From: Lachnospiraceae bacterium
Lineage (GTDB): Bacteria; Bacillota; Clostridia; Lachnospirales; Lachnospiraceae
Length of the DNA stretch: 41,880 nt
Direction of reading: 5' to 3'
NCBI GenBank assembly: GCA_022781395.1
Contig: JALETS010000056.1
Location: 1-41,880 of the forward strand
Of this stretch, positions 1 to 41,880 are shown piece by piece. Each line of letters starts with the position of its first letter. Within the stretch, counting starts at the first letter, position 1. Below the pieces are notes generated by a model, which saw only the letters and a program-made list of their open reading frames with translations, was not told the DNA's origin and searched no databases. The translations under genes and the position numbers were made by a program.

Positions 1-61
1 TGGCCGATTCCTACATACGGCGAGTTAATGTTTGAAATTTAGTTTCATTTTGATTCCTCCC

Positions 62-95
62 TGAGACGGATAAGAGATTATCCGCCTCAATTTTT
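62..95 (+). terminator. Rho-independent terminator of an upstream gene outside the window
   Basis: A near-perfect 12-bp inverted repeat (62-73 with 78-89, one mismatch) around a GAGA loop is followed by five T's. It reads as the + strand terminator of a gene that ends before or just at the window start. Bases 1-60 hold no gene that I can support. Confidence 0.75.
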
Positions 96-118
96 GTTTG
101 TAGATTTAAGAGACATTT

Positions 119-145
119 ATGAGAGAAAACCGTATGAGAGAAAAC
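119..145 (+). repeat. Short tandem repeat, two copies of ATGAGAGAAAAC
   Basis: ATGAGAGAAAAC occurs at 119-130 and again at 134-145, a 15-base period. It lies between the upstream terminator and the next promoter. It has no recognised role and may be chance slippage. Confidence 0.5.
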
Positions 146-158
146 TATTGGCAAGGTG

Positions 159-187
159 TTGCCATTCTTTATTGTCTATGATATAAT
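159..187 (+). promoter_or_regulatory. Sigma-A-type promoter for the Rpn nuclease gene
   Basis: TTGCCA (159-164) and TATAAT (182-187) are separated by exactly 17 bp, close to the consensus for the main sigma factor. The next gene starts at 350, which implies an untranslated leader of about 155 nt. No riboswitch was recognised in that leader. Confidence 0.65.
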
Positions 188-349
188 TCACGAATAAGCA
201 GTTATTTCTAAACGTATTCATTGTATATCTTTTTCTGTTTATTCTTTAGATTCCTGCTTATAATCCAAACAATCATCAGGCAGGAGTCGCAAAACAAGGG
301 AAGAAGTAAAGGGTGCCATAGCTCCTGCCAGCGCAAAGGAGGAGACCAT

Positions 350-1162
350 ATGGCAAAAAACTATGAGGAACTGAAACTGTCCGATGACTTTATGTTCGGC
401 AAGGTCATGGAGGACGGAGTGTTGTGCCAGGAGGTACTGGAATGCCTGCTGGGGAAACCCGTGGGAGAACTGACGGAAATACAGCCCCAGCGTGAATACC
501 GTTATGCAATGGATGGAAAGCCCATCCGGCTGGATATTTATACCGGTAATGGGGAGACGGTCTATGATGCCGAGATGCAGAACCTTAACCACAAGAAGCC
601 GGAGGATTATGATTTGCCCAGACGGAGCCGGTTCTACCAGGCAGTGATGGATACAGACCACCTGAAGAAGAACCAGTCATATCGGAGCCTGCCGGAGACT
701 AACATCCTGTTCATCTGTACCTTCGATCCCTTTAGGAAGGGATTACCCCGGTATACCTTCCGGAACAAATGCGAGGAGATGCCGGAACTGGCCCTGCAGG
801 ATCATGCGGTAAAATATTTCTTTAACTGTACCTGTCAGAGCGAAGGAGTACCGGATGGCATACAGGCACTGTACCGGTACATAATGACGGGAGAGCCACT
901 GGATGAGCTGACAGGAAAGCTTCATAAGGCTGTGGAAGCAGGGCGGCGCAATGAGAAATGGAGGGGTGAGTATATGAAGGAGCTTCTGCATGATGATGAT
1001 ATGCGAGAAGAAGGACGGGCAGAGGAAAGAGCCAATACAGAGCGTGAGAAAACCAGAGCGGATGCGCAAGAGGCCAGAGCGAATACCCAGGAAGCCAGGG
1101 CAGATGCTCTGGAAGCAAGAGTGCGTGAACTGGAAGGAATCATCAGAAACATGAAACAATAA
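350..1162 (+). CDS. Rpn/PD-(D/E)XK-type nuclease (transposase-like) with coiled-coil tail
   Basis: A 270-residue protein of the Rpn / PF12784 PD-(D/E)XK nuclease family, often annotated as a transposase or recombination-promoting nuclease. The family is thought to cut DNA and promote RecA-independent recombination. The opening LKLSDDFMF is typical. The nuclease core is visible as D62 (RLDIY) followed by E76-M-Q78, the ExQ variant of ExK, with an RFYQ motif near residue 94. The C-terminal ~50 residues are a highly charged coiled coil of near-identical ARA(N/D)xQEARA repeats, a common variable tail in this family. The start at 350 follows AAAGGAGGA at 336-344 and leaves out a longer hydrophobic in-frame extension with no ribosome site. 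It stands alone between two terminators. The cellular role is unknown. Confidence 0.85.
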   Translation: MAKNYEELKLSDDFMFGKVMEDGVLCQEVLECLLGKPVGELTEIQPQREYRYAMDGKPIRLDIYTGNGETVYDAEMQNLNHKKPEDYDLPRRSRFYQAVMDTDHLKKNQSYRSLPETNILFICTFDPFRKGLPRYTFRNKCEEMPELALQDHAVKYFFNCTCQSEGVPDGIQALYRYIMTGEPLDELTGKLHKAVEAGRRNEKWRGEYMKELLHDDDMREEGRAEERANTEREKTRADAQEARANTQEARADALEARVRELEGIIRNMKQ

Positions 1163-1167
1163 TTTTG

Positions 1168-1216
1168 TTACCGCTTCACAGTAGGTTATATCTTTACTGT
1201 GGAGCGGTAATTTTTT
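1168..1216 (+). terminator. Rho-independent terminator after the Rpn gene
   Basis: A long stem (TTACCGCT-CACAGTA paired with TACTGTG-AGCGGTAA, one internal mismatch) is followed by six T's. It starts 5 nt after the Rpn stop codon and isolates that gene from the MerR-controlled unit downstream. Confidence 0.85.
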
Positions 1217-1223
1217 AAAACTA

Positions 1224-1254
1224 TTGACCTTGACGTAACGTCATAGTATATACT
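1224..1254 (+). promoter_or_regulatory. MerR-type promoter with 19-bp spacer and palindromic operator
   Basis: TTGACC (1224-1229) and TATACT (1249-1254) are 19 bp apart instead of 17, the hallmark of promoters activated by MerR-family regulators through DNA untwisting. The spacer contains the perfect palindrome TGACGT-A-ACGTCA (1231-1243). The MerR gene lies in the same unit (2235-3002), so autoregulation together with the protease-like gene is the natural reading. Confidence 0.8.
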
Positions 1255-1282
1255 TCCTTTATGGAAAGGGAGGAAGTATAAT

Positions 1283-2215
1283 ATGAATGATTTTATTGTA
1301 AAAGCAGTCCGTTCTGATGATATCTATCGCAAAATCCTTAATGCATCAATGAATAAAAAGGATGATATCTATCGGTATGAGTTTATGCAACAGTTTGAAA
1401 AGAAGTGGGAAATGTATCATTGTCCGTTGAAAGCAAAGCAACCCGGAGGCTATGATGTTGTAATGGCAAGTGGGATGCTTGGATATTTATTGCCACAGAA
1501 AATAGGAAAGAAGGAAGAAGCCTATATTGATGAACTGGCAGATGATAAACTATGGGCGGCTTGTGCTGCCTCGATTGAACAATCCCTGATGCAATTTGCA
1601 AATATGGGGATTGATTTGAGAGTAAAAGAATATCTGTTTACGCTTGCTCTGGCTGATCCCGAAAGCCCGTATTCTATTATGTGTGATAATTATAGCGGTG
1701 ATGGAGGAATACCGGGATACATTTTCGGTTCCTTAGTGCCTTCTGCATTTACAAAATCAAGGATGCCAATTGCTCTGGCACATGAGACCAATCATAACGT
1801 TAGATTTCAATATATTAAATGGAGCAATGACATATCTCTGGGAGAATATATGATATGTGAAGGACTGGCAGAGAATTTTGCGGTATCTATTTATGGAGAG
1901 GAAAATGTCGGCCCGTGGGTCAGTAAGACAGATGAGGAAACACTGAATGAATATATAAAGCCTCTGATGCAAAGTAGTCTGGAAGTACGAGGGTTTGAAG
2001 GTATTATCGCTTATATGTATGGAGATGAGTTAGCGAAGATGCAGAATTATATTCCGGCGGGTATGCCGTATTGTGCCGGTTATGCATGCGGATATTATAT
2101 GGTAAAATATTATCTGGAGAAGACGGGTAAGAATATTATTGAGGCAACGATTCTTCCGGCAGAAGAAATCCTTAAGGAGATAGACGGATTTTGGGAAGAA
2201 ACAACTACATTTTAG
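1283..2215 (+). CDS. DUF2268-type putative zinc-dependent protease
   Basis: A 310-residue cytoplasmic protein resembling DUF2268 (YjaZ-like) predicted zinc proteases. The motif H167-E-T-N-H171 (LAHETNHNVRFQ) is the HExxH zinc site. E193 in ICEGLAE, about 22 residues later, is the likely third ligand, as in gluzincins. There is no signal peptide or membrane segment. The ribosome site AAAGGGAGGAAG lies just before the start at 1283. It is the first gene after the 19-bp MerR promoter, and the TipAS-type MerR gene follows within about 20 nt, so the two form one inducible operon. The substrate is unknown. A role in coping with a toxic ligand sensed by the regulator is inferred from context only. 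Confidence 0.75.
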   Translation: MNDFIVKAVRSDDIYRKILNASMNKKDDIYRYEFMQQFEKKWEMYHCPLKAKQPGGYDVVMASGMLGYLLPQKIGKKEEAYIDELADDKLWAACAASIEQSLMQFANMGIDLRVKEYLFTLALADPESPYSIMCDNYSGDGGIPGYIFGSLVPSAFTKSRMPIALAHETNHNVRFQYIKWSNDISLGEYMICEGLAENFAVSIYGEENVGPWVSKTDEETLNEYIKPLMQSSLEVRGFEGIIAYMYGDELAKMQNYIPAGMPYCAGYACGYYMVKYYLEKTGKNIIEATILPAEEILKEIDGFWEETTTF

Positions 2216-2234
2216 GAAAGGTATGATTACTATT

Positions 2235-3002
2235 ATGGAATACACAGTGCATCAACTGGCACAGCTGGCAGGCGTAACGGTCAGAACACTTCATCACTAT
2301 GATCAGATAGGCATTTTGCGCCCACAGAAGAGGCAGGAAAATGGGTATCGGCTATATGGTGAGGATGAAGTAGATATATTGCAGCAAATCTTACTTTATA
2401 GGGAAATAGGATTTACATTACAGCAGATTAAAGAAATAATGAATGATCCGGATTATAGCCGTGCAGAAGTGTTATCAGAGCAGCTGGATGCATTGATTCA
2501 CAAGAGAAACCGGCTGGAGCAGACAATAGCGACAGTTCAAAGGACGCTGCGCATGATGGAGGGGGAAGAGATTCTGTCTGATGAAGATAAATTTATTGGA
2601 TTAAAACATTCCATTGTTGAGATGAATGAAAAGGCATTTGGCAGGGAATTGCGTACACGCTTTGGTGATGAAATCATAGATGGGGCAAATCAGAAAATGG
2701 TCAGTCTTAATACGGGAGAATGGAATGATTTATCTGTATTGGAAGGACGCATTTTTGATTTGCTTGCCAAGGCCTATCATGAAGGAGACTATAAAAGCGA
2801 AATTGCAATGGAAGCCTGTGAACTGCACAAGGAATGGATATGCTTACAATGGAAAAAAGGAACATATTCTCCTGAAATGCATATGGCGCTTGTAGAGGGG
2901 TATACTGATGATGAACGATTCCGGGCTTACTATGACAGGATAGGAGAAGGCTGTACGCTTTTTCTTCGCGATGCAATGAAGTATTTTCTGTTTTCGAAAT
3001 AG
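2235..3002 (+). CDS. MerR-family regulator with C-terminal TipAS drug-binding domain
   Basis: A 255-residue activator. The winged helix-turn-helix occupies residues ~1-70 (YTVHQLAQLAGVTVRTLHHY, then GYRLY), the classic MerR signature. A dimerisation helix follows at ~75-110 (LIHKRNRLEQTIATVQRTL). The rest resembles the TipAS/antibiotic-recognition domain (motifs such as ACELHKEW and GYTDDERFRAYYD). TipAS regulators (TipAL, Mta, SkgA) bind thiopeptides or other multi-drug ligands and untwist long-spacer promoters. I chose ATG 2235, where the MerR homology begins. ATG 2223 is in frame but sits one base from the AGGAAAGG ribosome site. The gene ends the MerR/protease unit; no clear terminator follows. 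Confidence 0.88.
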   Translation: MEYTVHQLAQLAGVTVRTLHHYDQIGILRPQKRQENGYRLYGEDEVDILQQILLYREIGFTLQQIKEIMNDPDYSRAEVLSEQLDALIHKRNRLEQTIATVQRTLRMMEGEEILSDEDKFIGLKHSIVEMNEKAFGRELRTRFGDEIIDGANQKMVSLNTGEWNDLSVLEGRIFDLLAKAYHEGDYKSEIAMEACELHKEWICLQWKKGTYSPEMHMALVEGYTDDERFRAYYDRIGEGCTLFLRDAMKYFLFSK

Positions 3003-3083
3003 GAGAAAATATGCTCTTACATTACCAAGAACTATTTTGGAGCGGTTTTTTTAAAAAAAATTTCAAAAAAATTAAGAAAGGGC

Positions 3084-3112
3084 TTGTCAAATTAACATTT
3101 ATCCTATATAAT
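3084..3112 (+). promoter_or_regulatory. Promoter of tRNA-Gln
   Basis: TTGTCA (3084-3089), a 17-bp spacer and a perfect TATAAT (3107-3112) lie 13 bp upstream of the mature tRNA 5' end. The region before it (3003-3083) is A/T-rich and holds no gene that I can support. Confidence 0.8.
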
Positions 3113-3125
3113 CGTTAATTGTTGA

Positions 3126-3197
3126 TGGGCTATCGCCAAACGGTAAGGCAACGGACTCTGACTCCGTCATTTCAAGGTTCGAATCCTTGTAGCCCAG
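3126..3197 (+). tRNA. tRNA-Gln (anticodon CUG)
   Basis: A full cloverleaf can be drawn. The acceptor stem is TGGGCTA/TAGCCCA, the D stem GCC/GGC, the anticodon stem ACGGA/TCCGT with loop CTCTGAC (anticodon CTG), and the T arm CAAGG-TTCGAAT-CCTTG. The discriminator base is G, as expected for glutamine. CCA is not encoded. It decodes CAG. The unit is a single-tRNA transcript with its own promoter and terminator. Confidence 0.95.
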
Positions 3198-3202
3198 CTT
3201 GG

Positions 3203-3234
3203 AACCTCGAAAGAAATTTTTTCGAGGTTTTTTT
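3203..3234 (+). terminator. Rho-independent terminator of tRNA-Gln
   Basis: AACCTCGAAA (3203-3212) pairs with TTTCGAGGTT (3220-3229) and is followed by T's to 3234. It lies 5 nt after the tRNA, so the transcript ends before the Fur-type promoter at 3246. Confidence 0.9.
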
Positions 3235-3245
3235 GCGCCAAAAGT

Positions 3246-3274
3246 TTGACTATGGATTTTTATTATCATATAAT
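3246..3274 (+). promoter_or_regulatory. Strong sigma-A promoter of the hydrogenase-maturation leader
   Basis: TTGACT (3246-3251), a 17-bp spacer and a perfect TATAAT (3269-3274). It is the only convincing promoter between the tRNA terminator and hydE, and it starts a leader of about 245 nt before the second hairpin. The Fur-family operator overlaps its -10 and start site. Confidence 0.75.
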
Positions 3275-3290
3275 AATGATAATCATTTCT
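3268..3290 (+). promoter_or_regulatory. Fur/PerR-family operator overlapping the -10 box
   Basis: The core AATGATAATCATT (3275-3287) is identical to the centre of the classical 19-bp Fur box; over all 19 positions (3272-3290) I count 15 matches. Read in another register, 3268-3282 matches 12 of 14 defined positions of the PerR consensus TTATAATNATTATAA. Overlap with the -10 and +1 predicts repression when metal is bound. Fur, PerR and Zur cannot be told apart from sequence alone. Confidence 0.65.
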
Positions 3291-3333
3291 GACATCGAAA
3301 ACAGGATTTGAGATGAAAGAGAGGCAATAAACT

Positions 3334-3438
3334 ATGGCTTGGATATGCGTGTTTCAGGGAAACATGGATATCAAAATTATGATAGGCAGAGTATGTAAGG
3401 CTGTATCTTTCAGAAGAAGGATGCAGCTTTTTGTGTAA
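3334..3438 (+). CDS. Possible 34-residue leader ORF
   Basis: ATG 3334 follows GAGAGG (3319-3324) with a 9-nt gap and runs 34 codons to TAA 3436-3438. The peptide begins MAWICVFQGN and ends RRRMQLFV. The first terminator hairpin lies inside its last dozen codons, so translating ribosomes would melt that hairpin. There is no run of a single regulatory codon and no homologue that I recognise. It could equally be chance. Confidence 0.25.
   Translation: MAWICVFQGNMDIKIMIGRVCKAVSFRRRMQLFV
3397..3432 (+). terminator. First leader hairpin with T-tract (T1)
   Basis: GCTGTATC (3400-3407) pairs with GATGCAGC (3420-3427), one G-U pair, and is followed by TTTTT. The stem can be extended by three pairs into the T-tract. 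It has intrinsic-terminator form, though the 12-nt loop makes it weaker than T2. Confidence 0.6.
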
Positions 3439-3496
3439 TAGGAAATTGCTCGTATGTAGTGCAAAGCCAACAAGAATCGACGTAGGAGATTCTTGC

Positions 3497-3525
3497 AAGT
3501 TTCGCTGCCGAGCGAAACTTTTTTT
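3497..3525 (+). terminator. Second leader terminator (T2) abutting the ribosome site
   Basis: A perfect 10-bp stem (AAGTTTCGCT / AGCGAAACTT) with a GCCG loop, running into T's to 3525. The ribosome site TGGAGGT begins one or two bases later and the ORF starts at 3540. No promoter fits between T2 and the ORF, so expression of the hyd operon must read through it. Confidence 0.85.
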
Positions 3526-3539
3526 GTGGAGGTAACGGT

Positions 3540-3821
3540 ATGCAGACAAGAGTAGCAACCATTAGTATCATTATAGAGAATATGGAATCGGTGGAGAAAC
3601 TAAATACACTTTTGCATGAGTATGGACAGTATATTATAGGAAGAATGGGTCTGCCTTACCGCAAATGTAATATTCATATCATCAGTGTGGCGATTGATGC
3701 ACCTCAGGATGCGATCAATGCGCTGTCAGGTAAGATTGGCAAGCTGCCGGGGGTAAACAGTAAGATTGCTTATTCCAGTATCGTGTGCGAGTCGGACGAG
3801 GCGGGAGAGGATTCTGTATGA
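3540..3821 (+). CDS. TM1266-type putative [FeFe]-hydrogenase system regulator
   Basis: A 93-residue protein of the small iron-only hydrogenase system regulator family (TIGR03959, TM1266-like). The fold is an ACT/NikR-like ferredoxin domain: RVATISIIIENMES for the first strand, YIIGRMGLPYR in the middle, ISVAIDAPQDAINALSGKIG towards the end. It has no DNA-binding helix-turn-helix, so its mode of action is unclear; the family is named for its constant position next to hydE/hydG. The ribosome site GGAGGTAAC precedes ATG 3540. Its stop overlaps the hydE start (ATGA at 3818-3821), implying translational coupling. A terminator hairpin lies directly upstream. Confidence 0.85.
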   Translation: MQTRVATISIIIENMESVEKLNTLLHEYGQYIIGRMGLPYRKCNIHIISVAIDAPQDAINALSGKIGKLPGVNSKIAYSSIVCESDEAGEDSV

Positions 3822-4849
3822 AGGAACTGATTGAGAAATTGGCAATAGAGCATGACCTGGCAGACAATGAGTGGCAGCAGCTGATTGAGGGTAAATATGA
3901 CAGGACGTTACTCTATGCAAGGGCTGATGAAATACGTAGACAGAATTACGGAACGGATGTCTATATCAGGGGATTGATAGAGATATCCAGCTATTGCAGA
4001 AATGATTGTCTATACTGTGGTATCCGCAGAAGTAACATGCATGCGGAACGATACCGGTTATCTAAGGAGCAGATATTGGAGTGTTGCAAAACCGGATATC
4101 GGTTAGGTTTCCGTACCTTTGTGATGCAGGGCGGAGAGGATGCTTATTTTACCACGGAATATGTGGCAGAGATCGTAGAAGAGATTAAGAAGCGGTATCC
4201 TGACTGTGCGGTTACGCTTTCCCTGGGAGAACGAGAGAAGGCAGATTATCAGATCTGGTATGATGCGGGGGCAGACCGTTATCTGTTGCGGCATGAGACG
4301 GCAGGAAGGGCGCATTATGGGAAATTGCATCCGCCGGAATTAAGCTATGACCATAGGATGCAGTGTCTATATGATCTCAAAGATATCGGCTATCAGGTGG
4401 GATGCGGCTTTATGGTGGAATCGCCTTATCAGACCGTGGATGATTTGATTGCGGATATGCGGTTCCTTAGAAAATTCCAGCCCCACATGGTTGGCATCGG
4501 GCCATTTATCCCGCACCATGATACTCCCTTTGCAGGCAGCTCTCAGGGAAGCCTGGAGAAGACCCTTACCATGGTAGCTTTGATCAGACTTACACTGCCG
4601 AAGGCATTGATTCCGTCCACAACAGCGCTGGGTACGATACACCCTCGTGGAAGGGAGCTGGGACTGCAGGCGGGAGCTAATGTAGTAATGCCTAATCTGT
4701 CACCGGTATCTGTGAGAAAGCAGTATTCTCTCTATGATAATAAGATATGTACAGGGGACGAGGCGGCAGAGTGTATTGAATGTATGAAAAGAAGAGTTGC
4801 TTCCGTGGGCTATCAGACAGCGGTCTCCAGAGGCGACTGGTGTGGGTAG
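3818..4849 (+). CDS. hydE: HydE, radical SAM [FeFe]-hydrogenase H-cluster maturase
   Basis: A 343-residue radical SAM enzyme needed to assemble the 2Fe subcluster of [FeFe]-hydrogenase, acting on the HydG-derived Fe(CO)2(CN)-cysteine product. The radical SAM cluster motif is C60-x3-C64-x2-C67 (CRNDCLYC). A second C-terminal motif C311-x7-C319-x2-C322 marks the auxiliary iron-sulfur site that many HydE proteins have and that is not essential in those studied. QGGED near residue 104 fits the SAM-binding GGE motif. The start at 3818 overlaps the regulator stop by four bases, and the radical SAM homology begins soon after. hydG follows in 52 nt. Confidence 0.95.
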   Translation: MKELIEKLAIEHDLADNEWQQLIEGKYDRTLLYARADEIRRQNYGTDVYIRGLIEISSYCRNDCLYCGIRRSNMHAERYRLSKEQILECCKTGYRLGFRTFVMQGGEDAYFTTEYVAEIVEEIKKRYPDCAVTLSLGEREKADYQIWYDAGADRYLLRHETAGRAHYGKLHPPELSYDHRMQCLYDLKDIGYQVGCGFMVESPYQTVDDLIADMRFLRKFQPHMVGIGPFIPHHDTPFAGSSQGSLEKTLTMVALIRLTLPKALIPSTTALGTIHPRGRELGLQAGANVVMPNLSPVSVRKQYSLYDNKICTGDEAAECIECMKRRVASVGYQTAVSRGDWCG

Positions 4850-4901
4850 TATATGAAATGACATGAAATATATTATACAAAGGGAAGGAAGGTAAAGTAC
4901 A

Positions 4902-6341
4902 ATGTACAATCCGAAATCATTATGTGCAGATGATTTTATTAACCATGAGGAGATTCTGGCAACGCTGGAATATGCGGAGCAGAACAAGAACAATCTGGAG
5001 CTGATCCATCAGATCCTGGAGAAGGCGAAGCCCAAAAAGCAGGGGAACTCTACGGTCTGTGCTGGCTTGAATCACAGGGAGGCTTCGGTGCTGCTGGCCT
5101 GTGAAGACCCGGAGGTACTGGAGCAGATGTATGCACTGGCAGAGGAGATCAAGCTGGCATACTACGGAAACCGTATCGTTATCTTTGCACCGCTGTATCT
5201 GTCCAATTACTGTGTCAACGGCTGTGTATACTGCCCGTATCACATGAGAAACAAGCACATTCCACGTAAGAAGCTGACACAGGAGGAAGTGAAGCAGGAG
5301 GTTATCGCTTTACAGGATATGGGACATAAACGTCTGGCGATCGAGGCAGGCGAGGATCCCCAAAATAATCCTATTGAATATATTCTGGAGTGTATCAAGA
5401 CAATTTATTCCATCCAGCATAAAAACGGTGCGATCCGCCGAGTGAATGTGAACATTGCAGCGACTACGGTGGAGGAATACCGTATGCTGAAGGAAGCAGG
5501 GATTGGTACCTATATTCTGTTCCAGGAGACTTACCATAAGGAAAGTTATCTGCAACTCCATCCTACCGGGCCAAAGCATGATTACAATTATCATACGGAG
5601 GCAATGGACAGAGCCATGGAAGGTGGCATTGACGATGTGGGTCTGGGTGTGCTGTTTGGTCTGGAGCGTTATAAATATGAGTTTGCGGGCTTGTTGATGC
5701 ATGCGGAGCATCTGGAGGCTGTGCATGGCGTTGGCCCTCATACCATCAGTGTGCCTCGTGTGAAAAGGGCTGATGATATCGATCCGAGTGCTTTTGATAA
5801 TGGTATCAGTGACGATATTTTTGCCAAGATCTGTGCTCTGATCCGTATTGCAGTACCTTATACCGGCATGATCATCTCTACCAGAGAGAGTCAGGCAGTA
5901 CGTGAGAAAGTAATCCGTCTGGGGGTATCCCAGATATCCGGTGCTTCCAGAACCTCTGTAGGAGGTTATACAGAGGAAACCCGTCCTACTGATACGGAGC
6001 AGTTTGATGTGTCCGATCAGCGTACCTTGGATGAAGTGGTCAGATGGCTGATGGAGATGGGATATATCCCTTCCTTCTGTACGGCATGCTATCGGGAAGG
6101 CAGAACGGGAGATCGTTTCATGAGTCTGTGTAAGTCGGGTCAGATTCAGAACTGTTGTCATCCCAATGCATTGATGACCTTAAAGGAATATCTGATGGAC
6201 TATGCTTCCGAGGAGACCAGAGCTATCGGGGAAGCGCTGATTCAGGCAGAGCTGAACAATATTCCGAAGGAGCATGTAAGAGAGATTGCCAGAGACCATC
6301 TGGCTAAGATTGAGGAAGGAATCCGGGATTTCCGGTTCTAG
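4902..6341 (+). CDS. hydG: HydG, tyrosine lyase supplying CO and cyanide for the H-cluster
   Basis: A 479-residue radical SAM enzyme that cleaves tyrosine to p-cresol, CO and CN- and builds an Fe(CO)2(CN) synthon. The radical SAM motif is C104-x3-C108-x2-C111 (CVNGCVYC). The C-terminal auxiliary cluster motif C393-x2-C396-x22-C419, specific to HydG and absent from ThiH-like tyrosine lyases, is complete. An IEAGEDP motif near residue 147 is typical. Length matches the family. The ribosome site AAGGGAAGGAAGG lies upstream of ATG 4902. It lies between hydE and hydF in one operon. Confidence 0.97.
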   Translation: MYNPKSLCADDFINHEEILATLEYAEQNKNNLELIHQILEKAKPKKQGNSTVCAGLNHREASVLLACEDPEVLEQMYALAEEIKLAYYGNRIVIFAPLYLSNYCVNGCVYCPYHMRNKHIPRKKLTQEEVKQEVIALQDMGHKRLAIEAGEDPQNNPIEYILECIKTIYSIQHKNGAIRRVNVNIAATTVEEYRMLKEAGIGTYILFQETYHKESYLQLHPTGPKHDYNYHTEAMDRAMEGGIDDVGLGVLFGLERYKYEFAGLLMHAEHLEAVHGVGPHTISVPRVKRADDIDPSAFDNGISDDIFAKICALIRIAVPYTGMIISTRESQAVREKVIRLGVSQISGASRTSVGGYTEETRPTDTEQFDVSDQRTLDEVVRWLMEMGYIPSFCTACYREGRTGDRFMSLCKSGQIQNCCHPNALMTLKEYLMDYASEETRAIGEALIQAELNNIPKEHVREIARDHLAKIEEGIRDFRF

Positions 6342-6402
6342 GAGTGATACAGGATTAAGGGAAAATAGCGAAGAATCAGGTATACGGGAAAGGCAGATTA
6401 CT

Positions 6403-7659
6403 ATGGGAATGAATAACACACCTTCGGGAGAGAGAATTCATATCGGATTTTTCGGTAGAAGAAACGCGGGTAAGTCCAGCCTTGTCAATGCAGTAACAGG
6501 ACAGGAACTGGCGGTAGTATCGGAGCAGAAGGGAACCACAACAGACCCTGTTTATAAAGCGATGGAGCTTTTACCACTGGGTCCCGTCATGATCATTGAT
6601 ACGCCGGGCTTTGATGATGAAGGAAGTCTGGGTGAGCTTCGTGTGAAAAAAACGAAGCAGGTTCTTAACAAAACCGATGTGGCTGTACTGGTAGTGGATG
6701 CCACAGAAGGTCTTGGACCCTGTGACAGGGAACTGATTACACTTTTCAGGCAGAAGGAGCTTCCTTATATCATAGCTGTTAATAAGGCGGATCTGACCGG
6801 AGATCCGGAAGAACTGGTGGGAAAAGTGTCTGAGCAGATAAAGGATGATGGAACCGGCAAAGAAGCCGTTGGCGGCGCATCTGCCGTGGTAGCGGTCAGT
6901 GCATTGAAGACGCAGGGAATCTATGAACTGAAGGAGACTATCGGTAAGCTGGCAGCAGAGGAAGAGAATGACAAACGACTGGTGGGAGACCTGGTAAAGC
7001 CCGGTGATCTGGTCGTTCTGGTGGTGCCGATTGATTCTGCGGCACCGAAAGGAAGGCTGATTCTTCCCCAGCAGCAGGCCATTAGGGATCTGCTGGAGGC
7101 GGGTGTTGCCTCTGCGGTCGTCAGGGAGAGCGAACTGGATGACACACTGAAACGGCTTGGACAGAAACCGGCCATGGTCATTACGGACAGTCAGGCCTTT
7201 GAAGAGGTGGCGAAGATTGTGCCGGAGGATGTGACTCTCACTTCTTTTTCCATTTTAATGGCACGTTATAAGGGGCTGCTGGATCTGGCGGTGGATGGCG
7301 TGAAGGCCATTGGTAAGCTTAAGGATGGTGACCGTGTGCTGATTTCGGAGGGATGCACTCATCACAGACAGTGTGATGATATCGGTACCGTGAAAATTCC
7401 ACGGTGGCTGAAGCAGCATACCGGTAAGGAACTGATAATAGAGACTTCTTCCGGCATGGGCTTTCCGGAGGAGCTGTCCCCTTATGCGATGATTATTCAT
7501 TGTGGTGGCTGTATGCTGAATGAGAAAGAGATAAGGTACCGTATGAAGTGCGCCAAAGATGCGGGAGTTTCCATCACGAACTATGGGATTGTCATCGCTT
7601 ATATGAAAGGAATTTTGCAAAGAAGTATCTCCCTTTTCCCGTATCTGCATTTGTCATAG
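6403..7659 (+). CDS. hydF: HydF, GTPase scaffold for H-cluster assembly
   Basis: A 418-residue GTPase and iron-sulfur scaffold that receives the 2Fe precursor and delivers it to apo-hydrogenase. The GTPase domain has a P-loop GRRNAGKS (18-25), DTPGF (66-70) and NKAD (127-130). The C-terminal cluster-binding motif C318-T-H320 ... H366-C367-G-G-C370 is intact. Start 6403 follows GGGAAAGGCAG at a normal distance; the in-frame upstream extension overlaps the end of hydG and lacks homology. A second ATG (6409) two codons on is possible. It is the last gene of the maturation operon; a terminator follows at 7686. No hydA is present in the window. Confidence 0.95.
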   Translation: MGMNNTPSGERIHIGFFGRRNAGKSSLVNAVTGQELAVVSEQKGTTTDPVYKAMELLPLGPVMIIDTPGFDDEGSLGELRVKKTKQVLNKTDVAVLVVDATEGLGPCDRELITLFRQKELPYIIAVNKADLTGDPEELVGKVSEQIKDDGTGKEAVGGASAVVAVSALKTQGIYELKETIGKLAAEEENDKRLVGDLVKPGDLVVLVVPIDSAAPKGRLILPQQQAIRDLLEAGVASAVVRESELDDTLKRLGQKPAMVITDSQAFEEVAKIVPEDVTLTSFSILMARYKGLLDLAVDGVKAIGKLKDGDRVLISEGCTHHRQCDDIGTVKIPRWLKQHTGKELIIETSSGMGFPEELSPYAMIIHCGGCMLNEKEIRYRMKCAKDAGVSITNYGIVIAYMKGILQRSISLFPYLHLS

Positions 7660-7685
7660 TTTTTTCAGGCGAAATGTGATATATT

Positions 7686-7746
7686 TATAGGTAACTGTTC
7701 GGAAGTGGTTATACAAAGGGCTTCGAAACGGTTGCCTATAATTTTT
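7686..7746 (+). terminator. Long-hairpin terminator after hydF
   Basis: TATAGGTAAC (7686-7695) pairs with GTTGCCTATA (7731-7740), one G-U pair. An inner stem of GTTCG-AAG with CTTCGAA-C extends the hairpin, and ATTTTT follows. It starts 27 nt after the hydF stop and closes the operon. Confidence 0.7.
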
Positions 7747-7771
7747 ATCGTGAGTGAAAGAAGGAAAATAA

Positions 7772-8500
7772 GTGTATACATTTGACGGCAGAGTAAGGTA
7801 CAGTGAAGTGGGCGTGGACGGCAATATGACGATTGAGTCACTTTTGGACTATTTTCAGGATGCCTCCATTTTCCATTCGGAGGATGTAGGACTTGGGGTA
7901 GACTATTTTCAGAAGGTAAATCTGGTGTGGATGTTGTCTGCCTGGCAGATCTGTGTGAACAGGCGGCCTCATTTGTGTGAAAATATCGTTATCGGCACAT
8001 CGGCCTATGAATTCAAGGGATTTATGGGAAGCCGTAATTTCCTGATGAAGACGAAAGAAGGAGAAGTGCTGGCCTATGCCAATTCCATCTGGAGTCTGAT
8101 GGATCTTAATAAAATGATGCCGACGAAGGTAAAGGAAGATTTTGCTTCCATTTATCATCTGGAAGAGAAGTATCCTATGGAATATGCACCGCGTAAAATT
8201 AATGTTCCGGCAAATGGCAGGAAGATGGAGCCGTTTGTGGTCAAGACGCATCATCTGGATACCAACTATCATGTCAATAATGGTCAGTATGTGCGTATGG
8301 CCATGGATTATGTTCCGGAGGATTTTGAGATCGGACAGCTTCGCGTGGAATATAAGAATCAGGCAGTATTGGATGATGTGATCCACCCGGAGGTGGCAGT
8401 CAGTGAGGATGGCAGATTGTATACAGTATCCCTGAACAATGGGGACGGGAAGTCATACAGTATTGTGGAGCTGCAGGGCAAAAGTTTTCCGGCAGATTAA
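7772..8500 (+). CDS. Acyl-ACP thioesterase (FatA/FatB-like, double hotdog)
   Basis: A 242-residue thioesterase of the PF01643 acyl-ACP family, which hydrolyses fatty acyl-ACP to free fatty acid in the cytoplasm. Two hotdog domains are recognisable: the first at ~1-125 (YFQDASIFHSEDVGLG, then the central SRNFLMKTKEGEVLAYANSIW region) and the second at ~145-240 with HHLDTNYHVNNGQYVRMAMD, whose D/N-H cluster corresponds to the catalytic region. The start is GTG 7772 with AAGGAAAA upstream; no ATG fits the hotdog N-terminus. It sits between the hydF terminator and cvfB with no obvious functional tie to either. Confidence 0.88.
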   Translation: MYTFDGRVRYSEVGVDGNMTIESLLDYFQDASIFHSEDVGLGVDYFQKVNLVWMLSAWQICVNRRPHLCENIVIGTSAYEFKGFMGSRNFLMKTKEGEVLAYANSIWSLMDLNKMMPTKVKEDFASIYHLEEKYPMEYAPRKINVPANGRKMEPFVVKTHHLDTNYHVNNGQYVRMAMDYVPEDFEIGQLRVEYKNQAVLDDVIHPEVAVSEDGRLYTVSLNNGDGKSYSIVELQGKSFPAD

Positions 8501-8554
8501 AGACGGGTACTTCATAAGAATGGTTGAGAATAAGTAAGACAGAACGGAGAGACA

Positions 8555-9391
8555 ATGATTCAATTAGGTGAAATACAGACATTACAGATTGTTAAGAAGG
8601 TAGAATTTGGTGTTTATCTGGGAGATGGAATAAACCCGGAGGAGAAGGTGCTGCTTCCTAAGAAGCAGGTGCCTGACGGAGCACAGATGGGTGATCCGGT
8701 GCAGGTGTTTGTTTATCGGGATTCCAAAGATCGGCTGATCGCCACCACCAATATGCCTAAGCTGACTCTTCACGGTGTGGCGAGAGTGAAGGTGGCACAG
8801 GTGGGCAGGATAGGTGCATTTTTAGACTGGGGTCTGGAAAAAGAGCTGTTGCTCCCTTTCAAGGAACAGACTAAGAAGGTGTCTGCCGGAGAGGAATGTC
8901 TGGTGGCACTGTATATTGATAAGAGCAGCAGATTGTGTGCAACCATGAATGTGTATCCTTATCTGGATAAGAATAGCCCATATCACAAGGATGACAGGGT
9001 AACGGGTACGGTTTATGAGATTAGTCAGAATTTCGGTGCATTTGTGGCAGTGGATGATCAGTATTCCGGATTGATCCCTAAGAAGGAGCTGTATGGAAAT
9101 GTACAGATCGGGGATCGGATTGCAGCGAGAGTGACCGGGGTCAAGGAGGATGGTAAGCTGGATCTGAGCATCCGTGAGAAAGCCTATCTGCAGATAGAAC
9201 AGGATGCGGAGAAGGTGCTGGATATTATAGACAGCTTTGACGGTGTTCTGCCTTTTAATGATAAGGCATCTCCGGAAGTGATCAAGAGAGAGACCCAGAT
9301 GAGTAAGAATGAGTTTAAACGGGCAGTGGGACATCTGCTCAAGATGGGTAAGATTACAATAACAGAAAAGGCGATCCGGCATGAACAGTAA
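8555..9391 (+). CDS. cvfB: CvfB/YitL-family S1-domain RNA-binding protein
   Basis: A 278-residue cytoplasmic protein with tandem S1-type OB folds and a C-terminal winged helix, matching CvfB (conserved virulence factor B, YitL). The S1 units are visible as VKKVEFGVYLGDG (~11), VAQVGRIGAFLDWG (~79) and GTVYEISQNFGAFVAVDDQYSGLIP (~152, quoted in two parts by family logic), with a repeated GxFL/GAFV pattern. The winged helix spans ~225-278 (MSKNEFKRAVGHLLKMGKI). CvfB binds RNA and affects virulence-gene expression in Staphylococcus; its role here is unknown. RBS-like ACGGAGAGAC precedes ATG 8555. Its stop overlaps the CPBP start by 11 bases. Confidence 0.88.
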   Translation: MIQLGEIQTLQIVKKVEFGVYLGDGINPEEKVLLPKKQVPDGAQMGDPVQVFVYRDSKDRLIATTNMPKLTLHGVARVKVAQVGRIGAFLDWGLEKELLLPFKEQTKKVSAGEECLVALYIDKSSRLCATMNVYPYLDKNSPYHKDDRVTGTVYEISQNFGAFVAVDDQYSGLIPKKELYGNVQIGDRIAARVTGVKEDGKLDLSIREKAYLQIEQDAEKVLDIIDSFDGVLPFNDKASPEVIKRETQMSKNEFKRAVGHLLKMGKITITEKAIRHEQ

Positions 9392-10301
9392 AAAATCCAA
9401 CTGGCTTTTCCTTACAATCATATTAGTGCATTTTGCAGTGGTAGCGTTTCTACTCGTGATGGGCGACAGGATTCCGTTTGGCATTATTGCGAACCTTATA
9501 GTCAGTGAGGGCATTATAATTGTTCCGGCACTTTTTTTTCTGTTTTTGTCCGGGAGCAGACGGAATGAGATATTGCGGTTTCATAAGATTAAAATATCCA
9601 GCGCATTCATGATCGTGCTATTCACATTTCTGATTATGCCTCTTGTGACGGTTCTGAATGCAATTTCCATGTTTTTTACGGAGAATGCGGTTGTAGCCAT
9701 GCAGGAAGAAATTCTGAGTGTTACATTTCCGGTTATGTTGTTTATGATTGGTATCTTTGGGCCATTCTGTGAGGAATTTGTGTTTCGTGGTATGGTTTAT
9801 GGCGGATATGTGAAATCGGGAAGTCGGTTTTGGGCGATTCTTCTTTCGGCTCTCCTTTTCGGATTGATGCATATGAATTTTAATCAGGCGATTTATGCCT
9901 TTGTGATAGGACTTATGCTGTCGCTTCTGATGGAAGCCACAGGCAGTCTTTGGGCATCTATGCTGTGTCATATGATTTTCAATTCGGAACAGGTCTGCCT
10001 GATGTATTTGTCTACCAAGGTATTGGGACTTATGTCGGAGCAGGAGCTTGAGAATGTGCAGATGACACAGGAATCACTGATCGTGGCACTCAGCGGTTAT
10101 CTGGTAATTGCTGCGGTCACTACACCGATTGCCTTCTGTGTTCTGGTGTGGATTGCGAAGAATGAGGGACGGGCAGAGGCGTTAAAACAGATATGGACCG
10201 GACGTGGGGAAAAGAAGGAATATATGGTAACTGTGCCTCTTGTTATAGCGGTGGTTCTTTGTCTGGCTTATATGAGTCTGGAATTTATTCTACTACGTTA
10301 A
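9381..10301 (+). CDS. CPBP-family (CAAX/bacteriocin-processing) intramembrane metalloprotease
   Basis: A 306-residue polytopic membrane protein of the Abi/CPBP family. Motif 1 E131-E132-x3-R136 (EEFVFRG), motif 2 H164 (GLMHMNF) and motif 3 H197-x3-N201 (HMIFN) are all present, so the glutamate/histidine active site is intact. About seven to eight hydrophobic segments are visible: residues ~8-27, 35-57, 74-98, 115-130, 152-163, 170-187, 232-258, 282-304. Family members process prenylated proteins or peptides, or act in signalling; the substrate here is unknown. It overlaps cvfB by 11 bases, so the two are translationally coupled. Confidence 0.9.
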   Translation: MNSKKSNWLFLTIILVHFAVVAFLLVMGDRIPFGIIANLIVSEGIIIVPALFFLFLSGSRRNEILRFHKIKISSAFMIVLFTFLIMPLVTVLNAISMFFTENAVVAMQEEILSVTFPVMLFMIGIFGPFCEEFVFRGMVYGGYVKSGSRFWAILLSALLFGLMHMNFNQAIYAFVIGLMLSLLMEATGSLWASMLCHMIFNSEQVCLMYLSTKVLGLMSEQELENVQMTQESLIVALSGYLVIAAVTTPIAFCVLVWIAKNEGRAEALKQIWTGRGEKKEYMVTVPLVIAVVLCLAYMSLEFILLR

Positions 10302-10330
10302 AAAGGTTCGCCCGGCGGCGAACCTTTTTT
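10300..10330 (+). terminator. Bidirectional terminator between convergent genes
   Basis: A-rich 5' side, then GGTTCGCC (10305-10312), loop CGGC, GGCGAACC (10317-10324) and T6. The A-run on one side and T-run on the other let it stop both the CPBP gene (+) and the yjfB-like gene (-), whose stop codon lies six bases away. Confidence 0.92.
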
Positions 10331-10335
10331 AGTGG

Positions 10336-10527
10336 CTAAATTGAAATATCGATATTAGAACCGACATATGGGTTCACGGATCGCTCCATTGCAGCGGCAT
10401 CCATCATGCCTACGATCTGTTCACCGGTAGAAGAAGCCTGATCCAGAGATTTGCTTAGCATGGCTACACCATAAGCACTCTGGGTATTTACGGTGGACAT
10501 CGACATTGATAATGCAGCAATATCCAT
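10336..10527 (-). CDS. YjfB-like putative motility protein
   Basis: A 63-residue protein of the YjfB / putative motility protein family (PF14070-like), small proteins found in flagellated Firmicutes. The N-terminus MDIAALSMSMSTVNTQSAYG and the central helix MLSKSLDQASSTGEQIVGMM fit the family pattern. An eight-residue N-terminal extension (to 10551) is in frame, but homology begins at MDIAAL, so I chose 10527; GAAGAAAGG lies upstream on this strand. It is the only confident minus-strand gene here, a monocistron with its own promoter and a shared terminator. Its function is unknown; co-occurrence with motility is family knowledge. Confidence 0.75.
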   Translation of the reverse strand: MDIAALSMSMSTVNTQSAYGVAMLSKSLDQASSTGEQIVGMMDAAAMERSVNPYVGSNIDISI

Positions 10528-10567
10528 AAAAATCACCATACCTTTCTTCAATATTTGTTATATATAA

Positions 10568-10596
10568 AGTATATCACAACTTGTCTTAAATGACGA
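10568..10596 (-). promoter_or_regulatory. Promoter of the yjfB-like gene
   Basis: On the minus strand TCGTCA (10596-10591), a 17-bp spacer and TATACT (10573-10568) preceded by TG one base away (extended -10). It looks like a main-sigma promoter; I do not see a sigma-D/FliA flagellar element. The rest of 10597-10819 is A/T-rich with nothing I can name. Confidence 0.5.
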
Positions 10597-10819
10597 GTTT
10601 TTTTGATAAGACTTTGGGACAAAATCCTTTGTATAAAATGTCTAAACGAATAAAATATGAAAAAACGGTGTTTTCGTTATAAAATACACAAAAAAATTAT
10701 GATTTGAGGTAGATTTTTTTGTAAATATAGATTAAAATGAGAAATGGATGTTGCTTTTTGATATAAAACAATATTTGTTGCTTTGTGTAATTTGCTAAAG
10801 GAATAATAAGAGGTGGGGT

Positions 10820-11908
10820 ATGATTTCAAATCAGATTTTGCAAAATACCATTGAGGGGTTAAAATCCATTGCAAGAGTGGAATTATGTGTCATGGACGTT
10901 GATGGGAAGGCAGTTGCCATGACAGAAGATGAGATGGAGAAGTGTGGCAAGGCAGCAGCAGAGTTTGCTAAATCTCCGGCAGATTCCCAGGAGATACAGG
11001 GCTATCAGTATTTTAAGATATTTGACGAGCAGCAGCTGGAGTATATCCTGATTGCAGGCGGGGTGGGGGAAGATGTCTACATGGTAGGTAAGATGGTAGC
11101 CTTCCAGATCCAGAACCTGCTGGTGGCCTATAAGGAGCGGTTTGATAAGGATAACTTTATTAAGAATCTGCTGTTAGACAATCTGCTTTTAGTCGATATC
11201 TACAGTCGTGCCAAGAAGCTGCATATTCAGACAGAGGTCATGCGTGTTGCTCTGATCATAGAGACTGAAAATACAAAGGACAGTAATGTCCTGGAGATCA
11301 TGCGTACATATTTTGGCAGCAATAGCAAGGACTTTATTACTGCTGTGGACGAGAATAATGTAATCGTGGTCAAAGACCTGTCAGAAGGAGAGGGTATTAA
11401 GGAGATTGATAAGAATGCATCCGCTATTGTTGCTTTTCTTCAGAAGGAGAATTTCAAGAAGGTCAGAATTGCCTACGGTACTATCGTAAGCGAACTGAAG
11501 GAAGTGAGCCGTTCCTATAAGGAAGCTAAGATGGCATTGGATGTGGGCAAGATCTTCTTTGATGAAAGAGATGTCATCGCGTACAGTGAACTTGGTATCG
11601 GACGGTTGATCTATCAGTTGCCGATTCCGCTATGTAAGATGTTTATCAAGGAGATTTTTGACGGTAAGAGTCCAGATGACTTTGATGAGGAAACTCTGAC
11701 AACTATCAATAAGTTCTTCGAGAATTCCCTGAATGTATCGGAGACTTCCAGACAACTTTTTATTCATCGTAATACGCTGGTATATCGTCTGGATAAGTTA
11801 CAGAAAAGCACAGGGCTTGATTTAAGAGTATTTGAGGATGCGATTACCTTTAAGATTGCATTGATGGTTGTCAAATATATGAAATATATGGAAAGCTTTG
11901 AGTACTAA
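10820..11908 (+). CDS. PucR/CdaR-type helix-turn-helix transcriptional regulator
   Basis: A 362-residue regulator. The N-terminal ~100 residues resemble the sugar-diacid-recognition (CdaR N-terminal) or related sensory domain. The middle (~125-270) is the GGDEF-derived module common in PucR proteins (ALIIETEN, YGTIVSELKEVSRSYKEAK, ELGIGRLIYQLP). The last ~60 residues are the PucR C-terminal HTH: FFENSLNVSETSRQLFIHRN followed by TLVYRLDKLQ. The ribosome site AGAGGTGGGG precedes ATG 10820. It lies just upstream of ftsE with the same orientation and a ~20-nt gap, so it may be co-transcribed with ftsEX. The effector is unknown; sugar diacids are only a family guess. Confidence 0.85.
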   Translation: MISNQILQNTIEGLKSIARVELCVMDVDGKAVAMTEDEMEKCGKAAAEFAKSPADSQEIQGYQYFKIFDEQQLEYILIAGGVGEDVYMVGKMVAFQIQNLLVAYKERFDKDNFIKNLLLDNLLLVDIYSRAKKLHIQTEVMRVALIIETENTKDSNVLEIMRTYFGSNSKDFITAVDENNVIVVKDLSEGEGIKEIDKNASAIVAFLQKENFKKVRIAYGTIVSELKEVSRSYKEAKMALDVGKIFFDERDVIAYSELGIGRLIYQLPIPLCKMFIKEIFDGKSPDDFDEETLTTINKFFENSLNVSETSRQLFIHRNTLVYRLDKLQKSTGLDLRVFEDAITFKIALMVVKYMKYMESFEY

Positions 11909-11929
11909 GAAACATAGGTGGTGAACAAC

Positions 11930-12661
11930 GTGGCAGAGAAGAAGAAAAAGAAAACCGCAGCAGCGGATAAGGAGATTATTACGCTTACCAATGTCTGTAA
12001 GGCATATTCTACCGGTGCACCTGCACTAAAAGATGTTAACCTGCATATTAATAAGGGCGAATTTGTGTTTATCGTAGGAGACAGCGGATCAGGTAAATCT
12101 ACCCTGATCAAGCTTTTGTTGCGCGAGCTGACGATTACAAGCGGATATATTAATGTTATGGGGTATGATCTGTCAAAGATACGGCATCGTAAGATTCCGA
12201 AATTCAGAAGGAATCTTGGAATTGTATTCCAGGATTTCCGTCTTCTGAAAGACAGAAATGTATATGAGAACGTTGCTTTTGCACAGAGAATTATTCAGAA
12301 GTCCAATAAGGAGATTAAAAAGAACGTCCCCAGTATTCTGTCTGTCGTAGGCCTTGCAGGTAAATATAAGGCGAAGCCGAGACAACTTTCCGGTGGTGAG
12401 CAACAGAGAGTGGCACTCGCAAGAGCGCTTGTTAACCAGCCTGCTATTCTGCTTGCGGATGAGCCTACCGGTAATCTGGACCCTAAGAACTCGTGGGAGA
12501 TTATGAAGCTTCTGGAGCAGATCAACGAGAACGGTACTACGGTTATTGTGGTAACACATAACAGGGAGATCGTTAATTCCATGCAGAAGAGGGTGGTTAC
12601 CCTGAAGAAAGGCGTTATTGTAAGCGACGAGGAAAAGGGAGGATATATCGATGAGGATTAG
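11930..12661 (+). CDS. ftsE: FtsE, cell-division ABC transporter ATPase
   Basis: A 243-residue ATPase that pairs with FtsX at the septum and transmits ATP-driven motion to periplasmic hydrolase activators. Walker A is GDSGSGKST (50-58), the signature LSGGEQQ begins at 153, and Walker B is ILLADEPTG (D177, E178); the H-loop is VVTHNRE. There is a short Lys/Ala-rich N-terminal tail (AEKKKKKTAAA) that typical FtsE lacks. I chose GTG 11930, eight bases after AGGTGG; two upstream GTG codons overlap that ribosome site. It overlaps ftsX by 11 bases. Confidence 0.93.
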   Translation: MAEKKKKKTAAADKEIITLTNVCKAYSTGAPALKDVNLHINKGEFVFIVGDSGSGKSTLIKLLLRELTITSGYINVMGYDLSKIRHRKIPKFRRNLGIVFQDFRLLKDRNVYENVAFAQRIIQKSNKEIKKNVPSILSVVGLAGKYKAKPRQLSGGEQQRVALARALVNQPAILLADEPTGNLDPKNSWEIMKLLEQINENGTTVIVVTHNREIVNSMQKRVVTLKKGVIVSDEEKGGYIDED

Positions 12662-13547
12662 TACGTTTTTCTATACACTCAGACAGGGATTTCGCAACCT
12701 TTTCAGAAATAAGTGGTTTACGTTGGCCTCCATTGCAACCATTAGTGCCTGTCTGTTTCTTTTCGGACTGTTTTATGCAATTATAACTAATTTTCAACAT
12801 ATTGTTAAGACGGCAGAGGAAGGTGTGTCTGTAACGGTATTTTTCGATGAGGGAATCGATGATACGCTGATACAGCAGATTGGTGATCAGATCAGTAAGC
12901 GCCCGGAAGTATCTGACATTCATTTTGTGTCTGCAGAGGAAGCCTGGGATACCTTTAAACAGGAGTATCTGGGAGATTATGCAGACGGCTTTACGGAAAA
13001 TCCCTTGGAGGATTCTGCCAATTATGAGATTTATCTGAATGATGTATCCATGCAGCCTGCCCTGGTAACTTATCTGGAATCCTTAGATGGAGTCCGGCTG
13101 GTCAATCGTTCCGATATTGCTGCTACGACGCTGACAGGTGTGAATGCATTGATTGCTTATGTATCCATGGGCATTATAGCAATCCTGTTTGCAGTATCTG
13201 TGTTCTTGATCAGTAATACGGTTACGATCGGTATCTCGGTACGTAAGGAGGAGATCAATATTATGAAATATATTGGGGCTACGGATTTCTTTGTCAGATC
13301 TCCCTTTGTCATTGAAGGTATGCTGATCGGTCTGATTGGTGCGGCAATTCCGTTGGGCTTAATTTACGTTGTATATAATGTGGTACTGGAGTATGTAACG
13401 GATCGGTTCAATATGCTGTCTTCGCTGCTGAGTTTCCTGGCGGTAGAGGAGATTTTCAATGTATTGGTACCTGTTTCTCTGGGAATAGGTGTTGGTATCG
13501 GTTTCTTGGGAAGTATTGTGACAGTTAGAAAACACTTAAGAGTGTAA
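12651..13547 (+). CDS. ftsX: FtsX, cell-division ABC transporter permease-like subunit
   Basis: A 298-residue membrane protein with four transmembrane segments (~22-47, 165-190, 218-243, 263-290), typical for FtsX. The large extracytoplasmic loop (~50-160) carries the sequence that contacts coiled-coil hydrolase activators. The N-terminal FRNLFRNKWFTLASI and the later RKEEINIMKYIGATDFF are family signatures. It has no transport role; with FtsE it gates murein hydrolysis. The gene is translationally coupled to ftsE and followed by the PcsB/EnvC-like gene, its likely partner. Confidence 0.93.
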   Translation: MRISTFFYTLRQGFRNLFRNKWFTLASIATISACLFLFGLFYAIITNFQHIVKTAEEGVSVTVFFDEGIDDTLIQQIGDQISKRPEVSDIHFVSAEEAWDTFKQEYLGDYADGFTENPLEDSANYEIYLNDVSMQPALVTYLESLDGVRLVNRSDIAATTLTGVNALIAYVSMGIIAILFAVSVFLISNTVTIGISVRKEEINIMKYIGATDFFVRSPFVIEGMLIGLIGAAIPLGLIYVVYNVVLEYVTDRFNMLSSLLSFLAVEEIFNVLVPVSLGIGVGIGFLGSIVTVRKHLRV

Positions 13548-13570
13548 TATTCATTAATGTAGGGATGTAT

Positions 13571-14779
13571 ATGAGACATTGGAAGAAAGCAGTATGTCTG
13601 CTGACCGGTATGGCCATTCTATTTACTTATGCGTCACCCACTGAGGCAGCTACGACAAATGAAAGTATTCAGCAAAAGGAAGCAGAAATCGCAGAGGCCA
13701 AAAAAGAAGTTTCCAATCTGAAATCAAATCTGACAGATGTGGAGAAACTGAAGAAAGAACTTGAACAGTCTAAAAGTGACCTGACGGCATATGTGACAGA
13801 ACTGGATGGGCAATTAAGCAGCATACAGGCAAAGATAGAACAATATAATACATTAATCACAGAAAAGGAAGAGGAGATAGAGGAAACCGGGAAGGAACTG
13901 GAAGAGGCGATCAGGCAGCAGGAAGAGCAGTATGCGGCCATGAAGAAGCGCATTAAGTTTATGTATGAGAAAGGTGATACCTTTTATCTGGAGCTCCTGC
14001 TTACTTCCGGTGGCTTTGCGGATATGACGAATAAAGCCGATTATATAGAGGCATTATCAGAGTATGACAGGAATAAGCTGGAGGAATATGCCGAAACAAC
14101 AGAATTGATACAGCTTTGTAAAGAAGAACTGGAAGCTGAAAAGGAAGTGTTGGATGAGGCAAAGGTGGCAGTGGAACAGGAAGAGGCCAATGTCAATACT
14201 TTGATTGCGGAAAAAGAAGCACAGATTACCTCAGTATCCACTGATATTTCCAATAAAGAGGCAGCCATCAAAGAGTACGAAGAGATGATTGCACAGCAGA
14301 ATGCCGAGATTGCGGCACTGGAAAAAGCAGTAGCGGAAGAGAAGGCGAGACTTGCAGCAGAGAATGCCCAGGCGAGAATCTATAACGGTGGTATGTTTGC
14401 GTTCCCTCTTACCAGCTACACAAGGATATCCGATAATTACGGTAATCGTATTCATCCTATCTTAGGCACACAACAGTTTCATAATGGTGTCGATTTTGCA
14501 GCACCCGGGGGCACACCGATTCTGGCAGCATATGATGGTGATGTAGTGGCAGCAGCGTATAGCGGCTCTATGGGAAATTATGTCATGATCAATCATGGAA
14601 GCGGTCTTTATACGATTTACATGCATGCCTCTGCCTTGTATGTATCCAAGGGGCAGACGGTTTCAAAGGGACAGACTATTGCAGCGGTAGGCAGTACCGG
14701 AAGATCTACAGGTAATCATCTGCATTTCAGCGTACGTCTCAACGGAAGCTATGTGAGTCCGTGGAATTATTTGCAATAA
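13571..14779 (+). CDS. PcsB/EnvC-like coiled-coil murein hydrolase or activator with M23 domain
   Basis: A 402-residue secreted protein. Signal peptide at ~1-26 (KKAVCLLTGMAILFTYASP, cut near TEA-A). Two long coiled-coil stretches (~32-125 and ~175-280, rich in E/K/A/Q) follow. The C-terminal LytM/M23 domain (~300-402) keeps the zinc ligands H304-x3-D308 and the H383-L-H385 motif, so unlike degenerate EnvC activators it should be an active endopeptidase. Such proteins bind the FtsX loop and cut septal wall. The start at 13571 is preferred to 13565 because AGGG abuts the latter. It is cotranscribed behind ftsEX. Confidence 0.9.
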   Translation: MRHWKKAVCLLTGMAILFTYASPTEAATTNESIQQKEAEIAEAKKEVSNLKSNLTDVEKLKKELEQSKSDLTAYVTELDGQLSSIQAKIEQYNTLITEKEEEIEETGKELEEAIRQQEEQYAAMKKRIKFMYEKGDTFYLELLLTSGGFADMTNKADYIEALSEYDRNKLEEYAETTELIQLCKEELEAEKEVLDEAKVAVEQEEANVNTLIAEKEAQITSVSTDISNKEAAIKEYEEMIAQQNAEIAALEKAVAEEKARLAAENAQARIYNGGMFAFPLTSYTRISDNYGNRIHPILGTQQFHNGVDFAAPGGTPILAAYDGDVVAAAYSGSMGNYVMINHGSGLYTIYMHASALYVSKGQTVSKGQTIAAVGSTGRSTGNHLHFSVRLNGSYVSPWNYLQ

Positions 14780-14813
14780 GAGAGAGTATATATCAAGTAG
14801 GAGATGAATTGTT

Positions 14814-16187
14814 TTGAACCAGAACGGAGATAACAATTACTATAACAATGATTATAGTCAGCATGGCGGGCAAGGGATGCAGACTCCGTATTATCAACAG
14901 CCGACACCAATCCCCCCGATGCAGCCTCAGCCCGGAATGGCTTCGGGAGGACAGAGCAATAAAGGTGGTATGCTTCTGTTGGGCATGCTGATTGGTGTAA
15001 TTCTGACAACCATGGTTGTTGGTGGAGCATTTGTGGGAACGAGGATCGTCAACCTGTCCAAAAACAGTAATACGAAGCAGACCAGTGCCGGTACTGGAGA
15101 TGCTGACAGTGTCATTAACGATGAAAGTATTAAAAAGCTGGAAGCGATTGAAGAAGTAATTAATGAGTATTATTATCAGGATGAAGACATTGATGCCGAT
15201 AAAATGATTGAGGGTATGTATGCCGGAATGGTGGATTCTTTAGAAGATCCCTATTCTGTTTATTATACGGCAGAAGAGTGGCAGTCATTGATGGAGGAGA
15301 CGGAAGGTATCTATTACGGAATCGGTGCGTACTTAAGTCTTGATAGCGCAACCGGACTCGCCAAGATCAGCGGTGTGATAGCAGGTACTCCTGCGGAAGA
15401 AGCCGGACTGAGAGAAAATGACATCATCTATAAGGTAGATGACGAAAACATACAGGGACTGGAACTGTCTGAAATTGTATCAAGAGTTAAGGGCGAGGAA
15501 GGTACTGTTGTACATCTGACCATTATCAGAGAAGGCGAAACCGACTATCTGGAAATGGATGTGACGAGGCGTCAGATTGAATCTCCCACCGTTAATTATG
15601 AAATGTATGATAATGGCATTGGATATATTCAGATCAGGGAATTTGACGACGTGACCACAGATCAGTTTACAGAGGCGCTGGCAGTGATCAAAGGATCTGA
15701 TGCGGAAGGTCTGATTCTGGATTTGCGTGGTAATCCGGGTGGAAGTCTGCCGGTGGTAGTTGATATAGCCAGAATGATTCTTCCCGAAGGTATGATCGTA
15801 TATACAGAAGATAAATACGGAGAACGGGATGAATACACCTGTGACGGCAAAAATGAGTTAAATATCCCACTTGTGGTCTTGGTAAACGGAAACTCAGCCA
15901 GTGCATCAGAGATTCTGGCAGGTGCCATCAAGGATTATGGTAAAGGAACGCTGATCGGTACGACTACGTTTGGCAAGGGAATTGTGCAGAGAGTTTTGCC
16001 ACTGACAGATGGTACTGCACTGAAGCTTACTATTAGTGCATATTATACACCCAAGGGTAATAACATTCACGGTATCGGTATTGAACCTGATATTGAGTGT
16101 GAGTTTGATGCGGATGCATACTATGACGACGGTGTAGATAACCAGTTGGATCGGGCCATTGAAGAGATGGAGAAAATGATTCACTAG
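14814..16187 (+). CDS. S41-family C-terminal processing peptidase (CtpA-like)
   Basis: A 457-residue membrane-anchored serine protease. A cytoplasmic Asn/Pro/Gln-rich tail (~1-50, several YYQQP-like motifs) is followed by one transmembrane segment (~53-77), a PDZ domain (~165-245; AGTPAEEAGLRENDIIYKVD) and the S41 protease domain. The catalytic pair is S363 in NGNSASASEIL and K388 in TFGKGIVQ, spaced as in Tsp/Prc. Family members trim exported proteins at the C-terminus. The start is TTG 14814, ten bases after AGGAG; no in-frame ATG lies between. It follows the M23 gene by 34 nt, matching the common ftsE-ftsX-M23-ctp order in Firmicutes. Confidence 0.9.
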   Translation: MNQNGDNNYYNNDYSQHGGQGMQTPYYQQPTPIPPMQPQPGMASGGQSNKGGMLLLGMLIGVILTTMVVGGAFVGTRIVNLSKNSNTKQTSAGTGDADSVINDESIKKLEAIEEVINEYYYQDEDIDADKMIEGMYAGMVDSLEDPYSVYYTAEEWQSLMEETEGIYYGIGAYLSLDSATGLAKISGVIAGTPAEEAGLRENDIIYKVDDENIQGLELSEIVSRVKGEEGTVVHLTIIREGETDYLEMDVTRRQIESPTVNYEMYDNGIGYIQIREFDDVTTDQFTEALAVIKGSDAEGLILDLRGNPGGSLPVVVDIARMILPEGMIVYTEDKYGERDEYTCDGKNELNIPLVVLVNGNSASASEILAGAIKDYGKGTLIGTTTFGKGIVQRVLPLTDGTALKLTISAYYTPKGNNIHGIGIEPDIECEFDADAYYDDGVDNQLDRAIEEMEKMIH

Positions 16188-16224
16188 TCAGTGCAAAGCG
16201 GTCATTATAATTCATCGCGTGAAG

Positions 16225-16253
16225 TGATTTTGGGTTGACATTCTTAGGATAAT
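16225..16253 (+). promoter_or_regulatory. Probable promoter of the manganese riboswitch operon
   Basis: GATAAT at 16248-16253 would start transcription near 16260, just before the aptamer. Its matching -35 (TGATTT, 16225-16230) is poor. A perfect TTGACA lies at 16235-16240, but the -10 it would need (TAAAAC, 16257-16262) puts the start inside the P1 stem. The assignment is uncertain. Confidence 0.4.
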
Positions 16254-16263
16254 ATGTAAAACT

Positions 16264-16348
16264 GTTATCAACAAAGAGGGAGTAGTTGCATGCATTGCAT
16301 GTCCCTGTTTCCGTCAGTACGTCCTATATGGGCCGGAGGCAGGGTAAC
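16264..16348 (+). ncRNA. yybP-ykoY (Mn2+) riboswitch aptamer
   Basis: The two conserved arms are visible: AGAGGGAGTAG (16276-16286 region) and CCGTCAGTAC (16311-16320), then GGCCGGAGGCAGGG (16331-16344). P1 closes by GTTATC (16264-16269) with GGTAAC (16343-16348). This is the pattern of the yybP-ykoY family, which binds Mn2+ and usually turns on exporters. A cation P-type ATPase follows, as in Lactococcus yoaB and pneumococcal mgtA/caxP. A terminator downstream (16368) is the expression platform. Confidence 0.85.
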
Positions 16349-16367
16349 GAATAATTGAAGGTTAAAC

Positions 16368-16416
16368 AAGACTTTTTGTGTATACTTTGGTATGCACAAA
16401 AAGTCTTTTTCTTTTA
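16368..16416 (+). terminator. Riboswitch expression-platform terminator
   Basis: AGACTTTTTGTG (16369-16380) pairs with CACAAAAAGTCT (16395-16406). The stem continues inward by about five pairs to a small loop, and T's follow. It lies between the aptamer and the ATPase ribosome site, so it must be bypassed for expression; Mn2+-dependent antitermination is expected from studied members. Confidence 0.88.
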
Positions 16417-16459
16417 TCCGGAAGTACTTAAGAAACGTATGGACAAGGAGGATAAAGCT

Positions 16460-19078
16460 ATGAAGCAGATCTATCAGATGACAAAAGAAGAGTTGTTCAA
16501 AGCCATAGGCAGTGGAAACGGTCTGAAAGAAGAAGAGGCGCTAAGACTGCTAAAGGAGCATGGAGCAAATGTATTGGAAGAAAAGGAAAAGAAGAGTGTC
16601 ATTCGGATATTTCTGGAGCAATTCGCGGATACACTGGTCCTTATCCTGATAGCAGCGGCAGGGGTCTCCATGATATCCGGAAATGTAGAAAGTACGCTGG
16701 TTATCTTTGCGGTTCTGATATTAAATGCGGTTCTGGGATCTGTACAGTATGTAAAGGCAGAAAAATCTCTGGATTCCTTGAAAGAGCTATCGACACCGAA
16801 GGCAAAGGTATTGCGGGATGGTGTGAAAAAGGAAATAGATTCCCGGCAAATCGTACCCGGAGATGTGCTGCTGTTAGAGGCGGGAGATGTGATTCCGGCG
16901 GATGGAAGGATTATAGTAAATCATTCTCTGCAGGTAAATGAAAGCGCACTGACGGGAGAATCCGCTAATGTGGATAAGAAGGATATGGAAATAGAAACAG
17001 AAACAGCACTGGGAGACCGTTACAATATGGTGTATTCGGGAAGCCTTGTGACCTATGGAAGAGCCGATGTTCTGGTAGCTGCAACCGGTATGGATACTGA
17101 AATGGGGAAAATTGCTTCTCTTATGAATGAGACAAAATCCAAGAAAACACCACTGCAGATGAGTATGGATGATTTCAGCAGGAAACTGGCAGTAGTCATT
17201 ATGATCATCAGTGCAATCGTCTTGGGGTTAAGGATATGGCAGAAAGAACCTTTTCTGGATTCGGTCATGTTTGCTGTTGCGCTGGCGGTAGCTGCTATTC
17301 CGGAGGCATTAAGTTCTATTGTTACGGTTGTACAAGCCATCGGGACACGTAAAATGGCTGATGACCATGCAATTATTAAGGAATTGAAGGCAGTGGAAAG
17401 TCTGGGTTGTGTATCGGTTATCTGTTCTGATAAGACCGGGACGCTAACGCAGAATAAAATGACGGTCCGGGAAGTCTATGCGGGAAATAAAGTCCTGACG
17501 CCGGAGCAGCTTAATCTGAGGCTCCCGACACACAGATACTTACTGTATAATGCGATTCTGAATAATGATTCGACTCTTCGGGAGGGAAAGGGCATCGGAG
17601 ATCCGACAGAAATCTGCCTTTTGGAGATGGCACGAAAGGCTGGTCTGTCCGATGCGAGTATTACAGAAGAAGATATTAGGAACATGATGCCGAGATTGGA
17701 GGAAATTCCCTTTGATTCCGACAGAAAGCTGATGAGTACCAAATACCGTGTGCATGGAGTCCCTACTGTATTTACTAAAGGAGCAGTGGATGTACTTCTT
17801 GACAGGGTTACCGATATTGCATCCGGTCATGGTGTCCGTCCGATTACGGATAGAGACATAGAATGCATATTGGAACAGAACCGATATTTTTCCGAAAATG
17901 GATTGCGTGTACTGGCTTTTGCCTATAAGGAATGTGGGGATGGGGATGTTCTGTCTGCCCAGAGTGAATGCGGCTATGTCTTTTCCGGTCTTGTTTCTAT
18001 GATGGACCCGCCCAGAGAGGAATCCATGCAGGCAGTAGCTGAGGCAATCAGAGCCGGTATCAAGCCAATCATGATCACAGGGGATCATAAGGTAACGGCA
18101 ACAGCAATTGCCAGGCAGATAGGCATTTATCAGGATGGAGATATGTCGCTTACAGGACAGGAACTTGACCATATGCCTGATGAAGAACTGGATCGGATAT
18201 TAGAGAAAATATCCGTGTATGCACGTGTTTCTCCGGAAAATAAAATACGGATTGTCAATGCATGGCAAAGAAAAGGGAATGTTGTCGCAATGACCGGAGA
18301 TGGCGTGAACGATGCACCGGCCCTGAAAAAGGCGGATATCGGTGTAGCAATGGGAATCACAGGCACAGAAGTTTCCAAAGATGCTTCTGCCATGATCCTA
18401 ATGGATGATAATTTTGCAACAATCATGAAAGCGGTCCTGAACGGGCGTAATATTTACCGAAACATTATGAATGCTATACAGTTTTTGCTTTCGGGCAATA
18501 TGGCAGCCATTCTGGTTGTTCTGTTTTGCTCCGCTATGGCATTGGACAGGCCGTTTGAACCGGTACATCTGCTGTTTATTAATTTGCTGACAGATTCCCT
18601 GCCTGCATTGGCCATAGGAATGGAACCCACGGATCAGCAATTGCTGAAGAATAAACCCAGAGATCCCGGACAGGGGATACTGACCGGAAGGTTTCTGTGC
18701 AAATTATTCGGATACGGGGGACTGATAGCAATCTCTACATTGATTGCATATGCACAGGGCTTAATGATAAGTCCGGTAACGGCAAGCACTATGGCATTCG
18801 CAACACTGACGCTTGCAAGGCTGTTTCATGGCTTTACATGCAGAAGCGATTATTCTGTTTGCCGTATCGGGATTCGCAGTAATAAGTGGAGTGTGGCAGC
18901 GTTTGCTGTAGGAATTCTTCTGTTGGCTCTCGTATTTTTAGTACCTTTGATGCGCAGCCTGTTTATGGTTGAAGCATTAACAGGTATACAGATAGTAAGA
19001 ATTGCGGTTCTGGCATTTGCCCCGACCTTTTTGATACAGACAGTAAGAAGTGTAAAAGAACGGATCTTGCAGAAGTAA
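16460..19078 (+). CDS. P-type cation-transporting ATPase, probable Mn2+ (or Ca2+/Mn2+) exporter
   Basis: An 872-residue P2A-type ATPase of the CaxP/MgtA-YoaB kind. The actuator TGES motif (LTGESAN), the phosphorylation site D324-KTGTLTQN, the nucleotide-domain motif FTKGA and the hinge TGDGVNDAPAL are present. The M4 cation-binding motif reads VAAIPEALSS, as in pneumococcal CaxP/MgtA, not the SERCA PEGLP. M5-M10 occupy the C-terminal ~220 residues. Mn2+ as substrate is inferred from the upstream yybP-ykoY riboswitch; Ca2+ remains possible. Start 16460 follows AAGGAGG; an in-frame ATG at 16439 lies upstream of that site. Three further genes follow closely. Confidence 0.92.
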   Translation: MKQIYQMTKEELFKAIGSGNGLKEEEALRLLKEHGANVLEEKEKKSVIRIFLEQFADTLVLILIAAAGVSMISGNVESTLVIFAVLILNAVLGSVQYVKAEKSLDSLKELSTPKAKVLRDGVKKEIDSRQIVPGDVLLLEAGDVIPADGRIIVNHSLQVNESALTGESANVDKKDMEIETETALGDRYNMVYSGSLVTYGRADVLVAATGMDTEMGKIASLMNETKSKKTPLQMSMDDFSRKLAVVIMIISAIVLGLRIWQKEPFLDSVMFAVALAVAAIPEALSSIVTVVQAIGTRKMADDHAIIKELKAVESLGCVSVICSDKTGTLTQNKMTVREVYAGNKVLTPEQLNLRLPTHRYLLYNAILNNDSTLREGKGIGDPTEICLLEMARKAGLSDASITEEDIRNMMPRLEEIPFDSDRKLMSTKYRVHGVPTVFTKGAVDVLLDRVTDIASGHGVRPITDRDIECILEQNRYFSENGLRVLAFAYKECGDGDVLSAQSECGYVFSGLVSMMDPPREESMQAVAEAIRAGIKPIMITGDHKVTATAIARQIGIYQDGDMSLTGQELDHMPDEELDRILEKISVYARVSPENKIRIVNAWQRKGNVVAMTGDGVNDAPALKKADIGVAMGITGTEVSKDASAMILMDDNFATIMKAVLNGRNIYRNIMNAIQFLLSGNMAAILVVLFCSAMALDRPFEPVHLLFINLLTDSLPALAIGMEPTDQQLLKNKPRDPGQGILTGRFLCKLFGYGGLIAISTLIAYAQGLMISPVTASTMAFATLTLARLFHGFTCRSDYSVCRIGIRSNKWSVAAFAVGILLLALVFLVPLMRSLFMVEALTGIQIVRIAVLAFAPTFLIQTVRSVKERILQK

Positions 19079-19090
19079 GGAGAATGTGGA

Positions 19091-19528
19091 GTGCGTATTA
19101 AGAGCCATAGACTGTTATGTTTCCTGTTAGTCATTACGGTATCTTTATCAGGGATGTGTTTTATCAATGATAGAACAGATTCCCTGCCGGCATGCGCTCC
19201 TGTTCAGACAATATGTGCGCACATCCTTCCAATGCAGACATCTTTATCAGATGAATCAATGTGTACAATAGAGATGTTGGAAGTGCAAGATCATGTCGGT
19301 GTACTGCGAACAGCAGAGCAATCATATCATCAGTGTAGAGAGGACGGAGTCTCTCTCGATATTCTATGCCCTGAACTTTTTGTTTTGGGATCAAGGATTT
19401 TCTTAATTGGTTCGGAATTAATTCAGTTCTATATTCAATATCCGAATAAGTCCATTATAAATTATATTCATCAATCAGACGGTAAAAAACGCATATATTC
19501 TTTCCGGAGAAATTACCCTATAGGATAA
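19091..19528 (+). CDS. Unknown small secreted or membrane-anchored protein
   Basis: A 145-residue protein that I do not recognise. The first ~25 residues (KSHRLLCFLLVITVSLSGMC) form a signal peptide; the C of SGMC is not followed by a clear lipobox pattern. The mature part holds several cysteines (C35, C42, C58, C82, C93 region) and a hydrophobic FVLGSRIFLIGSELIQFYI stretch, ending in a basic KKRIYSFRRNYPIG tail. The start is GTG 19091 with AAGGAGA upstream, 12 nt after the ATPase stop, so it belongs to the manganese-riboswitch operon. Partner or chaperone of the ATPase is one guess, with no direct evidence. Confidence 0.6.
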   Translation: MRIKSHRLLCFLLVITVSLSGMCFINDRTDSLPACAPVQTICAHILPMQTSLSDESMCTIEMLEVQDHVGVLRTAEQSYHQCREDGVSLDILCPELFVLGSRIFLIGSELIQFYIQYPNKSIINYIHQSDGKKRIYSFRRNYPIG

Positions 19529-19552
19529 CTATGCCTTAAAGGAGGAAAGAGT

Positions 19553-19705
19553 ATGTTTGAGAATATTTTAGTGGCAATCCTGTGTATTGCGGCGGCTGCA
19601 GTGGGGATATGGTGCTGTTGGTATGAGGCCGGAGGTAATTTGGAAAAGGATAAAACCGGCAAAAAGAAGATTATGAAGGAGAAGAAAACTGATAGGAAAG
19701 ACTGA
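19553..19705 (+). CDS. 50-residue single-span membrane microprotein
   Basis: ATG 19553 is preceded by a strong AAAGGAGGAAAG (19538-19549) and runs 50 codons to TGA 19703-19705. Residues 5-23 (ILVAILCIAAAAVGIWCCW) are one transmembrane segment. The C-terminal ~20 residues are strongly basic (KDKTGKKKIMKEKKTDRK). The ribosome site and the gap-free position in the operon argue that it is translated. I know no family match. By analogy with small regulators of transporters it may bind the ATPase or the Na+/Pi carrier; this is inference only. Confidence 0.65.
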   Translation: MFENILVAILCIAAAAVGIWCCWYEAGGNLEKDKTGKKKIMKEKKTDRKD

Positions 19706-19734
19706 AGTGATAAAAGCTGAAAGGATGTAAGTGT

Positions 19735-21381
19735 ATGGATTATACATATTTAATAGGTCTGCTCGGAGGGCTGGCACTATTTCTTTATGGAATGCAGATG
19801 ATGAGCACGGGTCTTGAGTCAGCCGCAGGAAATAAAATAAAGCTGATTCTGGAAAAGCTGACAGCTAACCGGTTCACCGGTGTTATGACCGGAGCGTTGA
19901 TTACTGCTGTAATTCAGTCTTCATCGGCAACGACCGTTATGGTGGTTGGGTTTGTTAATTCCGGTATGATGACATTGAATCAGGCAATCTGGATTATTAT
20001 GGGAGCCAATATTGGCACTACCATCACGGGGCAATTAATAGCACTGGATGTGGGGCGGATTGCACCGGTCATTGCTTTCCTGGGTGTGGCAGCGATTGTG
20101 TTCTGGAAAAAAGAAAAAATCAGGCATGTTGGTGAAATATTGGCCGGGCTTGGGATTTTATTCATTGGTATGGATATGATGGGAACTGCCATGCAGCCGT
20201 TAGCCGATTCTCAGGAATTTACAGGTATACTTACTAAAATAGAGAATCCGATTCTTGGAATTCTGGCCGGTACAATATTTACAGCGTTGATTCAATCTTC
20301 CTCTGCATCTGTCGGTATATTGCAGGCGTTGGCAGGGAGCGGAGTAATTGGTTTAAGAAGCGCAGCGTTTGTGCTGTTTGGGCAAAATATAGGCACATGC
20401 ATTACGGCTTTACTGGCTTCAATAGGAACAGGAAGCAATGCCAGGAGAACGACGCTGATTCATATTATGTTTAATATATTCGGCACAATTGTTTTTTCTT
20501 TCCTTTGCCTTCTGACGCCGGTTCTTTCTATAGTAGAAGGCTGGACACCGTCCAATGCCCCGGCGCAGATAGCGAACCTGCATACCATGTTTAATGTTGT
20601 GACAACCATTCTGCTGTTACCTGTGGGTACATGGCTTGGAAGGATTGCCATGCTGATCTTGAAAGATAAGAGAAAAGAGACAGAGGACGAAGGGATGCGC
20701 GTTCAGTATTTACTGGATATAAAACATATTAATGCGGAAAAACTGGGTGCTTCCGTTATATGTGTGGAAGGTATAAAGAAAGAAATCATGCGCATGATGG
20801 AATTTGCCGAAAGAAATGTATATGAAGCTTTTGATGTGTTTGCCAATCGGGGAAACGGGGAATATCCGGCTATTGAGCAGCGGGAAGAATATGTAGACTT
20901 TCTGAATAAAGAAATATCCAAATACATTACATCAGTAATATCTTATGAGACAACCAGTTCGGGCAGCAAGATCTTTCATTCGCTCTTTTCTGTTACAAGC
21001 AATGTGGAAAGAATCAGTGATCATGCCATAAATATTGCGGGATATTCTCACTTGATTTCCAGGAAGGGAATCAGATTTTCCGAAAACGCATATCTGGAAC
21101 TCATGGATATGCAGCATATTTGCACCAGGGTATTTACACTGCTGTTGGAAAAACCGGAGGATTACGTGGCATGGCATGAAAAGATTGCCTCAATGGAACA
21201 AAGGATTGATGATATGACGATCGCATTTAGAAATAATATGTATGAAAGAATACAGGAAGGTAAATGTTCTGATGAAGGAAGCATTCTTTTTTCCGAGATG
21301 TTGACAGACTTCGAGAGAATAGGGGACCATGCACTGAATATATCTGACGAAATGTTGAAAATTGCAATGATTGAAAAATAA
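19735..21381 (+). CDS. Na+/Pi cotransporter family protein with PhoU-like domain
   Basis: A 548-residue membrane protein of the NptA/YjbB type (PF02690 repeats plus PhoU). Two inverted Na_Pi_cotrans repeats are visible through QSSSATT (61-67) and QSSSAS (~188), with GANIGTT and GQNIGT motifs. Residues ~1-310 contain eight or so membrane segments. The C-terminal ~200 residues are helical PhoU-like (two MMEFAERN/ERIGDHALNIS-type helices). Bacterial members can export or import phosphate. The ribosome site AAAGGATG precedes ATG 19735. It is the last gene behind the manganese riboswitch, linking phosphate to divalent-metal handling, since both bind to each other in the cell. Confidence 0.9.
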   Translation: MDYTYLIGLLGGLALFLYGMQMMSTGLESAAGNKIKLILEKLTANRFTGVMTGALITAVIQSSSATTVMVVGFVNSGMMTLNQAIWIIMGANIGTTITGQLIALDVGRIAPVIAFLGVAAIVFWKKEKIRHVGEILAGLGILFIGMDMMGTAMQPLADSQEFTGILTKIENPILGILAGTIFTALIQSSSASVGILQALAGSGVIGLRSAAFVLFGQNIGTCITALLASIGTGSNARRTTLIHIMFNIFGTIVFSFLCLLTPVLSIVEGWTPSNAPAQIANLHTMFNVVTTILLLPVGTWLGRIAMLILKDKRKETEDEGMRVQYLLDIKHINAEKLGASVICVEGIKKEIMRMMEFAERNVYEAFDVFANRGNGEYPAIEQREEYVDFLNKEISKYITSVISYETTSSGSKIFHSLFSVTSNVERISDHAINIAGYSHLISRKGIRFSENAYLELMDMQHICTRVFTLLLEKPEDYVAWHEKIASMEQRIDDMTIAFRNNMYERIQEGKCSDEGSILFSEMLTDFERIGDHALNISDEMLKIAMIEK

Positions 21382-21413
21382 AATGTTTTGTATCTATACT
21401 TTTGCAAAATATG

Positions 21414-21422
21414 TGGTATACT
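21414..21422 (+). promoter_or_regulatory. Extended -10 promoter of uvrB
   Basis: TG-G-TATACT (21414-21422) is an extended -10 element; no good -35 is spaced 16-18 bp upstream. It sits 53 bp before uvrB and after the Na+/Pi gene, for which I see no terminator, so read-through is also possible. No LexA box was recognised nearby. Confidence 0.45.
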
Positions 21423-21474
21423 AGGAGGAGAAACAGAATATATGTTCGAAAAGTGAAAGGGGAGAAGATTTCGA

Positions 21475-23463
21475 ATGGACAAATTCATTCTTCATTCCGA
21501 GTATGCACCTACCGGTGATCAGCCGCAGGCGATCGCGGAGCTGGTAGAGGGATTTAAAAAGGGGAATCAGTTTCAGACTTTACTGGGTGTTACCGGTTCC
21601 GGCAAGACTTTTACAATGGCAAATGTAATTGCGGCTCTGAATAAACCGACACTGGTTATTGCGCATAATAAGACTCTTGCGGGGCAACTATACGGAGAGT
21701 TTAAGGAATTCTTTCCGGAAAATGCAGTAGAGTATTTTGTGTCCTATTATGATTATTATCAACCGGAGGCTTATGTGCCTTCAACGGATACTTATATTGC
21801 CAAGGATTCTTCCATTAATGATGAGATAGATAAACTTCGGTTATCGGCTACAGCGTCCCTGACAGAACGCAGGGATGTGGTCGTGATTGCCAGCGTGTCC
21901 TGCATTTATGGCTTGGGCAGCCCGGAAGAATACGCGGGTATGAGTATGTCATTAAGACCCGGGATGCAGAAGGACCGGGATGAGGTAATCCGGGGATTGA
22001 TTGAGATGCAGTATAATCGCAATGATATGGATCTGGATCGTTGCTGTTTCCGGGTGCGGGGGGATGTATTGGAGATTTATCCGGCACAGGGAGGAGATTA
22101 TCTGATCCGTATAGAATTCTTTGGAGATGAGATAGACCGGATTGCAGAGACGGACCCTCTGACGGGGCAGGTGCACGCCACGTTAGAGCATGTGATGATC
22201 TATCCGGCATCCCATTATGTAGTAGCGCCGGAGAAGATCCATACAGCTTGTAAAGAAATTGAGCGGGAACTCGAAGACAGAGTGAAATTTTTCAAAGGGG
22301 AAGATAAGCTGTTGGAAGCCCAGCGTATAGCAGAGCGGACTAATTTTGATATTGAGATGCTTAGGGAGACTGGATTTTGTTCAGGTATTGAGAATTACTC
22401 CCGGCATCTCAATGGTATGGCAGAGGGAGAACCGCCTTTTACATTACTGGATTATTTTAAAGATGATTTTCTCATTATCATTGATGAGTCACATATGACG
22501 ATACCGCAGATACGGGGAATGTTTGCAGGTGACAGGTCACGTAAGAACACGCTGGTTGATTATGGATTCCGATTACCATCAGCACTGGATAACAGACCGC
22601 TTTGCTTTGAAGAATTCGAACAGCATATTGATCAGATGATGTTTGTGTCGGCAACCCCGTCTGATTATGAAGCACAGCATGAATTGCTTAGAACCGAGCA
22701 GATTATCAGACCGACGGGACTTTTAGACCCGGAGGTGGATGTTCGTCCGGTGGAGGGGCAGATTGATGATCTGATTTCAGAAGTGAACAAAGAAGTGGCG
22801 GAACACAACAAGGTGCTTGTTACCACATTGACAAAGCGGATGGCGGAAGACTTGACAGATTACATGAAAGAAGTGGGTATTCGTGTAAAATATCTGCATT
22901 CAGATATCGACACGCTGGAACGGGCAGAGATCATCCGGGACATGAGACTGGATGTGTTCGATGTACTGGTAGGTATCAATCTGCTTCGGGAGGGTCTTGA
23001 TATTCCGGAGATTGCATTGGTAGCAATTCTGGATGCCGATAAAGAGGGATTCCTGCGTTCGGAGACTTCGCTGATACAGACTATCGGACGCGCGGCACGT
23101 AATGCACAGGGCCACGTGATTATGTATGCGGATACTATGACTGATTCCATGCGGAATGCTATTACCGAGACAAACCGCCGCCGACGGATTCAACAGAAGT
23201 ATAATGAAGAACACGGTATTACGCCGAAGACGATTCAGAAGGCAGTTAGGGACCTGATCAGTATCTCTAAGACGATTGCCAAAGAGGAATTGAGATTTGA
23301 GAAAGATCCGGAATCCATGAGCAGACAGGAACTGGAGAAGCTGATCAAGGATGTGGAGAAGCAAATGAAGAAGGCGGCTGCCGACTTGAACTTTGAGGCG
23401 GCTGCAGAACTGCGTGACCGTATGGTGGACTTAAAGGGGAAATTGCGTGATTTTGACCGCTAA
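21475..23463 (+). CDS. uvrB: UvrB, excinuclease ABC subunit B
   Basis: A 662-residue helicase-like damage-verification subunit of nucleotide excision repair; it takes DNA from UvrA and recruits UvrC. The N-terminal [20 protein letters not shown], Walker A GVTGSGKT (~39), the damage-binding beta-hairpin region [18 protein letters not shown] (~90), DESHM (Walker B, ~338) and QTIGRAARN (motif VI) are present. The C-terminal UVR domain ([20 protein letters not shown]) that contacts UvrC is intact. Length is normal. AAAGGGGAGAAG precedes ATG 21475. uvrA follows in 57 nt. Confidence 0.97.
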
Positions 23464-23520
23464 CACGGAATGAAAGAGTAGCGTTCTTCCGATACAAAGA
23501 TACAGAACAGGAGAAACAAC

Positions 23521-26376
23521 ATGTCAGATACTATTAAGATGCGCCCGAAGCAGTATATTAAGATTCGCGGAGCATATGAACATAATCTGAAGGGAATTGA
23601 TCTGGATATCCCAAGGGATGAATTTGTGGTGCTTACCGGATTATCCGGTTCAGGTAAGTCGTCGCTTGCTTTTGATACTATTTATGCTGAAGGGCAGAGG
23701 AGATATATGGAATCCCTGTCCTCTTATGCGAGACAGTTTTTGGGGCAGATGGAGAAGCCAAACGTGGAAAAGATAGAGGGGTTGTCTCCGGCAATTTCCA
23801 TTGACCAGAAATCTACCAACCGCAATCCCCGTTCCACTGTGGGAACTGTGACGGAGATATATGATTATTTCCGTCTGTTATATGCCCGTATTGGTGTACC
23901 ACATTGTCCGAACTGCGGCAAGGAGATTCGTAAACAGACCGTGGATGAGATTGTGGATCAGGTTTTGTCGCTTCCACAGGGGACGAAAATACAACTTCTT
24001 GCACCGGTGGTACGTGGCAGAAAGGGAGAGCATGTCAAGGTGTTTGAACGTGCCAAGAGAAGCGGTTATGTCAGGGTACGTGTGGACGGCAATTTATATG
24101 AACTGTCAGAAGAGATTAAGCTGGATAAGAATATTAAGCATAATATTGAGATCATAGTAGATCGTCTGGTGGTTAAAGAAGGGATTGAGAGACGTCTGAC
24201 AGATTCTATCGAGAATGTATTTGCGCTTGCGGAAGGACTTATGGTTCTTGATGTCATTGATGGAGAACCGATTAATTTCAGTCAAAGCTTTGCCTGTCCT
24301 GATTGTGGTATCAGTATCAGTGAGATTGAGCCCAGAAGCTTTTCCTTTAATAATCCGTTTGGTGCCTGTCCGGAATGTTTCGGACTGGGCTATAAGATGG
24401 AGTTTGATGTGGATCTGATGATTCCGGATAAAAGTCGTAGTCTGAGTGAAGGTGCCATATCGGTAATGGGATGGCAGTCCAGCGGAGATAAAGGAAGCTT
24501 TACGAATGCATTATTACAGGCATTGGCAAAAGAATTCCATTTTAGTATGGAGACTCCTTTTGAGGACTTATCTCAAGAGGCCAAAGATATCATTATCTAT
24601 GGTACGGATAAGAAGGTTAATGTACATTATGAAGGACAGCGTGGCAAGGGGGTATATCCCATTGCCTTTGAAGGTCTGATCAGGAATGTGGAGCGCAAAT
24701 ATCGGGAGACCGGATCTGATACGATAAAACAGGAATATGAAACCTTTATGCGCATTACACCGTGTAAGGAATGTAAGGGAATGCGTCTGAAAAAGGAGTC
24801 TCTGGCGGTAACAGTCTGTGATAAAAATATTTATGAGATTACTTCTATGTCTATCGCTAAGCTGCATGCATTTGTAGGGGAAATGAGGCTGACGCCTCAG
24901 CAGGAGCTGATTGGAAAACAGATCTTAAAAGAAATCCGTGCCCGGGTAGGTTTTTTGATGGAAGTAGGATTGGACTATCTGAGCCTGGCAAGAGCAACTG
25001 CTTCGCTTTCCGGTGGTGAGGCACAGCGTATTCGTCTGGCAACCCAGATCGGATCGGGTCTGGTAGGTGTCTGCTATATTTTGGACGAACCTAGTATTGG
25101 CCTGCATCAGAGAGACAATGACAAACTGATCGCTGCACTTAAGAACCTGAGAGATATGGGAAACACACTGATTGTAGTAGAGCATGATGAAGATACGATG
25201 CTGGCAGCGGATCATATTGTTGATATCGGGCCGGGTGCCGGTTCTCACGGTGGAGAAGTGGTTGCCCAGGGAACTGCAGAGGAAATTATGCAGGTGAAAG
25301 AATCTGTGACAGGACAGTATCTGAGCGGTAAGCTGCAGATCCCGATACCGGCCGGGAGAAAGAAACCGACGGGGTATCTGACCATCAAAGGGGCAGAAGA
25401 GAATAATCTGAAAAAGATTGATGTGAAAATACCAACAGGCATTATGACCTGTATTACAGGCGTTTCCGGTTCCGGTAAGAGTTCTTTGATCAATGAGATA
25501 CTGTATAAGCGTCTGGCAAGAGACTTGAACAGGGCAAGGACTATTCCCGGAAAGCATAAAGATATTCTGGGTATAGATCAGCTTGATAAGGTTATTGATA
25601 TTGACCAGTCACCGATTGGCAGGACGCCCCGTTCCAATCCGGCTACTTAAACAGGTGTATTTGACCAGATCAGAGATTTGTTTGCCTCTACACAGGATGC
25701 CAAAGCACGCGGATACAGTAAGGGAAGATTCAGTTTTAATGTGAAGGGCGGACGCTGTGAAGCCTGTAACGGTGACGGTATTATCAAGATTGAGATGCAT
25801 TTCCTGCCGGATGTATATGTGCCATGTGAAGTCTGCGGCGGTAAGCGTTATAACCGTGAGACGCTGGAAGTCAAATATAAGGGTAAGAGTATCTATGATG
25901 TGCTGGATATGACAGTGGAGGAGGCGCTTCCGTTCTTTGAGAATCTGCCTTCCATTCGCAGGAAGATAGAGACATTATATGATGTGGGACTTTCTTATGT
26001 GAAACTGGGACAGCCATCCACGACTCTTTCCGGTGGAGAGGCACAACGTATTAAATTAGCCACAGAGCTTAGTAAACGCAGCACCGGTAAGACTATTTAT
26101 ATTCTGGATGAGCCTACAACCGGACTGCACTTTGCTGATGTACACAAGCTGGTAGAAATACTGCATAAGCTGACAGAAGGCGGAAACACAGTTGTGGTAA
26201 TTGAGCATAATCTGGATGTTATTAAGACGGCTGATTACATTATTGATATGGGACCGGAAGGCGGTGAAGGCGGTGGAACCGTGGTTGCGGAAGGAACACC
26301 GGAGCAGATTGCGGGGAACCCTGATTCCTATACGGGTATTTATGTCAAGAAAATGTTGGAAAAGGCAAAGCATTAA
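23521..26376 (+). pseudogene. uvrA: uvrA, excinuclease ABC subunit A, interrupted by an in-frame TAA
   Basis: Read through, this encodes a normal-length 951-codon UvrA, the damage sensor of nucleotide excision repair. A TAA at 25648-25650 replaces codon 710, where the family reads SNPAT-Tyr-TGVF; TAT or TAC to TAA is one base change. The frame is the same on both sides and both halves look under normal constraint. The first part (709 residues) keeps Walker A-1 (GLSGSGKSS), the zinc finger CPDC...CPEC, signature LSGGEAQRI and Walker A-2 (GVSGSGKSS). The lost part holds zinc finger CEAC...CEVC, the second signature [12 protein letters not shown] and Walker B (ILDEPTTGL). A truncated product should not be functional. 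Recent mutation or sequencing error are both possible; restart at TTG 25678 is unlikely to help. Confidence 0.93.
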
Positions 26377-26389
26377 ATCTGCTTTGCCT
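26363..26389 (+). terminator. Hairpin at the 3' end of uvrA
   Basis: AGGCAAAGCA (26363-26372) pairs perfectly with TGCTTTGCCT (26380-26389) around a 7-nt loop that holds the uvrA stop codon. There is no T-run on the + side and only a short one on the minus side, so it may be a weak two-way terminator or a 3'-end stabiliser. Confidence 0.45.
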
Positions 26390-26570
26390 GAAATTCCTTA
26401 AGAGATGCATTAAATTGTCTGGCCATTCTTTGGTTATTCAGCCAAAGGATTAGATAAACAATAACAAAAATGATGGCAACACAAAGAGCCAGAGTACAGG
26501 CAAGAAGCGGTTCGAAAGAATGTCCGCATCTCTTACCCAAAGTAGAAATGGAATTTAGTTTTACATTCAA
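26373..26570 (-). CDS. Doubtful 65-residue single-span membrane protein
   Basis: A minus-strand ORF converging on uvrA and overlapping its last four bases. The peptide has one strong hydrophobic segment (~22-45, [20 protein letters not shown]) and a polar tail ([17 protein letters not shown]). It has stop and hairpin features consistent with a gene end at 26373. Against it, I see no ribosome site before ATG 26570 and no promoter. I recognise no family. It could be a real small membrane protein using another start, or chance. Confidence 0.3.
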
Positions 26571-26651
26571 GAAAATTTAATAAATTGATTTTATAGGGTT
26601 AAGAAAATTCAAATGTGTGACGATATGAACAATAAGCATGGATGCTGAGAA

Positions 26652-26679
26652 CAGAGCGGAAGGAACTGCTCTGCTTTTG
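26652..26679 (+). terminator. Weak hairpin with T-rich tail before mbl
   Basis: CAGAGC (26652-26657) pairs with GCTCTG (26668-26673), followed by CTTTT and later T-rich sequence. It may end read-through from uvrA before the mbl promoter. Elsewhere in 26571-26718 I see no gene. Confidence 0.4.
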
Positions 26680-26718
26680 GTGTCTTTTTATTTTTTATAA
26701 AAAATTTGTGAAAGCACT

Positions 26719-26746
26719 TTGAAAAACTCTTTCTTTGGGGTATAAT
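26719..26746 (+). promoter_or_regulatory. Promoter of the mbl-flagellar rod operon
   Basis: TTGAAA (26719-26724), a 16-bp spacer and a perfect TATAAT (26741-26746). It lies about 107 bp before the mbl start and looks like a main-sigma promoter, not a FliA/sigma-D one. Confidence 0.6.
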
Positions 26747-26853
26747 GTATGCAGCAAACTGCGCAATTCTATCCAATTAGCTGATTTATGTTTAGTTTGG
26801 TTGTAATTGGAAATTATGTAATATAGATGCCGGAAGAAAGGGGTACATTGGAA

Positions 26854-27846
26854 ATGCAGTATACAGATATTGGAATTGATTTGGGAACGGCCAGCATTTT
26901 AGTTTATATCAGAGGAAAAGGTGTTGTTTTAAAAGAGCCTTCAGTTGTGGCTTTTGACAGAGATACAAATAAGATTAAAGCAATCGGAGAGGATGCAAGA
27001 CTGATGCTCGGTAGAACACCGGGTAATATTGTAGCCGTAAGACCTCTTCGTCAGGGTGTTATTTCTGATTATCAGGTAACAGAGAAGATGATGAAATATT
27101 TCATCCAGAAGGCACTCGGAAAGAGAACATTCAGAAAACCTCGTATTGCGGTGTGTGTACCAAGTGGTGTGACGGAAGTTGAGAAGAAAGCGGTAGAAGA
27201 TGCGACTTATCAGGCAGGCGCCAGAGAAGTATCTATTATTGAGGAGCCGATTGCAGCGGCAATTGGTGCCGGGATTGATATTTCCAAGCCATGCGGCAAT
27301 ATGATTGTTGATATCGGTGGCGGTACATCCGATATTGCAGTTATTTCTTTGGGAGGTACTGTTGTCAGTGCTTCCATCAAGATTGCGGGAGACGATTTTG
27401 ACGAAGCAATTGTACGTTATATGCGTAAGAAACATAATCTGCTGATTGGTGAAAGAACGGCAGAGGATTTGAAGATAAAGATTGGATCAGCTTATAGAAG
27501 ACCAGAGGTAGATTACATGGATGTCAGAGGGCGTAATCTGGTAACGGGTCTTCCGAGAACCGTCAAGGTTTCTTCCGAAGAGACGGAAGAGGCATTGCAC
27601 GAGACGACGGTGCAGATTGTGGAGACAATTCACAGTGTACTGGAGAAAACGCCGCCGGAACTGGCTGCGGATATTGCAGACAGAGGTATTGTGCTGACGG
27701 GTGGCGGAAGCTTGCTTCGCGGTCTGGAGGATCTGATTGCTGCTAAGACAGGAATCAATACCATGACGGCTGAAGATCCTATGACAGCAGTTGCAATCGG
27801 AACCGGTAAATATGTAGAGTTCCTGGCGGGTTACAGAGAGGATTAA
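26854..27846 (+). CDS. mbl: MreB/Mbl-family actin-like cell-shape protein
   Basis: A 330-residue bacterial actin that forms membrane-associated filaments directing sidewall synthesis. The first phosphate loop IGIDLGTASILVYI, EEPIAAAIGAG, the second phosphate loop MIVDIGGGTSDIAVISLGG and the adenosine motif IVLTGGGSLLRGL are all present. Length fits MreB/Mbl. I call it Mbl rather than MreB because the next genes are flhO and flhP/flgG, the same order as Bacillus subtilis mbl-flhO-flhP; mreC/mreD are absent. I chose ATG 26854, ten bases after AGAAAGGGG; TTG 26848 is an alternative. Confidence 0.88.
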   Translation: MQYTDIGIDLGTASILVYIRGKGVVLKEPSVVAFDRDTNKIKAIGEDARLMLGRTPGNIVAVRPLRQGVISDYQVTEKMMKYFIQKALGKRTFRKPRIAVCVPSGVTEVEKKAVEDATYQAGAREVSIIEEPIAAAIGAGIDISKPCGNMIVDIGGGTSDIAVISLGGTVVSASIKIAGDDFDEAIVRYMRKKHNLLIGERTAEDLKIKIGSAYRRPEVDYMDVRGRNLVTGLPRTVKVSSEETEEALHETTVQIVETIHSVLEKTPPELAADIADRGIVLTGGGSLLRGLEDLIAAKTGINTMTAEDPMTAVAIGTGKYVEFLAGYRED

Positions 27847-27876
27847 TATTAGCGTTTCGCGAAAAGGGGTTATTGA

Positions 27877-28713
27877 ATGCTTAAAGGTTTATATACTGCC
27901 TATACAGGCATGATCAATGAACAGCATAGAATGGATGTCATGACCAATAATCTGGCCAATGCGGATACCAATGGATTTAAGAAAGAAGGCACTACCAGTC
28001 AGGCATTTGACACAGTGCTTGCTTATAAAATCAAGGATTTATCAGAGCCGGGCAATCTTCCTAAGAATCTGGGCACTGCGAAGACTTTTGATGAGGATTC
28101 CGTGGATAATCCGGATCGTTGGGTCAGCCGTACGGGTATGAATCTGGGCGTAAAGATTGGCGAGAATTATGTGGATTACTCAGAAGGTCCGATTAAGGAA
28201 ACCGGTAATACGTTTGACCTTGCAATTTCTGATAGAGGCTTTTTTGCAGTGGAGTATACCAATAAAGCAGGCGAGACATCTACAAAATATACCCGGGACG
28301 GTAATTTTACAATGGATCGTCAGGGATATCTGGTAACGCAGGATGGCGATTTCGTACTGGATGAAAACGGACGTCATATTAAGATGAACACAGCGTTACC
28401 TGTTAGCATTGATCGCGGTGGTACAATTACGCAGGAGGGAACTTCGGTTGCGACTATCGGTCTGACGGATTTTGAAGATTATAATTATCTGGAGAGACTT
28501 GGCGAGAACTATTTCCAAACGGTAGACGGAGCTACTGAAATTGATAGCGAAGCCCAGATTTATTCAGGTTATCTTGAGTTGTCAAATATTTCCATTGTAA
28601 CAGAGATGGTTAATATGATTACTTTGCAGCGACAGTATGAGAGTAATCAGAAGTTGATTACTACATATGATGAAACGCTTGATACAGCGGTCAATCAGTT
28701 AGGTAAATTATAG
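27877..28713 (+). CDS. flhO: FlhO/FlgF-like flagellar basal-body rod protein
   Basis: A 278-residue flagellar hook/basal-body family protein. It has the N-terminal rod motif (MLKGLYTAYTGMINEQHRMD, then NNLANADTNGFKKEG), the central FlgE/F/G domain (FDLAISDRGFFAVEY, YTRDGNFTMDRQGYLV) and the C-terminal motif (SNISIVTEMVNMITLQRQYE). It forms part of the rod that crosses the cell wall and is exported by the flagellar type III system, so it has no signal peptide. AAAGGGG lies before ATG 27877. FlgF is the Gram-negative name for the same position. Confidence 0.92.
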   Translation: MLKGLYTAYTGMINEQHRMDVMTNNLANADTNGFKKEGTTSQAFDTVLAYKIKDLSEPGNLPKNLGTAKTFDEDSVDNPDRWVSRTGMNLGVKIGENYVDYSEGPIKETGNTFDLAISDRGFFAVEYTNKAGETSTKYTRDGNFTMDRQGYLVTQDGDFVLDENGRHIKMNTALPVSIDRGGTITQEGTSVATIGLTDFEDYNYLERLGENYFQTVDGATEIDSEAQIYSGYLELSNISIVTEMVNMITLQRQYESNQKLITTYDETLDTAVNQLGKL

Positions 28714-28726
28714 GAGGCAGTAAGGC

Positions 28727-29545
28727 ATGGTTAGAAGTTTATGGTCAGCAGCAACCGGTATGAATGCGCAACAGGCAAATGTAGATACAATTGCCAATAA
28801 TCTTGCAAACGTTAACTCAGTTGGGTATAAATCACAGGTGGCACAGTTTAAATCACTTCTGTACCAAAACCTGCAGACGGTAACGACGACTGCCAACGGA
28901 AATCCGAAACCGACCAGTTCTCAGGTAGGACTTGGTGTTCGTACCTCATCTATCAATTCGATCTTTTCCCAGGGCAGTTTGCTGGATTCCGAGAGTGATA
29001 CGGCCTTTGCTATTGAGGGTGATGGATTTTTCGCGGTGCGTGGCGAAGATGGCAATACATATTATACCAGAAATGGTGATTTTACATGGGCAATCGGTAC
29101 AAACGGCGGTATGACGCTGACAAATGCAGATGGTCTCCCGGTTTTAAATTCCAACGGTCGTCCCATTGCACTTGCCCGTACTTATGTTGCAAGTAAATTA
29201 ACTATTTCGGAGAGTGGAGAGGTCTGCTATCCTGATGAGCTGAATAATCCGGTTTCGTTAGGTATTACGATTGGTACTTACCAGTTTAGTAATCCGGGCG
29301 GCTTAAACAGAGTGGGAGACACTTTGTTTGCTGCAACCGATGCGAGCGGACGTGCTATTAATGAAAATACCAATGCAAATGTCACAAAGAGCAGAATCAT
29401 TCAGGGATATCTGGAGGGCTCTAATGTACAGGTGGCTAATGAGATGGTAAATCTGATTGTAGCACAGCGTGCGTATGAGATGAATTCCAAGGCAATTACC
29501 ACATCTGATTCCATGATGGAGACGGCTAACAATCTGAAGAGATAA
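28727..29545 (+). CDS. flgG: FlgG/FlhP flagellar distal rod protein
   Basis: A 272-residue distal rod protein. The N-terminal motif MVRSLWSAATGMNAQQANVD with NNLANVNSVGYK, the central FAIEGDGFFAVRGEDG and YTRNGDFTW, and the C-terminal QGYLEGSNVQVANEMVNLIV are FlgG hallmarks. Length is standard. AGGAGG precedes ATG 28727, 13 nt after flhO. It is exported by the flagellar apparatus and stacks between FlgF/FlhO and the hook. Confidence 0.95.
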   Translation: MVRSLWSAATGMNAQQANVDTIANNLANVNSVGYKSQVAQFKSLLYQNLQTVTTTANGNPKPTSSQVGLGVRTSSINSIFSQGSLLDSESDTAFAIEGDGFFAVRGEDGNTYYTRNGDFTWAIGTNGGMTLTNADGLPVLNSNGRPIALARTYVASKLTISESGEVCYPDELNNPVSLGITIGTYQFSNPGGLNRVGDTLFAATDASGRAINENTNANVTKSRIIQGYLEGSNVQVANEMVNLIVAQRAYEMNSKAITTSDSMMETANNLKR

Positions 29546-29565
29546 AGAAAGGCACGGTTGTTGAT

Positions 29566-29922
29566 ATGGATTTAACGGGATTATCAAATTATACGGATTA
29601 TATGACGGATGTTAACAGAGTAGCAACTGAAAATCTTCAGAGTCAGTTGGAGAAAACTAATCAGGCAAAAGGCGAGGATGAAGATGCGCTTCTGGATGCC
29701 TGCAAGCAGTTTGAGTCCTATTTATGGGAGCAGGTTTATAAGGAGATGACAAAGTCTGTTAAGCTTTTCGGCGATGACGAGGACGATGGGTACGCATCTA
29801 ATATGGTAGACTATTTCAAAGATTCTGTTATTCAGGAAATTTCAGAGCAAACAGCTTCTCAGGGTTCAAACTCTCTTGCACAATTATTGTACGAACAGGC
29901 AAAACGGAATTACAATCTGTAA
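29566..29922 (+). CDS. FlgJ N-terminal-like rod-binding protein
   Basis: A 118-residue protein with the rod-binding domain of FlgJ (PF10135-like): DALLDACKQFESYLWEQVYK, then MVDYFKDSVIQEISEQ and SLAQLLYEQ. The muramidase half found in proteobacterial FlgJ is missing, as is usual in Firmicutes, so it is a rod-assembly cap or chaperone only. The PcsB/EnvC-like enzyme elsewhere in the window is not evidence for a replacement. It ends the mbl-flhO-flgG operon; a terminator follows. Confidence 0.85.
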   Translation: MDLTGLSNYTDYMTDVNRVATENLQSQLEKTNQAKGEDEDALLDACKQFESYLWEQVYKEMTKSVKLFGDDEDDGYASNMVDYFKDSVIQEISEQTASQGSNSLAQLLYEQAKRNYNL

Positions 29923-29939
29923 AGTTACATAGCTTGAAA

Positions 29940-29970
29940 AAGGGCTGCTTATTATAGGCAGCCTTTTCTT
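29940..29970 (+). terminator. Rho-independent terminator of the flagellar rod operon
   Basis: GGCTGC (29943-29948) pairs with GCAGCC (29958-29963); A's before and TTTTCTT after extend it. It lies 20 nt after the flgJ-like stop codon, just before recD2. Confidence 0.8.
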
Positions 29971-29988
29971 GTTATAAGTAGAGGATCA

Positions 29989-32238
29989 ATGGAAAAAGTC
30001 AAAGGATTTATAGAGCATATTATTTATCGAAATACAAACAACGGCTATACAGTGTTGAATCTGATCAGCGGGGAAGAGGAGATTACCTGTGTCGGTTTTT
30101 TTAAAACTATGGATCAGGGAGAGACGATAGAAGCGGAGGGTAATTACACAACCCATCCGATGTATGGCGAGCAGTTTAAGATTGAACGGTATGAGATCGT
30201 TCCGCCGGATGACGTGGTAAGCATTGAGAGGTATCTCGGATCAGGAGCTGTCAAAGGGGTAGGTGAGGCTCTTGCCGCCCGTATTGTAAAGCGTTTTGGT
30301 GCGGATACTTACCGGATCATTGAGGAAGAGCCGGAGAGACTGGCAGAGATCAAAGGAATCAGCGAGCGTAAGGCACGGGAGATTGCGACTACGATATATG
30401 AGAAACGTGATGCCAGAGAGGCTATGACTTTCCTGCAAAAATATGGCATATCGAATACGCTTGCTATCCGTATTTATGATGAATATGGAATGGGACTGTA
30501 TGGGATTATGAAAGAAAACCCCTATCGTCTGGCGGAAGATATTCATGGAATCGGATTTAAAATTGCGGATGAGATTGCTGCGAAGATTGGAATTCATACG
30601 GATTCTGATTACCGGATCAGAAGCGGCATATTATATACGTTATTACAGGCAGGAAATGAAGGACATTGTTATCTGCCGAAAAGTATTCTTCTGGAGAGAG
30701 CCGGTGAACTGTTAGGACTGGAGCCGACGCTTATGGAGCCGCAGCTGCAGAATCTGGCAATGGACAGGAAACTGATCATTAAGCTGCCTTCTGAGGGAGA
30801 GACTGAGCAGAAGGTGTATGCGTCCATCTATTATTATGCGGAACTTAACTGTGCCAAAATGCTGCATGATCTAAATGTATCTGTGGAGTATGATGAGGGG
30901 ATGCTGCCCTCGGAAGAAAAGAAAATTCTGGACAAAATAGACAGGATCGAAGCGGAACTTGGTATTGCTTTGGATGAATTGCAAAAGAAATCGGTGTTGG
31001 AGAGTGTCAGAAACGGTATTTTTATATTGTCAGGCGGGCCGGGGACAGGAAAGACTACTACGATTAATGCAATTATCCGTTATTTTATGTCGGAAGAACT
31101 GGACATCTTTCTGGCAGCACCTACCGGCAGGGCAGCGAAAAGAATGACGGAGGCAACGGGCTATGAGTCGCGCACCATACACCGGATGCTGGAATTAAAC
31201 GGCGTGGTGTCGGAGGAAGCGAAATCGGCACGGTTTGAACGGAACGAGGAGAATCCATTGGAAGCAGATGTGATTATCGTGGATGAAATGTCCATGGTGG
31301 ACATTTTCCTGTTTCAGGCACTCTTGAAAGCAATCACGGTAGGAACCAGACTGATCATGGTAGGTGATGTGAATCAGCTGCCATCGGTTGGAGCGGGACA
31401 GGTGCTGCGGGATCTGCTGCAGAGTGGTAGTTTTCCGGTAGTTGTGCTGGAGAAGATATTCCGTCAGGCGGGCGAGAGTGATATTGTATGGAACGCCCAC
31501 CGTATCCATGCGGGTCAGGAGCTGGCTCTTGATAATAAGAGCAAGGATTTCTTTTTCCTGGAGAGAAATGATGTCAATGTGATATATAAGCATATGATAC
31601 AATTGATTACGGAGAAGCTGCCCCGCTATGTTGGTGCGGAGCCGTATGACATTCAGGTGCTGACACCTATGCGCAAGGGTATGCTGGGAGTTGAGGCGCT
31701 AAACAGTATTCTGCAAAGATATCTGAACCCGCCATCTGATCAGAAGAAGGAATATCAGTCGGGTAATACCTTGTTTCGGGAGCATGATAAGGTAATGCAG
31801 ATTAGGAATAACTATCAGCTGGAATGGGAAGTGGTCAGCAAATATGGAATTCCTATTGATAAAGGCACGGGAATTTTTAATGGTGACATAGGAATGATTC
31901 TGCAGATCAATGAATATGCTCATGAAGTAGTGGTAGAGTATGATGAGCACAGAAGGGTAACATATCAGTATGATCAGATGGATGAGATAGAACTGGCCTA
32001 TGCGGTCACGATCCATAAGTCTCAGGGAAGTGAATATCCGGCTGTGATCATGCCGCTTTTGTCGGGGCCAAGGATGCTTTTTAACAGGAATCTGCTCTAT
32101 ACGGGAGTGACAAGAGCGAAAAACTGCGTGACAATTCTGGGAAGCAGAAAGACGGTGCAGGAAATGATAGAGAATAATTATCAGAACCGGCGTTATACGG
32201 GACTGACGGATCGTATCCGTGAACAATGCAGAATTTAG
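29989..32238 (+). CDS. recD2: RecD2-type ATP-dependent DNA helicase
   Basis: A 749-residue superfamily 1B helicase that unwinds DNA 5'-3' and works outside RecBCD. The long N-terminal region (~1-320) with tandem helix-hairpin-helix motifs (GVGEALAARIV, IKGISERKAREIA, IHGIGFKIADEIA) is the RecD2 mark. Walker A is LSGGPGTGKTT (~347), Walker B DEMSMVD (~431), motif III VGDVNQLPSVG, and motif V/VI AVTIHKSQGSEYP and YTGVTRAKN. AGAGGATCA precedes ATG 29989. comF follows 9 nt later and was probably co-transcribed. Confidence 0.95.
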   Translation: MEKVKGFIEHIIYRNTNNGYTVLNLISGEEEITCVGFFKTMDQGETIEAEGNYTTHPMYGEQFKIERYEIVPPDDVVSIERYLGSGAVKGVGEALAARIVKRFGADTYRIIEEEPERLAEIKGISERKAREIATTIYEKRDAREAMTFLQKYGISNTLAIRIYDEYGMGLYGIMKENPYRLAEDIHGIGFKIADEIAAKIGIHTDSDYRIRSGILYTLLQAGNEGHCYLPKSILLERAGELLGLEPTLMEPQLQNLAMDRKLIIKLPSEGETEQKVYASIYYYAELNCAKMLHDLNVSVEYDEGMLPSEEKKILDKIDRIEAELGIALDELQKKSVLESVRNGIFILSGGPGTGKTTTINAIIRYFMSEELDIFLAAPTGRAAKRMTEATGYESRTIHRMLELNGVVSEEAKSARFERNEENPLEADVIIVDEMSMVDIFLFQALLKAITVGTRLIMVGDVNQLPSVGAGQVLRDLLQSGSFPVVVLEKIFRQAGESDIVWNAHRIHAGQELALDNKSKDFFFLERNDVNVIYKHMIQLITEKLPRYVGAEPYDIQVLTPMRKGMLGVEALNSILQRYLNPPSDQKKEYQSGNTLFREHDKVMQIRNNYQLEWEVVSKYGIPIDKGTGIFNGDIGMILQINEYAHEVVVEYDEHRRVTYQYDQMDEIELAYAVTIHKSQGSEYPAVIMPLLSGPRMLFNRNLLYTGVTRAKNCVTILGSRKTVQEMIENNYQNRRYTGLTDRIREQCRI

Positions 32239-32247
32239 AGGAAAAAT

Positions 32248-32967
32248 ATGAGTGTGAGACAATTCTTTGGGACTCTGGCAGATCTTCTGTATCCCCGCAG
32301 GTGTCCTGTCTGTGACCGGGCGGTTTCGCCCTTTGGAAGTCTGATCTGTAAGGACTGTGAAAACAAATTGAAATATATTAAAGAGCCATATTGTATGAAG
32401 TGCGGCAAGACATTGAGGCAGGAAGAGAAGGAATACTGTGGGGACTGCATGCAGCAAAGGCATCTGTTTGACAGAGGGCGAGCACTCTATGAATATAAGA
32501 GCGCTGCGGATTCCATTTACCGGTTTAAGTATAAAGGAAGGCAGGAATATGCGGCATATTATGCCCGATGCATGATAAAAGAGCTGGGTGGATGGATTGC
32601 AGGATGCAGGCCGGATGCGTTTGTTCCGGTTCCTATTCATTCCTCTAAACGTCGCGTGCGGGGATACAATCAGGCAGAAGTGCTTGCCTGTGAGCTTGGC
32701 AGGCTTACAGGAATTCCTGTAGAGACAGATTTAATTCAAAGAGTACGAAAAACAGTGCCTATGAAAGAGTTATCTGCCGTGGAGAGACAAAATAATTTGA
32801 AAAAGGCTTTCAAAATCTGCCGTAATGATGTAAAATTAGATACGATTGTAATTATTGATGATATCTATACGACAGGAAGTACGATAGATGCCATGAGTCA
32901 TGAACTAAGAGAAGCAGGAATCAAGCATATTTATTTTATGACGTTGTCCATTGGCAGAGGAATATAA
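32248..32967 (+). CDS. comF: ComF-family phosphoribosyltransferase-like protein
   Basis: A 239-residue ComF/ComFC/GntX protein. The N-terminus has zinc-ribbon cysteines (CPVCD, CKDCE, CMKCGK, CGDC). The C-terminal phosphoribosyltransferase-like domain has the PRPP loop VIIDDIYTTGST (~205) and RVRGYNQAE (~133). ComFC is required for DNA uptake in competent Bacillus, but the family is also widespread in non-competent Clostridia and may act in DNA repair or nucleotide recycling. It lies between recD2 and yvyF, 17 nt from the latter. Other competence genes are absent from the window. Confidence 0.92.
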   Translation: MSVRQFFGTLADLLYPRRCPVCDRAVSPFGSLICKDCENKLKYIKEPYCMKCGKTLRQEEKEYCGDCMQQRHLFDRGRALYEYKSAADSIYRFKYKGRQEYAAYYARCMIKELGGWIAGCRPDAFVPVPIHSSKRRVRGYNQAEVLACELGRLTGIPVETDLIQRVRKTVPMKELSAVERQNNLKKAFKICRNDVKLDTIVIIDDIYTTGSTIDAMSHELREAGIKHIYFMTLSIGRGI

Positions 32968-32984
32968 GTGCAGGAGGATAAGCT

Positions 32985-33389
32985 ATGAATGTACGTAATT
33001 GCAGAAAATGTGGTAGATTATTTAATTATGTATCCGGACCGCCAATCTGTATGCAGTGCAGAGAAGCATTAGAGGCTAAGTTTCAGGAAGTAAAGAAGTA
33101 TATACAGGAGCATGCGCATGCGTCCATCCCGGAGGTGTCTGAAGCATGTGATGTGTCTACGAATCAGATTCAGCAGTGGCTGAGAGATGAACGGCTGGAA
33201 TTGTGTGAGGGTTCCGGTATCGCTCTGTTCTGTGAGGAGTGTGGAGAACCTATCCTGACCGGCCGCTATTGCGAGAAGTGTAAGGCTAACATGGCAAACC
33301 GTTTAAATGACAGTATTCGCAAGCCGGAGGCACCAAAGCCACAGCCTAAGAAGGATTCGCGTGATAATCCCAAGATGCGTTTCCTGTAA
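32985..33389 (+). CDS. YvyF-like flagellar operon protein (TIGR03826)
   Basis: A 134-residue zinc-ribbon protein of the YvyF family, normally found between comF and flgM in Firmicutes. It has an N-terminal CRKCGRLFNY / CMQC pair, a helix-turn-helix-like centre (IPEVSEACDVSTNQIQQWLR) and a second CEECGEP / CEKC pair near residue 80-105, followed by a disordered Lys/Pro tail. AGGAGG-like CAGGAGGATAAG precedes ATG 32985. The family is predicted to regulate flagellar genes; function is not established. Here flgM does not follow. Confidence 0.82.
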   Translation: MNVRNCRKCGRLFNYVSGPPICMQCREALEAKFQEVKKYIQEHAHASIPEVSEACDVSTNQIQQWLRDERLELCEGSGIALFCEECGEPILTGRYCEKCKANMANRLNDSIRKPEAPKPQPKKDSRDNPKMRFL

Positions 33390-33447
33390 TCTGGGATTCC
33401 GGTCAGGCATTTGACCGTAATAAGGCGTTTCGGAATGGAAGGATCAT

Positions 33448-33831
33448 ATGTTAAACGAAGAAAGAATCATCCTGATGACGAAGCTTGCTTCCTATGAGGA
33501 GAATGAAGGCAGAAGAAATGTTGCCATAGGAAGTTACTTTCGCAGTGATTACATTGGATGGCAGGTGTTAAAGTCCATTATAAGTGCTACCATTGCATTT
33601 GTAGTGGTTTTTGCCATGTATATTTTTTATGATTTTGAAGTATTTATGATGGACATCTATAAGATGGACCTTATGGAGTTCGCAAAGCAGACTCTATTCC
33701 TGTATCTGGGGGTAGTGGGCGTTTATGCGGTTATTTCGTATATAATTTATACGATTCGATATAATAGGGCCAAAAAGAGTCTGAAGCTGTATTATATGAA
33801 TCTTCGCCGGTTAACCAATATGTATAAATAG
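33448..33831 (+). CDS. Unknown two-span membrane protein
   Basis: A 127-residue protein that I do not recognise. The N-terminal ~45 residues are soluble (LNEERIILMTKLASYEENEG). Two membrane segments follow at ~46-70 (SIISATIAFVVVFAMYIFYD) and ~82-105 (LFLYLGVVGVYAVISYIIYT), and a basic amphipathic tail NRAKKSLKLYYMNLRRL. GGAAGGATC precedes ATG 33448. It lies between yvyF and another unknown membrane protein, 41 nt apart, and upstream of cdaA, so the pair may form a unit. Function unknown. Confidence 0.65.
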   Translation: MLNEERIILMTKLASYEENEGRRNVAIGSYFRSDYIGWQVLKSIISATIAFVVVFAMYIFYDFEVFMMDIYKMDLMEFAKQTLFLYLGVVGVYAVISYIIYTIRYNRAKKSLKLYYMNLRRLTNMYK

Positions 33832-33871
33832 CTGTGTTATTTGCGAAGATGTACGGAAAGTGAAAGGATTT

Positions 33872-34837
33872 ATGATGACTACCTTACTTGTTGCAAAGCA
33901 GATATTAATGACTCTGTATAGTAAATATGAAGTATATATTACACCGCTTTTGAAGTTTCTTCTGGCGCTGATATCTTTACTGCTCATAAACTCCAGACTT
34001 GGATATATGGACAGTATCGATAAGCTTACAGTGGTGCTGATTGTGGCGTTAATGTGTTCCTTTATGCCTATGAATTTTATTGTGATCATGGCAGCGCTGT
34101 TCACACTGCTCCATCTGTATTCTTTCAGCCTGGAGTGTGCGGTAGTGGTCGGGGCAGGATTCCTGCTCATGTTTCTGCTGTATCTGAGATTTTCACCTAA
34201 GGACACATTGGTGGTATTGTTGCTGCCTATTTGCTTTTTATTAAAGATTCCGTATGTGATTCCCATTGCAATGGGACTGATCGGTACTCCGGCATCAGCA
34301 GTATCTGTTGCCTGTGGCGTTATTGCTTACTATATGATTCATTATATAGTCCAGAACGTGTCGGTCATTGCGTCCATGGCAGACGAAGAGACAGCGGCTA
34401 AGTTCAAATTCATTATCGACGGACTGATTGGCAATAAAGAAATGGTGGTAACGATTATAGCGTTTATCATTACGGTTATACTGGTATATATCATCAGAAG
34501 ACTGAGTATGGATTATGCATGGACTATTGCCATGGCAGCGGGAGCCATAGTCAATATTATGATTCTTCTTGTGGGCGATCTGATGTTTGACACAAATGTG
34601 GCTTTGTTTGGTGTGATTCTTGGAACAATCATTTCACTGCTTTTGACAGCGGTGCTTCAGTTCTTTGTATTTAACGTGGACTATAGCCGGACGGAAAAAG
34701 TGCAGTTTGAGGATGATGAATATTATTATTATGTGAAGGCTGTGCCGAAAGTAACTGTTGCCAAAGCTGAGAAAAAGGTCAAACAGATTAGCAGCCAGAC
34801 AATGAAAAATACTCAGAGAACCAGAAATACACGATGA
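33872..34837 (+). CDS. Unknown polytopic membrane protein upstream of cdaA
   Basis: A 321-residue protein that I do not assign. About eight to nine hydrophobic segments are visible (for example ~20-40, 46-63, 66-85, 90-107, 117-140, 144-160, 192-212, 222-241, 250-272), then an acidic/tyrosine patch FEDDEYYYYV and a basic C-terminal tail rich in K/Q/R (~285-321). I chose ATG 33872 after GAAAGGA; GTG 33860 or ATG 33875 are alternatives. It sits ~25 nt before cdaA with the same orientation, which suggests an envelope or c-di-AMP link, but there is no direct proof. Confidence 0.65.
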   Translation: MMTTLLVAKQILMTLYSKYEVYITPLLKFLLALISLLLINSRLGYMDSIDKLTVVLIVALMCSFMPMNFIVIMAALFTLLHLYSFSLECAVVVGAGFLLMFLLYLRFSPKDTLVVLLLPICFLLKIPYVIPIAMGLIGTPASAVSVACGVIAYYMIHYIVQNVSVIASMADEETAAKFKFIIDGLIGNKEMVVTIIAFIITVILVYIIRRLSMDYAWTIAMAAGAIVNIMILLVGDLMFDTNVALFGVILGTIISLLLTAVLQFFVFNVDYSRTEKVQFEDDEYYYYVKAVPKVTVAKAEKKVKQISSQTMKNTQRTRNTR

Positions 34838-34871
34838 GATGACAGAGTAGAACAGAGGGAAGGTGAGAGGC

Positions 34872-35741
34872 GTGCAGCAACTGAATAAATTGATGGAGAC
34901 TTATCTGTATAACCTGCATATGCCTTCCATTCACTGGACCGATGTTGTGGAAATTTTTATTCTGACTTTTCTTGCATATCATATTCTGGTCTGGGTTAAA
35001 AATACGAGAGCATGGGCACTTTTAAGAGGTGTTGTTGTAATTGCTGTGTTTATTTTGATCGCAGCTATTTTCAGAATGAATACAATTCTATGGATTGTAT
35101 CTAATGTATTCAGTATTGCAGCCATTGCGATTGTGGTTGTGCTGCAGCCTGAGCTTCGTAAAGCGTTGGAGGAACTGGGCAGGAAAAATCTGTTTTCTTC
35201 GATTCTGTCATTTGATGCGTCTAAACCGGCGGACGGTCGTTTTTCAGACCGTACGATCAATGAAATTGTGAAGGCCTCCGTGGAAATGGGTAAAGTGAGA
35301 ACCGGCGCATTGATTGTTATTGAACAGAAGCAGTCCCTAAGTGAATATGAAAGAACGGGAATTGATGTGGATGCTTTAATCTCCAGTCAGCTCCTTATTA
35401 ATATTTTTGAACATAACACACCCTTGCATGACGGTGCGGTTATTGTGCGGGGTAATCGTATTATTTCTGCTACCTGTTATCTGCCGCTGTCAGACAATAT
35501 GGCACTCAGCAAAGATTTGGGAACCAGGCACAGGGCCGGTGTCGGAATCTCGGAGGTTACTGATTCTTTAACTGTGATTGTTTCAGAGGAAACCGGTAAG
35601 ATCAGTGTTGCCTACGGAGGACAACTGGAAAGCGGATTGGATGCAGAGCGATTGAGAACAAGACTGTCAGAGATACAGGATAAACCGGTGGAAGAGAAGA
35701 AGCGGAAGTTGTGGAAAGGCAGGTCCAGGAATGAAGAATAA
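34872..35741 (+). CDS. cdaA: CdaA, membrane-bound diadenylate cyclase
   Basis: A 289-residue enzyme that makes c-di-AMP from two ATP. Three membrane helices at ~23-42, 48-68 and 70-91 anchor it. The DAC domain (~105-270) has the catalytic D187-G-A189 (HDGAV) and R219-H-R221 (TRHRAG) motifs, and GALIVIE near 145. c-di-AMP controls potassium, osmolyte and wall homeostasis in Firmicutes. I chose GTG 34872, six bases after AAGGTG; GTG 34863 is a longer alternative. It overlaps cdaR by 11 bases, so they are coupled. The order cdaA-cdaR-glmM is conserved across Firmicutes. Confidence 0.95.
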   Translation: MQQLNKLMETYLYNLHMPSIHWTDVVEIFILTFLAYHILVWVKNTRAWALLRGVVVIAVFILIAAIFRMNTILWIVSNVFSIAAIAIVVVLQPELRKALEELGRKNLFSSILSFDASKPADGRFSDRTINEIVKASVEMGKVRTGALIVIEQKQSLSEYERTGIDVDALISSQLLINIFEHNTPLHDGAVIVRGNRIISATCYLPLSDNMALSKDLGTRHRAGVGISEVTDSLTVIVSEETGKISVAYGGQLESGLDAERLRTRLSEIQDKPVEEKKRKLWKGRSRNEE

Positions 35742-37011
35742 ACTAACCAAAAACTGGGGTCTGAAGCTGGGTTCGTTTCTGTTTGCGGTTGCTTTGTGGA
35801 TCATTGTTACAAATATCAATGATCCGGTTATTCCGTATAAGGTATCAGATGTGCCTGTTACCATCAGAAATGCAAATCTGATTACGGATAAAGGCCAGAT
35901 TTATGAGGTACTGGATGGTACGGATGTGATTGATGTGGTCACAATAACAGCCCCCAGGTCCATTATTGACTCTTTAGATAAAAGTAATGTAGTAGCTGTA
36001 GCGGATATGAATGATCTGACCAGCTTAAATACGATAAGCATTAAACTTTCTACCAATAAATACAATGATAAACTGGAAAGTATCAAGGGCAGTATTGACA
36101 GTGTGAAACTGAATATTGAGGACAAACAGACCAAGTCACTGCCTTTGAAAACCAATACTACCGGCGAAGTGCGGGAAGGTTATGTAGTGGGGGATGTTAC
36201 CACGGATCAGAACCTGGTTAGAATTTCCGGTCCTAAATCTGTTATTTCGCAGATCAGTAAAGCAGTGGTAGAGGTAGATGTATCCGGATTTACCAGCAAC
36301 ATTGGTACCGATGCAGATATTCACCTTTTTGATGAAAATGACAAAGAGATTAAGTCAGGCAGTATTGAGAAAAGTATCAGTAAAGTGCGGGTTAATGTAG
36401 ACATTCTGGAGATTAAGTCTGTGCCGATCCAATATAATGTGACAGGTGTTCCCGGGGATGGATATCGTATGACAGGCGAGATTGAGGGAAGCCGGAATTA
36501 TGTGAATATTGCAGGTAAATCCAAGATCGTTGAGAGTATTGATGCAATTGAGGTATCTGAGAGTGCTATTGATGTGACCGGCGCAAAGGAGAATGTTACG
36601 GCAGCCATTGATCTTAAGAATTATCTGCCGAGCGGTGTGATTCTTGCGGATGAAAACTTCAGCGGTAAAGTGAACGTGACAGTGTTCATAGAGCCGGAAG
36701 TTGAGAGAACCGTGAAAATTGATGTACAGAGTATTGGTATTACGGGTGTTCCTGAAGGATATGAAGCAACCATAACAGATCCGGAAGAAACCTGTGATAT
36801 TACGCTGGTAGGTCTTGCATCCGAACTGAATAATATTGCAGTAGAGGAAATAACGGCAACGGTTGATGTGGCAGCCTGGTTTGAGGAAGAAGAGGTTGAG
36901 GAACCGACAAGAGGTAATTACTGGATTCCGATTACGGTGCAGATCGGAGAGGAGTCGATTGCTTTGCAGAAAGAAGTGCAGGTACATGTGCATATTACCG
37001 AAGCTGAGTAG
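35731..37011 (+). CDS. cdaR: CdaR (YbbR-domain) regulator of diadenylate cyclase
   Basis: A 426-residue membrane-anchored protein. One N-terminal transmembrane anchor (~9-27, LGSFLFAVALWIIVTNI) is followed by four YbbR repeats on the outside, each beta-rich with a VxGxxxxV pattern (visible near 160, 245 and 330: VRISGPKSVI, VNIAGKSKIV, ITLVGLASEL). It binds CdaA in the membrane and modulates its activity; in Bacillus and Listeria the effect is activating or inhibitory by condition. The start overlaps cdaA. glmM follows 54 nt later. Confidence 0.92.
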   Translation: MKNKLTKNWGLKLGSFLFAVALWIIVTNINDPVIPYKVSDVPVTIRNANLITDKGQIYEVLDGTDVIDVVTITAPRSIIDSLDKSNVVAVADMNDLTSLNTISIKLSTNKYNDKLESIKGSIDSVKLNIEDKQTKSLPLKTNTTGEVREGYVVGDVTTDQNLVRISGPKSVISQISKAVVEVDVSGFTSNIGTDADIHLFDENDKEIKSGSIEKSISKVRVNVDILEIKSVPIQYNVTGVPGDGYRMTGEIEGSRNYVNIAGKSKIVESIDAIEVSESAIDVTGAKENVTAAIDLKNYLPSGVILADENFSGKVNVTVFIEPEVERTVKIDVQSIGITGVPEGYEATITDPEETCDITLVGLASELNNIAVEEITATVDVAAWFEEEEVEEPTRGNYWIPITVQIGEESIALQKEVQVHVHITEAE

Positions 37012-37065
37012 GGTTGAAGTGCTATTCATGTATTTTAAATAAAGTAGAAGGGATAGGAAAATATT

Positions 37066-38415
37066 ATGAGCAGATTATTTGGTACGGACGGTGTTCGCGG
37101 TATTGCAAATGAGGAATTGACTCCGCAGCTGGCAATGCAGCTTGGGCAGGCCGGTGCTTATGTTCTTACAAAGGAGAACGCACATAAGCCCACGATCATG
37201 GTTGGCTGTGATACAAGAATTTCAGGAGATATGTTAGCCAATGCGCTGATGGCAGGAGCCTGCTCCGTTGGTGCAAACGCTGTATATGTAGGTGTTGTCC
37301 CTACACCGGCAGTAGCATATCTTACGAGAAAATATAAGGTGGATGCCGGTGTTGTGATTTCAGCATCCCATAATGCAGTGGAATTTAACGGTATCAAATT
37401 TTTTGATGGTGACGGATATAAACTTCCGGATTCCTTGGAAGATGAGATTGAGGCACTGATTAAGAGTGATATGCAGGGTGTAAAATTTCCTACAGGCGCT
37501 GGAGTGGGTAAGATTAAATATCGTACCGATGCCAGGGAAGAGTACATTAATCATGCAATGAAAGCTGTCAATGTAGATCTGAGAGGTATGAAGATTGTAT
37601 TGGATTGTGCGGAAGGCGCCTCCTACTATACTTCTGTGGAGACCATGAAGGAATTGGGAGCCGAGGTTGTAGCCATCCACAATAATCCGGATGGTACCAA
37701 TATCAATGCCAATTGCGGTTCTACGCATATGGAAGAGCTGCAGGCAAGAGTAGTATATGAGAAAGCTCAGGTTGGTCTGGCATTTGATGGAGATGCTGAC
37801 AGACTTCTTGCAGTGGATGAATTGGGCAACATTGTAGACGGAGATCAGATCATGGCACTGGTTGGCAATCATATGAAGCAGCAGGGTAAGCTGAAGCATG
37901 ATACGATTGTTGCAACCGTAATGAGTAATCTGGGATTTTTCCTGATGGGTGAGAAGAACGGCATCCATATGGAGCAGACCAAGGTTGGCGACCGCTATGT
38001 GTTGGAGCGGATGAAAGAGATTGATGCAAGTCTTGGTGGGGAACAGTCCGGTCATGTAATTTTCTTAGATGAGAATACAACCGGTGACGGACTTCTCAGT
38101 GCCCTGCATTTACTGCAGGTAATTGTTGAGACCGGCAAACCGCTGTCTGAACTGAAGAAGATTATGGATGTTATGCCACAGGCGCTTGTAAATGCTAAGG
38201 TGCCTAATCATAAAAAAGAGAAATATATGGATTATCCGGAGATTGCAGAGGCAATTGAGGCATTGAATAAGAAGTTTGCAGGAGAAGGTCGAGTGCTGAT
38301 CAGACCATCCGGAACAGAGCCCCTTGTCAGAGTTATGATCGAAGGTAAAGACCAGAAAATGATTGAAGAGGAAGCTAAGAAATTGGCAGAATTAATCCAG
38401 AATATTATGTTATAG
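37066..38415 (+). CDS. glmM: GlmM, phosphoglucosamine mutase
   Basis: A 449-residue enzyme converting glucosamine-6-phosphate to glucosamine-1-phosphate for peptidoglycan precursor synthesis. The start [20 protein letters not shown], active-site serine loop [13 protein letters not shown] (~100), metal loop DGDADR (~240), sugar loop GEQSGH and phosphate loop RPSGTEP are all present. Length is standard. It binds CdaA in several Firmicutes and lowers c-di-AMP synthesis, so this cluster ties wall supply to the messenger. ATG 37066 follows GGGATAGGAAA. Confidence 0.97.
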
Positions 38416-38509
38416 CTCTTGTGATACAGGAGAAAAAATGTTATATTTAAAATAGGCTGTGTTTGAGGGGGTTAAGCACCAGCCAGACATGAAAGTGGAG
38501 GAAAAGGGT

Positions 38510-38773
38510 ATGGTAAGCCAAAAGGTAGTCATCAAAAACCCGACAGGGCTACATCTAAGACCGGCAGGCATCCTATGTAAAGAAGCGATGCAGTTCAAAT
38601 CATTAATAACATTTACATTTAGAGAGAATACAGCGAATGCTAAGAGTGTTCTAAGTGTGCTGGGTGCATGTGTTAAGTGTGGCGATGAGATCGAGTTTGT
38701 ATGTGATGGCGAAGACGAGAAAGAAGCACTTGAGGCATTGGTCAGTGCGGTAGAGAGCGGACTCGGAGAATAA
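38510..38773 (+). CDS. ptsH: HPr family phosphocarrier protein
   Basis: An 87-residue HPr-like carrier. The phosphorylatable H15 lies in TGLHLRPAG, and S46 in NAKSVLS is the HPr kinase site, so both PTS transport and catabolite-control roles are possible. I chose ATG 38510, after GGAGGAAAAGGG; an in-frame longer start has no support. It stands alone between glmM and leuA, without ptsI, as often in Clostridia. A Crh-type protein would lack H15, so this is HPr. C23, C54 and C57 are unusual extra cysteines. A terminator follows. Confidence 0.9.
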   Translation: MVSQKVVIKNPTGLHLRPAGILCKEAMQFKSLITFTFRENTANAKSVLSVLGACVKCGDEIEFVCDGEDEKEALEALVSAVESGLGE

Positions 38774-38783
38774 AGTCATTAGT

Positions 38784-38813
38784 AAGCCTGTTGTATTCAA
38801 CAGGCTTTTTCTT
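38784..38813 (+). terminator. Rho-independent terminator after HPr
   Basis: AAGCCTGTTG (38784-38793) pairs perfectly with CAACAGGCTT (38798-38807) around a TATT loop and is followed by T's. It ends the glmM-HPr transcript before leuA. Confidence 0.92.
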
Positions 38814-38873
38814 ATGCATTCTATGCGATATAAAACGCATGAGCAGCAGAAAAGGATAATAGGAGGAATTATT

Positions 38874-40556
38874 ATGTTAAATTACAAGCGGTACCGTAAA
38901 AATCCGGTAATTGATTATCCGGAAAGAGAATGGCCTAATAAGGAGATTGAGAAAGCACCGGTATGGTGCAGTGTAGATCTGCGGGATGGTAATCAGGCGT
39001 TGATCGATCCAATGATCGTATCGGAAAAAATTGAGTTTTTTAATTATTTGATCAAATTGGGATTTAAGGAGATTGAGATTGGTTTTCCGGCTGCCAGTCA
39101 GATTGAGTTTGATTTTTTACGTCAGCTGATTGATAGAAAGCTGATTCCTGATGATGTGGTAGTGCAGGTTCTGACACAATGCCGTGAAGAACTGGTGGAG
39201 AGAACCTTTGAATCCATTGCGGGTTGTAAGCAGGCCATTGTACATATTTATAATTCTACCTCTACGTTACAGAGAGATGTAGTATTTAACATGGACAAAG
39301 AGCAGATCATCAATATTGCAGTGGAAGGAACCAGAATGGTTAAGAAGCATGCAGAGAAATTCCCGGGCAAGATTATTTTAGAGTATTCTCCGGAAAGTTT
39401 TACCGGTACAGAGCTTGATTTTGCTTTGGATATCTGTACGGCTGTACAGGAAGAGTGGGGGCCTACTAAGGAAAATCCCATGATAATCAATCTGCCCTCC
39501 ACAGTGGAAATGAATACACCGAATGTATATGCAGATCAGATCGAGTGGATGAATAAGCATTTTAAAAACAGGGAAAGCATTATCTTAAGCGTACATCCTC
39601 ATAATGACAGAGGTACGGGTGTTGCAAGTGCGGAGCTGGCGCTTCTCGCAGGTGCTGACCGTGTGGAAGGTACTTTGTTCGGTAACGGAGAGAGAACAGG
39701 TAATGTTGATATTCTGAATATTGCCTATAATATGTTCTCACAGGGTATTGATCCTAAGCTGGCTATTGAACATGTCAATGAAAGCATTGAAATATATGAG
39801 AGATGTTGCAAGATTCCGATCCATCCGAGACATCCATATGCGGGTAAGCTTGTATTTACCGCATTCTCAGGATCTCACCAGGATGCGATCAACAAGGGCG
39901 TTAAGGCTATGAAGGAACGTCAGAGCGAGATATGGCAGGTGCCTTATCTGCCTATCGATCCGGCAGATATCGGAAGAGAGTACGAGCCGATCGTACGTAT
40001 CAATTCCCAGTCCGGCAAGGGTGGCGTAGCCTTTATCATGGATACTTATTTCGGATTCAAGCTGCCGAAAGGAATGCACAAGGAGTTTGCCAACGTCATC
40101 CAGAAGGTTTCCGAGAAGCAGGGTGAGGTATCGCCTGATCAGATTATGGATAACTTCAGAGAACAGTATCTGGATAAGAAGGAACCGATTCATTTCCGTA
40201 AGCTGCGTGTGGATGATTTAAGCGGTGAGACGAAGTCTCAGTTTGACACGAAGGTAACCGTTGTGTATACGGATGCCGGTGTGGAGAAATCCTTTGAGGC
40301 AGTCGGCAATGGTCCTATCGATGCCGTAAAACGTGGTTTACAGGAAGCCTTGAATATAGACATTAAAATTCTGGATTACGAAGAGCATGCATTGCAGAGT
40401 GGCTCTAATTCCCAGGCGGCAGCATATATCCACCTGCTTGATGTGGAAAGCGGCAGTGTAACCTATGGTGTTGGCGTAAGCTCCAATATTACACGTGCTT
40501 CTGTGAGAGCAATCTTCTCAGCTATTAACCGTTTAGGACTTGGAAATAAGAAGTAA
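38874..40556 (+). CDS. leuA: 2-isopropylmalate synthase (long, LeuA type 2)
   Basis: A 560-residue enzyme condensing acetyl-CoA with 2-oxoisovalerate, the first step of leucine synthesis. The catalytic domain has SVDLRDGNQALIDPM (~33), QVLTQCREE, and the metal site HPHNDRGTG (~241) with GNGERTGN. The C-terminal ~130 residues are the LeuA allosteric domain. Length and N-terminus MLNYKRYRKNP match the yeast/actinobacterial-type LeuA, common in Lachnospiraceae. I chose ATG 38874 after AGGAGGAATT; the upstream in-frame ATGs lack a site. No T-box or leader peptide was seen. leuB/C/D are not adjacent. Confidence 0.95.
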   Translation: MLNYKRYRKNPVIDYPEREWPNKEIEKAPVWCSVDLRDGNQALIDPMIVSEKIEFFNYLIKLGFKEIEIGFPAASQIEFDFLRQLIDRKLIPDDVVVQVLTQCREELVERTFESIAGCKQAIVHIYNSTSTLQRDVVFNMDKEQIINIAVEGTRMVKKHAEKFPGKIILEYSPESFTGTELDFALDICTAVQEEWGPTKENPMIINLPSTVEMNTPNVYADQIEWMNKHFKNRESIILSVHPHNDRGTGVASAELALLAGADRVEGTLFGNGERTGNVDILNIAYNMFSQGIDPKLAIEHVNESIEIYERCCKIPIHPRHPYAGKLVFTAFSGSHQDAINKGVKAMKERQSEIWQVPYLPIDPADIGREYEPIVRINSQSGKGGVAFIMDTYFGFKLPKGMHKEFANVIQKVSEKQGEVSPDQIMDNFREQYLDKKEPIHFRKLRVDDLSGETKSQFDTKVTVVYTDAGVEKSFEAVGNGPIDAVKRGLQEALNIDIKILDYEEHALQSGSNSQAAAYIHLLDVESGSVTYGVGVSSNITRASVRAIFSAINRLGLGNKK

Positions 40557-40582
40557 TTAATTAGGAATAGTAGGAGGAAAAT

Positions 40583-41299
40583 ATGGAACCAATAGAACAG
40601 CTTCGTACATGGGTTAAGGAAAGCAATGATATTGTGTTTTTTGGCGGCGCCGGAGTGTCTACCGAGAGCGGTATCCCGGATTTTCGAAGTGTGGACGGTC
40701 TGTATCATCAGCAGTATGATTATCCTCCAGAGACGATCTTAAGTCATACCTTTTACAGAAGGATGCCGGAAGAATTCTATCGCTTCTATCGTGCCAAAAT
40801 GCTCTGTTTGGATGCAAAACCAAATGCAGCGCATCTGAAACTGGCACAGTGGGAGCGGGAAGGAAAGCTGAAAGCAGTAGTAACCCAGAATATTGACGGA
40901 CTTCACCAGGCGGCAGGCAGTAAGGTTGTTCTTGAGCTGCATGGTTCCGTACTTCGCAATTACTGTGAGAAATGCGGTAAGTTCTATGATGCGCAGTACA
41001 TACTGCATTCGGATGGGGTACCTGTCTGTGAATGCGGCGGCAGTATCAAACCGGATGTGGTGCTTTATGAGGAAGGGCTGGATCAGAAGACACTGACAGA
41101 TTCCATACGTTATATCAGTGAAGCAGACGTGCTCATTGTAGGCGGCACCTCTCTGGCAGTATACCCGGCAGCAGGACTTCTGGATTATTATAAGGGTAAT
41201 AAGCTGGTGTTAGTCAATAAGACACCGACACCGAAGGATTCGATGGCAGACCTGATCGTACAGGGAAGCATTGGAGAGATATTCTCTGGGCTGGATTAA
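40583..41299 (+). CDS. Sirtuin, NAD-dependent protein deacylase
   Basis: A 238-residue cytoplasmic sirtuin that removes acyl groups from lysine with NAD. NAD motif GAGVSTESGIPDFRS (~22-36), Q102-NID-105, catalytic H120 (LHGS), and the zinc site C128-x2-C131 ... C149-x-C151, a C-x-C end in place of the usual C-x2-C. No Tyr/Arg desuccinylase pair is obvious, so deacetylation is likely. AGGAGG-like TAGGAGGAAA precedes ATG 40583. It lies 26 nt after leuA and may be co-transcribed. Confidence 0.92.
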   Translation: MEPIEQLRTWVKESNDIVFFGGAGVSTESGIPDFRSVDGLYHQQYDYPPETILSHTFYRRMPEEFYRFYRAKMLCLDAKPNAAHLKLAQWEREGKLKAVVTQNIDGLHQAAGSKVVLELHGSVLRNYCEKCGKFYDAQYILHSDGVPVCECGGSIKPDVVLYEEGLDQKTLTDSIRYISEADVLIVGGTSLAVYPAAGLLDYYKGNKLVLVNKTPTPKDSMADLIVQGSIGEIFSGLD

Positions 41300-41371
41300 A
41301 CGTAAACTTAAAACTTTGGAACTATGTTTATGTGCACAAATATGGTTTAAATAATAGGAAATGAGGTAACC

Positions 41372-41563
41372 ATGGATATTCAGGTAGGAGATATTTTGAA
41401 ATTAAAGAAGCAGCATCCCTGTGGTTCCAAAGAATGGGAAGTCCTGCGTATCGGAGCAGATTTTCGCCTGAAATGTATGGGCTGTGGTCATCAGATTATG
41501 ATTGCCCGCAGGCAGGCGGAGAAAAATGTCAAGGAAATCATCCCCGCGCAAAGAAAGTCCTGA
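41372..41563 (+). CDS. DUF951 small zinc-ribbon-like protein
   Basis: A 63-residue protein of the DUF951 family, which is typically found just upstream of rpsF in Firmicutes. MDIQVGDILKLKKQHPCGSK begins a beta-barrel-like fold; C17 and the KCMGCGHQ motif supply three cysteines, suggesting metal binding. ATG 41372 follows AAATGAGGTAACC. Its function is unknown; nucleic acid or ribosome association is only suggested by position. Confidence 0.88.
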   Translation: MDIQVGDILKLKKQHPCGSKEWEVLRIGADFRLKCMGCGHQIMIARRQAEKNVKEIIPAQRKS

Positions 41564-41644
41564 TTAAAGAAATTTTAATTTAGTTTCATTTTTTTGAGAA
41601 AATCCCTTGCGGTTTGAGGGGAGCTATGTTATTATAACTATTCG

Positions 41645-41653
41645 TGATATACT
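41645..41653 (+). promoter_or_regulatory. Extended -10 promoter of rpsF
   Basis: TG-A-TATACT (41645-41653) is an extended -10 that would start the message near 41660, just before the leader hairpin. A second candidate is TTGCGG (41607-41612), 17 bp, TATTAT (41630-41635). Either may be used. Confidence 0.45.
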
Positions 41654-41679
41654 AATTTGACTGGAAGTCAAACATCCTT

Positions 41680-41701
41680 GCTCCTTCCGACAGAAAGGGG
41701 C
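41680..41701 (+). promoter_or_regulatory. Candidate S6:S18 leader motif of rpsF
   Basis: GCTCCTT (41680-41686) pairs with AAGGGGC (41695-41701), one G-U pair, and the 8-nt loop opens with CCG, the trinucleotide conserved in the S6:S18-binding leader found upstream of rpsF in many bacteria. Its place just before the rpsF ribosome site fits. I cannot check the full consensus. Confidence 0.4.
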
Positions 41702-41727
41702 CAGAGACCAAAAGGAGGTAACGAAGC

Positions 41728-41880
41728 ATGAACAAATACGAATTAGCCGTTGTTGTTAGTGCAAAGATCGAAGATGACGAAAGAGCTGCTACTTTAGAGA
41801 AAGCAAAAGCTTTAGTAGAAAGATTCGGTGGAAAGATTACAAATGTTGACGACTGGGGTAAGAAGAGATTAGCTTACGAA
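41728..41880 (+). CDS. rpsF: Ribosomal protein bS6 (partial, runs off the window)
   Basis: The first 51 codons are present: MNKYELAVVVSAKIEDDERA at the start and VERFGGKITNVDDWGKKRL near the cut, which are the first beta strand, helix and second strand of S6. AAAAGGAGGTAAC precedes ATG 41728. ssb and rpsR normally follow. Codon use is strongly biased (GTT, GCA, AGA, TTA), as expected of a highly expressed gene. The gene is cut by the window edge, not broken. Confidence 0.95.
   Translation, partial: MNKYELAVVVSAKIEDDERAATLEKAKALVERFGGKITNVDDWGKKRLAYE

Follow-up and report, generated by a model that had tools for sequence, protein, structure and literature searches.

In the leaders of Firmicutes, T-box RNAs bring about attenuation by alternative pairing, and in the protein-controlled attenuators of the ANTAR, PyrR and L10 types the controlling site is a small hairpin. 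To our knowledge, it is poorly understood how bacteria match the building of the H-cluster to demand. A survey of candidate RNAs appeared in 2017, and it may contain an earlier description of the leader that we present here. This leader lies ahead of the [FeFe]-hydrogenase maturation (hyd) genes of a Lachnospiraceae bacterium. With riboswitch-type attenuators it shares the position in a 5' leader, a structured conserved domain, a mutually exclusive terminator and a single pathway behind it; unlike the known ones, its putative sensor matches no Rfam family, and it is a candidate riboswitch. Like T-box leaders, the hyd leader would use attenuation by alternative pairing, whereas the hyd window has no Rfam T-box match and a tRNA partner is not indicated. 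As in the ANTAR, PyrR and L10 types, a short RNA hairpin would decide between terminator and antiterminator, but for the hyd hairpin the protein, TM1266, is a candidate.

In Rfam, the tRNA upstream of the leader was the sole match in the window (the whole stretch of 41,880 nucleotides that was analysed), in agreement with the initial annotation, which had recognised no riboswitch class. A search with the leader region (3200-3560) returned six weak rows at chance level and a search with six other leaders four weak rows, with no family match in either case. The class of leader that carries T1, the first of two terminators here, is new to Rfam. The matches listed for TM1266, HydE, HydF or HydG together with riboswitch, attenuation or motif held no paper on such a leader, and novelty rests on these searches and on Rfam; the terms that we looked up are absent from PMC2965389 and PMC11109978. 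According to an excerpt of PMC5651825, a hydrogenase cluster of Eubacterium limosum is preceded by a Moco motif, which is a different RNA from the hyd hairpin.

The leader and the operon behind it comprise the following features:

3246 to 3274, forward strand: promoter-like site TTGACT-17-TATAAT (consensus scan, 11 of 12, one of the scan's two best)
3272 to 3290, forward strand: Fur-box-like 19-mer (15 of 19 against a Fur-box consensus)
3285 to 3325, forward strand: conserved hairpin motif, presumed sensor (model R1 40.5 bits, E 4.5e-7; covariation)
3314 to 3320, forward strand: UGAAAGA, 3' strand of the hairpin and putative antiterminator partner of 3406-3412 (7 pairs)
3397 to 3432, forward strand: T1, putative attenuator terminator (fold z -5.9; complementarity test over 66 loci)
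3433 to 3525, forward strand: element E, ending in T2 (10 core matches in the genome, duplication test, terminator upstream)
3526 to 3539, forward strand: ribosome site of the TM1266-family gene (GTGGAGGTAACGGT ahead of ATG)
3540 to 3821, forward strand: TM1266-family protein, putative regulator of the hydrogenase system (TIGR03959 above cut-off)
3821 to 4849, forward strand: hydE (TIGR03956 above cut-off)
4902 to 6341, forward strand: hydG (TIGR03955 above cut-off)
6403 to 7659, forward strand: hydF (TIGR03918 above cut-off)

Fourteen bases separate T2 from the start codon, with the ribosome site inside them, and the consensus scan found no promoter-like site starting between 3275 and 3542. 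The scan itself carries little weight, since it yielded 15 promoter-like sites compared with 13.8 in shuffles, i.e. chance level; still, the earlier statement that T2 abuts the ribosome site with no room for a promoter agrees with both observations. The promoter-like site at 3246-3274 is overlapped by the Fur-box-like 19-mer. Just upstream of the leader there is a tRNA-Gln (CTG) gene at 3126-3236, which has a promoter-like site in front of it (3084-3112) and an end that resembles a terminator. Further upstream, 1283-2215 codes for a DUF2268 protease-like protein and 2223-3002 for a MerR regulator that contains a TipAS domain.

Of 397 genomes of the family, 203 were found to contain TM1266, as were 22 of 41 relatives. 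From these we compared 111 leaders, the window included: 22 from the relatives, and 29 plus 60 that were the best-scoring family matches from the 203 genomes. Among them the motif YCUGAC..(stem-loop)..GAAAGR stood out. In the window it folds into a hairpin with the pairs 3288-3290/3318-3320, 3293-3296/3312-3315 and 3299-3301/3307-3309, which contains two 2x2 purine internal loops (GA/AA, then GA/GA) with four pairs between them. The seed alignment of model R1 holds 21 examples that were picked by conserved letters at both ends, so that the two invariant pairs are uninformative; the inner pairs were not picked in this way. Changes on both sides were observed in eight of the ten pairs, and 88.5% of the cells in the 21 seeds were paired versus 75.2% after shuffling. 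When the pair partners were slid along the seed alignment, the paired cells fell to 50% or less. An alignment of 48 distinct matches, which was fitted to R1 and is hence biased towards it, gave 91.3% paired cells versus 74.0% shuffled and a covariation score of 0.512 versus 0.183. The outermost pair is the weakest (unpaired in 20 of 48 rows). The hairpin is therefore a conserved structured domain with compensatory changes, as is expected of a riboswitch. Tandem sensor copies occur in some riboswitches, and at two loci, L236 and L244 (1501-1590, minus strand), two hairpins were found in tandem, the 5' one being weaker (E 0.0046) and of the same architecture.

T1 is made of a 5' arm (3397-3411), a loop (3412-3415), a 3' arm (3416-3430) and five T ending at 3432. 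The region 3390-3440 folds at -20.7 kcal/mol compared with -8.2 for shuffles (z -5.9), the region 3460-3530, T2 included, has a z of -3.0, and the whole leader (3281-3525) one of -5.0, with none of 200 shuffles equally stable. T1 (3397-3432) and T2 (3497-3525) thus both have the intrinsic-terminator form that the initial annotation had ascribed to them. The terminator consensus scan found T2 (stem-loop 3497-3520, 10 pairs) and missed T1, presumably because the long stem of T1 uses part of the T-run (AAG pairs with the T-run).

The hairpin and T1 are connected by complementarity. UGAAAGA at 3314-3320, in the 3' strand of the hairpin, is complementary to UCUUUCA at 3406-3412, which spans the 5' arm and the loop of T1. 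The same relation was found at other loci: at L188 AAAGACGCAG pairs with CUGUGUCUUU, and at L124 GAAAGAUCCAGC pairs with GCUGCAUCUUUC, with one mismatch. By a permissive stem scan that was run without a control, a terminator-like stem follows the motif at all 68 loci, with 66 of the stems at -7 kcal/mol or lower, so that an intrinsic terminator stands between the presumed sensor and the gene, as it would in an attenuator. In these 66 loci the hairpin 3' strand pairs with the 5' arm of its own terminator at a mean of -11.86 kcal/mol, compared with -8.70 for permuted terminators (sd 0.32) and -7.25 for shuffled strands. The value for own terminators was matched by none of 20000 permutations, a count that overstates significance because related loci are not independent. 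The own terminator was in the best quarter for 48 of the 66 loci and ranked 41st or worse in seven.

Several loci were left out of the stem scan: L228, L230, L231, L233, L198 and L200 as chance matches, L202 at a contig end, L189 as the same locus as L124, and L212, L219, L227, L257 and L259 as repeats. For L219 and L227, which had no other copy in the set, the exclusion was over-strict; the near-copies L213/L214 and L103/L191 were kept. L242 and L256, with stems weaker than -7, were dropped from the complementarity test, and at L187, L229, L235, L239, L244, L250 and L254 a longer or other stem was picked than the one seen by eye.

Folding of the growing transcript indicates when the two structures would compete. 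For a transcript ending at 3412 the antiterminator fold is the best one, with -32.8 kcal/mol versus -27.6 with the hairpin forced, and so it is at 3418, where the values are -33.3 and -27.9. Once 3432 is reached, the combination of hairpin and T1 wins by about 10 kcal/mol (-45.5 versus -35.2). Together with the complementarity test, these folds describe the mutually exclusive antiterminator of an attenuator. Judged by the energies, a growing RNA that is left alone should pass T1 by way of the antiterminator, and a hairpin that is held should favour T1. Since the 3' strand of the hairpin is complementary to the T1 arm, a held hairpin should terminate and an opened one antiterminate.

Taken together, the leader is probably an OFF-type attenuator of a conserved class for [FeFe]-hydrogenase maturation, perhaps a riboswitch, which has been disturbed here by an insertion. 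The 41-nt hairpin at 3285-3325 would be its sensor. In the OFF state a signal would hold the folded hairpin, UGAAAGA would be hidden, T1 could form and transcription would stop at about 3432. In the ON state the hairpin would not be held, UGAAAGA would pair with UCUUUCA in the 5' arm of T1, T1 would not form and the operon would be read. The regulated antitermination that the initial annotation had predicted thus finds agreement at T1, through 3314-3320 and 3406-3412, and it fails at T2, which is part of an inserted repeat (see below).

An alternative would be that T1 ends a small RNA which is under Fur control and acts in trans, with the hyd operon being read by leak only. Such an RNA would be about 150 nt long, the leader is single copy in the genome, and its start carries the Fur-like site (15 of 19 to the consensus). 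However, at 14 or more of 19 positions of that consensus, a Fur-like site is present in just four of the 111 TM1266 leaders, and the hairpin is conserved in cis ahead of hyd genes and pairs with its own terminator. The recurrence of the hairpin ahead of hyd genes and its match to the terminator next to it point to control in cis, and we regard a small RNA acting in trans as very unlikely.

The hairpin is found well beyond this genome, in which the leader is the single strong R1 match (E 4.5e-7; next match E 0.05). At E<=0.01, 28 of the 111 TM1266 leaders match, 21 of them being seeds, and the majority (83 of 111) bear no motif. With E-values of R1 that are rough, matches were found in 46 of 299 whole genomes of the family (E<=0.05, about 15 expected), in 24 of 246 genomes of the order (E<=0.005, about one expected) and, for the class, in 44 of 391 genomes sampled (E<=0.005, about two expected). 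Loci of the class were fetched down to E 5.3e-4, which left out 14 weaker matches (E 5.9e-4 to 0.0048). A hyd maturation gene or TM1266 lies behind the motif in 58 of the 65 fetched loci (E<=1e-3, window excluded), the nearest match being TM1266 in 48, HydG in six, HydE in three and HydF in one; near-copies were counted apart. The median distance from motif to hyd gene in the 65 fetched loci was 96 bases, and the largest distance, 433, is a coordinate error at L189. Even with the seeds removed, TM1266, HydE, HydF or HydG followed the hairpin in 44 of 51 loci (E<=1e-3). Of the 44 motif genomes in the class sample, 41 have HydE at E<=1e-80, as read by eye, and 257 of the 391 genomes passed the HydE cut-off; the Fisher p of 1.4e-5 for this comparison hence combines two slightly different criteria. 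Two of the exceptions (G678 and G911) are 76 and 79% complete and carry TM1266 or HydG beside the motif, and the third (G958) has a weak motif match.

Another context was seen at seven of the 65 loci (L196, L197, L224, L225, L251, L198 and L228). A FecCD permease gene lies directly behind TM1266 at L196 and a gene for an SsuA-like binding protein behind the hairpin at L197; genes of these two kinds adjoin TM1266 or the hairpin at L242, L232 and L234 as well. They might possibly represent a transport partner of the pathway. At L251 (1501-3040) the hairpin precedes aspartate ammonia-lyase, and at L225 (1501-2801) and L224 a hairpin variant with a terminator precedes a NifH-like gene and a nitrogenase-component-like ORF, both classified from L225 alone. 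L198 and L228 (E 7e-4 to 9e-4) lie inside ORFs and were taken as chance, and the weaker matches L200, L201, L203-L210, L230, L231 and L233, mostly inside ORFs, were judged likewise, L210 being the less clear case.

What could hold the hairpin? The signal would most likely be a small molecule or an ion tied to the building of the H-cluster, i.e. the leader would be a riboswitch; this is our first choice because the motif is self-contained, its loops are conserved and it is tied to one pathway. The main alternative would be that the hairpin serves as an RNA operator for a protein, in the simplest case TM1266, which would autoregulate the hyd operon through attenuation. At 48 of 65 loci TM1266 is the first gene after the motif, more often than any other, and a small hairpin that carries two purine loops might act as a binding site for a protein. 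TM1266 was also present in all 14 motif genomes checked, which says little, as it is expected in any hydrogenase genome, and we found no RNA-binding evidence for it. In a sequence search with TM1266, 2nzc was the sole solved relative, and an excerpt of PMC9679718 terms TM1266 a transcription factor. We see a protein operator as a possibility to be taken seriously, though a rather unlikely one. Returning to the riboswitch, we are evenly divided on the fuller proposal: a new class, widespread in Clostridia, that has a compound or metal of H-cluster assembly as its ligand, shuts the biosynthesis genes, and also governs the FecCD permease, the SsuA-like protein, aspartate ammonia-lyase and the NifH-like operon. 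A conserved RNA before HydE, HydF, HydG and TM1266 in many families offers a handle on H-cluster regulation, and a ligand or protein partner of the hairpin would name the signal. The rarer targets (FecCD, SsuA-like transport, aspartate ammonia-lyase and the NifH-like pair) may hint at pathway components that are still missing.

The second half of the leader has a different origin: T2 is the 3' end of an inserted dispersed repeat and not part of the original leader. A genome search with the leader returned the leader itself and 13 other pieces, all of which match the second half only, from 3426, and 3426-3524 is a repeat in this genome. Element E, whose left border is uncertain by about four bases, consists of a core (3437-3461), an optional hairpin (about 3471-3495) and the terminator T2 (3497-3525). 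With up to two mismatches, its core RATAGGAAATTGCTCGTATGTAGTG gave 27 matches in four of 200 family genomes (10 here, six in G006, 10 in G151 and one in G031), and the reversed pattern gave none among the matches listed. In a named genome collection the exact core occurs at 12 loci, in Lachnospiraceae MAGs. The copies (L024-L050) are modular, with the core, the optional hairpin and a terminator stem that is genome-specific and yet still paired.

A terminator-like stem (-9 kcal/mol or lower) lies upstream of 22 of the 27 copies, compared with 10 of 324 positions drawn at random from these loci, and the upstream ORF runs in the same direction as element E in 23 of the 25 copies where one was found. 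The copies also appear to be flanked by a short duplication. When the bases after the upstream T-run were compared with those after the element's own T-run, the mean identical run was 2.04 versus 0.90 permuted (sd 0.22; none of 20000 permutations; n=24). In this comparison no downstream T-run was recognised for three of the 27 copies, the choice of T-run is doubtful in L043, L047 and L049, and an older copy of the element may adjoin L029 and L030. In the window, element E has TTTTTGTG on either side, and if its flanks are joined without it, an ordinary leader end results, with T1 and then the ribosome site. The core is absent from the other 110 TM1266 leaders. In this lineage, element E with its own T2 would thus have entered the leader after T1 and ahead of the ribosome site, and expression here should then need read-through of T2 too.

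It had been proposed that T2 itself is a regulated terminator, with GCUCG at 3448-3452 as antiterminator. When 3430-3530 is folded locally, with T1 left out, 3448-3452 does pair with 3509-3513, and some other copies of element E also lie close before an ORF (30 bases at L030, 35 at L033). However, both partners fall within the repeat, and its copies do not conserve the pairing: all six G006 copies retain GCTCG in the same core, but the terminator stem that they carry, CGGATGC...GCATCCG, lacks CGAGC and the pairing is lost. In some of the G151 copies CGAGC is kept in part (GAGC). The element also occurs behind many unrelated terminators, none of the other 110 hyd leaders carries it, and we consider regulation at T2 highly improbable. 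If the leader was regulated, homologous loci had been expected to keep the T2 hairpin and to show compensatory changes; the former is absent from the other 110 leaders, and the latter are found in number in the upstream hairpin, so that regulation of the leader as a whole is still supported.

Element E resembles MITEs and other small dispersed repeats in that it is short, multi-copy and flanked by a short duplication, with no coding sequence seen; its near-identical copies at unrelated places and the target duplication are what is expected of MITE-like repeats. In contrast to MITEs, it sits behind intrinsic terminators and its modules vary between genomes. In the plasmid and phage collections no relatives of the leader were found at E 1e-5, and in viral contigs no exact core; these collections may omit records near this genome. 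Some group II introns insert behind terminators. As a mover of element E, a group II intron was not supported: RVT_1, the sole enzyme sought, was found in G000 and G031 and not in G006 and G151, which are 67 and 72% complete. The insertion illustrates how a repeat found behind terminators can come to lie at a regulatory one. At L033, element E lies behind a T-box leader (97.2 bits), so that another switch seems to have been hit likewise.
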